Assembly: GCF_004762035.2 (NCBI RefSeq)
Contig: NZ_SIJK02000001.1
Location: 1-64,000 of the forward strand
Source: Candidatus Chloroploca mongolica
GTDB lineage: Bacteria > Chloroflexota > Chloroflexia > Chloroflexales > Chloroflexaceae
Direction of reading: 5' to 3'
Length of the DNA: 64,000 nucleotides
The notes beneath the pieces were generated by a model. The model was given only the letters and a program-made list of their open reading frames with translations. It was not told where the DNA came from and searched no databases. Of this stretch, positions 1 through 64,000 are shown in pieces (within the stretch, counting starts at the first letter, position 1; each line of letters begins with the position of its first letter). A program made the position numbers and the translations under genes.

Positions 1-1
1 G

Positions 2-637
2 GGCAGCAGCAAGGCTGATCCTCTGGCCGAGGAGGATGAGCAACCACAACACATGGCCGCGCCGACTGCTGCACTTGTACCGAGTGCTACGCCAGTAGTG
101 CCACTGGCAACTAAAACACCCAAACCGGCAGAGCAAATTGGTTTTGATTTTACTAACCGAACCCCCGAACACCCAACGGGAGACAGCACTGCTTCATCCC
201 ACATTTTTATTCATAAATATCCTATGCCTGGCGCTGGTTCTATTACGAGAGTGATCTATGTTAATGATAGCGAGTTAGGTCAAGAGATCCCAGAGGCAGT
301 CACTTTACTTATATTACGCCCTGTGACTGGGGGATGGGAAATTATGCACCGCGTTACTCTACCGGATGATGATCGTCCACCTACTACAACAGGAATTACT
401 ACGCTAACACTAGACTTCCCATTACCCGTCGAGACAGGAGATGTCTTTGCTCACTGGCAACCTCGAGCAGCAGGATCTATCCCATTTAATAATGACAGGT
501 CATCTATTGATGGTCGTAGCGTTACGGAAGTCGGTTTCAGTTTTGCAGATATCGAGGAAGGACAGATCATTACCAATAGTGGCTTCATTGGAAGACGGGA
601 CTATTTCATAAACATCATTTTCGAACCGACACCTTAG
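2..637 (+). CDS. Hypothetical protein, 5' end cut by window edge
   Basis: The frame is open from base 2 with no stop upstream, so the gene probably begins outside the window; the first in-window ATG is at 53. I do not recognise the family. The visible part starts with an Ala/Pro/Thr-rich stretch (about residues 1-30 after the ATG) typical of the linker that follows a signal peptide or membrane anchor. A beta-rich, hydrophilic domain of about 150 residues follows, without cysteines. A surface or secreted protein is the likely guess. The DNA is visibly more AT-rich than most of the window, which fits horizontally acquired DNA together with the neighbouring transposase remnant and recombinase. 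Confidence 0.6.
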   Translation, partial: GSSKADPLAEEDEQPQHMAAPTAALVPSATPVVPLATKTPKPAEQIGFDFTNRTPEHPTGDSTASSHIFIHKYPMPGAGSITRVIYVNDSELGQEIPEAVTLLILRPVTGGWEIMHRVTLPDDDRPPTTTGITTLTLDFPLPVETGDVFAHWQPRAAGSIPFNNDRSSIDGRSVTEVGFSFADIEEGQIITNSGFIGRRDYFINIIFEPTP

Positions 638-869
638 TTCGACTTTATCCATCTGCACTGCCTACGCGGCGTAGGCCAGCGCGTCTGTGAGACGAGGGAG
701 GAATGCCTTCGGAATTTTGACCTTGTCGGCTTCCGCAGGCGATATCCAAGAAAGAGTGACGTATCAAGAATGCGGGCGAAGTCCTTGAGCGGGTTGTTCA
801 ACGGCATCACAAAGGGTTAGGCAGTGCGGCCAAGGCCGTGGATCCTGCGTACGGCGTGCGTTCCCTTCC

Positions 870-1719
870 CGATGCAGCGTACCAGCCGGAGGGCCTGAGC
901 CGCACACCGCGCTCGGCTCGCCCTCACGACAGCTTCCGTACGCCCGGCAACGGCGGTTTGCGCAGTACCAGGACGTGGTGGTGCTCGCGGAGCAGGAACT
1001 CGGGCCAACCATGATCGCAGCTCAGGTTGGTCTGACCCGGCAGACCGTCGCGCTCTGGCTGAAAGCGGGGGCCTTTCCCGAGCGCGCGTCTCTCGCACCA
1101 CGAGCAATGCTCGTGACCGCCTACGAACCGTATCTGCGTGAGCGCTGGCAGGCTGGGGGTCAGAATAGGCGTCAACGTTGGCGTGAGGTGCAGGCACAAG
1201 GCTTTGCTGGGGGCAGGAGACCATACGTCGCCTCATTACCGGGCGTGCTTACTCAGGGCCGCAGCGCCAGCCTGTGACGACTGGGCCAGTATCACAGCAT
1301 ACGCCACCACCACCACCGACGACACGTCCGTGGTCACCGCGACAGGCCCGCTGGTTGTTGCGCAAGCCCGAGGTCAAGCTCACGCCAGCGCAGCAGGCGT
1401 ATATCCAACAGCTTGGCCTGGTTTGCCCAGACATTGTGGTTGCTCAGGGCCTGATCGTGGCATTCACCCAGCTCGTGCGGAAGCGTGACAATGCAGCATT
1501 CTGCCCCTGGTTGACAGCAGCGCAGGAAAGTGGACTGCCAAAGCTGATAGAATTTACCAAAAGTATCGTGCGTGATCGAGCGTCCGTAGAAGCCGCGCTC
1601 ACATATCGCTGGTGAAACGGCATCACCGAGGGTCAAATCGGCTCAAGATGATCAAGCGGACGGCATATGGACGCGCCAGCTTCGGGTTGCTCCATCAGCG
1701 CGTCTTGGCAAAACTGTGA
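870..1719 (+). pseudogene. ISL3-type transposase remnant
   Basis: A broken C-terminal half of an ISL3-family transposase. The first piece (to about 1215) carries the internal helix-turn-helix region, with the recognisable words 'GLTRQTVALWLKAG', 'FPERA' and 'YEPYLRERWQAG'. After a frameshift the piece from about 1274 continues with 'SPRQARWLL' and the end of the catalytic domain. An in-frame TGA at 1613-1615 interrupts a W-S-N-G type motif ('ITEGQIGSR' follows). A further shift near 1642 restores the conserved end, 'LKMIKRTAYGRASFGLL', up to a stop at 1717-1719. At least two frameshifts and one nonsense codon mean it is inactive. I did not find convincing terminal inverted repeats, and the N-terminal zinc-finger part is missing or unrecognisable. 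Confidence 0.75.
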
Positions 1720-1974
1720 CGGCATGACGTGAGCACGGGAGATGCGGAAGAGCAGATCTTTCGTGAGGCAGCGATCCCCCCAACGTAAGATTCTCGCGTG
1801 AGGCGCTGCGGACAGCAAATCTAGTTGACATTCAACAGAAAACAGTCAGATGTTGTGTCTTGACAAATGGATCCACCTTACTTTACGGCCGACCTCAAGG
1901 TTATTGATGTGGCCGTGCGTGGTAGGGGGTGGCAAGCGTGCGAGCGCGGCCCGGACGCCGGTGGCTTCTCTGGT

Positions 1975-2095
1975 GTGTGTCAATGCAACCCAACACCCTT
2001 GCCCGCTGGGAGGTTCGCATTGGGAAGGATCGCATCTTCTATGTGATTGACGTCATCGATACAGTGGTACTCGTCAATCAAGTACTCCATAAATA
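1975..2095 (+). pseudogene. Possible RelE/ParE-type toxin fragment
   Basis: A short stretch translates as 'LARWEVRIGKDRIFYVID' and resembles the core strand pair of RelE/ParE-family toxins (pattern W-E-L-R-V-G-x-x-R-V-x-Y). Neither a coherent N-terminal part in the same frame nor an antitoxin partner is visible, so this would be a remnant. The match rests on one short motif and could be chance. Confidence 0.3.
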
Positions 2096-2291
2096 CTTGA
2101 CGGGTTACACAAAAATATGTCTTTGTGAAGAGCTCGACCACGGCACGTTACGCCAGTTAGCGGTGATGACGCCATCGCTTACGACCAATCTTCAGGCCCA
2201 TAACGTGCTGCGGCAAGCAAGCGTCTTGTTGCACACCCGCCTGATGCACCAGCGCCCGGAGCGGGCCATTTGATGGTGGTTCATGTGTGCC

Positions 2292-2783
2292 TTATGTGAA
2301 AACGCTGAACGGCCAGGTCGGCGCAGGCCTCAGGTTGACGATGATCCGCTCCAGGCTCTCATCGCGGATCATGGCCTCGGCCAGCGGTGCGTCCTCGACG
2401 GTGGTGATCACACGCGATATCCAGATCTCGTTCAGGATCAGCCATCCGTCGTCGAGGTTCGCGGCGACATAGATTGGACCTTGGTCGCAAAATTGCGCGC
2501 GGAGCGCCTGGGCACGGGTTGCCGTGGTTGCGTAGATACGCGTTTCCGGTCCGTCGTCGGGCTGGCGCATAGAACCCTCGGCGATGCGCACCTCCGCGAT
2601 CAGTGCGCGCACCAGCGCATTGGGCGGCGGCGAGGCCCATCCAGGGCGACGCACATCCACCGACCCAGCGCGGCCCAATGGCATCGGGGAGCAATGGCGG
2701 TCGGTAGGGTATCCGGTGCGGCGAGGCTTCGCCTCTGACCACGAAGACACCCCTACCCCCGCCATGACCCCAAATTGCCTCAT
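2292..2783 (-). CDS. Hypothetical protein in the integrative region
   Basis: An open frame of 163 residues from an ATG at 2783, preceded by an AAAGAG-like ribosome site; a longer frame opens up to 2867 but has no better start. The C-terminal 90 residues look like an ordinary globular protein (alternating hydrophobics, for example 'GPIYVAANLDDGWLILNE'), while the N-terminal half is basic and Pro/Gly-rich and may be non-native. No domain is recognised. It is divergent from the small gene at 2986 and lies in accessory DNA, so it is plausibly cargo of the element or a decayed gene. Confidence 0.4.
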   Translation of the reverse strand: MRQFGVMAGVGVSSWSEAKPRRTGYPTDRHCSPMPLGRAGSVDVRRPGWASPPPNALVRALIAEVRIAEGSMRQPDDGPETRIYATTATRAQALRAQFCDQGPIYVAANLDDGWLILNEIWISRVITTVEDAPLAEAMIRDESLERIIVNLRPAPTWPFSVFT

Positions 2784-2985
2784 CTTTGACTCTTTTTGAC
2801 TCATTGACACATGTGTGCAATAACGGTACGATACGCTTATCCTCTGGGGATGCGGCGCTGGGCACATTGAGGGAACCCGTCAGGGGGCCAGCATGGCCGC
2901 TTCAGCGTCAGCTATCGGCCCATCAGCATCTTGACAAGGAAGGAAGGTCAGGGTAGCATGGTGGCACGGTAAACATGGAGGATCT

Positions 2986-3219
2986 ATGGCCGGGAACGAC
3001 CGGGCCAACGAAGGACGTCAGGCGGGGGTACCCGCCCGCATTTCCGAAACAACGCATCGTGAGCTACGCTATGTGGCTGCGGTCTGGTCGCTCAGCGCGA
3101 AGGACGGCGCGCCGACGACGATTCGGAGTCTGATTGATCTGGCCTGGGAGACGTTGAAGCAGCAACGCCCAGAGGTGGTTGAGTTGCTGAAACGGGTCGA
3201 TTCAGCCGAGGCTGATTGA
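2986..3219 (+). CDS. Small unknown protein of the integrative element
   Basis: A 77-residue protein with a strong ribosome site (GGAGG six bases before the ATG). The C-terminal part is predicted to be helical ('IRSLIDLAWETLKQQRPEVV') and the N-terminal part is charged. The size and make-up resemble small DNA-binding proteins, such as ribbon-helix-helix or recombination directionality factors, but no family motif is certain. It lies about 500 bases upstream of a large serine recombinase on the same strand, so an accessory role in excision or copy control of that element is a reasonable inference and not a demonstrated one. Confidence 0.55.
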   Translation: MAGNDRANEGRQAGVPARISETTHRELRYVAAVWSLSAKDGAPTTIRSLIDLAWETLKQQRPEVVELLKRVDSAEAD

Positions 3220-3478
3220 CGAAACCCACGGATTCTGCGAACCCACCCGTCGTGCGCATCTGCCCTTCCTTCCGCGACCGATGGGCCTCATGAGGGAGAT
3301 GATTGATGGACGTGCTGCCCCGTTGTGGTTGGCAGGGTCTGCGCAAACGGTTCCTGTCCCCGTCCCGCTTCCTAGGTTGGAAGGATGTCCGTTGGACCTT
3401 CCCATGTGAAGAAGGTGTCGTTCGGGTGGTCTGCCGATGCAGACCACCGCAGTGCTGCCACCTCGTCGGAGGTGGCCA

Positions 3479-3739
3479 ATGAAGCTGACGCATCGTCCGC
3501 GCATCACGGCGCATGTGTGCCACGTTCCCGGCGATCCGGGCGCTGGCTTGACCGAACTCGCCGATGCGCTCCTCATAGTGCGTGCAGAGCCGGCGCTCCA
3601 GGAGGCGTTCCGGATCGCGCATCAGTTCACCAGCGTTGAGGCCCACCTTCATACCCGGCGGCGCACGCTGACGCAGGCCGCTGAGACGCTGCGTGCCCAA
3701 CTCGCTGCGCTGACGGCGCAACTGGGGGAGGCTGCCTGA
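3479..3739 (+). CDS. Small unknown protein coupled to the serine recombinase
   Basis: An 86-residue protein. I chose the ATG at 3479 because GGAGGTG lies just upstream; the longer frame from 3437 has no such site. Its TGA overlaps the recombinase ATG (TGATG), so the two are translationally coupled. The C-terminal half is a predicted amphipathic helix or coiled coil ('LTQAAETLRAQLAALTAQLG') and the N-terminal part is basic. No known family is recognised. The tight coupling suggests a partner or regulator of the recombinase. Confidence 0.6.
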   Translation: MKLTHRPRITAHVCHVPGDPGAGLTELADALLIVRAEPALQEAFRIAHQFTSVEAHLHTRRRTLTQAAETLRAQLAALTAQLGEAA

Positions 3740-5514
3740 TGTCAAAACGTACGGCCCTCTACATTCGGTGTTCCAGTCGCGACCAGGTTGCCCACGGCGT
3801 CAGCATTCCAGATCAGTTGGCTCGCTTGCGGGCAGATGCCGGAACCGCTGGCGAGGTAGTGGTGGCGGAGTACATCGACCAGGCCCGTTCCGGCACGAGC
3901 GCGGCCCGCCGCGAGGAGTTCCAGAAGTTGCTCACGGCGGCCCGCCGCCGTGAGTTTGACCGGGTACGCGTCGAGAGTGTTGACCGCGGCCATCGCAACG
4001 ATATGGAGCGCCGCCAGTTCGAAGCTGAGCTACAGACGTTCGGTATCCAGGTGCTCTATGTCGGTGAGCCGGAGAAGCAGGCCCCGCAGTATCGTAAGTT
4101 GCAGCGCGGTATCCGCGGCGTGCTCGCCGAGTGGGAGGTCGATGAGACGAGCCAGCGCACCTACAAGCGCCATCGCTTTCGTGCCCAGCAAGGCAAGTGG
4201 CGCGGTGGCCCAATCCCGTACGGCCTCCAGCCCGATCGCACCGGCTGGTTCGAGCCTGATCCGGAGACCTACCCGATCTTGCTCTGGATGCTGGAGCGGC
4301 GTGCGGCGAGCCAGGGCTACCACGCGATCACCAAGCAGCTGAACCAGGGTATCGCGCTGGCAGAGGGGCAGCCACGCGAGGTGCCGCCGACCCCCGGTTT
4401 GATCATGTATCGGCGGAAGCCGTACCTAGAGCGCCAGGATCCCGAGACGGGTGAGCTTATCCATGAGCCACGCCCGATGCCCTCCGGCACCTGGACAGTC
4501 TCGACTATCGAGAAGATCTGCAAGCGGGTTTTTGACGGGGTCTATGCTGGCGTCTTGCGCTGGGGTGAACGCTACAACAAATTCGAGGAAGACGCCGATG
4601 GTAATCGCAAACAGGCGGTGCGGGTCGAAACCGGCAGGCCGCTGATCCCTGAGGAACTCCTCCGCCGCGTCCAGGCCGTGGAGTTGGCGGCGCACGAGGG
4701 TGAGGCGGCGACGATGTCGGCCTTCAACAGCTACCTGCTCACGCTCCGTTGTGGTGCGTGCGGAGGCGCGATGCATGGCTATACCAGTACCAAATACAAG
4801 GGAGACAAGACGTATCGGTATCGCAAATATCGTTGTGCCAGACGGGTCAACAAACCTGGCGCATGCCGTATGCCAATGCTCAGCGCCGACGAGCTCGAGC
4901 GCCTGGTACTTGACGTTGTGATGAAGGACATCATTGAGCGTAGCCACGAGGCGTTGGTGGAAGAGATCAACGATGCCATCGCCCGGAAGCACACCGAGTT
5001 GCTCAGCGCCATCGCGGTGGCGGAGGTGCGGCTGCGCGAGTTGGAGGAGCGGCGCGAGGCGGCGCTTGACGCGCTGACCACGCAGTACAAGGGGGTGACG
5101 GAACGCACGCGCGCCGCGTTGGCCGAACAAGCCGACCGAATGGTGTGCGCGTACGATGAGGTGGAGGAGCAGATCCGCAAGCTCCGCCTCGGGATGGCCG
5201 TGATGGACGAGCAGGCGCGGTCAATCATGTTGATCTTGACCGACCCATTGCTTGACCCGTCCCGCTGGCAGGAACCCGAGGCGATCCATGCACTTAAGCG
5301 GGCTTTGAAGCTTCTCGTCCATGACCTGATCCTCAGGGAGAAGGTACCGGGCGAGTTTCATGTGGAGGTACAACTCTATGCAATTCGTCAAAGTCTATTG
5401 CACGAGAGCGCGTGGGAGTCGAACCCACCGACGAAGCTCGTCACCCCGTCCGCTGGTTTTGAAGACCAGGACAGCCACCAGGCCACATCCGCTCTCGCGG
5501 TGATTGTAGCCTGA
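3739..5514 (+). CDS. Large serine recombinase (integrase)
   Basis: A 591-residue site-specific recombinase. Residues 1-145 form the resolvase catalytic domain, with the 'YIRCSSRDQ' nucleophile motif (Ser12 is the likely catalytic serine). This is followed by a Recombinase domain containing 'GKWRGGPIPYGL' (about residues 150-300), a zinc-ribbon with 'LRCGACGGAMHG' and later cysteines (about 335-375), and a long charged coiled coil (about 395-500). The order is typical of large serine integrases. The last 37 or so codons are read antisense through the tRNA-Sec gene and so are probably host sequence joined at integration rather than native recombinase. The upstream coupled small gene and the tRNA position mark this as the integration module of an element extending to the left. 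Confidence 0.92.
   Translation: MSKRTALYIRCSSRDQVAHGVSIPDQLARLRADAGTAGEVVVAEYIDQARSGTSAARREEFQKLLTAARRREFDRVRVESVDRGHRNDMERRQFEAELQTFGIQVLYVGEPEKQAPQYRKLQRGIRGVLAEWEVDETSQRTYKRHRFRAQQGKWRGGPIPYGLQPDRTGWFEPDPETYPILLWMLERRAASQGYHAITKQLNQGIALAEGQPREVPPTPGLIMYRRKPYLERQDPETGELIHEPRPMPSGTWTVSTIEKICKRVFDGVYAGVLRWGERYNKFEEDADGNRKQAVRVETGRPLIPEELLRRVQAVELAAHEGEAATMSAFNSYLLTLRCGACGGAMHGYTSTKYKGDKTYRYRKYRCARRVNKPGACRMPMLSADELERLVLDVVMKDIIERSHEALVEEINDAIARKHTELLSAIAVAEVRLRELEERREAALDALTTQYKGVTERTRAALAEQADRMVCAYDEVEEQIRKLRLGMAVMDEQARSIMLILTDPLLDPSRWQEPEAIHALKRALKLLVHDLILREKVPGEFHVEVQLYAIRQSLLHESAWESNPPTKLVTPSAGFEDQDSHQATSALAVIVA
5403..5496 (-). tRNA. selC: tRNA-Sec (anticodon TCA)
   Basis: On the minus strand this 94-nt sequence folds as a selenocysteine tRNA. 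It has an acceptor arm whose first seven pairs are perfect (GAGAGCG with CGCTCTC), a D-arm around 'GGCCTGGTGGC', an anticodon arm CTGGT-CTTCAAA-ACCAG with anticodon TCA, a long variable arm, and a T-arm GTGGG-TTCGACT-CCCAC. The long variable arm and long acceptor/T stack are hallmarks of tRNA-Sec. The eighth acceptor pair would be G-G. CCA is not encoded. It is antisense to the end of the serine recombinase gene. Its presence implies that the organism makes selenoproteins; the window shows none. Confidence 0.85.
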
Positions 5515-5532
5515 TCTTGTCCTTTGTGTCAA
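5503..5532 (-). promoter_or_regulatory. Sigma-70 type promoter of tRNA-Sec
   Basis: Read on the minus strand, a perfect TTGACA (-35, complement of 5527-5532) is separated by 18 bases from TACAAT (-10, complement of 5503-5508), six bases before the first tRNA nucleotide. This supports a functional tRNA gene rather than a mere attachment-site remnant. Confidence 0.75.
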
Positions 5533-5539
5533 TGCGTTG

Positions 5540-5573
5540 TTTGACGCAACGGCGCAGAGGCGTGAAGGTTTGC
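5540..5573. repeat. Dispersed TTTGACGCAAAGGCGC-type repeat (variant copy)
   Basis: A degenerate copy of a sequence family whose core is TTTGACGCAAAGGCGCAGAG. Other copies lie near 15835, 25027, 36061 and 59881. It is located between the tRNA-Sec promoter and the antitoxin gene. Confidence 0.5.
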
Positions 5574-5682
5574 AGCCGAGCCTGTCAGGATGCACCGACA
5601 CAGGGCGATACCAACACGTCTGTTTGTGTGATAGAATGGCGTACGTAAGCTGTTCGTGGGCCAACACCCCAGAGGGCGGACA

Positions 5683-5991
5683 ATGATTGTTGACATTGAA
5701 CTGACGCGGCGAGCACATGATCGCTACGTTGCACGAGCACTCCAGTTCCCAGATGTCGAGGTTGAAGCGGTCTCACGTGAAGCTGCGCTTGCCCAAATAC
5801 GCGAGGCCCTCACTGCGCGTCGTCGTGCTGGCACCGAGATCGTTCAGATAACCATTGAGAACGGCAGCGCCGCACTCCAAACGGTCTGGCCTCGTCATGC
5901 CGGCACCTTTCCCGATGACGAAGCGTATCGCTTGATGCTTGCCGACGTAGAGCGTCAGCGCCGTGAGCTTGACGAGGATTCTCAGGCGTGA
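5683..5991 (+). CDS. VapB/HicB-like antitoxin
   Basis: A 102-residue protein; the ATG at 5683 follows a GGGCGGA ribosome site and is preferred over the upstream start at 5656. The N-terminus ('ARALQFPDVEVEAVSREAA', with a following helical repeat) looks like the HicB/UPF0150 partial RNase H fold. The C-terminal part ('DDEAYRLMLADVERQRRELD') is the charged, helical toxin-binding tail usual in antitoxins paired with PIN toxins. Its TGA overlaps a GTG start that begins a PIN-domain toxin, the usual vapBC arrangement, but that toxin is truncated. The antitoxin therefore appears to be an orphan left after loss of its toxin. Confidence 0.65.
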   Translation: MIVDIELTRRAHDRYVARALQFPDVEVEAVSREAALAQIREALTARRRAGTEIVQITIENGSAALQTVWPRHAGTFPDDEAYRLMLADVERQRRELDEDSQA

Positions 5992-6053
5992 CGTTTCTCC
6001 TCGACACAGACCATGTCAGTATCTGCGCCTCGGGTCAATTCTGGCAACATTAG
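5988..6053 (+). pseudogene. Truncated VapC (PIN-domain) toxin start
   Basis: A GTG start overlaps the antitoxin stop and encodes 'VTFLLDTDHVSI', the unmistakable first strand of a PIN-domain toxin with its first catalytic Asp. After about 14 residues the similarity ends, and a stop follows at 6051-6053. The rest of the toxin has been replaced by unrelated DNA carrying a GntR remnant, so it is a deletion remnant. Confidence 0.65.
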
Positions 6054-6247
6054 ACGACCAGATGTATCGGATCCGCGTTCTCCTCCCACGCTCGGCGGGG
6101 TGGATCGCAGAGGCCGAGCATGAGCACCGCGCCGTTGTTGCGCGGATTAACGATCGTGATGGTGACGGGGCCGCACAGGCGATGGAGCGACACCTGCGCG
6201 CTTCCTGCGACCGGGCTATCCGCCTGGTTCTGCCGATTCAGCGCTGA
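6035..6247 (+). pseudogene. GntR/FadR-family regulator, C-terminal remnant
   Basis: The frame ending at 6247 encodes about 68 residues that match the end of the FCD ligand-binding domain of FadR-subfamily GntR regulators: 'LDDQMYRIRVLLPRS', then 'EHEHRAVVARINDRDGDG' and 'MERHLR'. The DNA-binding domain and most of FCD are absent. The piece abuts the VapC stub directly, so one deletion probably fused the two remnants. Confidence 0.6.
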
Positions 6248-6357
6248 ACCTTGGCACCCACGTGCAAGCCGCTCCGGTCTCCCGACGCTTCACGTACCGA
6301 TGTTCCTGTGTCCTACGTACGTGATCGCAGTTCTATCCAGAAAGTGTACCGCATCCT

Positions 6358-6951
6358 ATGACAAGCCTCGCCATCCTCGGTGCCTTAGGAACGCTCATCG
6401 GCCTGGTTCGCGCAATGCCACAACTTGTCCTGCTGCTACGCACCCGCCATGCCTACGGGGTCTCCGTCGACACGGCTGCCACTAGTTCTATTGTAAGCTT
6501 CGGCTGGGCTACTTATGGGTTGTGGACCAATCAGTTCTATGTCAGCCTCGCTACAGGGGCCTCCGGCGTTGTCTTTGCGATCATTACGGTGTTGGCCCTC
6601 CGCTTTGGACGTCGGGTCCGCGAGTTCGCTATCGCACCCGTCTGGCTCGTCGTTCTGCTTCTCGCCGCTGGGCTGGGAGGGACGACCGGGCTCGGCATGA
6701 TCCTTCCCGTTAGCGTGCTCGCCGCGAATGTTCCCCAGCTTTGGGTCGCCTCGCGCGAAGGCAATCTCGCCGATGTATCGTTGGGTACCTGGCTTCTCTC
6801 GATGGCCGATGGGCTCGTCTGGGGTCTCTACACGCTCATCCAACCGGATATGGCGATTATGATCTTTGCCGGTTTGCAACTAGCGACAAGCGGCGTGATC
6901 GTAGCCATGAAGCTTGCCCATATGCTGCGACTGTCACGCCAGCCGGCGTAG
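6358..6951 (+). CDS. PQ-loop/SWEET-like membrane protein
   Basis: A 197-residue, very hydrophobic protein with about seven predicted membrane helices and two PQ-loop signatures, 'RAMPQLVLLLRTR' (about residues 19-31) and 'ANVPQLWVASREGN' (about 122-135). The two half-repeats suggest an internally duplicated semiSWEET-like carrier for sugars or other small solutes; the substrate cannot be told from sequence. The start at 6358 has no clear ribosome site. It is convergent with gatB and appears to be a single-gene unit. Confidence 0.7.
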   Translation: MTSLAILGALGTLIGLVRAMPQLVLLLRTRHAYGVSVDTAATSSIVSFGWATYGLWTNQFYVSLATGASGVVFAIITVLALRFGRRVREFAIAPVWLVVLLLAAGLGGTTGLGMILPVSVLAANVPQLWVASREGNLADVSLGTWLLSMADGLVWGLYTLIQPDMAIMIFAGLQLATSGVIVAMKLAHMLRLSRQPA

Positions 6952-7015
6952 CCCCCACCCTTTCCCCAGGCCTATGCCGAGCGCGGCTGGCGCAGCCTGC
7001 CGCGCTCGCCATCCT

Positions 7016-8473
7016 TTACCCCAGTTCTTGCTCAAGCAACGTACGCACTTGCTGCGGGTTCGCCTGCCCTCGCGTTGCTTTCATGACCATGCCTACCAAA
7101 AATTGTACCGCGCTCGTTTTGCCTCCACGGTATTCGGCGATCGCTTTGCTCGCTTTGCTGTCGGCGAGTACGTCGCGTACGATGCTTAGCAGGGCGTCGC
7201 TGTCGTTGATCTGCGTGAACCCGCGCTCGACGACGATCTGCGCCGGCGCAGCGCCAGTGTCAAAGCTGACTTCAAAGACTTGCTTGGCAATGCTTCGTGT
7301 GATCGTGCCGTTGGCAATGAGTTCGATCACTGCGGCGATGTGACTCACGGGCATGCGTTCGCTGAGCTGCGTCGGCGCTTCGCCACGCTCTTTTAAGAGC
7401 CGGAAGCCTTCGTTTAAGACCCAGTTGGCGACGTCTTTTGGGCTGCCGCCGCTCGCTTCTGCTGCCGCAACCGCTGCTTCGTAGTAGTCGGCAATTGAAC
7501 GCTCGAGCGTCAATAGATCGGCGTCTTGCAGGCTCAGTCCGTACGCACGTTCAAAGCGCTCGCGCCGTGCGTCAGGAAGTTCAGGCAACTCTTCGCGGCG
7601 CGCAGCGATCCAGGCCGCATCCAGTTCCAACGGTGGGATGTCGGGTTCGGGAAAGTACCGGTAGTCGTGGGCGAATTCTTTCGACCGCTGACCAACGGTC
7701 TCCCCTTTGAATTCATCCCAACCGCGGGTCTCCTGGACAAGGGTTCCGCCCGCTTCAAGTACCGCCGTCTGGCGCTCGATTTCGTACGCCAGCGCGCGCT
7801 CGACAAAACGGAACGAGTTGATGTTCTTGATTTCAACTTTTGCTCCGTAGGCCTCTTGCCCTTCCGGGCGCACGCTCACGTTGGCGTCGCAGCGCAACGC
7901 TCCTTCCTCCAGGTTGCCGCTGTTGACCCCGATCCAGACCAGGATCTGCCGGATCTTCTCAAAATAGAGCCGCGCTTCCTCGGGGGTGGTTATATCCGGA
8001 TGACTCACGATCTCCATCAAGGGCACGCCGCTGCGGTTGTAGTCGATCAGCGAGCCACCCTCGTCGGCATGCAAGAGCCGCCCGGTGTCCTCTTCGATGT
8101 GAATTCGCTCGATGCCGATCCGTTTCTCCACGCCGTCGCTCCGTCGAATCGTGAGCGAGCCTTCGGAACAGAGCGGCTGGTCGTATTGCGAGATCTGATA
8201 CCCTTTGGGAAGATCGGGATATGGATACGATTTTCGACTGAAAACCGAGCGTTCGTTGATTGTGCATGTCAGCGCCAGGCCACTCAGCGCGGCCATTTCC
8301 ACCGCACGTTGATTGACGACTGGCAGTGTCCCCGGCAAGCCGAGACTCACCGCCGAGACGTAGGTATTTGGTTCGGCCCCGGCATAGTCCGACGGGCAGC
8401 CGTCAAACATTTTTGAGGCTGTCTTGATGTGGGCATGGATCTCCAGGCCGATCGTGACAAGATAGGTGGGCAT
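7016..8473 (-). CDS. gatB: Asp-tRNA(Asn)/Glu-tRNA(Gln) amidotransferase subunit B
   Basis: A 485-residue protein of normal GatB length. The N-terminal catalytic cradle begins 'YLVTIGLEIHAHIKT' and contains 'SYPYPDLPKGYQISQYDQP' and 'GVPLMEIVSHPDI'. The C-terminal part is the YqeY-like tRNA-binding tail. GatB phosphorylates Glu- or Asp-charged tRNA and, with GatA and GatC, amidates it in the cytoplasm. GAGGAG precedes the ATG. It follows tyrS by 23 bases on the same strand, so the two probably form an operon; gatA and gatC are not in the window. Confidence 0.96.
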   Translation of the reverse strand: MPTYLVTIGLEIHAHIKTASKMFDGCPSDYAGAEPNTYVSAVSLGLPGTLPVVNQRAVEMAALSGLALTCTINERSVFSRKSYPYPDLPKGYQISQYDQPLCSEGSLTIRRSDGVEKRIGIERIHIEEDTGRLLHADEGGSLIDYNRSGVPLMEIVSHPDITTPEEARLYFEKIRQILVWIGVNSGNLEEGALRCDANVSVRPEGQEAYGAKVEIKNINSFRFVERALAYEIERQTAVLEAGGTLVQETRGWDEFKGETVGQRSKEFAHDYRYFPEPDIPPLELDAAWIAARREELPELPDARRERFERAYGLSLQDADLLTLERSIADYYEAAVAAAEASGGSPKDVANWVLNEGFRLLKERGEAPTQLSERMPVSHIAAVIELIANGTITRSIAKQVFEVSFDTGAAPAQIVVERGFTQINDSDALLSIVRDVLADSKASKAIAEYRGGKTSAVQFLVGMVMKATRGQANPQQVRTLLEQELG

Positions 8474-8496
8474 AGGCTCCTCGTTTGAACGTAGCC

Positions 8497-9669
8497 TCAG
8501 ATGATGCGGATAAATTTGCGGCGACCAACCTGGATGACGACGTTAGCCCCAGGGCTCACGGTCTGTTCATAGCTGGTGACGCGCTCGCCATCAAGTTTGA
8601 CCCCGCCACCGTCAATGAGGCGCCGCGCTTCACTCTTCGACGCAGCTAGCGCTGCGGTGACCATCACCTCAATGATGCTCACCGGCGCGTCAAGTTGGTG
8701 CTCGGGGATCACTTCGGGCAGTTCGCGGTTGACAAATTGCCGAATGAACGCCTCTTCCGCCGCCTGTCCGTCAGCTGGGCTGTGGAACTGCGCCACCACT
8801 TCGCGGGCCAGGCTCATCTTGAGGTCGCGTGGGTTGACGCTGCCTTCAGCCAGACTCTGCCGGATTGTGGCAACTTCGCTCATCGGGCGGTGGCTCAACA
8901 CTTCAAAATAGAGCGGCAAGACTTCGTCGCTCATTGACATAATGCGACCAAACATTTCGTTCGGGGGCATCCGAATATCAACCGTATTGAGGAACGTCTT
9001 GCTCATTTTGCGTCCGTCGGTGCCGGGGATCAAGGGCACCAGCAAGACCTGTTGCGGCGTCATGCCGAGTTGACCCATCAGTTCGCGGCCAGCCAGGATA
9101 TTGAACTTCTGATCGGTGCCGCCAAACTCAACATCGGCGTTGATCGCAACTGAATCATAGGCCTGCAACATCGGATACATCAACTCAAGGATGGTCAGAG
9201 GTGTCCCGGAATCATACCGTTTGCGGAACGTCTCGTGCGCGAGCATCTGCGCAAGGGTAAAGCGTCCGGTCAGGTCAAGCGCCTGCTCAAGCGTGAAGGT
9301 GCCAAACCACTCGCTCTGCCAGCGTACCTCGGTGCGTTGCCGATCAACCACGCGAAAGAACTGTTCCATGTAGGTCTCGGCATTTTGCCGTACCTCATCG
9401 GCTGTCAGGCGTGTGCGCGCCTCGTCGCGGCCCGACGGATCGCCAATCTGCGCCGTCCAGTCGCCAACAATCAGGACGACCTGATGCCCGAGATCCTGGA
9501 ACATGCGCAGCTTGCGCAGGCCCACCGCGTGACCAATATGCATATCGGGTTTGGTCGGATCAAAGCCCTGTTTGAGACGCAACGGCTTGCCCGCAGCCAG
9601 GCGCTGACGCAACTCTGCCTCGACAATCACCTCGGCTACCCCGCGCGACAAGAGATCATTCGGCTCCAT
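8497..9669 (-). CDS. tyrS: Tyrosyl-tRNA synthetase
   Basis: A 390-residue class I aminoacyl-tRNA synthetase. 'DPTKPDMHIGHAVGLRKL' carries the HIGH motif (about residues 40-48) and 'GTDGRKMSKTF' the KMSKS-type motif (about 225). The C-terminal 65 residues form an S4 RNA-binding domain ('EARRLIDGGGVKLDGERV'). The overall pattern is the TyrRZ-like bacterial subtype. The enzyme activates tyrosine and charges tRNA-Tyr. It is the first gene of a probable tyrS-gatB unit. Confidence 0.96.
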   Translation of the reverse strand: MEPNDLLSRGVAEVIVEAELRQRLAAGKPLRLKQGFDPTKPDMHIGHAVGLRKLRMFQDLGHQVVLIVGDWTAQIGDPSGRDEARTRLTADEVRQNAETYMEQFFRVVDRQRTEVRWQSEWFGTFTLEQALDLTGRFTLAQMLAHETFRKRYDSGTPLTILELMYPMLQAYDSVAINADVEFGGTDQKFNILAGRELMGQLGMTPQQVLLVPLIPGTDGRKMSKTFLNTVDIRMPPNEMFGRIMSMSDEVLPLYFEVLSHRPMSEVATIRQSLAEGSVNPRDLKMSLAREVVAQFHSPADGQAAEEAFIRQFVNRELPEVIPEHQLDAPVSIIEVMVTAALAASKSEARRLIDGGGVKLDGERVTSYEQTVSPGANVVIQVGRRKFIRII

Positions 9670-9761
9670 CTGTCTCTCTCTTCATGATAAGCAAGCGTTC
9701 TCGCAGGGGGTATTGTACACCAAAAAGCTGATCATCTGGCACTGGCCTGTGCTACAATCTC

Positions 9762-9838
9762 CGTAGGGGCGAAGCACCCGCCCCTGCCGGATCTCGAAGC
9801 TGTACCGTGCGCACACGGGCGGGTGCTTCGCCCCTACG
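9762..9838. repeat. Palindromic repeat, GTAGGGGC family
   Basis: An inverted repeat with arms beginning CGTAGGGGCGAAGCACCCG and ending in its near-perfect complement, separated by about 35 bases. Related palindromes with a GGGCACCCGCAAGGGGTGCC core lie at 21961-22031 and 36104-36175. Confidence 0.7.
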
Positions 9839-9906
9839 TAATACGCGTCATCGCTCGTTCTGGTGACGCATCGCACCACCAGAACAAGCAAAGAACGGAA
9901 AGTCTC

Positions 9907-10680
9907 ATGTTTCGACGTTTTCTGGCCCTCTTCGCCCTCGTTCTCCTCGTGACACTCAGTGGCTGTGGTGGTACACCCGCTGCCAGCTCTGCAACCGAGG
10001 TTCCTCCCGCACCGGCAACGGCTGTGGCGGAACGAACCCCGGTTCCGCCTGCACCAACAGTGGCTGAACCCACTGCCGAGCCATCTGCTGAACCCACTGC
10101 TGAGGCTACTACGTCAGTTGCTGGCGATGCCGCGACCCCTGAAATTGATCTGAGTGGCCTCCTCGGTGGTGGCGTCGGAGCCGGTGAGACCGTGACTAAT
10201 GAACTCGGCTATTCCCTGGTCGTTCCTGAGGGCTGGACGGTTCTGATGAATGTTGCTTTTGAGGGTACTGGCGCGGTGATGATGGTGCCCGAAGGTACCG
10301 ATCCGATGGAAGGTCCTGATGAGAATGTTCTTGCCATCAATGTTGGCGACTCTTCGGTTGTCTTTGATGAGGCTGCGTTGCCGCCAGATGCGAGTCTCGA
10401 TGATCTCCTTGACTCATTTCAGAATCAAATGATCGAAGAAGATCCGACGGTGACGGTAAGTGATGTGGAAAATGTAAGCATCGGTGGCCTGCCCGGACGT
10501 GCCGTCAATATCACTGGTTCTGTGCCCGATACTGATGATGAGGTCTTTGTGCGCCTCGGGATCGCGCGAATCGATGATGCTCGCATTGTAACCGTCATTG
10601 GCATCGCGACTCGCGAGCTCTGGAATCCTGCCTCCGTGGATAGTGTCTTTGCGTCACTCGATCTGAGTGGGCTGGAATAG
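9907..10680 (+). CDS. Putative lipoprotein with PsbP/DcrB-like domain
   Basis: A 257-residue lipoprotein. The ATG at 9907 begins a clean signal sequence ending in the lipobox L-S-G-C (Cys near residue 19). A Pro/Ala/Thr/Glu-rich linker follows (about residues 20-85) and then a C-terminal beta-rich domain starting 'NELGYSLVVPEGWTV', which resembles the fold of PsbP/DcrB-like extracellular lipoproteins. The molecular role is unknown. It is followed 24 bases later by another lipoprotein gene, so the two are probably co-transcribed and may act together at the outer face of the membrane. Confidence 0.75.
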   Translation: MFRRFLALFALVLLVTLSGCGGTPAASSATEVPPAPATAVAERTPVPPAPTVAEPTAEPSAEPTAEATTSVAGDAATPEIDLSGLLGGGVGAGETVTNELGYSLVVPEGWTVLMNVAFEGTGAVMMVPEGTDPMEGPDENVLAINVGDSSVVFDEAALPPDASLDDLLDSFQNQMIEEDPTVTVSDVENVSIGGLPGRAVNITGSVPDTDDEVFVRLGIARIDDARIVTVIGIATRELWNPASVDSVFASLDLSGLE

Positions 10681-10704
10681 ATTAGTTTCTTTGAGGTGAT
10701 TGTC

Positions 10705-11421
10705 TTGCTTCAGCGCTTCCTTGTTGCTCTGTTGCTCATCGCTCTGCTGAGCGCCTGTGGCGGGCCTGCTGGCCCGCCACCGACGCCGACGCCGACGCCG
10801 CGCGAAATCAGTACCGCCGTTGGTCAGGCGACCCAGGCCAGCCAGAGTGTCCATTTTCGGATTGCACTCAGTGGTCGCCCCGTTGCTATCGATGCAACCG
10901 GCTTGACTCTGCTCAATACAATGGAGGGCGATCTGCTCCGCCCTGATGCGGTGCTGGCGGTGCTCAGTGTTACGGTCGGTGGTGCTGTCGCCGAGTTGCG
11001 TACGGTCTCGTTTGAGGGTCAGCAGTATCTGACCAATCCCCTGACCCGTCAGTGGACTTGTCTCGATGAGGGGCTTGCTTTCGATCCGGCGGTGCTCTTT
11101 GCGCCCGATCGCGGCATTGAGTATCTGCTGCAAGAGGGTTTTGCTGATGTGATCCTCGTTGGTACCGAGGATCTTGATGGTCGCCCCCATTACCATCTGC
11201 GCGGCACGATGGATGGGGCGCAGTTGCAGGCGATTAGCCTCGGTCTGCTCGGTGCAGGCCCGGTGGCCGTTGATCTCTGGGCTGACCAGGCGACGATGCT
11301 GGCGACCCGGTTGATCCTGGTGGATACCGCGACTGACCCGGAAAATCCGACGACATGGACGGTTGACTTCAGCGATTATGGCAAGGCCGTTGATGTCCGT
11401 GCGCCAGTGCAGTGTCCGTGA
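10705..11421 (+). CDS. LppX/LprG-like lipoprotein
   Basis: A lipoprotein of about 238 residues with signal peptide and lipobox L-S-A-C, then a short Pro/Thr repeat linker ('PPPTPTPTP'). The mature domain resembles the LppX_LprAFG family, half-barrel proteins that carry lipids or other hydrophobic ligands between membranes. Start choice: a TTG at 10705 lies six bases after GAGGTG; a GTG at 10696 is also possible but overlaps that ribosome site. It is downstream of a second lipoprotein gene on the same strand. Confidence 0.7.
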   Translation: MLQRFLVALLLIALLSACGGPAGPPPTPTPTPREISTAVGQATQASQSVHFRIALSGRPVAIDATGLTLLNTMEGDLLRPDAVLAVLSVTVGGAVAELRTVSFEGQQYLTNPLTRQWTCLDEGLAFDPAVLFAPDRGIEYLLQEGFADVILVGTEDLDGRPHYHLRGTMDGAQLQAISLGLLGAGPVAVDLWADQATMLATRLILVDTATDPENPTTWTVDFSDYGKAVDVRAPVQCP

Positions 11422-11773
11422 TGCGCTTGCAGCTTGCAGCTTTGTGCTTATAGATTGGGCGCAGCGAAGGGTCTCAGAGGCTGTCTGAAAAGGCGACGGT
11501 TTGCTCTGGAGTGCCGGCTTTAGCCGGCTAAAGCCGGCACTCCAAGGGATCACCACGTGGTGGCGGACGATGCCGACACCCTTTTCAGCCAGTCTCTTAT
11601 GCTCGGAGCGCAACGGCGCCACGGTCATGCCGCACGGAGCCGCAGGCGCCGTGAGGAATCTGCACGGATCGGCATGGAAGATCCCTCACTCCGTTCGGGG
11701 TGACAAGGGCGGGCCTGGGCACCACCCTGGTTGCTCACGGCATCACTGGCCTGCGGGCCATGTGATACTCAGC
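11422..11773. other. Intergenic stretch with one palindrome and no gene
   Basis: About 350 bases between a lipoprotein and an MFS gene. It holds a perfect palindrome at 11507-11544 and otherwise no supported gene. The transporter frame stays open backward to 11501 through the palindrome, but that extension is not protein-like. Confidence 0.6.
11507..11544. repeat. Palindromic repeat, GGAGTGCCG family
   Basis: A near-perfect 38-base palindrome, TGGAGTGCCGGCTTTAGC with its complement. It belongs to a family whose other members (34210, 34272, 39130, 53770, 59793) have GGAGTGCCGACTTCAGTCGG arms. Here ACTTCAGTC is replaced by GCTTTAGCC on both arms, so the pairing is conserved by compensatory change. 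Confidence 0.75.
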
Positions 11774-13360
11774 ATGACTATGCGGCACCTTCACGTGTCA
11801 TTGGATGAAATGACGATATCACCAACCTCAGGCACAACCCAGGCCCCACCGCGCCCCAACGTTGATCCACGCCTCACGCTGGCACTGCTTACGCTGGCGA
11901 TCTTTGTGGGTGCCGTCGATCTGACGGTGGTCAGTGCGGTGCTGCCCAAGATCATGCTCGATCTGCGTGTCTCGCTCGATACCGAGCTCAACCGCGCGGC
12001 CTGGGTGGTCAGTGGCTATCTGCTCGCCTATACGATCAGCATGACGTTTATGGGCCGCCTGTCGGATCTGCTTGGCCGCCGCCAGGTCTATCTGGTTTCG
12101 CTCGTCGTCTTTCTCGTTGGTTCGGTGATCGTTGCGTCTGCTCCGACGCTCACGATTCTGATCACCGGTCGCATCGTGCAGGCGCTCGGCGCGGGCGCGA
12201 TGGTGCCGGTGAGTATGGCGCTCGTCAGCGATCTCTTTCCGCCCGGGGCGCGGGCTGCTGCGCTCGGCTTTATTGGGGCCGTTGATACCGCCGGTTGGAT
12301 GGTTGGGCACCTCTATGGCGGGGTGCTCATGCGCCTCTTCGATGATTGGCGCTTGCTCTTCTGGATCAATCTGCCTATTGGCCTCGTGGCGCTGGTGTTG
12401 ACCTGGTGGGCCTTGCGCAACGTGCCTCAACAACGCGCTACCGGCAGCTTCGATTGGCGCGGGACGCTCTTGATTAGCGCGAGCCTCACGGCGCTTAACC
12501 TTGGTCTCTCGGCAGGGGCCGAACTGGGGGCGACCGATTTCTATGGCGAGCGCGTTGGGCCGCCACCGTATGCGCTTCCGCTTGTGCTGCTGGCCTTTCT
12601 GCTGCTGGCCGCCTTTGTCGTGTGGCAGCAGCGCGCCCGCGATCCGTTGCTCGATCTTGCCCTTTTTCGTGACCGTGGTGCCGCCGCTGCTTCGGTGATC
12701 AATGTTATGATCGGTTTTGCGATCGCACTGGCGATCACCAATGTGCCGCTCTTCATTAATACACGCCTCTTGCTGACGGCCCCGACCGATCCCGATATTC
12801 TGCGCCAGGCCGCCTGGGATGCCGGCTGGATGCTGTCGGCCCTGACTCTGACGATGGCGGCAGCGGCCTTTCCCGGTGGTCTCGCCGCCGGTCGTTTTGG
12901 CGATCGTCCCGTTGCGCTCATCGGTCTCGCCCTGACCATGTTCGGGTTTGGCTTGATGAGTCGCTGGAGCGCTGCCGAGACCTATGCTACCATGGCGGCA
13001 CACTTGGTTCTTGCTGGTCTTGGACTTGGCCTGGTCATTGCCCCCGCTGCCGACGCGGTCATCCGTGCCGCCGCCGAAGACCGTCGTGGCGCTGTTTCGG
13101 CCGTTGTCATTGCGCTGCGCCTCGTTGGTATGACCGTGGGGGTCGCCATGCTGACGCTCTGGGGGGTGCAGCGCCAGGATGCGCTCCGGCGCGCTGGGGC
13201 CGATAATCCGCTGGTGAGTAGCGATCCGGCCTTCTTTTTGATGGAGATTGCCGCCCAGGTTATCGGCGAAACCTTTCTCTTTGGGGTGGTGGCTCTGGGT
13301 ATCGCGCTCATAAGCGCAGGCTTGATGCAGTCGTCACGTTCGCAGCAGAGGGCGCGATGA
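11774..13360 (+). CDS. MFS drug-exporter family transporter (DHA2, 14 TM)
   Basis: A roughly 528-residue major facilitator protein. Motifs include 'DLTVVSAVLPKIM' in helix 1, 'MTFMGRLSDLLGRRQVYL' (loop 2-3 motif A) and 'LGAGAMVPVSMALVSD' (helix 4/5 region). About 14 hydrophobic helices place it in the DHA2/EmrB-QacA group of proton-driven multidrug exporters; the substrate is unknown. The start is uncertain: 11774, 11780 and 11810 are all possible, none with a strong ribosome site. The stop overlaps the dnaG start (ATGA), so dnaG translation is probably coupled to this gene. Confidence 0.85.
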   Translation: MTMRHLHVSLDEMTISPTSGTTQAPPRPNVDPRLTLALLTLAIFVGAVDLTVVSAVLPKIMLDLRVSLDTELNRAAWVVSGYLLAYTISMTFMGRLSDLLGRRQVYLVSLVVFLVGSVIVASAPTLTILITGRIVQALGAGAMVPVSMALVSDLFPPGARAAALGFIGAVDTAGWMVGHLYGGVLMRLFDDWRLLFWINLPIGLVALVLTWWALRNVPQQRATGSFDWRGTLLISASLTALNLGLSAGAELGATDFYGERVGPPPYALPLVLLAFLLLAAFVVWQQRARDPLLDLALFRDRGAAAASVINVMIGFAIALAITNVPLFINTRLLLTAPTDPDILRQAAWDAGWMLSALTLTMAAAAFPGGLAAGRFGDRPVALIGLALTMFGFGLMSRWSAAETYATMAAHLVLAGLGLGLVIAPAADAVIRAAAEDRRGAVSAVVIALRLVGMTVGVAMLTLWGVQRQDALRRAGADNPLVSSDPAFFLMEIAAQVIGETFLFGVVALGIALISAGLMQSSRSQQRAR

Positions 13361-15387
13361 ACGAGATTGATGAGATCCGCGACAAAATCGATCTGGTTGA
13401 ACTGATCAACAGCAATGGGGTGAGTCTGCGCAAGGCGGGACGCAACTACGTCGGGTTTTGTCCGTTTCACCCCAATTCGCGCACGCCCGCCTTTACGGTC
13501 TTTCCTGATACCCAGAGCTTTTATTGTTTCGGGTGCCAGGCTTCTGGCACGGCCTTCGATTTCCTGATGCGCAAGCAGGGCCTTGATTTCCCGACGGCGC
13601 TCGAGCAATTGGCGGCACGGGCGGGCGTCAAGCTGAAGCCGCGTACCGAACAGGCACGCGTCGAGGATGCGCGGCGCACCAAGTTGCTCGAGATCAATGC
13701 TGCCGCCGCTAAGTATTTCAACTACGTCCTGCGCGAGTTGAAACGGGGTGAGCCGGCGCGCGACTATGTGGCGCACCGAGCGGTCAACGATGCGATGGTT
13801 GAAGCCTTTCAACTTGGGTATAGCCTCGATGACTGGAGCCATCTCTTCACCTATTTGACCGAGAAGAAGGGCTATGCGCCTGAGGATGTCGAAGCGGCGG
13901 GCCTGGCGATCAATCACGAAAACCGGGGCTATTATGATCGGTTTCGCGGGCGGCTGATCTTTCCCATCCGCAATGCCAAAGGTGAAGTGGTTGGTTTTGG
14001 CGGGCGGGCGCTCGGTGACGGTACGCCCAAATACTTGAATACCCCCGAAACTCTGATCTACAAAAAGGGCGAACTGCTCTATGGCCTCGATCTTGCCCGT
14101 GAGGCGATCCGGGTGGACGATTGCACCGTGGTGGTCGAGGGCTATCTTGATGTGATCACGGCGCATCAACACGGCTTTCGCAATGTTGTGGCCCCGCTGG
14201 GCACGGCTCTGACCCGTAGTCATGTCGGCCTGCTCAAGCGCCTCTCGCACCAGGTCTATCTGGCCCTTGACGCCGATGCCGCCGGCCAACGCGCCACCCT
14301 CAAAGGGCTGAATACGCTCCGCGAGAGTGCCGACGAAGAGGGCGGCCATCTGGTGACGACGGCGCAGGGCGCGGTGCGCCTCGAAAGCGACGTTGCCCTG
14401 CGCATTATCCGTATGCCCGAGGGCCGCGACCCCGACGAGGTCATTCGTAGCGACCCCGACCTCTGGCAAAAGTTGGTCACCAGTGCCGTGCCGGTGATGG
14501 AGTTCTACCTGAGCGCGTATACCGCCGGGCTTGACCTGACGCGCCCCGAAGATCAACGCCAGGCGCTCGACCGACTTTTGCCCTTGCTCAAAGAACTTGA
14601 CGGTACGCAGCAACGGGTCTACATTGCGCGCATCGAACATGTCGTCGGCATCAGGGCCGAGCTGATCCTCGATCTGCTCAAGGGCAAGGTTGACCGTCCG
14701 ACCAACCGGCGTCCTGCGGGCAAAGGCCAGCCCGACCACGTGCGCCCCGGTATCCAGGTGCGTGCCATCCCAACCCCACCGCCCGACGATGCCCCGCACC
14801 CTGCGACAAGCGCCGAAGAGAGCGAGGGGCGCCAACCACAGCGGCGCCCAGGTTCCCCCACCGAAGCCTTTCTGCTGACGCTCGCCCTGCGCCACCCCAC
14901 CGTCGAAGCAGCGGTCGAGGCACTCCTCGAAGCCAGCAACCTCCACCAACCGGCCCTGCGCGAAATCTTTGGCACGGGCATCGAAGATCTGCTTGAAAAT
15001 CCGATCTATAAAGAGATTTGGCGTCACTACGCAACCCTCCCGATCGAATGGAGGCCAACGAACGCCGATGATCTGACCCGCTGGATCGACGGGCTCGATG
15101 AGGCGCTACGCAGCACCGCGAGTGCGCTGCTCGCCATGCACCAACGCACCGCCGAAGACTTTCGCTACCGCCAGGAAGCCGAGCATTGTGCCCGTAGCCT
15201 GCGCATCGAACAGGCCCGCCGGATGCAGCAACACCTCTTGCAACGCATCAAAGACGAGCAAGACCCACGCCTCCACAACGACATGCTGAGTCGCTTCAGC
15301 GCCCTTACCGCCTTTCTTGCGACCACTACCGCCCCTCGGCGCAGCAGCACCTACCCTGATCTGCGCGACACACTCGGTAAAGAGTGA
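13357..15387 (+). CDS. dnaG: DNA primase
   Basis: A 676-residue bacterial primase that makes RNA primers at the replication fork. The N-terminal CHC2 zinc-binding domain is visible ('FCPFHPNSRTPAF', then 'FYCFGC', about residues 33-61). The catalytic core and TOPRIM domain follow, with 'VVVEGYLDVI' (about 258) and 'LALDADAAGQRA' (about 302-313). The C-terminal 200 residues, after a Pro-rich linker, are the variable helicase-interacting region. The ATG overlaps the preceding MFS stop. Confidence 0.96.
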   Translation: MNEIDEIRDKIDLVELINSNGVSLRKAGRNYVGFCPFHPNSRTPAFTVFPDTQSFYCFGCQASGTAFDFLMRKQGLDFPTALEQLAARAGVKLKPRTEQARVEDARRTKLLEINAAAAKYFNYVLRELKRGEPARDYVAHRAVNDAMVEAFQLGYSLDDWSHLFTYLTEKKGYAPEDVEAAGLAINHENRGYYDRFRGRLIFPIRNAKGEVVGFGGRALGDGTPKYLNTPETLIYKKGELLYGLDLAREAIRVDDCTVVVEGYLDVITAHQHGFRNVVAPLGTALTRSHVGLLKRLSHQVYLALDADAAGQRATLKGLNTLRESADEEGGHLVTTAQGAVRLESDVALRIIRMPEGRDPDEVIRSDPDLWQKLVTSAVPVMEFYLSAYTAGLDLTRPEDQRQALDRLLPLLKELDGTQQRVYIARIEHVVGIRAELILDLLKGKVDRPTNRRPAGKGQPDHVRPGIQVRAIPTPPPDDAPHPATSAEESEGRQPQRRPGSPTEAFLLTLALRHPTVEAAVEALLEASNLHQPALREIFGTGIEDLLENPIYKEIWRHYATLPIEWRPTNADDLTRWIDGLDEALRSTASALLAMHQRTAEDFRYRQEAEHCARSLRIEQARRMQQHLLQRIKDEQDPRLHNDMLSRFSALTAFLATTTAPRRSSTYPDLRDTLGKE

Positions 15388-15601
15388 CGGCACCCGCCGG
15401 GAGGACGCGGTTGACGGTGCTCAACGATAATTCTCATCATGATCTCATCAACGACATAGAACCATGTATCTCGATTATACGTCATACATAACAGATAAGC
15501 CGGGATTGCCGATGATGCAATGACGCAAGCGCAAACCCCTCCCCTGATGCGAGGATGCGGCTTATGCCTAGAAGTGGATGCATACGGCAGAGGAGATGAT
15601 C

Positions 15602-15805
15602 ATGGAGCAGATGCTAACCCTTCGGACTGAGTTTCGTGTCTGGCAGGATGAGCGGTTCGGATGTATCTGGCGGTTGGCGTATCGTGAAGGTGCTGATGAA
15701 ACCGTCGTGAGCTTCCCTGATATCGAGGCGCTCGGCGACTTCCTCAACGAGCAGTTTGGCCTTGATCTACTCGAAACACACGAAAACATGGCCCTCGCGG
15801 CTTAG
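15602..15805 (+). CDS. Small conserved-looking hypothetical protein
   Basis: A 67-residue acidic protein. The ATG at 15602 is chosen because GAGGAG lies six bases upstream; the frame opens at 15578. The sequence ('FRVWQDERFGCIWRLAYREG', then 'FPDIEALGDFLNEQFGLDLL') has the balance of a real small folded protein, but no family is recognised and no signal peptide or membrane helix is present. It stands alone between dnaG and the tRNA gene. Confidence 0.55.
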   Translation: MEQMLTLRTEFRVWQDERFGCIWRLAYREGADETVVSFPDIEALGDFLNEQFGLDLLETHENMALAA

Positions 15806-15834
15806 CCGACATACCTTGCAAAGAAGGCGCTCTT

Positions 15835-15863
15835 TTTGACGCAAAGGCGCAAGGGCGCAAAGT
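15835..15863. repeat. Dispersed TTTGACGCAAAGGCGC-type repeat
   Basis: A copy of the same family found near 5540, 25027, 36061 and 59881; the core TTTTGACGCAAAGGCGCAAG is well kept. It lies downstream of the small hypothetical gene. Confidence 0.6.
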
Positions 15864-15874
15864 TTTGTCGTAGT

Positions 15875-15934
15875 GTCCGCAGATTACGCAGATGTGGACG
15901 CTCTAAATCTGCGTAATCTGCGTAATCTGCGGAC
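15875..15934. repeat. Inverted repeat GTCCGCAGATTACGCAGAT
   Basis: The left arm GTCCGCAGATTACGCAGAT is matched by a right arm ending ATCTGCGGAC, with an internal tandem ATCTGCGTA unit repeated. It is a separate repeat type immediately next to the TTTGACGC element. The pairing could form a long hairpin; its function is unknown. Confidence 0.6.
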
Positions 15935-16001
15935 GATTGGGAAGACTTTGCAACAGCCCTACCCGTGCCACGACGCCTGCTACCCCATGCGCAACAGTCC
16001 A

Positions 16002-16010
16002 TGGTATAAT
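16002..16010 (+). promoter_or_regulatory. Extended -10 promoter of the tRNA gene
   Basis: TGG-TATAAT (TATAAT at 16005-16010) lies 18 bases before the tRNA start. No convincing -35 is seen. Confidence 0.55.
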
Positions 16011-16027
16011 AGGGCCGCCCGCTGTTG

Positions 16028-16102
16028 GGGCCGCTAGCTCAACGGCAGAGCACTCGGCTCATAACCGACTGGTTCCCGGTTCGAATCCGGGGCGGCCCAC
16101 CA
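16028..16102 (+). tRNA. tRNA with CAT anticodon (Met, or Ile2)
   Basis: A 75-nt cloverleaf. The acceptor GGGCCGC pairs with GCGGCCC, the discriminator is A and CCA is encoded. The D-arm is GCTC/GAGC, the anticodon loop is CTCATAA (anticodon CAT), and the T-arm is CCCGG-TTCGAAT-CCGGG. The outermost anticodon-stem pair is C-C. It does not look like initiator tRNA because the first acceptor pair is G-C. CAT may be elongator Met or a lysidine-modified Ile tRNA; sequence alone does not decide. Confidence 0.93.
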
Positions 16103-16108
16103 CGCCAC

Positions 16109-16149
16109 ATACGCCGGAGATGCCAGTTGTCCTGGTCTCTCCGGCGTAT
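16109..16149 (+). terminator. Hairpin after the tRNA gene
   Basis: ATACGCCGGAGA pairs with TCTCCGGCGTAT around a small inner stem. There is no T-run, but the position between the tRNA and the rfbC promoter fits a terminator. Confidence 0.55.
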
Positions 16150-16178
16150 TGTATATGCGAACTGTGAAGCAAGGCGTG

Positions 16179-16187
16179 TGGTACAAT
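16179..16187 (+). promoter_or_regulatory. Extended -10 promoter of rfbC
   Basis: TGG-TACAAT (TACAAT at 16182-16187) lies 38 bases before the rfbC ATG. The same TGGTAnnAT form recurs before other genes here. Confidence 0.5.
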
Positions 16188-16224
16188 AGGCCAGGCTTCT
16201 ATCCTTGTTTACCCTTCAACAATT

Positions 16225-16791
16225 ATGGCTATTCGGATCACAAAGACTGAACTGGACGGAGTCTTGATTGTCGAGCCCGATCTCTTTCGCGATGAGCGTG
16301 GGTTCTTTCTGGAAACCTATCGCCAGGATCTCTATGTGGCTGAGGGCATTACCTGTAGCTTTGTTCAGGATAACCACTCGCAGTCGCGTCAGGGGGTCTT
16401 GAGGGGCTTGCACTATCAAGATTTGACGGCCCCGATGGCAAAGCTGGTACGCTGTTCACGGGGTACGATTCTTGATGTTGCCGTTGATTTGCGGATCGGG
16501 TCACCAACGTTTGGGCGCTGGGTGGCGGCTGAATTGAGTGACCAGAATGCACGTCAACTCTTCATCCCCGTTGGCTTCGGGCACGGCTTTCTTACCTTGT
16601 CGGCGGTGGCAGAAGTGCAATATAAATGCTCGGGCTACTATGCACCTGCCGCTGAGGGTGCCGTGCGCTGGGATGATCCGGCCCTGGGCATTATCTGGCC
16701 GGTTGCTGACCCCATTGTCTCGCTCCGCGATCAGCAGGCGCAATCGATTGCCGCCTATGGCGAACGACCGGCCTTTGTCTATGAGCCTTGA
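16225..16791 (+). CDS. rfbC: dTDP-4-dehydrorhamnose 3,5-epimerase
   Basis: A 188-residue RmlC cupin enzyme of normal length. It carries 'DERGFFLETYRQDLY', the 'QGVLRGLHYQ' segment with the catalytic His, 'VDLRIGSPTFG' and 'FGHGFLTLS'. It epimerises C3 and C5 of the dTDP-4-keto sugar in dTDP-L-rhamnose synthesis, in the cytoplasm. The other rml genes are not adjacent, so it is either scattered from its pathway or serves another deoxysugar. It has its own likely promoter and is followed by recJ on the same strand. Confidence 0.92.
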   Translation: MAIRITKTELDGVLIVEPDLFRDERGFFLETYRQDLYVAEGITCSFVQDNHSQSRQGVLRGLHYQDLTAPMAKLVRCSRGTILDVAVDLRIGSPTFGRWVAAELSDQNARQLFIPVGFGHGFLTLSAVAEVQYKCSGYYAPAAEGAVRWDDPALGIIWPVADPIVSLRDQQAQSIAAYGERPAFVYEP

Positions 16792-16888
16792 ATCGGACCC
16801 CCATCCGTATCCTCACAGGTTCTAAAACGGTAGATCATCAGGCGTACTGAGATCACATTTCGGCTTTGTTGCGCAAAAAGAGAGGCTT

Positions 16889-18601
16889 ATGTCTGCACGT
16901 CGCAAACGTTGGGAGCTCGCGCCGCCTGCATCCTCCGAATTTACCAGGGCTACCGGGCTGAGTCCTTTGCTCGCGACGTTGCTCTATCAGCGTCAGCAAC
17001 ATACTCCGGAAACAATTGCGGCGTTTCTGACTGACGATCACCGTACCGGCCTGCATGATCCGTTTTTGATGAAAGGTATGGCGGAAGGTTGTGATCGTAT
17101 TCTGCATGCTATTCAGCATGAAGAGAAAATCGCGATCTATGGTGACTTTGATACTGATGGTGTCACGGCGGTCACCTTGCTGATCCAGGCCTTGACGGCG
17201 ATGGGGGCACAGGTGCAGCCCTACATTCCCCATCGTACCCGTGAGGGGTATGGGCTCAATGTTTTTGCCATCAACGAACTGGCCTCGCGTGGGGTGCAAC
17301 TCTTGATCACGGTTGATTGTGGCATCAGCAATGTGGTTGAGGTTGCCGAAGCAAAGCGACTTGGGCTCGATGTAATCATTACCGATCACCACCAACCCCA
17401 TGCTATTTTGCCCGACGCGCTGGTTGTGATCAATCCGAAACAGGCTGGTTGTTCCTACCCCTATAAAGATCTGGTGGGGGTTGGCATTGCCTACAAACTG
17501 GTGCAGGCGCTGGTTCGACGCGGGTTGACGTTGAACGGGTTGCGTGGGCGTGATCTGCTTGATGTGGTTGCCCTGGGCACGGTGGCTGATATGGGGCCAC
17601 TGCATGGCGAAAACCGCACCCTGGTGAAGATGGGGCTCAAGGCGATCCATTCCTCTGAACGGCCCGGCCTCAAGGCGTTGATTGAGCTTGCTGGCTTGCG
17701 GCGGAGTGCCGTGACGGCGACGGATATCGGGTTTGCGCTGGGGCCGCGTCTGAATGCGGCGGGCCGCCTCGATGATGCCGTGCGCTCGTATGAACTCTTG
17801 CTTGCCCAGGATGCGCCAACTGCCGTTACGCTCGCCCAGGCGCTGAATCAAGCCAACCGCGAACGACAGGATTTGACGAAACGTGTCCAGACCGAGGCGC
17901 AGGCGCTGGCTGAGGCAACTGGTCTGGCGCAGCGACGGTTGGTGCTGCTTGCGCACGAGGAGTTTCCCGCCGGGGTGCTGGGCCTGGTGGCGGCGCGCCT
18001 GGTTGAAGAATGGGCGCGTCCAGTGCTCTTGATCGAACGTGGCGAAGGCGAGTCTCGTGGCTCGGCGCGTTCGGTGCCGGGTTTTAGTATCATTGACGCG
18101 CTCACGCAGTGCCAGGATCTTTTTGTCCGGTTTGGAGGCCACGCGGCTGCGGCTGGCTTTACCATTCACACGCTGCGTCTGCCTGAACTTGAAGCACGGT
18201 TGCTGGCGATCGCGGAACAGCACCTTACTGATGAGATGCTGGTGCCGCGGCTGTTGATTGATGCCGAAGTTGAACTGAATAGGCTTGACTGGGGTCTGCT
18301 TGAGGAACTCAAACGGCTCGAACCCTTTGGTCAGGCCAATCCAATACCGGTGCTGATGAGCAGTCGCGTTGAGGTTGTTGATGTGCGAACCCGTGGGGTA
18401 GGGGGGCAGCATCTGCGTTTGGTGGTGCGCAAGAATGGTACAACCTACGAGGCGATTGCCTTTCGCATGGGCCACCTTGCCGATGCGGTGCGCCGCCATC
18501 CGCTGCTCGATCTCGCCTATACCTTCGAGGACGACGAGTGGAATAACGACCGCCGCTTGCAGTTGAAGATCAAGGATTTCCGTCGAGCGACGCAGGGGTG
18601 A
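16889..18601 (+). CDS. recJ: Single-stranded-DNA-specific exonuclease RecJ
   Basis: A 570-residue DHH-family 5'-3' exonuclease acting in recombination and repair. The DHH-family metal motifs are visible: 'IYGDFDTDGVTAV' (about residues 81-93), 'ITDHHQPH' (about 163-170), and the DHHA1 domain with 'RFGGHAAAAGFTI' (about 415-427). A C-terminal OB-like domain follows. An AAAGAGAGG ribosome site precedes the ATG. Its last 32 bases overlap the 3' end of the convergent HD-GYP gene. Confidence 0.95.
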   Translation: MSARRKRWELAPPASSEFTRATGLSPLLATLLYQRQQHTPETIAAFLTDDHRTGLHDPFLMKGMAEGCDRILHAIQHEEKIAIYGDFDTDGVTAVTLLIQALTAMGAQVQPYIPHRTREGYGLNVFAINELASRGVQLLITVDCGISNVVEVAEAKRLGLDVIITDHHQPHAILPDALVVINPKQAGCSYPYKDLVGVGIAYKLVQALVRRGLTLNGLRGRDLLDVVALGTVADMGPLHGENRTLVKMGLKAIHSSERPGLKALIELAGLRRSAVTATDIGFALGPRLNAAGRLDDAVRSYELLLAQDAPTAVTLAQALNQANRERQDLTKRVQTEAQALAEATGLAQRRLVLLAHEEFPAGVLGLVAARLVEEWARPVLLIERGEGESRGSARSVPGFSIIDALTQCQDLFVRFGGHAAAAGFTIHTLRLPELEARLLAIAEQHLTDEMLVPRLLIDAEVELNRLDWGLLEELKRLEPFGQANPIPVLMSSRVEVVDVRTRGVGGQHLRLVVRKNGTTYEAIAFRMGHLADAVRRHPLLDLAYTFEDDEWNNDRRLQLKIKDFRRATQG

Positions 18602-20285
18602 GCAGTCCCATCATTGTGCGCTCGTCCTGCGTAAGAATCGCCCCCTTTGACCGGGCACGCAGCAACGCGGCAACACACTCCTCATCCAGTTCACGGCCGG
18701 CAATGCGTTGCAGAATGGCGAGCGCTTCTTCGACCGAGCGCGCCGGGCGATAGGTGCGGTGGCTCGTGATCGCGTCAAAGACGTCAGCGACAGCGACGAT
18801 GCGCCCGATCAGTGAAATCTGAACATCTTTCAGCCCATATGGGTACCCGCCTCCATCCAGGCGCTCGTGGTGCTGGGCTAGGGCCTGCCAGGCATCACGC
18901 AATAACTCTAGTTCAAGCAACCCATTTTCTTTGAGAAACTCTACCCCATAGAGTGGATGTTGACGCATCTGGCGGAATTCGGCCTCGGTCAGCGTGCCGC
19001 GTTTCTTCAGAATACGGTCAGGGATGCGAATCTTGCCGACATCGTGCAACTTGCTGGCAATGCGTACCCGATAGATCATGGCGTGATCAAGGCCCAGTTC
19101 TTGCGCAATTGCCACCGAGAAATCACTGACTCGTTGACTGTGGCCCCGCGTGTAGGGATCTTTCAGGTCAATGGCCCCGGTAATTGCATCAATAATGCGG
19201 GTCGACAGGGTCTCGACATCGGTATAGAGCTGGGCCAGGCGAATGATCGTTGCGGCTTGTCCGGCTAATGACTCGAACAGGCTAATATCTTCGGCATTGA
19301 AGCTGCGTCCCTGGCGCGGATTCAACGCCTGGGCTCCCCCAATGATCCGCCCCTCCAGGATACCAAGCTGCCCGCCCACGTCAATTTTGGGGGCCCTGAG
19401 GGGGACACAGAGAATCGAACGGGTCACAAAGCCACTCTCACTATCAACCTGGCGATAGAAGCGCTGGTCATGATGGACATCATTGACGACGACGGTTTCG
19501 CCGGTTGCGACGACATGACCAATGATGCCCTGTCCAGCTGGGATCCGCTTCGCCTCAACTTCGCTCCGTCGGTACCCCGTCGCCAGATAGAGCACCAGTT
19601 CGTTCTGGATCTCGTCGTAGAGCCAGATTGAAGCCGCCTCGATATCGAGCAGTTCGCACGCATACTCCATGATCCGATTGAGCAGATCGTCGCGGTTGAG
19701 CGTGGTCGTTAGGCGTGAGATAATCTCGATGAGGACGTGTTGCCGCCGTTCGCGCTGGCGGGCCTCGGTGAGCAAACGAGCTTTTTCGACTTCGGTGACC
19801 AGTCGGCTGCAGATGAGGTCGATCAAAGCGATCTCGTCTGGCTCATCGCATGTATCGTTGGTGAGGTTGAAGAGTTGCACCACGCCAACTGCGACGCCTC
19901 GTAGCATCAAAGGAACGCAGTACATCGTGCGCAATTCCATGCCTGCGAGTTCGCCGACGGCGCGATCCCAATGCGGATCATCAACGACATTGGCAATAAA
20001 AAGGGGTTGACCCTGACGAAGAGTCAACCCTGCGACCCCACGGTCGGCATTGATGCGCATCCCAATCAAGCTACGACTTGCCTCATTGCCTTTGACCACC
20101 GTAAAGATGAGCTCGTGGCTCGCCTCTTCATACAGATAGAGGGTTCCGGCTTCGGCCCCGGTCATTTCAATCAACAGATCGAGCATCTGATCCAGCAGTC
20201 CGTCCAGTTCGGTACTGGCCGCAATCTGATTGGCGCGTTGAATGACGTCAATCGTTGATGTGAGGCGTGTCTGCTGGTCTGGCAT
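18570..20285 (-). CDS. GAF-GAF-HD-GYP signalling protein
   Basis: A 571-residue protein, taking the ATG at 20285 ('MPDQQTRLTSTID'); the frame is open further upstream, but that part overlaps the preceding gene and is not protein-like. Two GAF sensor domains (about residues 20-190 and 190-370) are followed by an HD-GYP domain with 'KLHDVGKIRIPD' (about 413-424) and 'HHERLDGGGYPYGLK' (about 470-484). All metal-binding residues appear present, so it is probably an active cyclic-di-GMP phosphodiesterase gated by a small ligand or redox signal. It lies 34 bases after the DUF512 gene on the same strand, a likely operon. Confidence 0.88.
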   Translation of the reverse strand: MPDQQTRLTSTIDVIQRANQIAASTELDGLLDQMLDLLIEMTGAEAGTLYLYEEASHELIFTVVKGNEASRSLIGMRINADRGVAGLTLRQGQPLFIANVVDDPHWDRAVGELAGMELRTMYCVPLMLRGVAVGVVQLFNLTNDTCDEPDEIALIDLICSRLVTEVEKARLLTEARQRERRQHVLIEIISRLTTTLNRDDLLNRIMEYACELLDIEAASIWLYDEIQNELVLYLATGYRRSEVEAKRIPAGQGIIGHVVATGETVVVNDVHHDQRFYRQVDSESGFVTRSILCVPLRAPKIDVGGQLGILEGRIIGGAQALNPRQGRSFNAEDISLFESLAGQAATIIRLAQLYTDVETLSTRIIDAITGAIDLKDPYTRGHSQRVSDFSVAIAQELGLDHAMIYRVRIASKLHDVGKIRIPDRILKKRGTLTEAEFRQMRQHPLYGVEFLKENGLLELELLRDAWQALAQHHERLDGGGYPYGLKDVQISLIGRIVAVADVFDAITSHRTYRPARSVEEALAILQRIAGRELDEECVAALLRARSKGAILTQDERTMMGLLTPASLDGNP

Positions 20286-20319
20286 GATACGGTATCCTCT
20301 ACCCTTTGGGCTGCCGCCC

Positions 20320-21843
20320 TCAAACATCATAGGCCAGGGCGCGTACATAGCGCACCAACTCGTCAGGATCGCCGGCGAGGGCGACCGGGACACCGGAGGC
20401 TTCCGTGATCTGGTGCAGCGTATAGTCGTCAATGGTGCGTTCACCAGTATAGTTGAACATGACCCGTGGCAAGAGCGCACGGGTGCAGCCGCTTGCACGG
20501 AGAACCGGGATCAGATCCTGGGCGGTCAATAGCCCGCTGACCGTGACAGTTTCACCAAAGAAGAGATTGGTGATCGGCAAGACGTGTATCGTTAACCCTT
20601 CAATCCGTCTGAGTCGTCGAGCGACCTGTTCAAGCAGTGGCGCAGCCAGGGTGCCACAGACGAGCGCCAGACTGGTCGGCTGGGCAAGGCGGGCAGGGAG
20701 TTTGCGGCGAGCGCGTGCCCACAGGTCGAGGAAGTCGCGTACCATGCCGACGCCATTCGAATACTGGGGCATATCATCGTACTGTTCGGCAGGGGGCAGC
20801 GTTCGTTCGGCCAGCAGATAGAACTCATCACTCGGATAGACGAGGGTAAAGCCGGTTTCAGCCCGGCAACGTGCCCCGATAGGCTCGATCAGGTCGATCA
20901 CCGCTGCTGCTTCTTCACCCGTATAGCAACGCAGCGGAATATCGGTTGCCGCCCCGAGACGTGAGCAGAACCCCATCTCGGGGTTGTGCAGTGGTTGTAC
21001 GGGTTGATCCTGCGGGGGCCTTTGCTCTTCCCAGAGGGGCTGTGCTTCCCAGTTGGTATTGATCCAGTCGGGCGTCTCGTGAACCTGAATTGCCGCCTTG
21101 ATCGTGCTGGGGCGTTTGCCGTCAAAGCGATACTTCGTCAAGCCTACCGGAACAACCGCAATCGACTGAACAATTGGCTGGAGGGCCAGCAGATCCTCGA
21201 TGCTCTGCCGCAAGACTTCGCCATCATTGGCCCCCGGGCAGGCGACGATCTGGGCGTGAACATCAATGCCCATGGCCCCGAGGCGGCGGATCTGCTCGCG
21301 CACATCGGGCACATCACGCTTGCCAAGCATCAGGGCACGCCAGAAGGGATCAGTCGCGTGAACACTAATATTCATCGGTGAAAGGCGCTGTTCGCCGATG
21401 CGCTGCCAATCCTCCTCGGTCAGATTGGTAAAGGTGACAAAATTATTGTAGAGAAAAGAGAGCCGGTAATCGTCATCTTTGAGATAGAGCGTTTTGCGAA
21501 ACCCTTTGGGCATCTGGGTCAAAAAGCAGAAGGGACATTTATTATTGCATGTACGCAACCGATCAAAGAGTGGTTCGGTAAACTCAATGCCAAGATCGTC
21601 GTCGGGATCTTTGTCGAGTTGATGAGTATGTTCATCGCCACCGGCAGTGCGTACCCGCAACGTGACCGACTCTTCGGCGATGGCAAAACGATAATCAATC
21701 ACGTCGCGCAGACGTTGCTGCCCGATCGCGACCAGCGTATCACCAGGCTTGAGTCCAAGCGTTGCCCCGAGACTACCCGGCGCAACCGAGGCAATGACCC
21801 CACCTTCGCCCGTAATCTGTTTGAGATCAGGTTGATATTCCAC
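20320..21843 (-). CDS. DUF512-family Fe-S protein with PDZ-like N-terminus
   Basis: A 507-residue protein starting at GTG 21843 after TAGGTGCT. Residues 10-80 look like a PDZ fold ('GSLGATLGLKPGDTLVAIG'). A radical-SAM-like core begins with 'RTCNNKCPFCFLTQMPKG' (C-x3-C-x2-C), which should hold a 4Fe-4S cluster. The C-terminal part ('DDYTLHQITEASGVPV') matches the DUF512 region. The family is common in cyanobacteria, Chloroflexi and Firmicutes, and its substrate is unknown. It is the first gene of a probable two-gene unit with the HD-GYP protein. Confidence 0.85.
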   Translation of the reverse strand: MEYQPDLKQITGEGGVIASVAPGSLGATLGLKPGDTLVAIGQQRLRDVIDYRFAIAEESVTLRVRTAGGDEHTHQLDKDPDDDLGIEFTEPLFDRLRTCNNKCPFCFLTQMPKGFRKTLYLKDDDYRLSFLYNNFVTFTNLTEEDWQRIGEQRLSPMNISVHATDPFWRALMLGKRDVPDVREQIRRLGAMGIDVHAQIVACPGANDGEVLRQSIEDLLALQPIVQSIAVVPVGLTKYRFDGKRPSTIKAAIQVHETPDWINTNWEAQPLWEEQRPPQDQPVQPLHNPEMGFCSRLGAATDIPLRCYTGEEAAAVIDLIEPIGARCRAETGFTLVYPSDEFYLLAERTLPPAEQYDDMPQYSNGVGMVRDFLDLWARARRKLPARLAQPTSLALVCGTLAAPLLEQVARRLRRIEGLTIHVLPITNLFFGETVTVSGLLTAQDLIPVLRASGCTRALLPRVMFNYTGERTIDDYTLHQITEASGVPVALAGDPDELVRYVRALAYDV

Positions 21844-21960
21844 AGCACCTACATACGAGAACCTCTGATGAATCGTCCCCCAGAGGCTCTGCTAACTATA
21901 CGCATAGATTTATATTATACCATCCTTCAGGGGATTTTTGCCCACCTAAAGGGTCTGCTG

Positions 21961-22031
21961 CACGGGCACCCGCAAGGGGTGCCCCTACACCGGGCCCGGC
22001 CCCGTAGGGGCACCCCTTGCGGGTGCCCGTG
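21961..22031. repeat. Palindromic repeat, GGGCACCCGC family
   Basis: The arm CACGGGCACCCGCAAGGGGT and its exact complement flank a GC-rich centre. The same core recurs at 36104-36175 and, diverged, at 9762-9838. Confidence 0.75.
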
Positions 22032-22060
22032 CGGGTGCCTGTTTCGTATGATGCCATCTC

Positions 22061-22113
22061 GTGTCTGCTGAGGCAACCGGCCAGCTTTGCTGGCCGTTGG
22101 CCTCAACAGACAC
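22061..22113 (-). terminator. Long hairpin downstream of selO
   Basis: GTGTCTG...GGCCAGC pairs with GCTGGCC...CAGACAC around TTT. It is placed directly after the selO stop, so it is probably its terminator, although no T-run is seen. Confidence 0.5.
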
Positions 22114-22122
22114 AGAGGTATC

Positions 22123-23682
22123 CTACGAACTACACGAAAGCATTGAGCACCCGGCACGTTCGCGGGCCCAGTCGGGGCGTTTCTGGATGAATGGGGCGCT
22201 GACGGGCTGATCATCGTATGGTCTGCGGAGGGCGTTGAGCAGGGCGTGAATGCGACTTGGGTCGCCCTCTTCGGCAAGATCAATGGCCTGTTGGGCCAGA
22301 TAATTCCGTAAAACAGTGCGCGGGTTGACCGCGTTCATCTGGGCGCGGCGCTCGGCGGGGTCAAGCCGATCACGCTGAACCCGCGCCGCGTAGTGGTGAA
22401 TCCAGGTGGCAAAGGTCTGTTCGTGGCGAGTGAAGAGCTCATCACGATAAAAGGCCTCACGCAGGGGTTCCAGTGATGGTGCGGCGGGGTTGAGATCGGC
22501 TAGGCCGCGGAAGAACCAGGTCATATCCACTTCAGCGATCTGCATCAGCCGATAGGCCTCGCTGACGAGGGCCTGATCGTGCTCGTCAAAGCTCTTGAAG
22601 CCAAATTTTGCTGCGGTCATGGTGCGCTGTTCTGCCAAAAAGACCGCAACATACCGATCCAAGCTGGCCTGCAGGATCTGCTGGTCAGGCAAGAGGCTAG
22701 CAAGCGCCCCGGCGAGACAGGCCAGGTTCCAGTGCGCAATCTGTGGTTGATGGGCAAAGCGGTAGCGGCGCCCGCTCTCATCGGTGGTATTCGGCGTCCA
22801 GTCGGGATCAAAATTGTCGACCCAGCCATACGGCCCGTAATCGATTGTTAGCCCCAGGATCGACATATTGTCGGTATTCATCACGCCATGCACAAAGCCG
22901 ACCCGCATCCAGTGCGTGATCATGTGGGCGGTGCGGACGCAGACCGCTTCAAACCAGCGGCTCCGCAGCGTCTCGGGGTCGCCTTCAAGTTCGGGAAAGT
23001 CACGGTTGATCGTGAAATCAACGAGTTGCGCCAGCAGATCACGGTCGCCACGGGCCGCCAGGATCTCAAAATTGCCAAAACGAATGAATGAAGGCGCCAC
23101 GCGACAGACAATCGCCCCCGGCTCGGGGCGGGCATGCCCATCGTAGAACATATCGCGGATGACCTCTTCGCCGGTCGCCACCAGGCTAAGCGCCCGGGTT
23201 GTCGGCACCCCGAGGTGGTGCATCGCCTCGCTGCAGAGGAACTCGCGGATCGACGAGCGCAATACGGCCCGCCCGTCGGCGGTGCGTGAATAGGGCGTTA
23301 GCCCGGCTCCTTTGAGCTGTAATTCCCAGCGCTCGCCAGCACGATTGATCACCTCGCCGAGCGTAATTGCCCGCCCGTCACCCAATTGCCCGGCCCAGTG
23401 GCCGAACTGATGCCCACCGTAACAAGCCGCATACGGCTGCATCCCCCTGACCAGCGCATTGCCCCCAAAGACCTGGGCAAAGGCCGGTGACGTGATCGCT
23501 TCGTGGTTGAGATCGAGGAGCTCGGCCACCTCGGCGGCATACGCCAGTAACCGTGGTTCGGCCACAGGTGTGGGCAATACCGGCGACCAGCATGCGTTCA
23601 ATACCTGACGTGGATGTCGGCTCTCTTCAGGATCACCAGGAAGTTCGTTGACAAAGCGGTTCTCAAAACGCCAGTTTTGCAT
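22123..23682 (-). CDS. selO: Protein adenylyltransferase SelO (YdiU family)
   Basis: A 519-residue pseudokinase-fold enzyme that transfers AMP from ATP to hydroxyl side chains of proteins. Conserved segments include '[18 protein letters not shown]' (about residues 88-105), '[17 protein letters not shown]' and '[19 protein letters not shown]' with the metal-binding Asn/Asp residues. The protein ends in 'GCSMLSCSS': the position that is selenocysteine in animal SelO is Cys here. The gene has no clear ribosome site and is followed by a hairpin. It lies head-to-tail with the radical SAM gene but is separated by only 26 bases. Confidence 0.93.
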
Positions 23683-23708
23683 ACAAGAACAACTTGTTTC
23701 TAGATCTA

Positions 23709-24923
23709 TTAATAGATAAATTCTGATAGATGATACAGAACGACTTTTGTCGCCGGGTCAACGTGTGCTTTGAGCCCCGCCTTGAGGAGGTCTAGCTGGA
23801 CGTCAATGGCCTGCTCGTCGAGCGGTTGGCTGTTTACATCGCGCAACTGGGCGAGATAAGGGCTCTCATCAGGCACCATGAGGGGCGACAGATAGACCAG
23901 ATCGCCTTCGCCGAGGCCCATCGCGCCAACGATGCGCAGCGAATTGGCGACGTGCTGCGCCGCCAGGCGCTCACCCCCGGCCCCCGCGAGCAAAATGACG
24001 CCCACACTGATCCCTGCCTGCTTGATCGTCTGCACGACCTCAACGCAGGCGGCGGGCGAACCGGGCTTGTTGAGCAACCCAAAGACCTCGGGGTCGCCAG
24101 TTTCGAGGCCCAGGTAGATTCGGCGCACCTGAGCCTCGCGCAACTCACGATACGCGGCGACCGACTTGCGTTCAGCGCCAAAAATATCGAGAAACGCATA
24201 GATCCCACGCAACGCATTCCCTGAACCCAGCGCAAACTCGCGCTGCACCACCTCAAGCAGTTCACGCAGGCGGGGCTGGGGGATGATCAACGCATTCGCA
24301 TCACCGAGAAAAATGGCATTGCGCAGCTCCATGCCGCGCCCGAGCAGTCCCTTGACCTCGTGAATATGTTGACATAACTCTTCAGGGCCTTTGATCCGAA
24401 AAGGCCGGTCGTGGTACAACGTACAGAAGGTACAGCGGTTCCAGCTACATCCCTCGGTTGCCTGCACCACCACAGCCTGATAGTGATCAGGCGGAAGGAT
24501 AGAGATCGGCTTGTAGATCGCATCAAAGCGTTCCCGTTCAGCCTCAAGCCGAGGGACATCCCAGGCGAGGATGCGTTCAAGCCACGCGTTGAGCTCAGGC
24601 TGCTGGCTAGCTTCAAGTTGACCAGCGAGATGGCTCATATGCGTGACCATCTCGTGCAGAAAGGTCTGCCGTTCATCCTGGTTCAGCATATAGCGGAGCT
24701 TCTGGCCAGGAGCCAGGGACTGCTTGCGCAACACATCGCCCCGCAGACCACGCCGATAATTGATCCCCTCACGAAACGCGCCGATCAGCCGTCCTTCGCC
24801 ATCGAACGAATAGCGGTGGGTAAAGTTGTCGGCAAGCGTAAAAAAATGCGGTTGCACATTGAGTGACAGCACATGCTGATCGGGCGTCACGATTGTCTGC
24901 GCACCAGTAAGCGAAGGTTGCAT
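23709..24923 (-). CDS. Radical SAM protein with C-x4-C-x2-C cluster motif
   Basis: A 404-residue protein. The cluster motif is '[14 protein letters not shown]' (about residues 154-167): the first two cysteines are separated by four residues instead of the classical three, a spacing shared by a subgroup of uncharacterised radical SAM proteins. '[12 protein letters not shown]' (about 268) and '[13 protein letters not shown]' fit the SAM barrel. The N-terminal 120 residues are an extra domain, and no cobalamin-binding domain is visible. The substrate is unknown. It precedes selO on the same strand by 26 bases, so the two may be co-transcribed. Confidence 0.85.
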
Positions 24924-25026
24924 ATGAAATCCCTGGGTAAGTCTCTATTTATTGTACACGTTGTCACGACCTTGAACAAGGTGGCGCTTCCCAAGGAGCA
25001 ATGCTTTTCACAGAAGACGGTTTTGA

Positions 25027-25098
25027 TTTTGACGCAAAGGCGCAGAGGCGCAAAGATTTGAGGCATCTCCAAGCGTAGCTTCGTGCCTTTGCGTCAAA
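25027..25098. repeat. TTTGACGCAAAGGCGC repeat, inverted pair
   Basis: A forward copy TTTTGACGCAAAGGCGCAGA at 25027 and an inverted GCCTTTGCGTCAAA end at 25085-25098 make a 72-base imperfect palindrome. This appears to be the complete form of the element seen partly at 15835 and 36061. Confidence 0.65.
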
Positions 25099-25206
25099 CC
25101 AACCATCTTCGTTGAATGGCAAGCCAGGCCGGCTACCCTGATCTTGCCAGAAGGGAGTATACTTAAGCTTGATGAAGGTTACGCGTTTCATCAAGAAAGT
25201 TGCCCT

Positions 25207-26421
25207 ATGCCGACCTTAGAACAACGTTTTGCTGCGCTCGAAGCAGAGAATCGGCAACTCCGTGCGCAGATAACGGAGTTAAGCAAAAAGACCACCCGCT
25301 TTCGTGACATGATTCTCTCGACGCCAGTGGCAGTGGCTGTTGCATCAGTCGAGACTGAACTGGTTGATTATGGCAATCCGGCATTTGCGAGTCTTCTTGG
25401 CTATGATCTCGAAGAGCTTATGGGCCTGCCGCTGACCAAGGTTTTTGCCGAAGAACCGGACTATATCCAGCATCTTTTTGTCAAGTGTGTTGCCGAGGGC
25501 GCATGGCAGGGCGAGTTGCGCTATTGTCACAAAGATGGCTCACCGATCCCTGCTTTGCTGACGGCCAGCGTGCTGCATGATAGTGATGGCAAGCCTTATG
25601 CGGTGGTTGGTTTTGCCCATGACCTGCGAGAGCAGAAAGAGCAAGAAGGGCAGTTACGCATCTTCAAGTTGCTGGTTGACAATGCACCAGATGGCATTGC
25701 CCTCTCTAATACGGATCTGCGCATTACGTATGCCAATCCTGCCTTTGTGACCATGATGGGGCATCACGATTCTCTGATTGGGCAGCCTGTCAGCAGTTTG
25801 ATTATTGACGAAGATCATGCGCTGCTTGAGACGCTTGCCAAGAAGGTGCTTGTCAGTGGCACCGTGATTGAGCAGCTTCACTATCAACGCCCAAATGGCG
25901 ATATCTTTACCGCCCAGGTCTCGGGACTCATTATCTATGATGAGCAAGGTCGCCCGATTGGCTTTGCCTCGATCAACCGTGATCTGACTGATCAGCTGCG
26001 GGCTGAGCAAGAGCGACGGACGTTGCAGGAAGAAGTGATCCAGGCCCAACAGGCGGCCCTGCGCGAACTTTCGACCCCGTTGATGCCGATTGCCGATAAA
26101 GTTGTGGTGATGCCAATTATTGGCAGCATTGATCAGACGCGGGCGCAGATGATTATGGAGACGTTGCTCGAGGGGATTGCAGCGCACCGGGCAACCTTTG
26201 CGATCCTCGATATTACCGGGGTGCGCGTGGTTGATACCCAGGTTGCCGCAGCGATGATCCGCGCGGCCCAGGCGGCGCGCATGCTCGGGGCCGAGGTTGT
26301 CTTGACCGGCATTGGCCCAGAGGTAGCACAGACCCTGGTGCATATCGGTGCTGATCTGCGTGAACTGGTTGCCCGCAGTAGTTTGCAGCAGGGCATTGCG
26401 TATGCGATGAAACGCATTTAG
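25207..26421 (+). CDS. PAS-PAS-STAS signalling protein (RsbR-like)
   Basis: A 404-residue cytoplasmic protein; the start at 25207 is preferred over 25144. A short N-terminal coiled coil ('EQRFAALEAENRQLRAQI') is followed by two PAS domains (about residues 35-150 and 150-275) and a C-terminal STAS domain (about 286-400) with 'PIIGSIDQTRAQMIMETLLEG' split around the usual strand-helix, then 'ILDITGVRVVDTQVAAAMI'. The STAS phospho-site region is 'DITGVRVVDT', where RsbR-like proteins have a Thr/Ser. It may act in a stressosome-like partner-switching system; no kinase or phosphatase gene is adjacent. Confidence 0.85.
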   Translation: MPTLEQRFAALEAENRQLRAQITELSKKTTRFRDMILSTPVAVAVASVETELVDYGNPAFASLLGYDLEELMGLPLTKVFAEEPDYIQHLFVKCVAEGAWQGELRYCHKDGSPIPALLTASVLHDSDGKPYAVVGFAHDLREQKEQEGQLRIFKLLVDNAPDGIALSNTDLRITYANPAFVTMMGHHDSLIGQPVSSLIIDEDHALLETLAKKVLVSGTVIEQLHYQRPNGDIFTAQVSGLIIYDEQGRPIGFASINRDLTDQLRAEQERRTLQEEVIQAQQAALRELSTPLMPIADKVVVMPIIGSIDQTRAQMIMETLLEGIAAHRATFAILDITGVRVVDTQVAAAMIRAAQAARMLGAEVVLTGIGPEVAQTLVHIGADLRELVARSSLQQGIAYAMKRI

Positions 26422-26452
26422 CTTCCGGGAAGCTTGAAGCTTCCCGGAAGCT
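26420..26452. terminator. Perfect hairpin between convergent genes
   Basis: AGCTTCCGGGAAGCT and its complement flank TGA, with a short T-rich stretch after it on the plus strand. It probably terminates transcription from both sides (PAS-STAS gene and ExeM-like gene). Confidence 0.7.
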
Positions 26453-26458
26453 ACCCTT

Positions 26459-29400
26459 TTAGGGCAGGTTGCCCCCGCCAAAGTCATCGAAGGCTGCCCC
26501 TGCGGCGTTCATAAACCAGACACCAATCTGCCCGCCCTGACCGACGTACCTGTTGCCGGCAACCGTACGGGTATCGGCTGTGCCAAGCAGCAGGCAGTCG
26601 GCATAGACTGTGATTGTTCCATCAGCCAAGGCCCGCGCTCCAAGTAGCGCCCCCGGTTGGAGTGCCACCGGGTAACTTGCTATGCTGCGCCAGCCTCGCC
26701 CTGGCACAAGCGCCTCGACGCTGATGCGTTCTCCCCGTGCGTCGTAGCTGACCAGGATTGCATGGCTCTGCCCTCGTACTTTCAAGGCCAGGGTGTGGTG
26801 TGCGCTTGTTGGGTTGAGCGTACTCAGGCGCATGAACGCCTCCTGGTTAGAACCGAAGGGCGGTGTGCGCCATGTGGCGAGCCCGCCTTTGCCAACGCTG
26901 ACGACGCCGTCACTGAGACGGTACTGATCGCGTTGGGTCGCGCCACGCCAGTTGTTGCCCAGTCTTCCGTCGGCGCGGTCGAAGTTGTCGAGGATGACCC
27001 TGGCAGGGAAGTTGCTGACTTTGACGACGATGCTTTGCACGGCTTCGCGATTGCCGGCATTGTCGGTTGCAAAGAACTCGACCCGGTTCGCGCCCTCGGT
27101 GGTGATCGCAAACGGGTTGGTGTAGGGTGCGAAGTCAGCCTCTCCGACGCGGTACCAGATCGTGTTTACCCCCGAGCGATCATCCTCGGCATTGAGCGTC
27201 ACCGTTGCGCTGCCAGCAAAGCAGTCGCTCGGGCAGAGCGGGTTGCGCTCGCCACTGGTGCTGGCTGTGGTCGTGGGTGGGGTGAGGTCCGGGGTGCGGT
27301 CCTCGAAGCTGATTGTCCCTGTTGCCGCCGGGTTGATGCCGTCGCTCACGCTGGCGTTGACCGTAGCCGTGCCTCTTGCTCCAAGGGCTGAGGTGAAGAA
27401 GAGGTTGCTGCTGATCGCGTTGAGTGTGGCGGTGTTGCCCGTTGCCCGGTAGAGGCCACCACCCAGGTCGCTCAGGCCTGCGCTGCTGCTGCTAAGGGTG
27501 CCGATGCCTGCAGGAGTTACTTGCAGATCGAGCGTCAGGATGTCGCTGCCATCGCGGTCAATGGCCCCAAGCCCAAAGCTGCGCGGCGTGGCTTCGGTGT
27601 AGCCCAGCGTGATGTTCGGGGTGTTCACCGGAACCGTCGCAACGGTCACGGTGCCTGAGACCTCGTTGGCACTGAGCGCAAAGAGTTGCCCAGCGCGTTC
27701 AATGAGCTTGATGCTCTCAGGGGCCAGGCCCGTTCGTACCAGCCCGAAGGCCTGCGGGGCCGTCGGTGTCGTGATGTCAACAAAGGCCATGGCGTTGGCC
27801 CGTTCAAGGCCAACAGCGACCAGCACGCGCCCGTTCACCCTGATCACGTCAAGCATTTCGGGCTCGACGCCACCATTCGGGCTACGATTATCTGGGTAGA
27901 CGCCATATTGGTTGGCTAGATCGGCCAACTGGTTGCTCAGATCGGCGACGAAGGCTCCGCTGGTGGCATTGAAGATGCTGATCGTGCGTCCACCACGTGG
28001 GTTCGGGCGCGTATCGCCTTCATCGGCGGTGATCAGATAGAGCGTGCCGTCAATTTCTACCGCACGGATGCCATCCGGCTCGCGGAAGGCGACCAGCAGT
28101 TCGTTCGGGTTGTAGATCCCGTCGTTGGTTCGGTCGGTTAGCAACGCAACCTGGCCCAGCCCGAAGATGTTGTCGGTCGGCATGAGCGTGGGCAACGGAT
28201 CAACCAGGCTCAACCGTGCGATGGCGTTATTTTCTTGCAAGGCCACAAAGACCGTCTGGCTATCGGGCGCAAACGCGATTCCTTCTGGTTCGATGGTGCC
28301 AGGCGCATTGGTAATTGCGGCACCGCTGGCATCACCGTGCGTACGACCGATGCTCACTCCGGGTACCCCCGCGATGTCAGGGAACTCAACCGTGCTGACG
28401 GTCAGTACCGCTGGATCAGGATTGGCCGGGTCAAACGCGCTCACATCCATCACAACGAGCGCACCTGCGCCACCATCATCAGTGGCACTGACCTGCTCGG
28501 CTTCGATCGCAATGACGGCAAAACGTCCATCCGGTGAAATTTCCACCGAGTCGGGTTGGCGTCCGTCAGGCGAGGTGGCATCAAGGCCAACGATGAACTG
28601 TACCAGCGGCATGCCGTCCGAGAGACGGAAGACGAAGACACGGCCCGAACGGGGGTTGCTGCTGCCGGTGACGGCCACAAAGAGATCCTTGGTCGGGTGG
28701 ATGGCAACCGAGGTCAGGTTGGCAAGTTCAGCGAACTGTAGCCGCTGGATCAGGCTGATGTCAGGCAGCGCACTGAGATCGAGCAGATCAATGCTGCCAT
28801 CGCCCGCGTTCGAGAGCACGGCACGGTCGCCACTGACACTGATGATCTCGGCCCCACGGTCGCCAAGGCCAGTATCGTACGTAGCGAGCGCCGATAGTGC
28901 CGGCGGGCTATTGGGCCGGGTCAGGTTCAAGCCGATCAGCACCGGGTCGTGGTCAGAGGTGCGAAATTCGTCGGGAGCAAAGAGGCTCTCGATCTGATTG
29001 GCAATCTTGAACTCGACGTTGTAATCGAGCACGCTCGGTTCGTCGGCGTTGATATGGTACTCGTCAGTGCCTACGACCTGCTCGACTAGGCTCGGTGAGG
29101 CCAGGGCGTAGTCAAGATAGCCCCATTGCCCGTCGAAGACGTATGAGTAGGCGTCGGCCCCGCCAAAGCGCTCGATCAGATTGACAAAGCCAAACTCCTC
29201 GATAACCGCAATCGGATCTTCTTTCGCATATGCATTCAGATCGCCAATGATGAGCCAGTCGGTGTCGCTACTTCCTGTCGGATTCGTGGCGATCCACTCC
29301 ATCAGCGCCAACGCAGCGGCGGTACGGGTACCATTGCAGTTGCCCTGGCCGTCGGTCAGATCATCATCGCCGAGGCCACAGGCCGAGCCCTTGCTCTTGA

Positions 29401-31708
29401 GGTGATTGACCACGACCGTCAACTCGCCGCCCGTCGCAATTTCGCGGAAGGTCTGGGCGAGTGCAGGCCGATTGCGGTCGGTTGCGGCATTGAACGGATT
29501 GACGAAGGAGGCTGCATCAAGCACCGCAAAGTCGCCGACGGGTTGCACGCTGGTCTGCTTGTAGAGGAAACCAACCCGAATGGCGTCGGTGCCGATAATG
29601 TCCGTATCGACATAACGATAAATATTGGCTCCCAGGGCGGTGTTGAGGGCGCTCGCAAGATCACCTTCGGGCGAGACACCGGGCGTATTCTCGATCTCGA
29701 TCAGGCCAAGGATATCGGCATCAAGCTTGAGCAGAGCCTGCACCAGTTTGATGCGCTGGCGCTCGAACTCCAACGGCGAGTCGGCCCCACGACAATCAGC
29801 ATTCTGCAGCGGACCGCAGTCGCCAACGGTTGAACTGGCCGTCGTGTCAATCGTCAAAAAGTAATTGAGCACATTAAAGGCTGACACCTTGAGCGAACCG
29901 CCGACCTCGGGGCGGGCCGTTGGGCGCGGATTAGTCGGTTGAAAATCAGGGACGCCCCCACCGAGCGCACCTACGGGGCGCAGGCGATAGTTGTTCGGGC
30001 TTGCCGCATTGCCGGCCCACCCATAGGTCATCACGCCAACCATGCCGGTTGCGCTATCGCCACCGCGCAGCGTATTGCTTGCGCTCAGTGGTTGGCCGCC
30101 ACGTCCGAAGAGAATCGGATCGGGGTTCTGATTGTTGAGGTTATCGTCAACAATGATGCGGTTAAGATTATTGGCGGCCTGGAGTGTCGCAGCGGCAGCG
30201 CCTGGTTCAACGACATTGGTTGGTTGACGCAAGCGATCTCCCGACGACATCACGATCTGGCCGAAGCGACCAAGCTGGAAAAACTCGGTGGCAAAGAGTT
30301 GCTGCGGGAACCGTACCAGCATGCCCTCGTAGCGCTCAAGATAAGGCACCCCATTGACGGCATCTGGGAAGGGCATCATCACATCAGTTGGTGTGATGGT
30401 CGCACTGACCCCACAGTCAATGATGCTAGAGACCGAACTGATCTGCGTTTGATCCTGGAATTCGCCGGCTGTGCCGGTGATGCGTACCAGTTGGCCGAGT
30501 TGTACCGAGACAGCATCGCCATTGAAAACAAAGATGCCATCAGAGGTCGTCGGGTCGCCGTCGCCAACCGAATCTTGCAGATAGAAACCGCGGAGGGCTG
30601 GGGTTGGCCCCTGGAAATCGCCAACCACAACGCCCTGGGTGGTGACATTGCCGGTCACGGCCGCACTATTGCCATTGCCTTGAATGGCATAGATCGGCAC
30701 AAATGCTTGTTCGCAGATCGGTGTCGGCACGGTGACCGTCAGCGTTGCTGTCTGGCTATCAACACTGCCCACCTCATTGCTGACGCGCACCCAGTAGCTG
30801 GTGGTTGCATTGAGGGCCGGGGTCGTAAAGGTCGCGCTATTCTCGCCGACAGGGTTGGTTGTGTCAGGGGCATTGCCCTGGTACCACTGATAGCTCAGCG
30901 GGGCGGTGCCTGTCGCGGCGACCGTCAAGGTTGACGTCGTGCCATCAGCGATGCTCTGACTCTGCGGTTCCGTCGTGATCACAGGGGCTTCTGGCCCGCT
31001 CGCCAGTGGCTCACCGATCACCGTCACCATATCAAAGCGCCAGGTTCCCGCAGTGCCATAGTTCGAGGTAGCATTAGTCGCCGCGTAGGCACTGCTTCCA
31101 GGCGCAAACGCCGCCACAATGCGAAAGGCAAAATTAGGATTATTATTGACCCCAGGCAACCCGGCAAGATTCACAGTCCGCCCGTTGAACCATGTATCCC
31201 CGCCCGTTGCCTCGAAGAGTGGCTCAACATTGGTAAAGTTGATGCCATCGGTGCTGTACTGAAAGCGCACAAACCGCGAGGCCGTATTGCTATGGCGCTG
31301 ATCCCAGCTCACAACAATGTTCTGGCGACCGACGGTACTTGCATTGAACTGCACCCCACGCGTCTCGTTGCCGGCACCTTGAGCCGCAAAGGTAGTCACA
31401 TTCCAACCAGAATTGTCAGTTGTAGCCGGATCGGAACTGCCATTTCCTGCCGTGCCACTGGCAAAAGCAGCCGTTGTGCCGCCGACCAGGGCCGCGGTAC
31501 CCGTGCCTGTCGCTGGGTCAGTGGAACCGGTAGTCGTGCTCGTATCAGGCGGAACCGAATTGAACGTCCACTGCGTGAATGTGGTTGTCGCAAAAACCGA
31601 TGCTGGTGCGAAACCAATGATTGAAACTAGCAGGGCGATCAGTAACCCAAGACTGCTTACCATGCGTACGCCCGCAGTGCGCCGCCGATGTCTGGCCAAA
31701 GCCATCAT
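26459..31708 (-). CDS. Giant secreted ExeM/NucH-like extracellular nuclease
   Basis: A protein of about 1749 residues. The ATG at 31708 is preferred (GAGGGAGAG six bases upstream); the frame opens at 31744. Approximate order: signal peptide ('LGLLIALLVSIIGFAPASVFA' region, 15-45); a jelly-roll-like N-terminal domain; an Ig-like domain (about 236-330); an OB-like ExeM segment (335-580); an endonuclease/exonuclease/phosphatase domain (about 600-925) with 'LGLIEIENTPG', 'WLIIGDLNAYAKEDP' and 'FRTSDHDPVLIGL'; a seven-bladed-like 'choice-of-anchor I' region (935-1370); a chitobiase/OmpL47-like domain (1490-1565); and a C-terminal lectin-like domain. It is likely secreted to degrade extracellular DNA for phosphate or biofilm turnover. 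No LPXTG or PEP-CTERM anchor is visible. Confidence 0.88.
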   Translation of the reverse strand: MMALARHRRRTAGVRMVSSLGLLIALLVSIIGFAPASVFATTTFTQWTFNSVPPDTSTTTGSTDPATGTGTAALVGGTTAAFASGTAGNGSSDPATTDNSGWNVTTFAAQGAGNETRGVQFNASTVGRQNIVVSWDQRHSNTASRFVRFQYSTDGINFTNVEPLFEATGGDTWFNGRTVNLAGLPGVNNNPNFAFRIVAAFAPGSSAYAATNATSNYGTAGTWRFDMVTVIGEPLASGPEAPVITTEPQSQSIADGTTSTLTVAATGTAPLSYQWYQGNAPDTTNPVGENSATFTTPALNATTSYWVRVSNEVGSVDSQTATLTVTVPTPICEQAFVPIYAIQGNGNSAAVTGNVTTQGVVVGDFQGPTPALRGFYLQDSVGDGDPTTSDGIFVFNGDAVSVQLGQLVRITGTAGEFQDQTQISSVSSIIDCGVSATITPTDVMMPFPDAVNGVPYLERYEGMLVRFPQQLFATEFFQLGRFGQIVMSSGDRLRQPTNVVEPGAAAATLQAANNLNRIIVDDNLNNQNPDPILFGRGGQPLSASNTLRGGDSATGMVGVMTYGWAGNAASPNNYRLRPVGALGGGVPDFQPTNPRPTARPEVGGSLKVSAFNVLNYFLTIDTTASSTVGDCGPLQNADCRGADSPLEFERQRIKLVQALLKLDADILGLIEIENTPGVSPEGDLASALNTALGANIYRYVDTDIIGTDAIRVGFLYKQTSVQPVGDFAVLDAASFVNPFNAATDRNRPALAQTFREIATGGELTVVVNHLKSKGSACGLGDDDLTDGQGNCNGTRTAAALALMEWIATNPTGSSDTDWLIIGDLNAYAKEDPIAVIEEFGFVNLIERFGGADAYSYVFDGQWGYLDYALASPSLVEQVVGTDEYHINADEPSVLDYNVEFKIANQIESLFAPDEFRTSDHDPVLIGLNLTRPNSPPALSALATYDTGLGDRGAEIISVSGDRAVLSNAGDGSIDLLDLSALPDISLIQRLQFAELANLTSVAIHPTKDLFVAVTGSSNPRSGRVFVFRLSDGMPLVQFIVGLDATSPDGRQPDSVEISPDGRFAVIAIEAEQVSATDDGGAGALVVMDVSAFDPANPDPAVLTVSTVEFPDIAGVPGVSIGRTHGDASGAAITNAPGTIEPEGIAFAPDSQTVFVALQENNAIARLSLVDPLPTLMPTDNIFGLGQVALLTDRTNDGIYNPNELLVAFREPDGIRAVEIDGTLYLITADEGDTRPNPRGGRTISIFNATSGAFVADLSNQLADLANQYGVYPDNRSPNGGVEPEMLDVIRVNGRVLVAVGLERANAMAFVDITTPTAPQAFGLVRTGLAPESIKLIERAGQLFALSANEVSGTVTVATVPVNTPNITLGYTEATPRSFGLGAIDRDGSDILTLDLQVTPAGIGTLSSSSAGLSDLGGGLYRATGNTATLNAISSNLFFTSALGARGTATVNASVSDGINPAATGTISFEDRTPDLTPPTTTASTSGERNPLCPSDCFAGSATVTLNAEDDRSGVNTIWYRVGEADFAPYTNPFAITTEGANRVEFFATDNAGNREAVQSIVVKVSNFPARVILDNFDRADGRLGNNWRGATQRDQYRLSDGVVSVGKGGLATWRTPPFGSNQEAFMRLSTLNPTSAHHTLALKVRGQSHAILVSYDARGERISVEALVPGRGWRSIASYPVALQPGALLGARALADGTITVYADCLLLGTADTRTVAGNRYVGQGGQIGVWFMNAAGAAFDDFGGGNLP

Positions 31709-32000
31709 GCCTTGCTCTCCCTCAGATTGCTCTACAAACCTCAAACGCGAATCAATCCACCCCTATGTCAAAGGCAACATCCTGGTTTAGTCGTCGCGCT
31801 CTGCAACGCACAGAGAAACCAACCCTCGCCAGTATGACGAGAGCATGCAACATAGCGCCTCGGGGCGCAGGATGGCCTGACTCAGCTGCAAGCCGTGTCA
31901 AGGAATGAAGACGGAGGGGTGTGATCAGGGAAGATAATAGCAGAGCAATGTTAAGACTCGTCGGATCTTAGGATGACAAAACTGTTATCTGCGCAAGACC

Positions 32001-34148
32001 CTAAAACGGCTCAAGCGGGGGGCGATTGAAGGCCATCGCCAGCATCCAGACTTCGAGCGTGCGCCAGGCAAGGTAGGCGAGCACGGTACCAGTCACCAGT
32101 TTGCCTGCCCAGCCTCGTCGTCGGTAGTGGATGACCGCAAAGGTTGCGCCAACGGTCAGCGCCCAGCCCGCAAAGGTGACCCAGCGGGTCGTGATGGTTG
32201 AGAGCGTGATGAGCGGCAGGATTGCCTGCGAGAGACCCAGGCCAAAGGTGAGCCAGAGCAGGATGAGCAAACTGCCCCGCCGCCGGTGGGGGTTGAGCGT
32301 GAGGATGAGCGCCCCGGCAAGCCCAAGTGGCACCAGGAAGAAGCCGTTGAGCGTGAGAATGCCGTCCTGCCACAACGAACCAAGCCAGGCCTGGCGCGAG
32401 AGGGGCTCGCGGTCAGTGACATTCGCCATGCCGCCCTCGGTGAAGCTTGCGGCATGGCCAAGGATCAGATCGCTGTAGCGGCTGTAGAAAAAGATCATCA
32501 CAAAGCTGAAGGCAATGATCCACGCCACGAGCAAGTGCCGTGCTGCGGCCCGTTCTTCCCCCGAATTGGCTTGCAGCCAGAGCAGAGCGGCAGCCGCAAC
32601 CACCACAGCGCTGACATTGATAAACGATCCAATATGACCAAGAAAAACAAGAGTTAATAAAACAGGAAGCCACCCTAGCCCGGGGAGACGGGTGGGTTGA
32701 CCGTGCATGCCCCATTGATCATAGGCAGGCCAGGTCAGCACCAGCAGGGCCATCAAGAGGATGCTGAGCATCTGGGCACCGATTTGGGCTTGAAACGACC
32801 ACCAGATATTCTGCATCGGGATCGGGCTGAGCGCATAGATCACCGCACCGATGAGCCCACCGTAGGTACTGCCAGTCAGCCGGGTCAGCAGCACAAAAAA
32901 GATCAGGATCGCCGCCAGTTCGGCCAGCGCTGCCGTGCCCCAGAGCAGGGTATCGAGTGGGAGGCCGGTCAGGGAAAGAGGGGCAATCAGCAGGTACCAT
33001 CCGCCGGGGTAGGGCGCAACGAGGCCGCGATGGCGCATTACCAGCGTCAAATTGCCCGTGAGGGCCTCGATAAAGCGATTGGTGTGGAACTGAATATCGC
33101 CGGGCATCGCGGCAGGATGCAGTCGACCGGCATATTTGGCGACAACCGTAAGCACCAGCACCAGCAGCAACCAGCGCATGATCGTCGCACGCGGGGCCAC
33201 AGCAAAGCGTCGCAGCAGCGGCGGTACCACGAGCCGCGCCGCTGCCGCGCTGAGCAAGGCGATCCCCGCTGCCTGCGCCATCCAGGGATGCATTGCCCCC
33301 ATGCGCGGCGGGACGAGGCCAACCAGAACGAGCAGCGTTGCCACAAGCCCCAGCAGCAACCAGCCTGCGGTACGTTGCGCAAAGCCCATCAACCCGAGCG
33401 CTGCCCAGCCCAGCACGATCGTCAACGCATACCCTGCCATCAGTGAACGACCCGGCCAGACCAGGGCTTGATCCGCAAGACTCGTGAGCGCAAATGCATT
33501 GCCAACAGCAACACCGAGATAGCCGCGCACATCCGTGGGATGTTGCCAGGGGTCAGCGCTCAAGCCAAGATGCAGCGTCCCATCCTGGAGGGCCGCAGGC
33601 GGAACGTAGATGTGGTAGGTGCTTGCATGCTGGCGCAGGGGTAACAGCAAAGGCGCCCCTGTGCCTAGATCAATGCTGAGCAATGGTTGTTCAGGCGTCT
33701 CAAGCCAGTTCTGCTGGTGCGAAACGATGGTCAATGCGACCATCAGGGGTTGCTGGCCCACGCCAGGCACCGTCACCGTGGCAGATGGTCGGGTCCAGCG
33801 CCATGTCTGTTCACCAGGGATGCCCTCGGCATCGAGAAAACCCTCGAGAAAAGGGTGATCCGTCCCGATCCCTTGATCAATTCCCACCTGAAACGTATAG
33901 TGCAAGGGGCGCTGATAGATCGCGAGCAACCCGATCATGGCGAGGAGCACGAGCAACCAGAGCCGCCAGGCCAAGAACCAGCGGCCAATCTCGGCAACCC
34001 TGGCAACGAGGGCGTCCTGCCCTCGGGGTGCGTCCGAGCGCGGGACGCCCTCGCTCCCAGGAGAAGTGTGAACACTGCCGAAGCGCGCTTGGGCTGCGTT
34101 TGCGCCAGCACGGGTTTTTCGGGTGATTGCCTTCAACTTGATCGGCAT
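32001..34148 (-). CDS. Polytopic membrane protein, GT-C-like
   Basis: A 715-residue integral membrane protein. One N-terminal helix ('LWLLVLLAMIGLLAIY', about residues 60-75) is followed by an extracytoplasmic beta-rich domain (about 80-220) and then about eleven membrane helices. 'MPGDIQFHTNRFIEALTG' and 'GWYLLIAPLSLTG' lie in loops between helices. This layout resembles GT-C fold glycosyltransferases and related polymer-assembly proteins, but no diagnostic catalytic motif is clear. The first 47 residues are unusual: a palindromic repeat at 34008-34052 encodes part of them, so the true start may lie further in. It appears to be a single-gene unit. Confidence 0.6.
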   Translation of the reverse strand: MPIKLKAITRKTRAGANAAQARFGSVHTSPGSEGVPRSDAPRGQDALVARVAEIGRWFLAWRLWLLVLLAMIGLLAIYQRPLHYTFQVGIDQGIGTDHPFLEGFLDAEGIPGEQTWRWTRPSATVTVPGVGQQPLMVALTIVSHQQNWLETPEQPLLSIDLGTGAPLLLPLRQHASTYHIYVPPAALQDGTLHLGLSADPWQHPTDVRGYLGVAVGNAFALTSLADQALVWPGRSLMAGYALTIVLGWAALGLMGFAQRTAGWLLLGLVATLLVLVGLVPPRMGAMHPWMAQAAGIALLSAAAARLVVPPLLRRFAVAPRATIMRWLLLVLVLTVVAKYAGRLHPAAMPGDIQFHTNRFIEALTGNLTLVMRHRGLVAPYPGGWYLLIAPLSLTGLPLDTLLWGTAALAELAAILIFFVLLTRLTGSTYGGLIGAVIYALSPIPMQNIWWSFQAQIGAQMLSILLMALLVLTWPAYDQWGMHGQPTRLPGLGWLPVLLTLVFLGHIGSFINVSAVVVAAAALLWLQANSGEERAAARHLLVAWIIAFSFVMIFFYSRYSDLILGHAASFTEGGMANVTDREPLSRQAWLGSLWQDGILTLNGFFLVPLGLAGALILTLNPHRRRGSLLILLWLTFGLGLSQAILPLITLSTITTRWVTFAGWALTVGATFAVIHYRRRGWAGKLVTGTVLAYLAWRTLEVWMLAMAFNRPPLEPF
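34008..34052. repeat. Palindromic repeat inside a predicted coding region
   Basis: GAGGGCGTCC and GGACGCCCTC flank a GC-rich 25-base centre. It is read in frame as about residues 32-47 of the membrane protein, if translation begins at 34148. Confidence 0.6.
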
Positions 34149-34209
34149 AGAATTCGGACGTGTCCTGCAGCTACGTTACGGAAATAGCCCGTAAAGCCCA
34201 GGCGTTATA

Positions 34210-34252
34210 GGAGTGCCGACATCAGTCGGCTTTGTACAAAGCCGACTGATGG
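34210..34252. repeat. GGAGTGCCG-family palindrome (copy 1 of a pair)
   Basis: GGAGTGCCGACATCAGTCGG and a shortened complementary arm around TTTGTACAAA. It lies 20 bases from a second, more complete copy. Confidence 0.65.
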
Positions 34253-34271
34253 TTTTCAAGAAATAAATCAG

Positions 34272-34323
34272 GGAGTGCCGACTTCAGTCGGCGTCCGGCT
34301 TAGCCGACTGAAGTCGGCACTCC
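34272..34323. repeat. GGAGTGCCG-family palindrome (copy 2 of a pair)
   Basis: Perfect GGAGTGCCGACTTCAGTCGG arms around a short centre (GTCCGGCTTA). It lies in the gap between the membrane protein gene and the downstream end of the P5C dehydrogenase gene. Confidence 0.75.
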
Positions 34324-34404
34324 GGTACACCGGATTTAATGCTTAAAGCCCATAAGTCGGCACGACCTGATGCAATGCGTAAAAACCAGTAGCCCTGCGA
34401 GGCG

Positions 34405-35970
34405 TCACAACTTCTCGCTGATCAGCTTGGCCTGGGTAAAGAGCGCGACATAGTCAGGCCCACCGGCTTTGCTATCGGTTCCCGACATATTGAAGCCGCC
34501 GAAGGGCTGAACGCCGACGAGTGCGCCGGTACACTTGCGGTTAATATACAGATTGCCGACGTGAAACTCGTCGTAGGCGCGTTCGATGCGCGCGATATCA
34601 CGCGAGAAGATCGCCCCGGTCAGGCCATATTCGGTATTATTCGCAATCTCCATCGCGTGATCAAAGTCACGTGCCTTGATGATCGCCAGCACCGGCCCAA
34701 AGATCTCCTCTTGAGCGAGGCGAGCATCGGGGGCGATATCGGCAAAGACGGTGGGATTGATGAAATAGCCACCATCTTCGAGCAATTCATGGTCAACGAC
34801 TTCGCCCCCAGCGACCAAGCGTCCCTCTTCTTGCCCGATAGCAATGTAGCTACTGATTTTATCGAAGGCAGCCCGATCAATGACGGCCCCCATAAAGGTG
34901 TCGGGCTGGGTCGGATTGCCGAGTTTGACGGCTTTGGTGCGCTCGACAATGCGGGTGACCATCGTATCGTAGACATCGGCGACAATGATTGCCCGCGAGC
35001 AAGCGCTACACTTCTGGCCCTGGAAGCTAAAGGCCGAACCGACAATCGCATCAGCGGCGGCTTCAAGGTTGGCGGTCTCATCAACAATGATGCCATCCTT
35101 GCCGCCCATCTCAAGTACCGTCCGCTTGATCCAGATCTGGCCGGGTTGACGCACACTGGCGCGCTCGTGGATGCGCAGGCCCACCTCTTTGGAACCAGTG
35201 AAATTGACAAAGCGAGTCTGTGGATGATCTACGAGCAGATCGCCGATCTCGCCGCCTGACCCGGGCACATAGTTGAGCACACCTGGGGGTAGGCCGGCCT
35301 CTTCGAGGATTTCGACCAACTTGGCCGCAATGATCGGGGTGGCGCTGGCTGGCTTGAGCACCATCGTATTGCCGGCCACAATCGGGGCCACCACCAGACC
35401 GGTAGTGATTGCCAGGGCGAAATTCCACGGCGGAATCGCCACCCCCACCCCAAGAGGAATGTATTTCAGCGTATTATTTTCACCCGCCCACGGATAGAGC
35501 GGCTGCTCGGTGCCTTGCAGCTTGAGTGCTTGGCGGGCGTAGTACTCGATAAAATCGATCGCCTCAGCGACATCAGCATCGGCCTCGCCCCAGCTTTTAC
35601 TCACCTCATAGACGAGCCATGCGCCCAGTTCCTCTTTGTGGCGGCGCATCAACGCACTTGCCCGCAGCAAGACCCTGGCACGTGCCTCGACGGGCACCTT
35701 GCGCCACGTGGCAAAGGCTGCCGTTGCGGCTTCAATTGCCTTGACGGCATGCTCAGCGCTTGCCTTGCTTGCATAGCCCACAACGGTTTTTGGCTCAGAA
35801 GGATTGAGCGAAGCAATCTTATCTTCGGTCAGAATGCGTTCACCACCAATAATTAAGGGGTAGGTTGTCCCAAACTGCCCGGCCACGGTGCGCAACGCAC
35901 GCTGCATCATCGCACGTCGCTCTGAGCTTGAAAAATCGCCAAAGGGTTCATTCTGGTATTCTGGTAGCAT
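34405..35970 (-). CDS. 1-pyrroline-5-carboxylate dehydrogenase
   Basis: A 521-residue aldehyde dehydrogenase family enzyme. The ATG at 35970 is preferred because GAGGAG precedes it by seven bases. '[18 protein letters not shown]', '[15 protein letters not shown]', '[13 protein letters not shown]' (general base Glu) and '[13 protein letters not shown]' (catalytic Cys) match the P5CDH/RocA subgroup, which oxidises the proline-derived semialdehyde to glutamate with NAD. Proline dehydrogenase is not adjacent. The enzyme is cytoplasmic and part of amino-acid catabolism. Its own promoter probably lies in the repeat-rich gap upstream. Confidence 0.92.
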
Positions 35971-36103
35971 CTCCTGGCTCCTCATACTAAGGCTTGTTGC
36001 CGCATATTGTACCAGATTGAGCCAGGTCGCTGTTCTGCCTGTGAAGTACCCTTCTGATGATTTGACGCAAAGGCATGTAGCACCGGCTTCCAGCCGGTGG
36101 GGC

Positions 36104-36175
36104 GGGCACCCGCAAGGGGTGCCCCTACAGGGCCGGGGCCCGGGCCTGGTGTACGGGCACCCCTTGCGGGTGCCC
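36104..36175. repeat. Palindromic repeat, GGGCACCCGC family
   Basis: GGGCACCCGCAAGGGGTGCC and its exact complement are separated by about 30 bases. It is nearly identical in its arms to the copy at 21961-22031. Confidence 0.75.
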
Positions 36176-36272
36176 TGGTGAGGTCTGGTCGAGCGGATTC
36201 ATTTCGTGAAGCCCAATGCGCCCCCAGATTCTGGCTTCTGGCTCAAAGTGCCAGCATAGGAGCAAGCAAAAA

Positions 36273-36281
36273 TGGTATCAT
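36273..36281 (+). promoter_or_regulatory. Extended -10 promoter of the S41 lipoprotein gene
   Basis: TGG-TATCAT (TATCAT at 36276-36281) lies about 32 bases before the ATG. Confidence 0.4.
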
Positions 36282-36313
36282 ACTAAGCGAGATACGGAAT
36301 CAACTAAACTAAA

Positions 36314-37744
36314 ATGATGAGCGCTATGAATCGTTTGTTGCGTAGCATAATGCTACTCTTGATCATACTTGGGTTGCTTGCCGGGTGTACGCAGGTACCC
36401 TGGGCGGCACTGAACCCGACGCCGGTGCCACCTTCGCCGGTGCCGCCTTCGCCCATGGCAACGCTGCAACCTTCACCCGAGCCGACGTCAACGCCGCGGC
36501 CAACGGCGACTCCGTTGCCTTCGCCGACCTTTGAGCCTTTGCCGCCGACCCCGACGCTTGCGCCTGTGGGGGCTGCGTCGCGTCTGCAGATCTTTGAGCG
36601 CACCTGGGAACTGGTGCGCGATAACTATGTCTATGAAGATTATCGTGGGGTTGACTGGGATGAGGTGCGCCGCTCGTTTACGCCGCGGGTCGCTGCGGCT
36701 GAAGAGCCTGAAGCCTTCTATGCGCTGATGCGCGAGTTGATCGATCTGCTTGATGACGACCATTCGCGCTTTGAGTCGCCTCAGGAAGTAGCGGCTCAGC
36801 AGGCCGAGTTTCGCGGTGAGTTGCGCTACGGTGGCATTGGTGCGCAGATCCGTACGCTTGATGAGGGCGGGTTGATCACCGGTACGGCCCCCGATGGCCC
36901 TGCTGAACGGGCTGGCATTCAGTTGAATGATCTCATCGTGGCGGTCAATGGCATTCCCTTTACCAATACTGATGCGTTTGGCCCCGATGGGCCGATTGGC
37001 ACGGTGCGTGGTGAACCAGGAACGCCGGTGACGCTGACGATCCGCACGAGCAATGAGGCCCCACGTGAAGTCATCGTGATCCGCGAAACCGTCGCGATGG
37101 ACGCCTTCAATCAGGTGCGGGGTCGCTTCCTTCCCGATCTGCCCGTGGGTGTGGTGACGATTCCCAGTTTTTATGTTGATGAACTTGATACCAAAGTGCG
37201 CATCGCCATTGAGGAGTTGCAGGCCGCGCAGCCGCTGGCTGGTCTGATCATTGATGTGCGCGAAAATGCCGGTGGTTACGTTCATCTGATGCGCAATACC
37301 GTGGCGCTTTTTCACGATGGGGGCAGCATTGGGAGCACCGCTGGCCGCACAACGAGTGAAGAGCAGCGCATTCCGCAGGGCAAGACGATCCCGGGGCTTG
37401 AAGATGTGCCCGTCGCCATCTTGATTGGCTCCGGCTCGGCGAGTGCCACCGAGATGTTTGCCGCCGGGATGCAGGTGCTTGGCCGGGCGCGCATCGTCGG
37501 CGAACCGAGTGCCGGCAATACGGAAAATCTGTATGGTTACAACTTTGACGATGGTTCGCGCTTGCTGTTGGCCCAGGTCGCTTATCGCTTGCCTGATGGG
37601 ACGCTGATCGAAGAACGCGGCGTGATCCCTGATCGCCTCGTTGAGGTGGACTGGTGGCGTTATCCACCTGATGACGATCCTCAGCTTCGCGCTGCGGTAG
37701 AAGAGTTGGGTTTTGGGCTTCGTCCTGCGAGTACATCACCATGA
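36314..37744 (+). CDS. S41-family peptidase-like lipoprotein with PDZ domain
   Basis: A 476-residue protein. The signal peptide ends in lipobox L-A-G-C (about residue 24) and a Pro-rich linker follows (30-80). An N-terminal S41 cap, a PDZ domain (about 172-260; 'PAERAGIQLNDLIVAVNG') and the S41 core come next. The catalytic-Ser region is 'GSGSASATEMFAAGM' (about 372). In classic C-terminal processing proteases the Lys base lies in a T-F-G-K-G segment; the aligned segment here is 'GEPSAGNTENLYGY' with no Lys. The protein may therefore use the other S41 mechanism, have a different base, or be inactive. It is anchored to the membrane outside the cell. Several ATG starts are close together (36314, 36317, 36326). 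Confidence 0.85.
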   Translation: MMSAMNRLLRSIMLLLIILGLLAGCTQVPWAALNPTPVPPSPVPPSPMATLQPSPEPTSTPRPTATPLPSPTFEPLPPTPTLAPVGAASRLQIFERTWELVRDNYVYEDYRGVDWDEVRRSFTPRVAAAEEPEAFYALMRELIDLLDDDHSRFESPQEVAAQQAEFRGELRYGGIGAQIRTLDEGGLITGTAPDGPAERAGIQLNDLIVAVNGIPFTNTDAFGPDGPIGTVRGEPGTPVTLTIRTSNEAPREVIVIRETVAMDAFNQVRGRFLPDLPVGVVTIPSFYVDELDTKVRIAIEELQAAQPLAGLIIDVRENAGGYVHLMRNTVALFHDGGSIGSTAGRTTSEEQRIPQGKTIPGLEDVPVAILIGSGSASATEMFAAGMQVLGRARIVGEPSAGNTENLYGYNFDDGSRLLLAQVAYRLPDGTLIEERGVIPDRLVEVDWWRYPPDDDPQLRAAVEELGFGLRPASTSP

Positions 37745-37775
37745 AGACTGGCACTGAAACGTCAAGAGGCTCACT

Positions 37776-38255
37776 GTGAGTACGTCGTTGTATGGTCGTG
37801 TGTTGCAAATTAATGTCAACCCGCGTGGTGGTGTCCCTAAATATGCCGTGCCGAGTGCCGAAATTACGCTCAATGGGGTGCTTGGCGATAAACAACGCGA
37901 CCACCGCTATCACGGCGGGGTCGAACGCGCGGTCAGTCTCTATGCGCTTGAACGTATCGAGGCGCTACGGGCCGAGGGCCACCCGATTGGCCCTGGTACC
38001 ACTGGCGAAAATTTAACCCTCGCCGGGATCGATTGGGCGCGGCTGAAGATCGGCGCTCATCTGCTCATTGGTGAATGGGTCGAGCTTGAGTTGACTGGCT
38101 TTGCGGTGCCATGTAGCACCATCAGTGACTCGTTTCGCAATGGTGAGTTCAAACGCCTAGCCGAAAAATTGCATCCCGGCTGGAGCCGCGTCTATGCCCG
38201 CGTGCGCGCCGAGGGCATTGTTCGTACTGATGATCGTGTCATTGTCAATAGTTAG
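37776..38255 (+). CDS. MOSC-domain protein
   Basis: A 159-residue protein starting at GTG 37776 after GAGG. It is nearly a stand-alone MOSC domain: 'GGVPKYAVPSAEITLNGVLG', 'DKQRDHRYHGGVERAVSLYA' and the conserved Cys in 'GFAVPCSTISDSF' (about residue 112). MOSC proteins bind sulfur carried on a Cys and often serve molybdenum or tungsten cofactor chemistry or N-hydroxylated base reduction; the substrate here is unknown. It lies 32 bases after the S41 gene on the same strand. The tungsten-type AOR and moaD genes are within the same 20 kb, which makes a cofactor role attractive but unproven. Confidence 0.85.
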   Translation: MSTSLYGRVLQINVNPRGGVPKYAVPSAEITLNGVLGDKQRDHRYHGGVERAVSLYALERIEALRAEGHPIGPGTTGENLTLAGIDWARLKIGAHLLIGEWVELELTGFAVPCSTISDSFRNGEFKRLAEKLHPGWSRVYARVRAEGIVRTDDRVIVNS

Positions 38256-38299
38256 CCCTCTGCAATTATTCTTGCAAGGTTATGAAATAGTTGTTTACA

Positions 38300-38320
38300 G
38301 TTATGGTACTTACCCATAAC
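38300..38320 (+). promoter_or_regulatory. Palindromic operator candidate before the hdr-mvh operon
   Basis: A perfect GTTATGG-N7-CCATAAC inverted repeat is centred at 38310. A possible -10 (TATAGT, 38339-38344) downstream would place its centre at about -41, the position used by class II CRP/FNR-type activators. The motif is neither a canonical CRP nor an FNR box, so the regulator is unknown. Confidence 0.45.
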
Positions 38321-38526
38321 TGATCTCCAGAAGTATGTTATAGTCCCCGCAACCTATCCCTTACTGATCAGTCTGATCGTCAATTCAAACCCGTACACAC
38401 GCTTCTCCTGGCCAGAGGAGCATGTCGTTATTCCGCTGCATTGTCGCAGCCGTCCTCCCAAGCATGATGCTATGACGAGCCTGAGATCTGGGTTGTCCAG
38501 GTGCGGTTCGCAAGGAGGAGCGATCT

Positions 38527-39117
38527 ATGGGTGCTTCAAAGAAGCCTGCGCGTGGCTCGGTTTTTTTTCGCGAGGTCGTTGGGGCTACGGCAGTCGATCC
38601 GCATCTTGAGGCTTGCCTGCAATGCGGTACCTGCGGTGGCTCGTGCCCATCGGGCAACGACATGGAACACACGCCCCGTACCCTTTTTGCGATGATTGCC
38701 GCCGGGATGCGCGAAACCGTTCTGCGTAGCAATACGCCCTGGTATTGTGTTTCGTGTTATTACTGCATGGAGCGTTGCCCGCAAGAGGTGCATATCACCG
38801 ATGTGATGTATACCCTCAAGCGCCTCGCGATCAAAGAGGGCTTCTCACGGCAGTCGAGCGCGGCCCAGGCCCCGGCGTTTTCGGAAACATTTATGGAGCA
38901 TGTCGAGCGGTATGGCCGTAGTTTTGAACTGGGCTTGATTACGCGCTATTTCTTGCGCCATCGCCCCCTTGATACGGTCAAGATTGCCCCGATCGGGGCC
39001 GGTATGCTTCGCCGGAAACGCTTCGATCTCACGCCGCGCAAGATCCGTCAGATCGAGCAGCTTCAGGCGATTCTTGCGCGGGCCGATGAGCTTGAGCGGA
39101 ATGCTTATCGTGTTTAA
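38527..39117 (+). CDS. hdrC: Heterodisulfide reductase-like subunit C
   Basis: A 196-residue iron-sulfur protein. Two 4Fe-4S motifs are present: 'CLQCGTCGGSCPSG' (about residues 32-45) and 'CVSCYYCMERCPQEV' (about 76-90). The helical C-terminus, with no membrane segment, matches soluble HdrC, which passes electrons from HdrA to the HdrB catalytic subunit. The ATG follows AAGGAGGAG. This is the first gene of the hdrC-B-A-mvhD-G-A operon, with a 270-base upstream region holding the palindrome at 38300. In a bacterium without coenzymes M and B the final disulfide acceptor is not known. Confidence 0.9.
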   Translation: MGASKKPARGSVFFREVVGATAVDPHLEACLQCGTCGGSCPSGNDMEHTPRTLFAMIAAGMRETVLRSNTPWYCVSCYYCMERCPQEVHITDVMYTLKRLAIKEGFSRQSSAAQAPAFSETFMEHVERYGRSFELGLITRYFLRHRPLDTVKIAPIGAGMLRRKRFDLTPRKIRQIEQLQAILARADELERNAYRV

Positions 39118-39129
39118 GCAGTGCCTCAG

Positions 39130-39181
39130 GGAGTGCCGACTTCGGTCGGCTTCCGGGTTAGCCGACTGAAGTCGGCACTCC
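39130..39181. repeat. GGAGTGCCG-family palindrome inside the hdr operon
   Basis: GGAGTGCCGACTTCGGTCGG pairs with its arm around TTCCGGGTTA, with one base different between the arms. It sits between hdrC and hdrB and could form a strong mRNA hairpin there. Confidence 0.75.
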
Positions 39182-39330
39182 GGTTCGCCCGGTGGCATGT
39201 TTCAGCATGATGAGCGTAGCGCTTAGGAGTTGCTGCCTGGCGCTTTTGCGGCATTGATTCGACGATATATCTTTCATCCTTCTTGACTGGCGACTCCGGA
39301 TCAAGCAAGGGTGGAGAAGGATTCCCCGCT

Positions 39331-40356
39331 ATGCAGTATGGCTATTATCCGGGCTGCTCGCTTGAGCGCAATGCCGGTGCCTATCACGAATCGACGATGG
39401 CGGTGGCGGGGGTGCTGGGCCTCCAGTTTACCGAAGTTGATGATTGGAATTGTTGTGGTGCGACCGAGTTCTTTTCGGTGAACCAGATGCAGGCGTATGC
39501 GCTGACTGGGCGTAATCTGGCCCTCGCTGCCGATCAGTTTGCCCCGAAACCCGCGCTGCCGGTCATTCCGGTGGAGGTTGCCGAACCACCCCAGCTTGTG
39601 GCTCCCTGTAGCGCCTGTTACCTCAATCTGAGCAAGGTTGATCGGTATCTCGCCAGTTCGCCTGAGCTTGCCGCAAAAGTTAATACGGCCCTTGATGCGG
39701 GTGGCTTGCACTATGATCCCGGCAGTTTGCGCGTACGCCATTTGCTGGATGTGATGGTCAATGATGCTGGCTATGATGCGATTGCTGCCCGTGTGCAGCG
39801 GGCGCTGACTGGTCTGCGCGTCGCGCCCTACTATGGCTGTCTCGTGGTGCGGCCTGGCTTCCAGGGGCAGTTTGATGACCCCGAGTATCCGACGACGCTC
39901 GATAAGCTGATGCGCGTGCTCGGGGCGAAAGTGGTTGATTTTCCCCTCAAGGCGCACTGCTGTGGCGGCCATATGACCCAGATTAGCGAGGAGGTTGCGC
40001 TTGAGTTGCTGCGTCGGTTGCTCAAGAATGCCGCTGATTATCAGGCCGATGTTATTGTGACCCTCTGCCCAATGTGTCAACTCAATCTTGATGTCTTTCA
40101 GCGGGCAGTCAATCGGCGCTTTGGCACCAATTTCAATCTGCCGGTGCTCTTTTTTACCCAGTTGATGGGCCTCGCCTTTGGCCTTGCCCCCGAGCGGCTC
40201 GGCATCGGCAAGGAGTTTGTCGCTTCCCGGCCTGCTCTCGCCAAAATTGGCACATCGGTGGAAGTAGAGCAGGAACGCGCGGTTGGCAAGCGGGCGAAAC
40301 AACGCAATGATCAGAGCCTGCCTATGCCGTATATGCCCGAGGAGGAAGAGCGATGA
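39331..40356 (+). CDS. hdrB: Heterodisulfide reductase-like subunit B
   Basis: A 341-residue protein starting at ATG 39331; upstream frame extensions lack a start with a ribosome site. Two CCG domains, which bind the special non-cubane 4Fe-4S clusters, are complete: 'YYPGCSLERNAGAY', 'DWNCCGATE' and 'APCSACYLNL' in the first half, and 'APYYGCLVVRPGF', 'AHCCGGHM' and 'TLCPMCQLNL' in the second. HdrB is the subunit that cleaves the disulfide substrate. The C-terminal tail of about 35 residues is Lys/Arg/Glu-rich. The stop overlaps the hdrA start (ATGA). Confidence 0.9.
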   Translation: MQYGYYPGCSLERNAGAYHESTMAVAGVLGLQFTEVDDWNCCGATEFFSVNQMQAYALTGRNLALAADQFAPKPALPVIPVEVAEPPQLVAPCSACYLNLSKVDRYLASSPELAAKVNTALDAGGLHYDPGSLRVRHLLDVMVNDAGYDAIAARVQRALTGLRVAPYYGCLVVRPGFQGQFDDPEYPTTLDKLMRVLGAKVVDFPLKAHCCGGHMTQISEEVALELLRRLLKNAADYQADVIVTLCPMCQLNLDVFQRAVNRRFGTNFNLPVLFFTQLMGLAFGLAPERLGIGKEFVASRPALAKIGTSVEVEQERAVGKRAKQRNDQSLPMPYMPEEEER

Positions 40357-42389
40357 GCAATGATCAGATCCCTCCACCGCACGCTTCGCCTGATGAGGAA
40401 CGCGTTGGCGTCTATGTCTGCCATTGTGGCAGCAATATTGCTAGGACGATCGCGGTTGAGGATGTGGCTCTCTGGTCCGAGCAGCAGGAGCATGTGGTTG
40501 TTGCCCGCGATTATAAGTTTATGTGTTCGAGCCTCGGTCAAGAGTTGATCGAACAGGATATTCAGGCGAAGGGCCTCAGCCGGATTGTCGTGGCAGCATG
40601 CTCGCCACATATGCACGAGCGAACCTTTCGTGGCGCATGCCAGCGGGCCGGGCTCAATCCCTATCTGTTCGAGATGGCAAATATTCGTGAGTTGACCTCG
40701 TGGGCGACTGATGACCGCGAGGCGGCGACGAGCAAGGCGAAAGCGCAGGTCAAGGGGGCGATCGAGCGCGCTGTGTTGCAAGAGCCACTCGAGCCGCTCT
40801 TTGTTGATATTAATCCCAATACGCTTGTGGTTGGTGGGGGCATTGCTGGCCTGACGGCGGCACTTGAACTGGCCGATTCTGGCTACCACGTCTATCTGGT
40901 TGACCGCGATTCGTCGATCGGCGGCCAGATGGCGAAACTTGATAAGACCTTTCCGACCCTCGACTGCGCGGCCTGCATCCTTACCCCTAAAATGGTTGAT
41001 GCGGCCAACCATCCCAATATTACCCTCATGACCTGGAGTGAGGTGGTGGCCGTGGATGGCTTTGTCGGCAATTTCAGTGTGCAGGTGCGCCACAAGCCGC
41101 GTTATGTGATCGAGGATCTCTGTACCGGGTGCGGTACTTGTATCGAGAAGTGTCCCTCGCGGGTGCTCGATCAGCATTTCGAGGTTGGTCTGGGCTATCA
41201 CAAGGCGATTGATCGCAATTTCCCCCAGGCGGTACCAAAATATCCGGTGATTGACACCACGCATTGTACCTATTTTCAGCGGGGCAAATGTCGTGCCTGT
41301 CAGGTTGTCTGCCCAACTAATGCGATTGATTTCACCCAGAAAGAGACCTTCGAGCAGCTTGAGGTCGGCAATATCATTCTTGCCACCGGCTATGAGCAAT
41401 TTGATGCTCGCCGCGTGCCGCAGTATGGCTATGGGCGCCTCGCGAATGTCTTTACGAGCATGGAGTTTGAGCGCATGGTCAATGCCGCCGGACCCACCAG
41501 TGGGCAGGTGGTGCTCCGTGATGGCGTGACGGCTCCGCAGTCGGTCGGCATTATTCACTGCGTTGGCTCGCGTGACAAGAACTATAACGAGTATTGCTCG
41601 CGGGCGTGTTGCATGGCTGCGCTCAAGTTTGCCCATCTGGTGCATGAACGGGTGCCCGACGCCGAGGTCTATAACTTTTATATTGACATCCGTGCTGCCG
41701 GCAAACACTACGAAGAGTTCTATCATCGGGTATTGGAAGAGGGTACGCACTTTATTCGCGGGCGCGTGGCTGAAGTAACCGATGCGGCGCGTGGCCCCGG
41801 CGAAGAGGGCTCGTTGATTATTCAGGCCGAGGATACGCTGATCGGCAAACAACGCCGAATCCCGGTTGATATGGTGATCTTGATGGTGGGGATGGAAGCC
41901 CGTCACGACTCGCGCAATGTTGCCTCTACGTTCGGGCTCGGCTGCGATTTCGAGGGCTGGTTTACCGAGCGCCACGCCAAACTCGATCCGGTCGTCACCA
42001 TGACCGAGGGCATTCTGATCGCCGGGGCCTGCCAGGGGCCCAAGGCCATCCCCGAATCGGTTGCCCAGGGTTCCGCCGCGGCTGCACGGGTGTCCGGGCT
42101 GATTGGGCGTCGTACGATCAAACTCGAGCCGGTGCGCGCAAGCATTGAGGCGGCGGCCTGTTCGGGGTGCCGTATTTGCAACAATGTTTGCCCCTATCAT
42201 GCGATCGTCTTCCATGAAGAGATCAAGATCTCCGAGGTGATCACGGCCCTTTGTCAGGGGTGTGGCGCGTGTGTGGCAGCCTGCCCAAGTGCGGCCATCA
42301 CCGGTGCTCACTTCACGCGTGAGCAGGTGCTCTCGCAGATCGATGGGTTGCTCTGGGATATGCAACCCGGTGTGTTGGTGCTCGCCTGA
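40353..42389 (+). CDS. hdrA: Heterodisulfide reductase-like subunit A (bifurcating flavoprotein)
   Basis: A 678-residue protein. The N-terminal domain carries 'VGVYVCHCGSNIART' (about residues 18-32). The FAD-binding Rossmann fold ('NTLVVGGGIAGLTAALELAD', about 153-172) is followed by 'LDCAACILTPKM' (about 205), ferredoxin-like clusters ('CTGCGTCIEKCP' about 256; 'CTYFQRGKCRACQVVCP' about 305) and two C-terminal clusters ('CSGCRICNNVCP' about 603; 'CQGCGACVAACP' about 632). This is the whole set seen in HdrA of methanogens, including the flavin expected to bifurcate electrons. It lies between hdrB and mvhD in the operon. Confidence 0.93.
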   Translation: MSNDQIPPPHASPDEERVGVYVCHCGSNIARTIAVEDVALWSEQQEHVVVARDYKFMCSSLGQELIEQDIQAKGLSRIVVAACSPHMHERTFRGACQRAGLNPYLFEMANIRELTSWATDDREAATSKAKAQVKGAIERAVLQEPLEPLFVDINPNTLVVGGGIAGLTAALELADSGYHVYLVDRDSSIGGQMAKLDKTFPTLDCAACILTPKMVDAANHPNITLMTWSEVVAVDGFVGNFSVQVRHKPRYVIEDLCTGCGTCIEKCPSRVLDQHFEVGLGYHKAIDRNFPQAVPKYPVIDTTHCTYFQRGKCRACQVVCPTNAIDFTQKETFEQLEVGNIILATGYEQFDARRVPQYGYGRLANVFTSMEFERMVNAAGPTSGQVVLRDGVTAPQSVGIIHCVGSRDKNYNEYCSRACCMAALKFAHLVHERVPDAEVYNFYIDIRAAGKHYEEFYHRVLEEGTHFIRGRVAEVTDAARGPGEEGSLIIQAEDTLIGKQRRIPVDMVILMVGMEARHDSRNVASTFGLGCDFEGWFTERHAKLDPVVTMTEGILIAGACQGPKAIPESVAQGSAAAARVSGLIGRRTIKLEPVRASIEAAACSGCRICNNVCPYHAIVFHEEIKISEVITALCQGCGACVAACPSAAITGAHFTREQVLSQIDGLLWDMQPGVLVLA

Positions 42390-42444
42390 GCGCCTCTGGT
42401 ACAACGACTATGCACGCGACAAGCGCACGAAGGAGACCATCACT

Positions 42445-42918
42445 ATGGCAGAGCCAACAACGTTTCAACCGGTGATCATCGGCTTTCTCTGCAACTGGTG
42501 CTCGTACCGGGCGGCTGACCTGGCGGGAACGGCGCGAACTCACTATGCGCCAACGATGCGTCCGATCCGGGTGATGTGTACGGCCCGCGTTGAACCCGAG
42601 TTTGTGCTGAAAGCGCTGCGTTCGGGGGCCGATGGAGTGCTGATTGCCGGCTGTCATCCCGGCGAATGCCACTATGTTGAAGGCAATATCAAGGCGCTGC
42701 GACGCTTTCTGTTGCTCAAACGGATGCTCACGCAGTTTGGCATCGAACCGCAACGGGTGCAACTCGTCTGGGCTGCGGCCTCGGAAGGCCATCAGCTTGC
42801 CGCTGCGGTTGACCGCATGACCGAAGAGTTACGTGCGCTTGGCCCCTTGCACTGGCAACAGACGGTGTTGCGTGCAAAAGTTGATATTCCGCTGATCAAG
42901 CTTGAGGTTGGTGGTTAG
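42445..42918 (+). CDS. mvhD: MvhD-type electron-transfer subunit
   Basis: A 157-residue protein starting at ATG 42445 after AAGGAG. MvhD carries a 2Fe-2S cluster between the hydrogenase and HdrA; the cysteines are in 'IGFLCNWCSYRAADLAG' (about residues 13-29), 'IRVMCTARVEP' and 'IAGCHPGECHYVEGN' (about 71-85). The length and pattern are typical of the delta subunit of group 3c hydrogenases. It joins HdrA and MvhG functionally, matching its position between their genes. Confidence 0.9.
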   Translation: MAEPTTFQPVIIGFLCNWCSYRAADLAGTARTHYAPTMRPIRVMCTARVEPEFVLKALRSGADGVLIAGCHPGECHYVEGNIKALRRFLLLKRMLTQFGIEPQRVQLVWAAASEGHQLAAAVDRMTEELRALGPLHWQQTVLRAKVDIPLIKLEVGG

Positions 42919-42927
42919 GAAGATACC

Positions 42928-43947
42928 ATGAGCAAAGCGACCTTTGCGATGTACTGGGCGGCGTCATGCGGCGGGTGCGAGATTTCGTTGCTCAATATTG
43001 GCAATGATATTCTCGCGGTTGATGAGGCCTTCGAGGTGCTCTTCTGGCCGTGTGTCGCCGATTTCAAGTATCACGATGTCGAGCAGTATGCCGATGGCGC
43101 GATCGATCTCTGCCTCTTCAATGGGGCCATTCGCAATAGCGAAAATGAGGAACTCGCCCGCTTGCTCCGCCGGAAGTCCAAGATCTTGGTGGCCTTTGGT
43201 TCATGCGCCTCAGAGGGGTGCATCCCTGGTCTGGCCAATTTGACCAGTTCCTCGGCGATCTTCAACGCGGCCTATGCCGACTGTTTGACGACGGACGCGT
43301 CACGGACGCAGTTACCGCAGACGGTGACGATGGTGCCTGAAGGCGAGATCCATCTTCCTCGGTTTTACGAGACAGTGCGCACGCTTGACCAGGTGGTGCC
43401 GGTAGAATATGTGATCCCCGGGTGCCCGCCCGAGGCGCATCAGATTGCCGCCGTCATCAAGGCGATCATCAGTGGTGCGCCGTTGCCCGCCCCTGGCAGG
43501 ACAGTGATCGGCGCGAGCCAGACGGCTCTCTGCGAAGAGTGCCCGCTGACCAAGGATGTCAAGCAGATTACCCGTTTTTACCGTCCGTATGAGATCACGC
43601 CTGATCCGACGATCTGCCTGCTCGAGCAGGGCCTGCTCTGCATGGGGCCGGCGACGCGTGGCGGGTGTGGTGCCCTCTGCCCGCAGGTGGGCATGCGCTG
43701 CGAGGGTTGTTATGGCCCGTTAGAAGGGCAGGATCAGGGCGCACGGATGCTGTCGGCGGTTGCCTCGGTGGTGGCCGTGGGCAAGCCGGGTGACGAAGAG
43801 GCTGCGCTCGAAGCGGCGATTGACGAGGTGATGGCGACGCTGGTCGATCCAGCGGGCACCTTCTATCGCTTTAGCCTGGCCCGTTCATTGCTTCAGCGTT
43901 CGCGGGTCACTGACCCAGCGCAGCAGAGTGCGGAGGAAGCGCGATGA
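42928..43947 (+). CDS. mvhG: [NiFe] hydrogenase small subunit, MvhG type
   Basis: A 339-residue small subunit without a Tat signal, so it is cytoplasmic. Proximal cluster ligands are in 'AASCGGCEISLLNI', 'FGSCASEGCIPGL' and 'YVIPGCPPEAHQI'. The C-terminal half has further clusters in 'CEECPLTKD', 'RGGCGALCPQVGM' and 'RCEGCYGP'. It passes electrons from the nickel site to MvhD. It starts nine bases after mvhD, and its stop overlaps mvhA (ATGA). Confidence 0.93.
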   Translation: MSKATFAMYWAASCGGCEISLLNIGNDILAVDEAFEVLFWPCVADFKYHDVEQYADGAIDLCLFNGAIRNSENEELARLLRRKSKILVAFGSCASEGCIPGLANLTSSSAIFNAAYADCLTTDASRTQLPQTVTMVPEGEIHLPRFYETVRTLDQVVPVEYVIPGCPPEAHQIAAVIKAIISGAPLPAPGRTVIGASQTALCEECPLTKDVKQITRFYRPYEITPDPTICLLEQGLLCMGPATRGGCGALCPQVGMRCEGCYGPLEGQDQGARMLSAVASVVAVGKPGDEEAALEAAIDEVMATLVDPAGTFYRFSLARSLLQRSRVTDPAQQSAEEAR

Positions 43948-45440
43948 AGAAGATCAGCATTGATCCCGTCACCAGGCTCGAAGGGCATGGTCGCATTGAT
44001 CTCTTTCTCAATGACGAAGGCGATCTTGCCAACGCCTATTTCATTATCCCCGAGTTGCGCGGCTTCGAGCAGTTTTGTGTCGGGCGGCCCGCCGAAGAGA
44101 TGCCGCGCATCACGGATCGCATCTGTGGCGTGTGCCCCGAGGCGCACCATATCGCCTCGACCAAGGCCCTTGATGCGCTCTTCCACGCCGATCCGCCCCG
44201 CGTCACCAAAAAGCTGCGCGAGATGTTCTATTCGGCCTTTTTTGTGGCTGATCATACGACCCATTTCTATGCGCTCGGTGGCCCTGATTTTGTGCTGGGC
44301 CCTGATGCGCCGCCCGCCGAGCGCAATATCCTCGGGGTGATCCACAAAGTTGGTGTCGAAGTCGGCAAGCAGGTGATTGATGCGCGGGTGCGCAATCACC
44401 ATGTGATCAAAATGCTTGGCGGGCGCGGGGTTCATCCAGTCGCCGGGCTTCCGGGGGGGTGGAGCAAGTCGGTCAGTCCCGAAGAGCGTGAGGTGATCGA
44501 GGCAACGGCGCGCAAGAATGTCGATTTCGCCCTGTTTAGCCTCAAGCTCTTTGCCGATGTGGTGCTCAGCAATCGGCAGTATACTGACATGATCTTTTCG
44601 GACGCCTTTACCAACCAGACCTACTCGATGGGTACGGTTGATGCGAATAACTGCGTCAATTTCTATGATGGCATGATCCGCGTCGTTGATCCTGACGGCG
44701 TTGAGTTGGTCAAATACCATCCGAAGACCTATGCCCATCACCTTGCCGAGCATGCCGAACCTTGGACCTATCTGAAGTTTCCGTACCTCAAACAGGTCGG
44801 TTGGCAGGGCTTTGTTGATGGCAAAGCAAGTGGCGTCTATTGTGCCACGCCGCTCTCGCGGCTCAATGCCGCCGATGGCATGGCCGCACCGCGGGCGCAC
44901 GAGGCGTTTGAGGAGTTTTATACCACGCTGGGCAGTAAAAAGGTCAACGGGCGCTACCAGCCTGTACACCATCGCCTGGCGACCCACTGGGCGCGGCTAG
45001 TCGAGTTGCTTTTTGCGGCTGAACGGATGTTGGAACTATCGCTTGACCCTGAGATCACCGACCCAAATGTACGCACGCCGATCACCGCCACGCCGACCGA
45101 AGGCGTTGGTTCGGTGGAAGCGCCGCGCGGCACGCTGACCCATCACTACTGGACTGACGAAAACGGTATGCTCACCAGGGTCAACCTGATTGTCGGCACA
45201 ACCAACAACTATGCCCCCATGGCAATGTCGATCAAAAAAGCCGCCCAGAGTCTGATTCAAAAGGGCACGGTCGTCACCGAAGGTCTCTTGAATCGCATTG
45301 AGATGGCGTTTCGTTCGTACGATCCATGTTTCGGGTGCGCCACCCACGCCCTGCCTGGTCAGATGCCACTCGAGGTGGTCATCCGCGATGCTCAGGGGGG
45401 CGAAGTGCAACGCCTGAGTCAGTATCTTGGAGAGACGTAG
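43944..45440 (+). CDS. mvhA: [NiFe] hydrogenase large subunit, MvhA type
   Basis: A 498-residue catalytic subunit. All four nickel-binding cysteines are present: 'DRICGVCPEAHHIAS' (about residues 59-73) near the N-terminus and 'YDPCFGCATHALPG' near the C-terminus. The roughly 26 residues after the final CxxH are the tail removed by a maturation endopeptidase, whose gene follows. The pattern fits group 3c (methyl-viologen-reducing, Hdr-linked) hydrogenases. No Sec codon replaces the nickel ligands. The enzyme should oxidise H2 and deliver electrons to HdrA. Confidence 0.95.
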   Translation: MKKISIDPVTRLEGHGRIDLFLNDEGDLANAYFIIPELRGFEQFCVGRPAEEMPRITDRICGVCPEAHHIASTKALDALFHADPPRVTKKLREMFYSAFFVADHTTHFYALGGPDFVLGPDAPPAERNILGVIHKVGVEVGKQVIDARVRNHHVIKMLGGRGVHPVAGLPGGWSKSVSPEEREVIEATARKNVDFALFSLKLFADVVLSNRQYTDMIFSDAFTNQTYSMGTVDANNCVNFYDGMIRVVDPDGVELVKYHPKTYAHHLAEHAEPWTYLKFPYLKQVGWQGFVDGKASGVYCATPLSRLNAADGMAAPRAHEAFEEFYTTLGSKKVNGRYQPVHHRLATHWARLVELLFAAERMLELSLDPEITDPNVRTPITATPTEGVGSVEAPRGTLTHHYWTDENGMLTRVNLIVGTTNNYAPMAMSIKKAAQSLIQKGTVVTEGLLNRIEMAFRSYDPCFGCATHALPGQMPLEVVIRDAQGGEVQRLSQYLGET

Positions 45441-45441
45441 C

Positions 45442-45969
45442 ATGGCAACGCTGGTGCTTGGCCTTGGCAATCCCATTCTGACTGATGACGCCGTGGGCAT
45501 CCGGGCTGCCGAAGCGGTGCAGGCAGTGCTTGCGCAGCGTGCCGATGCCTGCCCCCTGGCCGAGGTTGCCACCGCCAGTGTGGGTGGCCTGGCGCTGATG
45601 GAAGCGATGATCGGGTATGAGCGGGTTGTCTTGATTGACGCCTTCTGTTGTCGGGAACCTTCGCCTGGGCGCATTCATCGCCTCACGCTCGAAGATCTTG
45701 AGGCCAACCGTGCAACGGTGCATAGTGCTTCGTCACATGACACCCGTTTTGAGACAGCGCTGGCGCTGGGGCGGCACATGGGATTTTCGTTACCCAATGA
45801 GATTATTATCTATGCGATTGAGGTGACAAACGTCGTTGATTTCAGTGAACAGATTACTCCTGCCGTTGCTCGCGCCATACCTCAGACAATCCATGCTATC
45901 ATGAGTGAACTGTTACCGTCAAACCTGGTCAGAATGTCAACCGAGGAGGCCCATTATGGTTTCGCCTGA
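45442..45969 (+). CDS. Hydrogenase maturation protease (HyaD/HycI family)
   Basis: A 175-residue endopeptidase of the M52 family. 'LVLGLGNPILTDDAVGIRAAE' spans the nickel-sensing Glu/Asp position, with Asp at 'LTDDAVG' (about residue 15), and 'VVLIDAFCC' and 'SSHDTRFETAL' give the other ligands. It cleaves the C-terminal tail of MvhA after nickel insertion. The ATG at 45442 follows GGAGAG and is one base after the mvhA stop. Its final 14 bases overlap the next gene. Confidence 0.9.
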   Translation: MATLVLGLGNPILTDDAVGIRAAEAVQAVLAQRADACPLAEVATASVGGLALMEAMIGYERVVLIDAFCCREPSPGRIHRLTLEDLEANRATVHSASSHDTRFETALALGRHMGFSLPNEIIIYAIEVTNVVDFSEQITPAVARAIPQTIHAIMSELLPSNLVRMSTEEAHYGFA

Positions 45970-46453
45970 GTTGCTGCGCCGGTATCCTTTTTTTGCACGG
46001 ATGTCGCTTGAGCATCTGACTGCCCTGGCCGATCTCTCTGAAGAGCGCACGTTTGCGCAAGGCGACAGCTTTTTTTACGAGGGTCAGGTCTTGACGCACC
46101 TCTATCTGGTGTTGCAAGGCCAGATCGCACTCACGCTCAAACTCCCGGTACAGGGCAATCGTGCGGTTGGCCCGGCGCTGAGCGCCCAGCAGCGCGAGGT
46201 TGTGCTTGCCACCGTCAGTGCGGGTGAGCTTTTTGCCTGGTCGTCGGTTGTACCGCCCTATGAATCGACCTTGAATGGTCAGGCTGCAACTGATGGACGG
46301 ATGATCGAGCTTGACAGTGTCGCCTTACGCACGCTCTTTGATCGTGATCCCGTCTTTGGGTTTGCCTTCACGCTGCAGATTGCGCAGGTGATGCGGGATC
46401 GGATTCGTGATCTGCATAACGAGTCGCTGGCCGATCTTCTTGAACAAGCATAA
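45956..46453 (+). CDS. Stand-alone cyclic-nucleotide-binding-like domain protein
   Basis: A 165-residue protein starting at ATG 45956 after GAGGAGG. It has the beta-roll of CRP-like sensor domains ('FAQGDSFFYEGQVLTHLYLV', 'LQGQIALTL', 'VSAGELFAWSSVVPPYEST') and a C-terminal helix ('IAQVMRDRIRDLHNES'), but no helix-turn-helix. In the phosphate-binding cassette the canonical R-S-A is replaced by Y-E-S-T, so cAMP binding in the normal way is doubtful. Being last in the hydrogenase-Hdr operon, it probably senses or modulates that complex rather than DNA. Confidence 0.8.
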   Translation: MVSPELLRRYPFFARMSLEHLTALADLSEERTFAQGDSFFYEGQVLTHLYLVLQGQIALTLKLPVQGNRAVGPALSAQQREVVLATVSAGELFAWSSVVPPYESTLNGQAATDGRMIELDSVALRTLFDRDPVFGFAFTLQIAQVMRDRIRDLHNESLADLLEQA

Positions 46454-46465
46454 ATGAAGCATAGC

Positions 46466-46506
46466 TTCACGAAAAAACGCCAGCGTAGCTGGCGTTTTTT
46501 CGTGAA
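46466..46506. terminator. Strong bidirectional terminator after the hdr-mvh operon
   Basis: Nineteen-base perfect arms TTCACGAAAAAACGCCAGC around GTA, with A- and T-runs inside. It serves both the operon and the convergent flavoprotein gene. Confidence 0.85.
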
Positions 46507-46515
46507 GAATCGTTT

Positions 46516-47856
46516 TTACCGGCGGGCGAGATTGGCCGCGACCAAGACGGGGTCCCAGACCGGCGCAAAGGGTGGGGCATAACTCAGGTCAAGTTCACTG
46601 AGCTCGTCAACCGTCCAGCCTCCGTGGAGGGCGGCGGCGATGACATCAATGCGTTTAGCGACGCCCTCACTTCCGGCCATCTGCCCACCGAGCAGGCGAC
46701 GGGTTTCGGCCTCATAGACCAGTTTGACATGGATCGGCTGGTGGCCAGGCATATAGTGGGCGCGTGAACTCGCCGTCGCGCTGACCGCCTCAACGATGTA
46801 GCCCTCGGCGCGGGCACGGGCCTCCGAGAGCCCACTGCTAGCGGCTTCATAGTCAAAGGCCTTGACCACGGCCGTACCAACGATGCCCTTGAAGGTCGCA
46901 TTGCCCCCGCCGACATTTTCGCCAGCGACGCGGCCTTGCTTGTTCGCCGTTGTTCCGAGAGGGATCCAGGCAGGGCGCCCAGTTACGCGATGCAACGCCT
47001 CGGCGACATCGCCGGCGGCCCAGATCCCCGGTATATTGGTGCGCTGGTGATCATCGACCGCAATCGCCCCGGTTGGCCCGAGGGCAATGCCAGCCTCGCG
47101 GGCGAGGCCAACGCCGGGCCTGATCCCGACTGACAAAATGACAATATCGGCAGGAATATGCTGCCCACCGGCGATGACCTCGCGGACGCCGTTGGTATCG
47201 CCGGCGAACCCTTCAACCGCGTGTTCTAACCAGACCGAGACATGCTGGCGTTCGAGTTCAGCCTGAACGTGGGCGGCGATCTCCTTGTCGAGATTCGGCA
47301 ACACCTGGGGCAACCGTTCGATCAAGGCGAGCCCGATGCCATAGGCGGCAAGGGCCTCGGCCATTTCGAGGCCAATATAGCCACCACCGACAATCACGCC
47401 ACGTTGCGGCTTCTTCGTCTCGATCCATTCCCGGATCGCCAGGGCGTCCTCGACCGTACGCAGGGTAAAAATACCGGGCAGATCAAGTCCAGGAAGCGGT
47501 GGGCGAATTGAAGCCCCTCCGGTCGTCAGAACGAGTTGATCCCACTGATCGCGGAATTCGCTGCCATCGGGGCGGCGTACCAGGACGCTCTTGGTAGCTG
47601 GATCAACCGCGAGCACCTCGTGACCGATGTGAACCTTGATGCCCTGTTTGGCAAATTGCTCGGGGGTACGCACCACAACATCACGCACCTGAGGGATTTC
47701 GCCTTTGATCGCATAGGGAAAGCCGCATGCCCCATAACTCACGTAGCCTGAGCGTTCATACACAACAAGTTCAAGCTCTGAATTCATCCGGCGCGCTTTT
47801 GAGGCTGCACTCATTCCGGCAGCGACACCGCCTACCACAATTACACGTTCACCCAT
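46516..47856 (-). CDS. CoA-disulfide reductase-like flavoprotein
   Basis: A 446-residue class III disulfide reductase. FAD motifs are 'RVIVVGGVAAGMSAASKARR' (about residues 4-23) and 'IWAAGDVAEALHRVTG'; the NAD(P)-binding motif is 'GVIVGGGYIGLEMAEAL'. The single catalytic Cys lies in 'GYVSYGACGFPYA' (about residue 44), as in CoA-disulfide reductase, NADH oxidase and persulfide reductases. There is no rhodanese domain. It is convergent with the hdr-mvh operon and shares its terminator. The substrate is probably CoA disulfide, polysulfide or persulfide; an adjacent disulfide metabolism gene is notable given the unknown Hdr acceptor. Confidence 0.88.
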   Translation of the reverse strand: MGERVIVVGGVAAGMSAASKARRMNSELELVVYERSGYVSYGACGFPYAIKGEIPQVRDVVVRTPEQFAKQGIKVHIGHEVLAVDPATKSVLVRRPDGSEFRDQWDQLVLTTGGASIRPPLPGLDLPGIFTLRTVEDALAIREWIETKKPQRGVIVGGGYIGLEMAEALAAYGIGLALIERLPQVLPNLDKEIAAHVQAELERQHVSVWLEHAVEGFAGDTNGVREVIAGGQHIPADIVILSVGIRPGVGLAREAGIALGPTGAIAVDDHQRTNIPGIWAAGDVAEALHRVTGRPAWIPLGTTANKQGRVAGENVGGGNATFKGIVGTAVVKAFDYEAASSGLSEARARAEGYIVEAVSATASSRAHYMPGHQPIHVKLVYEAETRRLLGGQMAGSEGVAKRIDVIAAALHGGWTVDELSELDLSYAPPFAPVWDPVLVAANLARR

Positions 47857-47875
47857 ACCAAACTCCTTTTTTTCC

Positions 47876-47904
47876 TTGACAAATGCGGGCTCATCTCGTT
47901 ATAG
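47876..47904 (+). promoter_or_regulatory. Promoter TTGACA-N17-TTATAG
   Basis: A perfect -35 TTGACA at 47876-47881, a 17-base spacer and TTATAG at 47899-47904. It points to the hemolysin III gene about 290 bases downstream, giving a long leader. Confidence 0.6.
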
Positions 47905-47955
47905 TTCTCTTCATTGTGTTTGGCTACCGTACGAACAAGAAACGCTCTGATGCTA

Positions 47956-47988
47956 GCACAAACGGCCAGTTGCGCTGGCCGTTTGTGC
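47956..47988. terminator. Hairpin in the hemolysin III leader
   Basis: GCACAAACGGCCAG and its exact complement around TTGCG. It could end transcripts from the 47876 promoter early, or terminate a short RNA; no T-run is seen. Confidence 0.5.
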
Positions 47989-48126
47989 CAGCACTCTATG
48001 CTTAGATGCAGTGGCAAGCCAAAAGGTTTGCCTCTCTCGCAGGAATTATACTCTATGCACCATCAATCTCGCTCAGCGAGCGCCGTTGTACGCGTTTAGC
48101 CCAAGGAGGTGCCCTCATTCGTTTGC

Positions 48127-48210
48127 ATGGATGTCGGACTGGATAGCGTTGGCACAGGATCAGGCGTATACCACAAGGAGGTGGCTCCACTATGCTCATG
48201 CTCGATTTGA
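48127..48210 (+). CDS. Possible 27-residue leader peptide
   Basis: A short open frame starting 17 bases after an AAGGAGG site and overlapping the start of the hemolysin III gene in another frame. It ends in a Cys-Ser-Cys-Ser-Ile tail. The spacing to the ribosome site is long and there is no conservation evidence, so this is tentative. Confidence 0.2.
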   Translation: MDVGLDSVGTGSGVYHKEVAPLCSCSI

Positions 48211-48836
48211 AACATCAGCCGGAAGAGGTCGCAAACACGCTGACTCATGGTCTTGGGGCGATTGCGGGTGCCATTGGGGGCATTATCATCGTCGCTTTAG
48301 CGGCCCGCTCGGCGGACGTCTGGCAAGTAACGGGTGCGGTTGTCTACAGCCTCGCCCTGGTGTTGCTCTACGCTGCTTCGACGTTGTTTCATTGGGAGCA
48401 GGATAGCCGGATCAAGCGTCGGCTCGAAATTTTGGATCACTGTGCGATCTATGTCTTGATTGCGGGAACGTATACGCCCTTTCTGCTCGTAACGCTGCGG
48501 GATAGCATCGGTCCGGTGCTGCTCGCGGTCATCTGGACGCTGGCTGTAGCGGGGATTATCTTCAAACTGATCTTCAAGACCCGCTTTCGTCTGACCTCAA
48601 CTTTGCTCTACATTGCGATGGGTTGGCTGATCGTTGTTGCGGCCGGACCAATGATCAATGCGCTGCCACTCTCGGTGCTCTTTTTCTTGCTCTTCGGTGG
48701 CATCGCATATACGGTTGGTACCTACTTCTTCTGTAATGAACGCCTACCCTACACCCATGCGATCTGGCACATCTTTGTGCTGGTTGGAAGTGTCTTTCAT
48801 TTTGTCGCCGTCGCGACGCAGGTGGTGCCGAGTTAG
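48192..48836 (+). CDS. Hemolysin III family (PAQR-like) membrane protein
   Basis: A 214-residue protein with seven predicted membrane helices. It carries the family's metal-site residues: 'ANTLTHGLGAIAGAIGG' near the N-terminus, 'YAASTLFHWEQDSRIKRRLE' and 'LDHCAIYVLIAGTYTPF' (middle), and 'HAIWHIFVLVGSVFHF' at the end. The family is related to eukaryotic PAQR receptors/hydrolases; the bacterial role is uncertain, despite the hemolysin name. A strong AAGGAGG precedes the ATG. Confidence 0.85.
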   Translation: MLMLDLKHQPEEVANTLTHGLGAIAGAIGGIIIVALAARSADVWQVTGAVVYSLALVLLYAASTLFHWEQDSRIKRRLEILDHCAIYVLIAGTYTPFLLVTLRDSIGPVLLAVIWTLAVAGIIFKLIFKTRFRLTSTLLYIAMGWLIVVAAGPMINALPLSVLFFLLFGGIAYTVGTYFFCNERLPYTHAIWHIFVLVGSVFHFVAVATQVVPS

Positions 48837-48851
48837 AGGGTTTTCGCTCGC

Positions 48852-48894
48852 GTTCGTTTCGTTTTGGCGGCACAGCCGCCAAAACGAAACGAAC
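48852..48894. terminator. Strong bidirectional terminator
   Basis: Twenty-base perfect arms GTTCGTTTCGTTTTGGCGGC around ACA, between the hemolysin III gene and the convergent Usp fusion gene. Confidence 0.8.
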
Positions 48895-48904
48895 CAAAAA
48901 CGCA

Positions 48905-50653
48905 TTATCGACAGATCAAGACGGGAAGTTGGCTCTGGCGCAAGACGTGATCCACCGTGCTGCCGATGACAATCTCGACTTCAGGGCGAACACTGTAGCC
49001 CCCAATGAAGATCAGGTTCGACCTGTGTTCATTCGCCGCACGGAGGATCGCTTCGGCAGCGGGGTGGCGGTCGATGACATAGCCCGCTTGAATGCCACGC
49101 TCTTCGAGATAGGCCTGCGCTTTGCCGATCGTTAGCCGCAGGTCATCGTTGGCTTCACGGGCCGTGACGACAACGAGCGAGAGTTGGTCGCGCAGCGCAA
49201 GATAGGCGGCAAGCATCAGGGCTTCATCGGCGCGCGGGCTGCCATCGTAGGCCACCAACCCGCGATTGAGGGGCGAAATATCGTCGGGAACCGTCAGCAC
49301 TGGCTGCGGTGAGCGTTGAATCAGATCGCGTAACCCCGAGCGCATGCGGCCAAAGGGCTCGTCAGGGGTGGGATGGGCGAGGCTCATTACCACCAAATCG
49401 GCCCAGCGCGCGCGGGCGCAGATCTGCCGGGCGATGATACCGTGATCGACCACGAGTTTGCCAACGAGACCCTCTTCGGCGCAGCGTTGTTCAAAACGGT
49501 CGCGTATGCTCGCGATGGTGCGATCATCTGGTACTTCGTGATCCGGCGGGATCACGTGCAGGCCATACAATGACCCCCCGTCACGATGGGCGACGACGAG
49601 GGCCTGTTCGAGGGCGCGCCAACTCTCGGCCTCGCCATTGATTGGCACCAGGATAGTATGAAAGAGCTGCTTCGTGCGTTCGTCGGCCAGGCGTTGTCGC
49701 CGCCAGACGCCCGGTGGTGGCCCGTCGCGCATCTTTTCAGGCACAAAGGTCTTGACGAGGCGTTCACGCGCACGGGCAAAGATATGCCTGGGGCGTTGCC
49801 CGCGTTGACGAGTCAGATCGGCGGCAGCGGCGTTCAGGCCTACGGACCAGCCTACACTTGACTCGAGCGCCTGCTGATGACGGGCAATCCAGACATAGAG
49901 GTCAGTCTCGCTCCGTCCTGGAAAGTCACGCAATAGGCCGCGACTCTCAATCAGATCAATCGCTGGCAGATAGATCCGCTCGTACCACGAAATGGCGGCC
50001 TCTTCGAGCGTTGGCGCGGTTTCTGTCCGCAACGCGGTGCGATGGCGTTCCTGTTCAATCTGCGCGGCAATCAGTTGATAGGCCCCTGGCGCACTCACCC
50101 GCAGATCAAGTTCTGGATAGACCATATCCAGACGGGTTGCCTCCATCAACTTGGTATATTCACTCGCAATAATCAGATCATCGGGCGTCACATCGGGGGT
50201 GAGCATCACCCGCGAGGGCACCTCGGTGACGTGGGCGAGCAGATGGTCAATGCCAAGCTCGCGGGCCACCGAGACCCGGTGATTACCGTCTTTGACAAAA
50301 TAGACGCCGCCAAGCTCATAGACATCAATCGGGGGCAAGAGTTTGCCTTCACCCATAGCCGCTCGGACATTGGCCCAGCGCGTTTCGTGGGAATGCTGGC
50401 GCGGCAAAAAGTGACGCGTAAAATCGTGGTAGCGTCCAACACTACCGACAATCGCCTCGATGGGGATTTCACGCAGGCCGCGTACAGCCCAGCCCTGTTC
50501 CCCGATGCGGCGATGGACCTCTTCGAAGTCAAGGAGATCGTCTGGCTCACCCGTCATCCAGGCCAGCAAATCATCAACTAGGGCACGGCGCCGTGCCCGC
50601 CGAAACTCCTCAATCGCGGCCAGTCGCTGCTGTTCGCGCTCCTCCAGTCCCAT
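48905..50653 (-). CDS. ParB-like / UspA / UspA fusion protein
   Basis: A 582-residue protein, taking the ATG at 50653 after AGAGG (a TTG lies two codons upstream). The N-terminal 140 residues contain a ParB/sulfiredoxin-like segment, 'LPPIDVYELGGVYFVKDGNHRVSV' in part (about residues 105-128), with the typical D-G-N-H-R motif. A helical middle follows (150-320). Two universal-stress domains come next: 'ILVPINGEAESWRALEQAL' (about 335) and 'GLVAYDGSPRADEALMLAA' (about 465). The second ends with 'EIVIGSTVDHVLRQSQLPVL', which has the G-S-T-V nucleotide motif; the first lacks a clean glycine motif. No function is established for this arrangement. Confidence 0.8.
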   Translation of the reverse strand: MGLEEREQQRLAAIEEFRRARRRALVDDLLAWMTGEPDDLLDFEEVHRRIGEQGWAVRGLREIPIEAIVGSVGRYHDFTRHFLPRQHSHETRWANVRAAMGEGKLLPPIDVYELGGVYFVKDGNHRVSVARELGIDHLLAHVTEVPSRVMLTPDVTPDDLIIASEYTKLMEATRLDMVYPELDLRVSAPGAYQLIAAQIEQERHRTALRTETAPTLEEAAISWYERIYLPAIDLIESRGLLRDFPGRSETDLYVWIARHQQALESSVGWSVGLNAAAADLTRQRGQRPRHIFARARERLVKTFVPEKMRDGPPPGVWRRQRLADERTKQLFHTILVPINGEAESWRALEQALVVAHRDGGSLYGLHVIPPDHEVPDDRTIASIRDRFEQRCAEEGLVGKLVVDHGIIARQICARARWADLVVMSLAHPTPDEPFGRMRSGLRDLIQRSPQPVLTVPDDISPLNRGLVAYDGSPRADEALMLAAYLALRDQLSLVVVTAREANDDLRLTIGKAQAYLEERGIQAGYVIDRHPAAEAILRAANEHRSNLIFIGGYSVRPEVEIVIGSTVDHVLRQSQLPVLICR

Positions 50654-50973
50654 GCTCAACCTCTCTTGACAGATTCTTCACTGAATCTGGCACTCTGCGT
50701 TATACTATAGCCAGACGCCGGGCGACCTTGCCTGAGCGCTGGCACGCGCTTGTTATTCTAGTAGCATGATACACGGTTCGTGCAACCATTCAAGCTCCAC
50801 ACGTTCTGGTTTCCCATGTGGCAAAAAGATGCGAATCAGTGTAGTATCCTAAGCAGTGAAATGTATGCCCATCACCGACGAAACGGTAACCATCGGATGA
50901 ACAGTATGTATCATAGGCATAGCCCTGGCGTGGGGAAGAGCAGGTGCCTATGACAGGAGGAGCAGGTACGCCC
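50654..50973. other. Intergenic stretch between divergent genes
   Basis: About 320 bases between the Usp fusion gene and the V4R gene. An AGATTC-TTCACT-GAATCT inverted repeat (50669-50686) lies just upstream of the Usp gene, and TATAGT/TATAAC-like -10 elements are readable toward it on the minus strand. No gene is seen. Confidence 0.5.
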
Positions 50974-51606
50974 ATGAGCAACATCGACCAATTTCGCGGC
51001 CTCACCTTCATGAATAAGATTGGCTATCTCTATTACCTCTCGCTTGAAGAAGTGATGGGAGCCAACGGAGTGAAGGCCGTCCTTCGTCTAGGCAATCAAC
51101 CGCAGTATCTCGATGCCTACCCGCCGAGTGATTTCAAACGGGCGTATCCCTTTGAGGCACAGGCCGCGACGTCGCAAGCGCTCCATACGATGTATGGCCC
51201 GCGTGGTGCCCGTGGCCTCGAGTTGCGTGCCGGTCGGGTTGCCTTCAATCTTGGCCTCAGAGAGTTTGGTCCTCTGCTCAGCGTCTCCGATCTCGCGATG
51301 AAACTGATGCCTCCTTCAATGAAGCTGAAGATCATCCTGAATGCGGTGACCCAGGTTTTTGATCGTTTTACCGATCTTAGACCGCATATCAAAGAGGAAA
51401 AGACCGAGTTTATCTATCACATTACCCAGTGCTCGAACTGCATTGCCCGTGATCCTGCACCGAATTTTTATCTTGCCCGTGGCATTCTCGAAGAGTCGGC
51501 GGCCTGGGCGAGTGGCGGCAAGCGCTTTCAGGTTGAACAGTGTACCTGTATGGGCCAGGGCGCAGAAACATGTGCCTTTAAAATTGGTAAAGAACCACTC
51601 ACGTAA
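50974..51606 (+). CDS. V4R-domain (4-vinyl reductase-like) protein
   Basis: A 210-residue protein; the ATG at 50974 is chosen as the first within the conserved region, and a GTG at 50944 would add ten residues. The C-terminal half is a V4R domain, a small-molecule-binding fold named from bacteriochlorophyll BchJ. Its cysteines 'ITQCSNCIARDP' and 'VEQCTCMGQGAETCAFKIG' may bind metal. The N-terminal half is helical and unassigned. It could be a tetrapyrrole-related or a ligand-sensing protein. It lies just upstream of the AOR gene but has its own region and is separated by 250 bases. Confidence 0.75.
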   Translation: MSNIDQFRGLTFMNKIGYLYYLSLEEVMGANGVKAVLRLGNQPQYLDAYPPSDFKRAYPFEAQAATSQALHTMYGPRGARGLELRAGRVAFNLGLREFGPLLSVSDLAMKLMPPSMKLKIILNAVTQVFDRFTDLRPHIKEEKTEFIYHITQCSNCIARDPAPNFYLARGILEESAAWASGGKRFQVEQCTCMGQGAETCAFKIGKEPLT

Positions 51607-51611
51607 TTGTA

Positions 51612-51641
51612 TTGACAACCCTGGCTTGCATAAGGCATAAT
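51612..51641 (+). promoter_or_regulatory. Promoter of the AOR gene
   Basis: TTGACA at 51612-51617, an 18-base spacer and CATAAT at 51636-51641. It gives a leader of about 210 bases before the AOR start. Confidence 0.65.
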
Positions 51642-51701
51642 TAGCACTACACGCGAAGTATTATCGTCTGGCCCTGTCGTATCCTGAAGATTCCTGTTGT
51701 G

Positions 51702-51745
51702 TTGGGAAAGGCGACCAGTCTTGCTGACATGGTCTCCTGTTCCAA
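51702..51745 (+). promoter_or_regulatory. Structured RNA leader of the AOR gene
   Basis: TTGGGAAAGGCGACCA can pair with TGGTCTCCTGTTCCAA around a 12-base loop, giving a long hairpin with two mismatches and one G-U pair. It sits about 110 bases before the AOR start codon. It may be part of a regulatory RNA, but it does not match a riboswitch family I can name. Confidence 0.4.
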
Positions 51746-51857
51746 CGCCGGGTTGTTCGGGCCGCTTACAGTTTGCCGTAGATGAAAGCGCGTTTGGCAT
51801 GATGTAACTGATAGCGTGGTTGCTGTCACCTAGTTACAAGATTCAAGGAGGAATTGT

Positions 51858-53672
51858 ATGCTTGGAGGGTTTGCCAATCGGATCGCCCACGTTGACCTCA
51901 CGAATCGTACCGTTGAATATCGCGCCATCCCCGATGACTGGGCTCGCCTCTATATCGGTGCGCGTGGCCTCGCTGTCCGCTATCTGTTTGAGAATGGTCC
52001 CCAGGTTGAGCCGTTTAGCCCCGAGAATATGCTCTGCTTTATGAATGGGCCGCTCACTGGTACCGATGCGAATATGAGCGGGCGTCAGGCCGTGGTGACC
52101 AAGTCGCCACTCACTGGCACCGTGACCGATAGCCATATCGGTGGCTGGTCAGCCGCCCGGATGCGCTGGGCGGGTTTTGATGGCCTGGTGATTACCGGCA
52201 AGGCCGATGCTCCTGTCTATCTCTATCTGGAGAACGGTGAGGTTTCGATCCGCGATGCCAGCGATCTCTGGGGCAAGGGTATTCACACGGTGATCCCGAT
52301 GCTCAAGGAGCGGTACGGTGAGAAGGATCTGAGTGTGATGGCGATCGGCCAGTCAGGTGAGAATCTGATCCGCTATGCTGGATGGGTCAATGAGAATGAC
52401 CGCGCTGCCGGTCGCGGTGGTACCGGTGCGGTCGGTGGTAGCAAGCATCTCAAGGCTATTGTGATCAAGGCTGCGCGGGCAATTCCCAAGGCCGATGATC
52501 GCGAGGCCTGGAAACTCGCCCATAAGCGTGCGCTCGCAACGATTATGGACGAGAAGAATATTACGAGCCCCCGCAAGGGTGGTCTTTCGGTCTATGGTAC
52601 CAATGTGTTGATGAATATCACCAATACAATCGGTGCCTTGCCGGCTTTTAATAGCCAGAAAACTTCCTTTGGCAACCGTGCCGAATTGATCAGCGGTGAG
52701 TATGTCAATGACAATATTCTCGTTGATAATCCCACTTGCCACGCCTGCCCGGTTGCCTGCAAGAAAGAGGTTGAGATCAAGGAAGGTCCGTGGAAGGGCC
52801 TGCGCATGGAGAGTGTCGAGTATGAGCCGGCCTGGGCCGTCGGTGCTAACTGTGGCCTCGATGATATCAATACGGTCGCCAAGTTGATCGATCTCTGCAA
52901 TGACCACGGGATGGATCCGATTGAGCTCGGCAATGTCTTTTCGTGTTATATGGAGTGTTGCGAGCGTGGCTATGCCAATGGCGGCGGCCCGCTGCTTTGG
53001 GGCGACGCGATGGCGATGGTCGAGATGACGACGAAGATTGCGCTGCGTGACGGTGTCGGCGACATTCTCGCCGAGGGCACCGCCCGCGTGGCCGCCCACT
53101 ACAACCATCCCGAGCTGAGCATGACGGTCAAAGGCCAGGCCATTCCTGCCTATGACCCCCGTGGGCTCAAGGGCATGGGCATTGCCTATGCGACGAGCAA
53201 CCGTGGTGCCTGTCACCTCCGCGCCTATACGCCCGCCAGTGAGCTTGGCGTTATTCCGCTCAAGACCGATCCGCTGGCATGGAAGGGCAAGGGTGAACTC
53301 ACCAAGCTGTTCCAGGATCTGCACGCCTTCTCGGATAGCCTCGATCTCTGCAAGTTCAGTGCGTTTGCGGAAGGTGCCGAAGAGTATGCCGCCCAGTATT
53401 CGGCCTATGTCGGGGTTCCGTTCACGGTCGAGGATGTGCTCGTCGCTGGCGAGCGCATCTATAACCTCGAACGCCGCTTTAATAACCTCGCCGGAATCGC
53501 CGAGGGCAGCGACTATCTGCCTGATCGCTTCACGAAAGAGCCGTCGACCTCGCCTGGTTCCGAAGGCCATGTCTGCGAGCTTGATCTGATGCTTGAAGAG
53601 TACTATACCGCCCGTGGCTGGGTCAATGGCGTGGTGCCCGAGGCCAAGCTGCACGAGTTGCAGGTCGTCTAA
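51858..53672 (+). CDS. Aldehyde:ferredoxin oxidoreductase (tungsten-type)
   Basis: A 604-residue enzyme of the AOR family. The N-terminal pterin-binding domain ('IGARGLAVRYLFENG', 'TGTVTDSHIGGWSAARMRWA', 'AAGRGGTGAVGGSKHLKAI') is typical. The single 4Fe-4S cluster ligands are 'CHACPVACKKEVEIKEG' (about residues 295-311) and the late 'SLDLCKFSAF' (about 493-502). AOR oxidises aldehydes to acids, or reduces acids, using ferredoxin in the cytoplasm. A strong AAGGAGG precedes the ATG. It has a structured leader and is followed by a 27-base-arm terminator. The link to the Hdr-Mvh complex would be shared reduced ferredoxin. Confidence 0.95.
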   Translation: MLGGFANRIAHVDLTNRTVEYRAIPDDWARLYIGARGLAVRYLFENGPQVEPFSPENMLCFMNGPLTGTDANMSGRQAVVTKSPLTGTVTDSHIGGWSAARMRWAGFDGLVITGKADAPVYLYLENGEVSIRDASDLWGKGIHTVIPMLKERYGEKDLSVMAIGQSGENLIRYAGWVNENDRAAGRGGTGAVGGSKHLKAIVIKAARAIPKADDREAWKLAHKRALATIMDEKNITSPRKGGLSVYGTNVLMNITNTIGALPAFNSQKTSFGNRAELISGEYVNDNILVDNPTCHACPVACKKEVEIKEGPWKGLRMESVEYEPAWAVGANCGLDDINTVAKLIDLCNDHGMDPIELGNVFSCYMECCERGYANGGGPLLWGDAMAMVEMTTKIALRDGVGDILAEGTARVAAHYNHPELSMTVKGQAIPAYDPRGLKGMGIAYATSNRGACHLRAYTPASELGVIPLKTDPLAWKGKGELTKLFQDLHAFSDSLDLCKFSAFAEGAEEYAAQYSAYVGVPFTVEDVLVAGERIYNLERRFNNLAGIAEGSDYLPDRFTKEPSTSPGSEGHVCELDLMLEEYYTARGWVNGVVPEAKLHELQVV

Positions 53673-53681
53673 GCCTTCTGC

Positions 53682-53738
53682 GTATGCTCACATGACAAAA
53701 CGGCCAGCAACGCTGGCCGTTTTGTCATGTGAGCATAC
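53682..53738. terminator. Very long perfect terminator hairpin after AOR
   Basis: Twenty-seven-base perfect arms, beginning GTATGCTCACATGACAAAAC, around AAC. This is the longest terminator in the window and probably acts on both strands. Confidence 0.85.
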
Positions 53739-53769
53739 GGTTTCAGGGCGCTTGCTCGTTTACGCTCAG

Positions 53770-53823
53770 CGGAGTGCCGACTTCAGTCGGCTGAGCGGGA
53801 AGCCGACTGAAGTCGGCACTCCG
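53770..53823. repeat. GGAGTGCCG-family palindrome
   Basis: CGGAGTGCCGACTTCAGTCG arms are perfect around a small centre. It lies between the AOR terminator and the moaD operon. Confidence 0.75.
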
Positions 53824-53857
53824 CGTCGAGGGTAGCGCCGAAGCTGCTTTGCGCTGC

Positions 53858-54124
53858 TTATCCTCCGCCGCGGGTCTGGAGTTTCACTGTCAGGCCCTCG
53901 CGGATCGGTTGCAGGGCGTTGATATCGCCTTCAAACGCGATGTAGACCTGCCCGATACGGAGCGAACCTACCTCGTAGTCATGCAGTTGCGTCAAGTAGG
54001 CATACCAGTCTGGGCCACGCACGGCGTAATCGCCTTCCAGCGTGCCTCCAAGCTCTTCGAGATATGCACGCAAGAGCCAAAGGGGGACGGCCCGAATTGG
54101 TTCGTCGAAATTGATCGTATTCAT
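53858..54124 (-). CDS. Unknown small protein coupled to moaD
   Basis: An 88-residue protein whose ATG overlaps the moaD stop (TAATGA) after AGGAGG, so the two are translationally coupled. It has alternating beta-strand and helix stretches ('VPLWLLRAYLEELGGTLEG', 'EVGSLRIGQVYIAFEG') and ends in Gly-Gly-Gly. I do not recognise the family. The coupling and the nearby AOR suggest a role in pterin cofactor sulfuration or AOR maturation. Confidence 0.7.
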   Translation of the reverse strand: MNTINFDEPIRAVPLWLLRAYLEELGGTLEGDYAVRGPDWYAYLTQLHDYEVGSLRIGQVYIAFEGDINALQPIREGLTVKLQTRGGG

Positions 54125-54402
54125 TATCCTCCTGCCACCGCCGGAAAGACATCAATGACATCTTCGGCGGTGATTGTTGCCTCCATGCCCCCGTCGCGGT
54201 ATGGTGCATCGCGACCGTTAATAAAGACATGCACATGTTGATAGAGTTCGCCATGCTCATCGAGCAGTTGTTCGCGCAGGGGCGGCCATTGCTCCACGAG
54301 GCTGGTGACTAGTTCGCGTACGGTGACACCCTCCTCAAGCGGTAGTTCCACCGTACGCCCCCCCACGATTGGACGTAGCGTTGCGTAGAAGTTAATTTTC
54401 AT
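54124..54402 (-). CDS. MoaD/ThiS-family sulfur carrier
   Basis: A 92-residue ubiquitin-like protein. The ATG at 54402 follows GGAGG and starts 'MKINFYATLRPIVGGRTVEL'. The C-terminus is the required Gly-Gly ('FPAVAGG'), which is adenylated and thiocarboxylated to give sulfur to molybdopterin. The full-length fold is present. It lies convergent to the AOR gene, suggesting it serves the tungsten cofactor, as in archaeal AOR clusters. It is flanked on the same strand by two unknown proteins. Confidence 0.85.
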   Translation of the reverse strand: MKINFYATLRPIVGGRTVELPLEEGVTVRELVTSLVEQWPPLREQLLDEHGELYQHVHVFINGRDAPYRDGGMEATITAEDVIDVFPAVAGG

Positions 54403-54451
54403 GGTATGCCTCCGGCTGGGAGTTTCGTTGATACTTGGCAAAACATTGCCC

Positions 54452-54793
54452 TCAGGCAGACGAAGGTGCCGCAGCCACGACGGCTGCCACCAGTTTGGCA
54501 AGTTCCTCTTCCCAGAGGTGCCGAACGGGATCGGTCATGGTGCGTCCGTGTGTATTGATCCGGAAGATGACGGCCATCACGGCGGTTTCGGGTTGTTGTG
54601 GCCGAACCTCCACCTCGACGGCGACTGACCACTGGTCGAGTGATGGCTCTAGCTCGGTAAACTGGCGCTGGTCGCGGACAAAGCCGTTCCCCCACCATTT
54701 GCGCCGATAGCCCGCGTTGCGCAGATACGCAACGGCCCGTTGATAGGCCACGGGCGCAGGCATGGGCAATTCACGGATGGTGTGGAGTTCCAT
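54452..54793 (-). CDS. Unknown protein, first gene of the moaD operon
   Basis: A 113-residue protein with no recognised domain. It has a beta-rich middle ('LDQWSVAVEVEVRPQQPETA', then 'MAVIFRINTHGRTM') and a helical C-terminus ('HLWEEELAKLVAAVVAAA'), which looks like a real fold. It starts 49 bases upstream of moaD on the same strand. The upstream region shares a 63-base gap with the divergent MFS gene. A role near the moaD-AOR function is inferred only from position. Confidence 0.6.
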   Translation of the reverse strand: MELHTIRELPMPAPVAYQRAVAYLRNAGYRRKWWGNGFVRDQRQFTELEPSLDQWSVAVEVEVRPQQPETAVMAVIFRINTHGRTMTDPVRHLWEEELAKLVAAVVAAAPSSA

Positions 54794-54856
54794 CGGACGG
54801 TCTTTTCTGGTACTATCCTATCCTACCTGTGTATTATACCTGGATCTCTCACATAT

Positions 54857-56137
54857 ATGCAGCTTCATCGTGCCGCTCGACGTTATTTGCTCGCGACCGC
54901 CTTGCTCACCACCGGTCTAGCGATCCGGATGCTCTTTTTGAATCTGTTGCTGGTCGAGCTTGGCTATGATCGTCAAACGGTAGCCTTACCATTGATCAGC
55001 GATCTACCGTTGCTCGGGCTTTTCAACAGTCTCCCGGTGGTGGCGGGGGTGCTGAGCAGCTTGCCGCTCTGGTGGCTGGTCACCCGTACCGGCCCGGTGG
55101 TTGGACTCTTTGTGGGCGGGGTGCTCTTTGCGGTGTCGCTGGTGCTGACGGCGAGTTCGATGGCACCGGTACCGCTGGCGCTGGGCCTTGCGCTGGGTGG
55201 CCCTGCCTCGGTGCTCGCGACCGTCAGTGCGGCCCCGTTTATGATGCGCTATAGTGCTGATGCCCCTGGGCGCAATCGGCTCTTTGCGCTCAACGCCGGC
55301 TTTGCGCTTGGCTTTGCGGGGCTGGGTAGCCTGGTGGGCGGTTTGCTGCCGGGGGTGGCGGTGGTTCTGCTCGATCTTCTCCCACAGAGCGCGGCGGCAT
55401 ACCAGGCGACCTTTGCTGTGGCAAGCATTATTGGGGTCATTGGGGTCTGGCCACTCGCCCTGAATCTGCGTGAAGGTGACCGGGTTGCTACGACCGATCG
55501 TCTGCCACTGGCGACATCGCGTGAGACGCCGTCGCCCAGGAAGCTCGGGGTGTTGCTGGCGGAAGGTCGCACCTTGCTGGTGGCAGGCCGGTATGCATTG
55601 CCATTCCTAATCTCGCCGCTGCTCATCTCAACCGGGGCAGCTTTGCTGATCCCCTTTCTCAACCTCTACTTTCGGCAGCAATTTGGGGCCTCTGACGCTG
55701 CCCTCGGCTTCATCTTTGCCGTGATCGGCATAGGCACAGGTGTTGCGACCCTGGGGGCACCCTGGCTCGCGCGGTACCTGGGGCAAATGGGCAGTGTCAT
55801 TGCCACACAGCTTCTAGCGATACCGTGCCTAATCATGCTTGGCCTAGCCCCGACCCTTGGCCTGGCCTTTATCGTTGCGTTCGTGCGGGCCGCCCTGATG
55901 AACATGGCCTCACCGCTCTACGATGTCTATGCGATGGAACGCACCCCGGAAGCGGCGCGGCCCATCGTGATTGGCCTGATCAAAGGCGCTTTCGCGGCTG
56001 GCTACCTCTTTGGCCCACCGATCAGCGCCCAGGTGCAACGTGACCATGGCTTCGGGCCGCTCTTCATCGCCACCGCGATCCTCTACGCCTGCGCGGCCCT
56101 GGTCAATCTTGGGTTGCGGCATTATATCGAGGCCTGA
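54857..56137 (+). CDS. MFS transporter (12 TM)
   Basis: A 426-residue transporter starting at ATG 54857; the frame opens at 54740, but the upstream part is not protein-like. About twelve hydrophobic helices are present. Typical MFS sites include 'RYSADAPGRNRLFALNAGFA' (middle) and 'MNMASPLYDVYAMERTPEAA'. This arrangement belongs to a group of MFS proteins of unknown substrate. It is divergent from the moaD operon, and a TGGTACTAT extended -10 at 54808-54816 may serve it. Confidence 0.8.
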   Translation: MQLHRAARRYLLATALLTTGLAIRMLFLNLLLVELGYDRQTVALPLISDLPLLGLFNSLPVVAGVLSSLPLWWLVTRTGPVVGLFVGGVLFAVSLVLTASSMAPVPLALGLALGGPASVLATVSAAPFMMRYSADAPGRNRLFALNAGFALGFAGLGSLVGGLLPGVAVVLLDLLPQSAAAYQATFAVASIIGVIGVWPLALNLREGDRVATTDRLPLATSRETPSPRKLGVLLAEGRTLLVAGRYALPFLISPLLISTGAALLIPFLNLYFRQQFGASDAALGFIFAVIGIGTGVATLGAPWLARYLGQMGSVIATQLLAIPCLIMLGLAPTLGLAFIVAFVRAALMNMASPLYDVYAMERTPEAARPIVIGLIKGAFAAGYLFGPPISAQVQRDHGFGPLFIATAILYACAALVNLGLRHYIEA

Positions 56138-56282
56138 TCGCCTCGGTGCGGGGCGAATTTCAGCAGGCCATTGCCCAAATCACCGCTGCTCAGGCACAGA
56201 TCCACCACCTTGGCAAAAGCCCCGGCCAGTCGCAGCCCTTGTTCGATGACAACGGGCAATCGCTCGAAGGTAGTCTGGCAGA

Positions 56283-56715
56283 GAAACTCTGTGTCGAGAT
56301 CAACGGTGTTGAGCAACTGGCGTATGAATATGCTCTGGTATACTACAGACAACACGGCGACCTGCGCATGGTGCGCATGCTGGAAGCCCCCCGCCGACCA
56401 TGGCGAGCCCGCTCCCGACTGCATAGGAAGCGCTGCGCGACGAATACATGCACCGAACTGGCATCGGCACCACCCGCACAATGACCTCGGTCATCACGGG
56501 CATTTTTTTGCCCTCTTGGCAATTCCGCGAGTACATGTTGGCAGAAAAGGTCAACCTGTGGCGCGGCAAGGTCTACTCACGTTTATGCGACTTTGGCCTG
56601 TGGGATTACTATGCTCGCCACCGACTTGAACCAGGTGGTGACTGAACTGGATGTCCTGGTCTATTTCTTCTACGGCCAATACGACTACACCTGCGCCATG
56701 GAGATAAAACAATGA
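56283..56715 (+). pseudogene. Alpha/beta hydrolase remnant with frameshifts
   Basis: Pieces of one alpha/beta hydrolase C-terminus are readable in successive frames: 'LAYEYALVYYRQHGDLRMV', then (frame shifted) 'ALRDEYMHRTGIGTTRTM' and 'WQFREYMLAEKVNLWRGKVY', then (shifted back at 56611) 'LATDLNQVVTELDVLVYFF', 'YGQYDYTC'. The His/Asp end of the catalytic triad is missing its frame. The stop at 56713-56715 overlaps the start of the next gene. The stretch 56146-56282 before it is not assigned. Confidence 0.65.
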
Positions 56716-57254
56716 AGATCACAGACTGTCAACGTGAAATGCGTTCTGCCTTTTTGGGTGGATTTGCCGGGCAACTGGTTTCCGGCATTATCTGGCTCGT
56801 TGCCGCCGCGCTTGGAACCTGGCTCGCGCCGAGGGCCGGCATGATAGCGCTCTTTTTTGGCAGCATGGCTCTCTTCCCGCTCACCCAACTCGGTGTGCGC
56901 CTACTCGGGCGCCCCGGCAAAGTCAGCCCGGAGAATGGACTGTGGTCGCTCGGTACACAGGTCGCGTTTACCGTGCCGCTCAACTTCCTGCTCGTTGGCG
57001 CAGCCACGCTCTACCGCGAGAACTGGTTCTTCCCAGCAGCGATGGTCGTAGTTGGCGCACATTACCTTCCCTTCATCACGCTGTACGGCATGAAGGTGTT
57101 TGGCATCCTGGCCGGGTTGCTGGTTGTCACTGGGGCCGGGCTAGCGCTCTATGGGCCGGACATGTTCAGCCTGGGCGGTTGGGTAACGGCTGTGCTCCTC
57201 ATCGCTTTTGCCTTCATCGGACGGCATCTCATCTTGCGCGAGGAGCAGCAATGA
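56712..57254 (+). CDS. Small integral membrane protein (DUF7010-like)
   Basis: A 180-residue membrane protein with about six predicted helices. It starts at ATG 56712, which overlaps the stop of the hydrolase remnant, so it once may have been its coupled partner. Conserved-looking polar spots are 'GIIWLVAAALGTWLAPR' and 'FFPAAMVVVGAHYLPFITLY'. No transport motif is visible. It resembles a family of small uncharacterised membrane proteins, and the function is unknown. Confidence 0.6.
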   Translation: MKITDCQREMRSAFLGGFAGQLVSGIIWLVAAALGTWLAPRAGMIALFFGSMALFPLTQLGVRLLGRPGKVSPENGLWSLGTQVAFTVPLNFLLVGAATLYRENWFFPAAMVVVGAHYLPFITLYGMKVFGILAGLLVVTGAGLALYGPDMFSLGGWVTAVLLIAFAFIGRHLILREEQQ

Positions 57255-57289
57255 TACATTTCATCTCATTCTCCGGAAAGATTTGACTT

Positions 57290-57922
57290 ATGAAAATCAA
57301 TCGCATCCTTTTTGAGACCATTGCTGTAACTGCTATTACTCTTTTGGGAATGCTGCTCATCCCGTCGGCAAAAACGTTGTTTGCGCTTGTGCCGGTCGCG
57401 TACCTGCTGATCGAGCGCCATCTGCGTAAGCGCAGTTGGGGCGAGTTAGGCTTTAACCTCCGCACGTTTTGGGACGATTTGCGCGCCAATTGGATGCTGT
57501 TCATCCTGTTGGGCTTTGTTATTCAACCCCTGGTTGCCCTGTGGGCAAAGGCATACTTCCCATCTTTTTTGGCGCATGTCCAGGATCGCCTGCCCTTTGA
57601 AACGGGGATCTCTTGGGGTGTTTTGCTCCCATTGTTGGCATTTTCCCTGATTGGCGAGGAGATGACCTACCGGACGCTCATTCAGGGCAGGCTGACTCCG
57701 TTTATCGGAATTCCGGCAGCAATCGGGGTGGCTTCGCTCCTGTTTGGGTTGGCGCATTTTGCCCCCGGGCCGGGACTCATCGTTTTGACGGACATCGGCC
57801 TGATTGTCGTTGATTCGATTTTGTATGGCATCATGTTTGCCCGCCGTAATAACCTGTGGGTGGTCTGGCTGGCGCACCTGCTGGGCGATATCTTTGGGCT
57901 TTTAGTGTTGATGTCCGTGTGA
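57290..57922 (+). CDS. CPBP/CAAX-type intramembrane metalloprotease
   Basis: A 210-residue membrane protein with about eight helices. The Abi/CPBP motifs are all there: 'LIGEEMTYRTLIQG' (E-E-x-x-x-R, about residues 119-132), 'LLFGLAHFAPGPG' (F-x-x-x-H) and 'VVWLAHLLGDIFGL' (H-x-x-x-D/N, near the C-terminus). It is probably an active intramembrane protease of unknown substrate. It is placed between a small membrane protein gene and the SLC13-type permease on the same strand. Confidence 0.82.
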   Translation: MKINRILFETIAVTAITLLGMLLIPSAKTLFALVPVAYLLIERHLRKRSWGELGFNLRTFWDDLRANWMLFILLGFVIQPLVALWAKAYFPSFLAHVQDRLPFETGISWGVLLPLLAFSLIGEEMTYRTLIQGRLTPFIGIPAAIGVASLLFGLAHFAPGPGLIVLTDIGLIVVDSILYGIMFARRNNLWVVWLAHLLGDIFGLLVLMSV

Positions 57923-57929
57923 GGAGAAC

Positions 57930-59792
57930 ATGATGACCAGTGACATTCTCATTGTACTCAGTATTCTTTTGGCAACGATCATTCTTTTTGTTAGTGATCG
58001 TTTGCGTTTGGATGTGGTGGCGCTGCTTGCGCTGCTCGCGCTTACCCTGACCGGTATCCTGACCCCTGCTGAGGCGTCGGCAGGGTTTGGCGATACGGTC
58101 GTGATCCTGATTGCGGCCCTTTTTGTGGTTGGTGAGGCGTTGTTGCAGACGGGGGTGGCGGCTTCGATTAGCCGCTGGCTCGGGCGGGTTGCCGGGACGA
58201 GTGAGTTACGCATTATTGTGATGTTGATGGTGGTGGTGGCCCCGCTCTCGGCGTTTATCAGTTCGACCGGGACGGTGGCGATTATGCTACCGGTGGTGGT
58301 CGCGCTTGCCCGGCGCGCTCGCATTAGCCCCTCGCGCTTGCTGATCCCGATGGCGTATGCGGCGCTCATCGGCGGCATGTTGACGCTGATTGGAACCCCA
58401 CCGAATCTTGTTGCGAGTGAAGCTCTGGCGAATGCAGGGCGTGATCCATTTGGCTTCTTTAGTTTTACGCCGATTGGCCTGCTTGTTTTGGGGGTGGCGA
58501 TCATCTTCATGGCCCTGGCCGGGCGTCATCTGCTCCCTACCAGAGTTCAGCCGCCCGCAGATGCACCTGATGCGCGCAATGATGCGGTTACATCCGCTGA
58601 GTTGATTGATGCGTATGCCGTGAAGGATGATCTTGTCTCGCTGCGTGTTCGTCCAACGTCACCCTTGATTGGCAAGAGTGTCGTCGAGAGCACGTTGAGC
58701 ACAGCGTACGACGTGACGTTGCTGGCTTCGTATCCGTGGCAGAATGATCGTGCGCAGCCAGGCAAAGCCCGGGCGGTCAATGCCAATACACGGTTTGCGG
58801 CAGGCGATCTGCTGGATCTGCAAGCGCCGACGGCTCAGGCCGAGCGGATGGCGACGGAACTTGACCTGGATGTGTTGCCTTCGCCCCTCGAGAGCGGCCA
58901 TTTGAACACAGGGCTGTTGGTCGTCGAAGTAGCCCTGACGCCACGTTCGAGCTTTCTTGGGCGCTCGGTGGTGGATCTGGCGGTGCGCAGTCGTTTCGGG
59001 GTCAATGTGCTTGGTGTGCAACGCCTGGGGCAGCCGCTCAAGGGTGCTTTTGCCCAGGAACAACTGCGTTTCGGGGATACGTTGCTGGTCGCCGGACCAA
59101 TGGTGACACTCGCCCCGCTTGTGCGTGATCAGCGCTACTACGGTGATTTTGTGATTGCGGCGGTGCCGCCCGAACTCGAGGCCGAACAAGAGACAACCAT
59201 GGCTCCGCAGGCCCCTGTTGCGATCATCATTACCCTCTTGATGCTGATCGTGATGGCTGGAGGATGGGTGCCGACGATGACGGTTGCACTGCTTGCGGCA
59301 GTGGCCCTGGTGCTGACGGGTTGCGTCAAAGTCACGGAGGTCTACAAACGCATGAGTTGGGAGAGTCTGGTCTTGATTGCGGCGATGCTGCCGATGGCAA
59401 CGGCGCTGAACAAGACGGGAGGCACGTCGCTGATTGCCGGGGGCATTGTCGAGACGATCGGCCCGCTCGGGCCACTGGCGCTGATCGTAGGGATGTTCTT
59501 GCTCACCACCATCTTCAGTCAGTTCATCTCGAATACGGCGACGGCGGTGCTGATGATGCCGATTGCGCTCGAAGCCGCCAGCCGGCTTGGCATTGGCCCC
59601 GAACCGCTCTTGATGACCGTTGCAATTGCCGCCTCGACCGCCTTTGCCACCCCGATCGCCTCACCTGTCAACACCCTGGTGCTGACCCCGGGTGGGTATC
59701 GTTTTGCCGACTATGCGCGGGCGGGCCTCCCCTTGCAACTGCTGGTGCTGGTGATCTGCATGATCTTTGTGCCACTTCTGTTTCCGTTTTAG
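57930..59792 (+). CDS. SLC13/DASS-type permease with two TrkA-C domains
   Basis: A 620-residue transporter. Helical halves (about residues 1-210 and 425-620) flank two cytosolic RCK-C/TrkA-C regulatory domains (about 220-415). Helix motifs include 'ISSTGTVAIMLPVVVALAR' (S-T/N-T hairpin), 'LIGTPPNLVASEAL' and the matching 'FISNTATAVLMMPIALEAA' in the second half. The family moves dicarboxylates, sulfate or phosphate with sodium; the substrate is not evident. GAGGAGAAC precedes the start, which has two in-frame ATGs (57930 and 57933). Confidence 0.9.
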   Translation: MMTSDILIVLSILLATIILFVSDRLRLDVVALLALLALTLTGILTPAEASAGFGDTVVILIAALFVVGEALLQTGVAASISRWLGRVAGTSELRIIVMLMVVVAPLSAFISSTGTVAIMLPVVVALARRARISPSRLLIPMAYAALIGGMLTLIGTPPNLVASEALANAGRDPFGFFSFTPIGLLVLGVAIIFMALAGRHLLPTRVQPPADAPDARNDAVTSAELIDAYAVKDDLVSLRVRPTSPLIGKSVVESTLSTAYDVTLLASYPWQNDRAQPGKARAVNANTRFAAGDLLDLQAPTAQAERMATELDLDVLPSPLESGHLNTGLLVVEVALTPRSSFLGRSVVDLAVRSRFGVNVLGVQRLGQPLKGAFAQEQLRFGDTLLVAGPMVTLAPLVRDQRYYGDFVIAAVPPELEAEQETTMAPQAPVAIIITLLMLIVMAGGWVPTMTVALLAAVALVLTGCVKVTEVYKRMSWESLVLIAAMLPMATALNKTGGTSLIAGGIVETIGPLGPLALIVGMFLLTTIFSQFISNTATAVLMMPIALEAASRLGIGPEPLLMTVAIAASTAFATPIASPVNTLVLTPGGYRFADYARAGLPLQLLVLVICMIFVPLLFPF

Positions 59793-59852
59793 GCCCGACG
59801 TAGTGCCGACTTCAGTCGGCTGAGGCCGACTGAAGTCGGCACTACGTCGGGC
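59793..59852. repeat. GGAGTGCCG-family palindrome, variant ends
   Basis: GCCCGACGTAGTGCCGACTT and complement around a four-base centre; the outer ends are GCCCGACGTA instead of GGAG. It directly follows the permease stop and may act as its terminator. Confidence 0.7.
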
Positions 59853-60113
59853 ACAAACTGTCAAGTGCCTACGAACCTTGTCAAAGGCGCAAAGCTGGGT
59901 ATGGAGATCCATCAAACCTTCGCGCCCTAGCGCCTTTGCGTCAAGACGGATCAACCTTAGCGGTGAGGCTCTATCTTTGTGAAACTCGTACTGGTATAAT
60001 GTCAATGGAGGGTAGATTGATCTTCCGGAATTATTCCTGGCAAGGGAGCCTGGATGAAGCCTTCGCTACATGCGCTGTTGCGGTAGCGAGTACCGGTTTA
60101 TCAGAGAGGCCTT
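59853..60113. other. Intergenic stretch with a repeat and a promoter
   Basis: About 260 bases (321 with the palindrome). It holds a TTTGACGC-type element in inverted arrangement (59881-59945) and an extended -10 TGGTATAAT (TATAAT 59995-60000), which gives a leader of about 107 bases for the UspA gene. Confidence 0.55.
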
Positions 60114-60560
60114 ATGTACAATCACATTCTTGTTCCCCTGGATGGTTCGCCGCTCGCTGAGCAGGTTCTACCTCACGTGCGAGCTCTTGCCGCTGCTGGA
60201 CTAGCGTCGAAGGTGACGTTGATGCGCGCCGTTCCCCGCGAATACCCCGATGTCACTGAAAGCGCGACGAAAACCACCGAGTTCGTTGATCCGATGAAAA
60301 AACTGCTCAACGATGCTCATTCTTATCTGTCTGACCTTATCGGCCCGTTACGTGATGAGGGCTTACAGGTCGGAACCGAGGTCTTGATCCGTTATCCTGC
60401 CGATGCGATCCTTGAGTTTGCCGAGAGCGAAGGCGTTGATCTAATCGCTCTGGCAACGCATGGTCGGGGTGGCCTTGGCCGCTGGATCTATGGCAGCGTC
60501 ACGCAGAAGATTATGCAGACAACGCCGGTTCCGATGCTGGTTGTTCGTCCCCAGGCCTGA
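60114..60560 (+). CDS. Universal stress protein UspA family
   Basis: A 148-residue protein with one UspA domain. 'MYNHILVPLDGSPLAEQVLP' begins the fold, and the C-terminal ATP-binding motif G-x2-G-x9-G-S/T is complete in 'HGRGGLGRWIYGSVTQKIM' (about residues 118-136). It is probably nucleotide-binding and stress-induced; its partner is unknown. It is a single-gene unit with an extended -10 promoter upstream and a hairpin terminator downstream. Confidence 0.92.
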   Translation: MYNHILVPLDGSPLAEQVLPHVRALAAAGLASKVTLMRAVPREYPDVTESATKTTEFVDPMKKLLNDAHSYLSDLIGPLRDEGLQVGTEVLIRYPADAILEFAESEGVDLIALATHGRGGLGRWIYGSVTQKIMQTTPVPMLVVRPQA

Positions 60561-60573
60561 GCAGCTTACTCCT

Positions 60574-60620
60574 GAAATGCGTGAAAACGACCAGCTTTGC
60601 TGGTCGTTTTCACGCATTTC
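60574..60620. terminator. Strong bidirectional terminator after uspA
   Basis: Twenty-two-base perfect arms, starting GAAATGCGTGAAAACGACCA, around TTT, between the UspA gene and the convergent purM. Confidence 0.85.
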
Positions 60621-60656
60621 GCTATCAGTGCTCACGGCGCTTGCTGTGGCGTTCCT

Positions 60657-61673
60657 TCAATCCACCAAGACAACTTCCGCCCGGTCAGTGATGACCCCAA
60701 CGTGACATGCCTCGGGCACCGCCGCAAGCGCCGCAGAGACCTCTTCTGGGGCAAGCACAACGAGCATGCCCAGGCCCATGTTGAGGGCATGATAGGCTTC
60801 GTGCTCGGCCAGGCGGCCCTGTTCGACCAGATAGGTGAAGATCGGCGGGATGGGCCATGTGCCACGCGTGATGGTCGCGCCCAGTCCTTTGGGGAGGATG
60901 CGCGGCAGGTTGTCGAAGAGTCCGCCCCCGGTGATGTGGGCCAAGCCTTTGACCGTCACGGCGTTGCGGAGCGCCTCAACTTCGCGGAGATAACAACGAT
61001 GCACTGCCAGCAGCGCCTCGCCGATGCTGGCACCGCCGAGCACGGCAGGGCGGGCGGCGTAGCCATCGCGGGCAGCGATGCGCCGCGCCAGTGAGTAGCC
61101 GTTGGTGTGCAGGCCCGTCGAAGGCAACGCCAGCACCGCATCGCCCGGCGCAAGGTCGGTGCGGGGCAATAAGCGTGCTCGCTCCACAACACCAACAATC
61201 GTCCCGGCTAGGTCAAAGGCCCCTTCCACATAAACATCCGGCATCTCGGCGGTCTCGCCGCCAAGCAACGCGCACCCCGTGGCGCGACACGCCGTGGCGA
61301 CGCCCTCGACGATGGTGGCGATCTGGACGGGATCGAGGCGGGCCGACGCGACATAATCAAGAAAAAAGAGCGGTCGTGCGCCCTGGACAAGAATGTCGTT
61401 GATACAGTGATTGACCAGATCCTGCCCGACCGTCTCGTACCGCCCAAGGGCCGTTGCGACGAGGGTCTTGGTTCCTACGCCGTCGGTACTGCTGACCAGC
61501 ACGGGCTCGCGCAGGCCTTGCAGGGCGACACCGGCATCAAAACAACCGCCAAACGCTCCCATCCCGGCCAGCACTGCCGGGCTATGGGTCGAACGTACGG
61601 CTGCGCCCATCAACGCTTTGGCCATGGTTGCAGCCGCAAGATCCACTCCCGCGTCACGATAGGTCTCAGACAT
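60657..61673 (-). CDS. purM: Phosphoribosylformylglycinamidine cyclo-ligase (AIR synthetase)
   Basis: A 338-residue enzyme of purine synthesis; the ATG at 61673 ('MSETYRDAGVDLAAAT') is preferred and overlaps the hisG stop (ATGTCTGA). 'GMGAFGGCFD', 'VSSTDGVGTKTLVATALGR', 'LLGGETAEMPDVY' and 'AHITGGGLFDNLPRILP' are the PurM family motifs. It closes the imidazole ring to AIR. It is the last gene of the leftward hisS/Z-like - creatininase-like - hisG - purM operon. Confidence 0.93.
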   Translation of the reverse strand: MSETYRDAGVDLAAATMAKALMGAAVRSTHSPAVLAGMGAFGGCFDAGVALQGLREPVLVSSTDGVGTKTLVATALGRYETVGQDLVNHCINDILVQGARPLFFLDYVASARLDPVQIATIVEGVATACRATGCALLGGETAEMPDVYVEGAFDLAGTIVGVVERARLLPRTDLAPGDAVLALPSTGLHTNGYSLARRIAARDGYAARPAVLGGASIGEALLAVHRCYLREVEALRNAVTVKGLAHITGGGLFDNLPRILPKGLGATITRGTWPIPPIFTYLVEQGRLAEHEAYHALNMGLGMLVVLAPEEVSAALAAVPEACHVGVITDRAEVVLVD

Positions 61674-62688
61674 CCTGGCGTTCCTCGCTGAGAGCCGTGC
61701 GCAGACGGGCAAACGCCTCGCTTTCGGCTTTGAAGACGTGTTGCACCTGGACGGTACTGATGCTCACGGCACCAATGTTGCGCAGGTGTTGAACTGCGGG
61801 CAACAACTCGTCCTGGGGCACCACAACATTGACGGCATACCAGCGTGGTGCCGCCTGTTCGTCATCGAATTTGCTCCAGACCGGGGCAATTGTCGGGCCT
61901 TGCAAGCCGGCAAGTTCAATGCGGGCAGTCACCTGGCGCCCCACGCTCTCGATCGACGCACCAGGCAGGTTAGCGGTCAACGAATAGAAGAGGCGCCCCT
62001 GCCGTCGGCCTTCGATCAACTCGAGCAACTGACGCACCAGCGCGAGTTTGCCTTGGTCATTGCGCAGCGTGCGCCGACTGCCCACCAGCACCGCCTGTGA
62101 GCGCAAGATCGTACCGCCGACGATCTTGAGCCGGTTATCGCGAATAGCCGTGCCTGTTTCGGTAATATCGGCAATAATATCGGCGTAGCCCAGGCCAGGG
62201 GCCGCCTCGGTTGACCCTTGCGAGTCGATCAGGTCAAAATAGTTGATGCCCTGTTGATGACAGAAACGCCGGATAATCTCGGGATACTTGGTAGCAATCC
62301 GCAAACGCCGCCCCTGCCCGCGCAGCTCCATCGCCAAATCGGCGAGATCTTGCCACGAACTGACATCAACCCAGCCTTGCGGCACCGCAAAGACCAGTTC
62401 GGCGCGCCAGAAGCCAAGATCATCGTAGATCGTCAGCAAAGTGGGATCATCACCGCGCTGTTCCACCACCAGATCGTACCCCGTAATACCGAGATCAATG
62501 CTGCCTTCGGCAACCTTTTCGACAATATCGGCAGGACGATGGAGCAAAACTTCGGTATCAGGGAGGCCGCGGAGCGTCGCGGTATACTGGCGCGGATTCG
62601 CCCGTACGACCCGCAGGCCACAACTCTCAAGCAGACTCAACGTCGCATCATAGCCACGGCCCTTGGAAGGAATCGCAAATCGCAGCAT
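61666..62688 (-). CDS. hisG: ATP phosphoribosyltransferase
   Basis: A 340-residue enzyme that starts histidine synthesis. The ATG at 62688 ('MLRFAIPSKGRGYD') is preferred over a GTG at 62700 because AAGGTG lies upstream at a good distance. 'EKVAEGSIDLGITGYDLV', 'IATKYPEIIRRFC' and 'YADIIADITETGTAIRDN' are the catalytic motifs. The C-terminal 100 residues resemble the regulatory domain of the long form. A HisZ-like gene nearby would be unusual for a long-form enzyme. It starts four bases after the creatininase-family stop. Confidence 0.92.
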   Translation of the reverse strand: MLRFAIPSKGRGYDATLSLLESCGLRVVRANPRQYTATLRGLPDTEVLLHRPADIVEKVAEGSIDLGITGYDLVVEQRGDDPTLLTIYDDLGFWRAELVFAVPQGWVDVSSWQDLADLAMELRGQGRRLRIATKYPEIIRRFCHQQGINYFDLIDSQGSTEAAPGLGYADIIADITETGTAIRDNRLKIVGGTILRSQAVLVGSRRTLRNDQGKLALVRQLLELIEGRRQGRLFYSLTANLPGASIESVGRQVTARIELAGLQGPTIAPVWSKFDDEQAAPRWYAVNVVVPQDELLPAVQHLRNIGAVSISTVQVQHVFKAESEAFARLRTALSEERQDV

Positions 62689-62692
62689 GGAA

Positions 62693-63496
62693 TCATTCAC
62701 CTTGCGTCAATGCGGCCCACCAGTGTGCAGTTACCTGGGCAGGATCACTACCATAGCGGGCAAGAAAAGCTTGATAACGCTCGTGGCGTTGTTCGTACAG
62801 GGCGGTCAACTGGGCGGGATCATTGCGTTTTACGAGATCTTGCACGGCAGCAACGATCCGTTCGACCGCAAGGTTCAGCGCGCTGGTACCCAGCGTTGCT
62901 GCTGCGGTATAGCGGGGATCGCGCCCGACGACCCCACTGGTGCCTGGTTGCAAGGGCTGATCGCCAAGCATTGCAAGGTCAACCAGATCTGGCCGCAGGG
63001 CGAGCAAGAGCGAGGTTCCCCAGAGGCCACCGTGGTCAAGCATCGCTTCGTCAACCAGGGCCAGCGGCGTGATCGCCAGGACAAGTACCTGATGCTGATG
63101 CAGCGCACGCTGGGCCGCCTCCATCATGAACCGATCGTGGCTATAGCCATAGTGACCATTGAGCACCACAATCACGCGCCATCCTGTGGCCGCCAATTGG
63201 CCCAGCAGATCATCGAGCACCAGATTGAGCGTCGTTGGGTTGAACGTGAGGTTGTCGGGATGCGGAATACCATCACTGGCCCAGTTCATCGTTGGCAATA
63301 AGACGCCCCCGGTACGCTGCACGGCACGTTCTGCCATCGCTTCGATGACCAGCGTATCAAGGCCAAAGGGCAGATGCGGCCCGTGCCACATCAGACTCCC
63401 CCAGGGCAGATAGATCACGGGAATCGCGGCACGGATCGCGGCGAGTTGAGCCGGAAGCAATTGATTGTAGCGACCCCAGGGGGGCTTCTCGGCCAT
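62693..63496 (-). CDS. Creatininase-family protein with changed metal ligands
   Basis: A 267-residue protein of the creatininase/MftE/FAPy-deformylase family. The active-site segment reads 'GSLMWHGPHLPFGLDT' (about residues 33-48) where the family has E-x-H: the Glu ligand is Met. The second segment is 'NGHYGYSHDR', where Glu in creatininase (N-G-H-Y-E-N) is Gly. The His ligands and the Asp are kept, so at most part of the metal site remains. It lies within the his operon, 12 bases from the hisS/Z-like gene and almost touching hisG, so a purine- or histidine-linked amide hydrolase role is possible. Confidence 0.82.
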   Translation of the reverse strand: MAEKPPWGRYNQLLPAQLAAIRAAIPVIYLPWGSLMWHGPHLPFGLDTLVIEAMAERAVQRTGGVLLPTMNWASDGIPHPDNLTFNPTTLNLVLDDLLGQLAATGWRVIVVLNGHYGYSHDRFMMEAAQRALHQHQVLVLAITPLALVDEAMLDHGGLWGTSLLLALRPDLVDLAMLGDQPLQPGTSGVVGRDPRYTAAATLGTSALNLAVERIVAAVQDLVKRNDPAQLTALYEQRHERYQAFLARYGSDPAQVTAHWWAALTQGE

Positions 63497-63508
63497 CGTG
63501 CCCTCTCC

Positions 63509-64000
63509 TTAGCCTGCTTGTCCCATGCGCGCCAGGTCGTCAAGGCTCATCTTCTGCTCGTGATGCCGAGCCAGTTCACGCCAGACCAGCGTCTGGTTCT
63601 GGCGTTCTTCATGCCCGACGATCACCACAACGTCAACGCCCCGGCGTGCTGCATCGCTCAGATTGCGCCCCACGGCGCGCCCACGCAGATCAACGGTGAC
63701 AATCATGTTCTGGGCACGCAATTGCCGCGCCACCTGCTGGGCATAGCCATAATCATCATCGGTAACCGGTGCCACCAGGACGTGCTGACGGCGACTGGGG
63801 GGAGGCGTGAGCTTGCTAGCAGCGACGACACGTTCGAGGCCATAGGCAAAGCCAACCGCAGGAACGCGCCCGCGCCCACCGAGGGCAGCGACCAGATCAT
63901 CATAGCGCCCACCACCACACAGTTGCAGACCGCTGGCATCATCAATCTCAAAGATCATGCCGCTATAGTAGTGCAACCCGCGCCCCAACCCGGCCTCAAT
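63509..64000 (-). CDS. HisS/HisZ-like protein, 5' end cut by window edge
   Basis: The C-terminal 164 residues of a class II synthetase-like protein, open to the window end. 'GLGRGLHYYSGMIFEIDD' and 'LCGGGRYDDLVAALGG' match the histidine-binding motifs of HisS and HisZ, and 'AVGFAYGLERVVAA' is motif 3. A full anticodon-binding domain follows ('VLVAPVTDDDYGYAQQVA'), which favours HisS-like ancestry. In HisS the motif is usually R-G-L-D-Y-Y, and here Asp is His; with hisG nearby this suggests a HisZ-like regulatory subunit. The assignment between the two is open. Confidence 0.7.
   Translation of the reverse strand: MEAGLGRGLHYYSGMIFEIDDASGLQLCGGGRYDDLVAALGGRGRVPAVGFAYGLERVVAASKLTPPPSRRQHVLVAPVTDDDYGYAQQVARQLRAQNMIVTVDLRGRAVGRNLSDAARRGVDVVVIVGHEERQNQTLVWRELARHHEQKMSLDDLARMGQAG

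Follow-up and report, generated by a model that had tools for sequence, protein, structure and literature searches.

A large serine integrase gene ending inside selC: a Chloroploca element probably integrated at the 3' end of the selenocysteine tRNA gene

How does a recombinase gene come to end inside a host tRNA gene? The question is raised by the 64,000-nt window analysed here (C72:1-64000 of the source genome, a Chloroploca-related genome designated G000), in which the initial annotation had described a serine integrase frame running antisense through a complete selenocysteine tRNA gene (selC). That arrangement was confirmed by the ORF listing, ARAGORN, Rfam, Pfam and PHROG. Two relatives of G000, which like it are green filamentous Chloroflexi, are referred to below, Ca. 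Chloroploca asiatica (G001) and Ca. Chloroploca sp. Khr17 (G002).

The integrase frame and the tRNA gene it enters

The features of the locus are as follows.

1-5402, no strand: right-hand part of the integrated element; the remaining left part is on other contigs, with its left end at G000:C83:2644
2986-3219, plus strand: 77-aa ORF, conserved upstream of the integrase in related elements (G014:C280, 87% aa identity; also G074:C49)
3437-3739, plus strand: 100-aa ORF overlapping the integrase start (TGATG), conserved upstream of the integrase in G002, G014 and both G074 integrases
3739-5514, plus strand: large serine integrase ORF, 591 aa (ORF listing, Pfam, PHROG)
5384-5392, plus strand: distal arm of the attP left half (TTCGTCAAA), at a distance of 16-24 nt from the centre; the attP of the LI/A118 integrase has its zinc-ribbon-domain motif there
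5403-5409, no strand: attR core CGAGAGC, the block identical with attL; it extends to 5411 (CGAGAGCGC) in G000
5407-5408, no strand: predicted crossover dinucleotide AG; the attP dyad is centred at 5408
5403/5404-5496, minus strand: intact tRNA-Sec (selC), anticodon TCA (ARAGORN, Rfam)
5497-9669, no strand: host DNA flanking the 5' end of selC, conserved with G001 (locus comparison)
7016-8473, minus strand: gatB-like gene of the host flank, named from its translation alone
8497-9669, minus strand: tyrS-like gene of the host flank, named from its translation alone

By its sequence, ORF 3739-5514 is a large serine integrase. It contains a resolvase domain (PF00239, E 1.8e-19) with the catalytic serine motif YIRCSSRDQ at residues 8-16 and a recombinase zinc ribbon (PF13408, E 7e-11), while the recombinase domain PF07508 scores marginally below its cut-off (20.9 against 21.1 bits); Cys338, Cys341, Cys366 and Cys376 are invariant. 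The ORF matches PHROG_95 ('integrase', E 1.8e-67), and the profile of its family matches PDB chains of the TP901-1, A118/LI, SPbeta YokA and phiC31 integrases. Two long helices (residues 403-448 and 455-500) that would qualify as a coiled coil are predicted in an AlphaFold model of moderate quality (mean pLDDT 67). These domains, together with a short core and an attP of about 50 bp with inverted distal motifs (see below), are those of large serine integrases. Searches of IMG/VR with the integrase-end and core sequences gave zero matches, and the only relatives in phage and plasmid collections share about 23-27% amino acid identity with the integrase.

Residues 1-557 are encoded by the element, through the core inclusive, while residues 558-591 are read from host DNA, namely tRNA-Sec in antisense and then five codons past the tRNA 5' end. 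The tRNA gene (RF01852, 70.8 bits, E 1.8e-12) lies wholly within the 3' end of the ORF on the opposite strand; its 3' terminal 6-7 nt are the end of the element and the remainder is host sequence. The antisense frame is open in 65 of 71 tRNA-Sec copies from related loci (the copies are redundant), so the overlap alone is not significant. The tRNA should keep its promoter, as follows from its untouched 5' side, and selC is probably in use in G000 because this genome has SelA, which was found in all three Chloroploca.

The element itself is incompletely assembled. The pieces read carry a DnaC-like loader, a ParM-like actin and an MNT/HEPN pair, with a P4-type primase in G031, and no capsid, tail or packaging genes were seen in them. 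The 100-aa ORF has no match in Pfam, PHROG or NCBIfam, and the 77-aa ORF no family match. The replication and partition genes are consistent with an integrative element that is plasmid- or phage-like.

Attachment sites at the two ends of the element

Position 1 of the window is a contig edge; the left end of the element therefore cannot be inside the window, and attL is on another contig. It was located at G000:C83:2644 (minus strand), which reads ..GCAGATCTTGG/CGAGAGCGC/AAGGAAGTTTTTTCGCACGAA, by a search with a junction sequence from G001:C93; the two sequences are homologous from precisely the first base of the core onwards, and the far side of the junction reads ..TATCGCAGCATCGCAGATCTTGG. 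A second attL lies at G002:C27:2972 (minus strand), ..GTAGTTGG/CGAGAGC/ACATGCACTATTTTTTTCACGAA (flank also given as ..CTATCGCCAGTAGTTGG), with its attR partner at G002:C67:8044. Both attL flanks have TGG at their end, complementary to an encoded CCA; the integrase side of attR has no such triplet. Thus, these flanks are displaced 3' ends of selC. attL and attR are on separate contigs and their pairing is inferred from homology. Integration at the 3' part of selC, as proposed in the initial annotation, is supported by both sites, each consisting of a displaced tRNA 3' end, the core and the left end of the element. The expected duplicate of the attachment site thus exists, although it is a core of only 7-9 bp, CGAGAGC(GC), rather than a long tRNA 3' segment of the kind usual for tyrosine integrases. 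Homology between independent junctions breaks at this same block (5403-5409).

The integrases fall into a type A, found in G000, G001, G007, G018 and G038, and a type B, found in G002, G014 and G074 and as remnants in G000 and G001. At the G001:C93 junction, which has no tRNA, a type B integrase end (..GAAATTCGTGAAAATGGCTCGTTCGAGAGCGC) runs on into AAGGAAGTTTTTTCGCACGAAAGTGC, beyond which are a 604-aa ORF, a DnaC-like loader, an MNT/HEPN pair and a ParM-like actin. This is an attP-like junction, at which the end of the element meets the end of an integrase gene. The same C-terminus away from selC, named in the initial annotation as evidence against integration, occurs in no close homologue, and this sole tRNA-less end has a different tail after the core.

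Joining the element halves gives deduced attP sites of 49 bp for G002 (TTCGTGAAAATGGCTCGTTCGAGAGCACATGCACTATTTTTTTCACGAA) and G000 (TTCGTCAAAGTCTATTGCACGAGAGCGCAAGGAAGTTTTTTCGCACGAA), whose inverted outer arms occupy positions 15-24 nt away from the centre of the core; in the listeriophage LI integrase system, attP positions 16-24 are bound by the zinc domain (PMC3783163). The arms form a 10-bp perfect inverted repeat in G002 (p ~1e-4, run-length test with shuffling) and are weaker in a G001 hybrid (6 bp, p 0.02) and in G000 (5 bp, p 0.09); the test was chosen after the arms had been seen, and these p-values are indicative only. Total-match palindrome scoring of the att sites was not significant, since the symmetry is confined to the distal arms. 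The attB deduced by joining the attL and attR flanks shows no inverted arms in the run-length test and little symmetry. A pattern made of the core and the P' arm occurs in the 82 genomes of the order at exactly the three known sites and at one other, in G041.

These junctions point to the following mechanism, to which we assign a probability of about 0.92. An integrase with attP at the 3' end of its own gene would recombine attP with an attB site in host selC, at the 3' end of that gene, the crossover falling inside CGAGAGC, which comprises the last acceptor-stem nucleotides and the discriminator. The last 6-7 nt of the tRNA would then come from the element and rebuild the gene, while the displaced original end (discriminator, CCA and downstream flank) would become attL at the far end. 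The free circle junction would read integrase end-CGAGAGCGC-AAGGAAGTTTTTT, and a restored attB ..GCAGATCTTGG-CGAGAGCGCGTGGG... The regeneration of the target envisaged in the initial annotation would thus hold for the tRNA body and not for the encoded CCA, which is missing after the integrated tRNA, stays with the displaced fragment and would be added after transcription by tRNA nucleotidyltransferase. Whereas the architecture, the att junctions and the tail exchange are established by direct reading of the sequences, we infer that this integrase itself performs the reaction at selC and that AG is the exact dinucleotide. The weak dyad in G000 itself and the low symmetry of the deduced attB count against this mechanism; no very close strain with an empty selC site turned up.

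Several other sequences near these sites were recorded. A type B integrase fragment (G000:C83:3588-3968, minus strand; 98% nt identity to G002) lies about 950 bp outside attL, which suggests an earlier element at the same site. At a syntenic locus in two species (G000:C84:17866-17909 and G001:C108:25451-25494) there is a degenerate copy, 44 nt long, of the tRNA-Sec 3' end; it has the same CCA and is accompanied by about 22 nt of a downstream flank closely similar to that of attL. It was considered as attL and rejected, being too long for a serine core and sitting between other genes rather than at an element end; it may have been displaced by a different element that arrived earlier. Adjoining it is a dispersed repeat of about 360 nt (G000:C84, about 17940-18302; 98% to G002:C84:55340), of which many partial copies exist in Chloroploca. 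An attempt to define the far end from empty and occupied Chloroflexus selC loci (G033, G029, G038) was abandoned, as the left flanks share only the tRNA end.

Exchange of the integrase tail

Since attP lies within coding sequence, the C-terminal tail of the integrase is replaced by the crossover: the free form would end in ..ESARKFFRTKVLLPRRLAYLRDSAS, and the integrated form in 34 residues read antisense from selC. From the junctions, the free-form tail is ..LLHESARKFFRTKVLLPRRLAYLRDSAS for the window integrase and ..SFESTCTIFFTKTTIPRRYVPWQEEVAA for that of G002, while integrated-form tails read ..ESAWESNPPTK..ALAVIVA. Residues 548-591 are predicted to be disordered, so the exchange is probably tolerated. 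Both tails would presumably give an active protein.

For large serine integrases, the direction of recombination is normally set by a directionality factor distinct from the enzyme, which weighs against a function of the tRNA-derived tail itself. Such a function, an addition to the main explanation, would have integrated and free integrases differ in activity and so help set the direction of integration or excision. The tail is replaced at every integration, the motif FFxTKxx(L/I)PRR is common to the free tails of two elements that are otherwise divergent, and comparable exchange recurs in the rumA integrative conjugative elements (ICEs) of streptococci (PMC4701971); however, the shared motif may merely reflect a constraint of the DNA on the P' arm of attP, and the tail lies in the segment that the moderate model predicts as disordered. 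We regard a functional tail as unlikely. Somewhat more doubtful is a broader version, in which the swap would act as a sensor of the integrated state (for example, by blocking excision or re-integration) and antisense transcription of the integrase gene through selC would link element activity to the supply of selenocysteine tRNA.

Recurrence at selC and known systems

Close integrases are present in only 8 of 158 genomes of the class, and a scan of 84,980 species genomes returned the same few carriers. Within the bacterial family, 10 of about 33 readable selC loci have an integrase or its remnant, the others being empty. Integrases enter selC at the identical base and frame (GAG AGC GCG, 'ESA') in G000, G001, G002, G007, G014 and G031, and remnants or a frameshifted copy occur there in G005, G018, G024 and G038, so that recurrence in several genera is evident from the sequences. 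As the integrases abutting selC are only 57-73% alike in amino acids, their common junction base and frame are more than chance. Integrase type does not correspond to host relationship, which suggests repeated arrival of elements at selC.

In G031 (an assembly with k=119), the integrase contig stops 7 nt into the tRNA and shares exactly 119 bp with the tRNA contig; the corresponding break in G074 lies 12 nt inside the tRNA. Such breaks would be expected if the sample contained integrated as well as excised (or tandem) forms; an unrelated branch upstream could also account for the one in G031. G074 has a second integrase (C545:11334-12532; 89% aa identity to the window integrase), whose 3' part is missing at the contig end and which adjoins an ORF that, judged by its translation, encodes a group II intron-type reverse transcriptase. 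Type A and type B integrases (window 3888-4188 against G002:C67) are 98-99% identical in nucleotide sequence over a few hundred nucleotides of the catalytic domain and 60-70% identical over most of the remainder, suggesting mosaicism from recombination between co-resident elements.

Tyrosine integrases are the usual tRNA-targeting class (PMC4383910), and another integrase of this kind might have placed the element at selC with the serine recombinase gene a mere neighbour; the length of the 44-nt tRNA-Sec copy is more typical of fragments displaced by tyrosine enzymes. That copy, however, is not at the end of this element, the serine integrase abuts the junction in every case with base and frame kept among relatives, and the 7-9 bp core and attP geometry are those of large serine integrases, which makes such an origin very improbable. 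That the integrase is an old chromosomal gene beside selC whose frame enters the tRNA by chance, as the open antisense frame of most related genomes might permit, is scarcely credible, because it is contradicted by the attL and attP junctions (an attL with a displaced CCA and an integrase end without tRNA), most family genomes lack an integrase at selC, and the host genes flanking selC differ between integrase-bearing genera.

Serine-integrase insertion at the 3' end of selC, the preferred reading, can be set beside several known systems. Enterobacterial selC islands are an example of Islander-type tRNA islands. In such islands too the tRNA is rebuilt by the element and the displaced tRNA end lies at the far side, but their integrases are tyrosine enzymes with long cores (PMC4383910). 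The present element, as far as it is assembled, likewise has an intact tRNA at one end and a displaced tRNA 3' end at the other, and the neighbour of selC is a serine recombinase. Published precedents for serine integrases at tRNA genes are few, in line with the rarity noted in the initial annotation. The integrase of the Ralstonia filamentous phages phiRSM1 and phiRSM3 acts at tRNA-Ser; this enzyme is resolvase/invertase-like and attP lies between orf14 and orf15, so that, in contrast to the situation here, no integrase tail is exchanged (PMC4471427). Mycobacterium AICEs carry serine recombinases in tRNA-Leu (eight related cases) and are likewise serine integrase elements in a tRNA gene, with another tRNA and another host phylum; the accessible portion of that report describes no overlap of integrase and tRNA (PMC3218068). 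Closest in the exchange are the streptococcal rumA ICEs, with repeats of 2-21 bp of which one copy is in the integrase gene; there, as here, the core repeat lies inside that gene and integration swaps the 3' parts of integrase and target, altering the Int C-terminus, whereas their target is a protein gene rather than a tRNA (PMC4701971).

A Herpetosiphon geysericola prophage integrase of the same lineage (36% aa identity) also runs antisense at its 3' end into an apparent target, which differs in being a YifB/ComM-type Mg-chelatase-like ATPase gene, apparently cut short (L089/L107; L089:7754-8905 and 8733-10436). As this relative overlaps a different gene, the lineage may characteristically carry attP at the integrase end while the target varies. 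In the openly readable literature, no precedent was found for a serine integrase at selC or for an integrase whose frame continues through a tRNA; both the combination and the role of selC as a hotspot for serine integrases look new.

Integration into tRNA genes is usually ascribed to tyrosine integrases. Here, selC is a recurrent target of a serine integrase family in several genera belonging to a single bacterial family, and for two species the att sites are resolved to within a few bases. A core of 7-9 bp would suffice to rebuild the tRNA, with CCA left for post-transcriptional addition. The locus thus provides a testable set of integrase, attP and attB for a highly conserved tRNA sequence, and a clean case for asking whether the change of the integrase tail on integration has a function.
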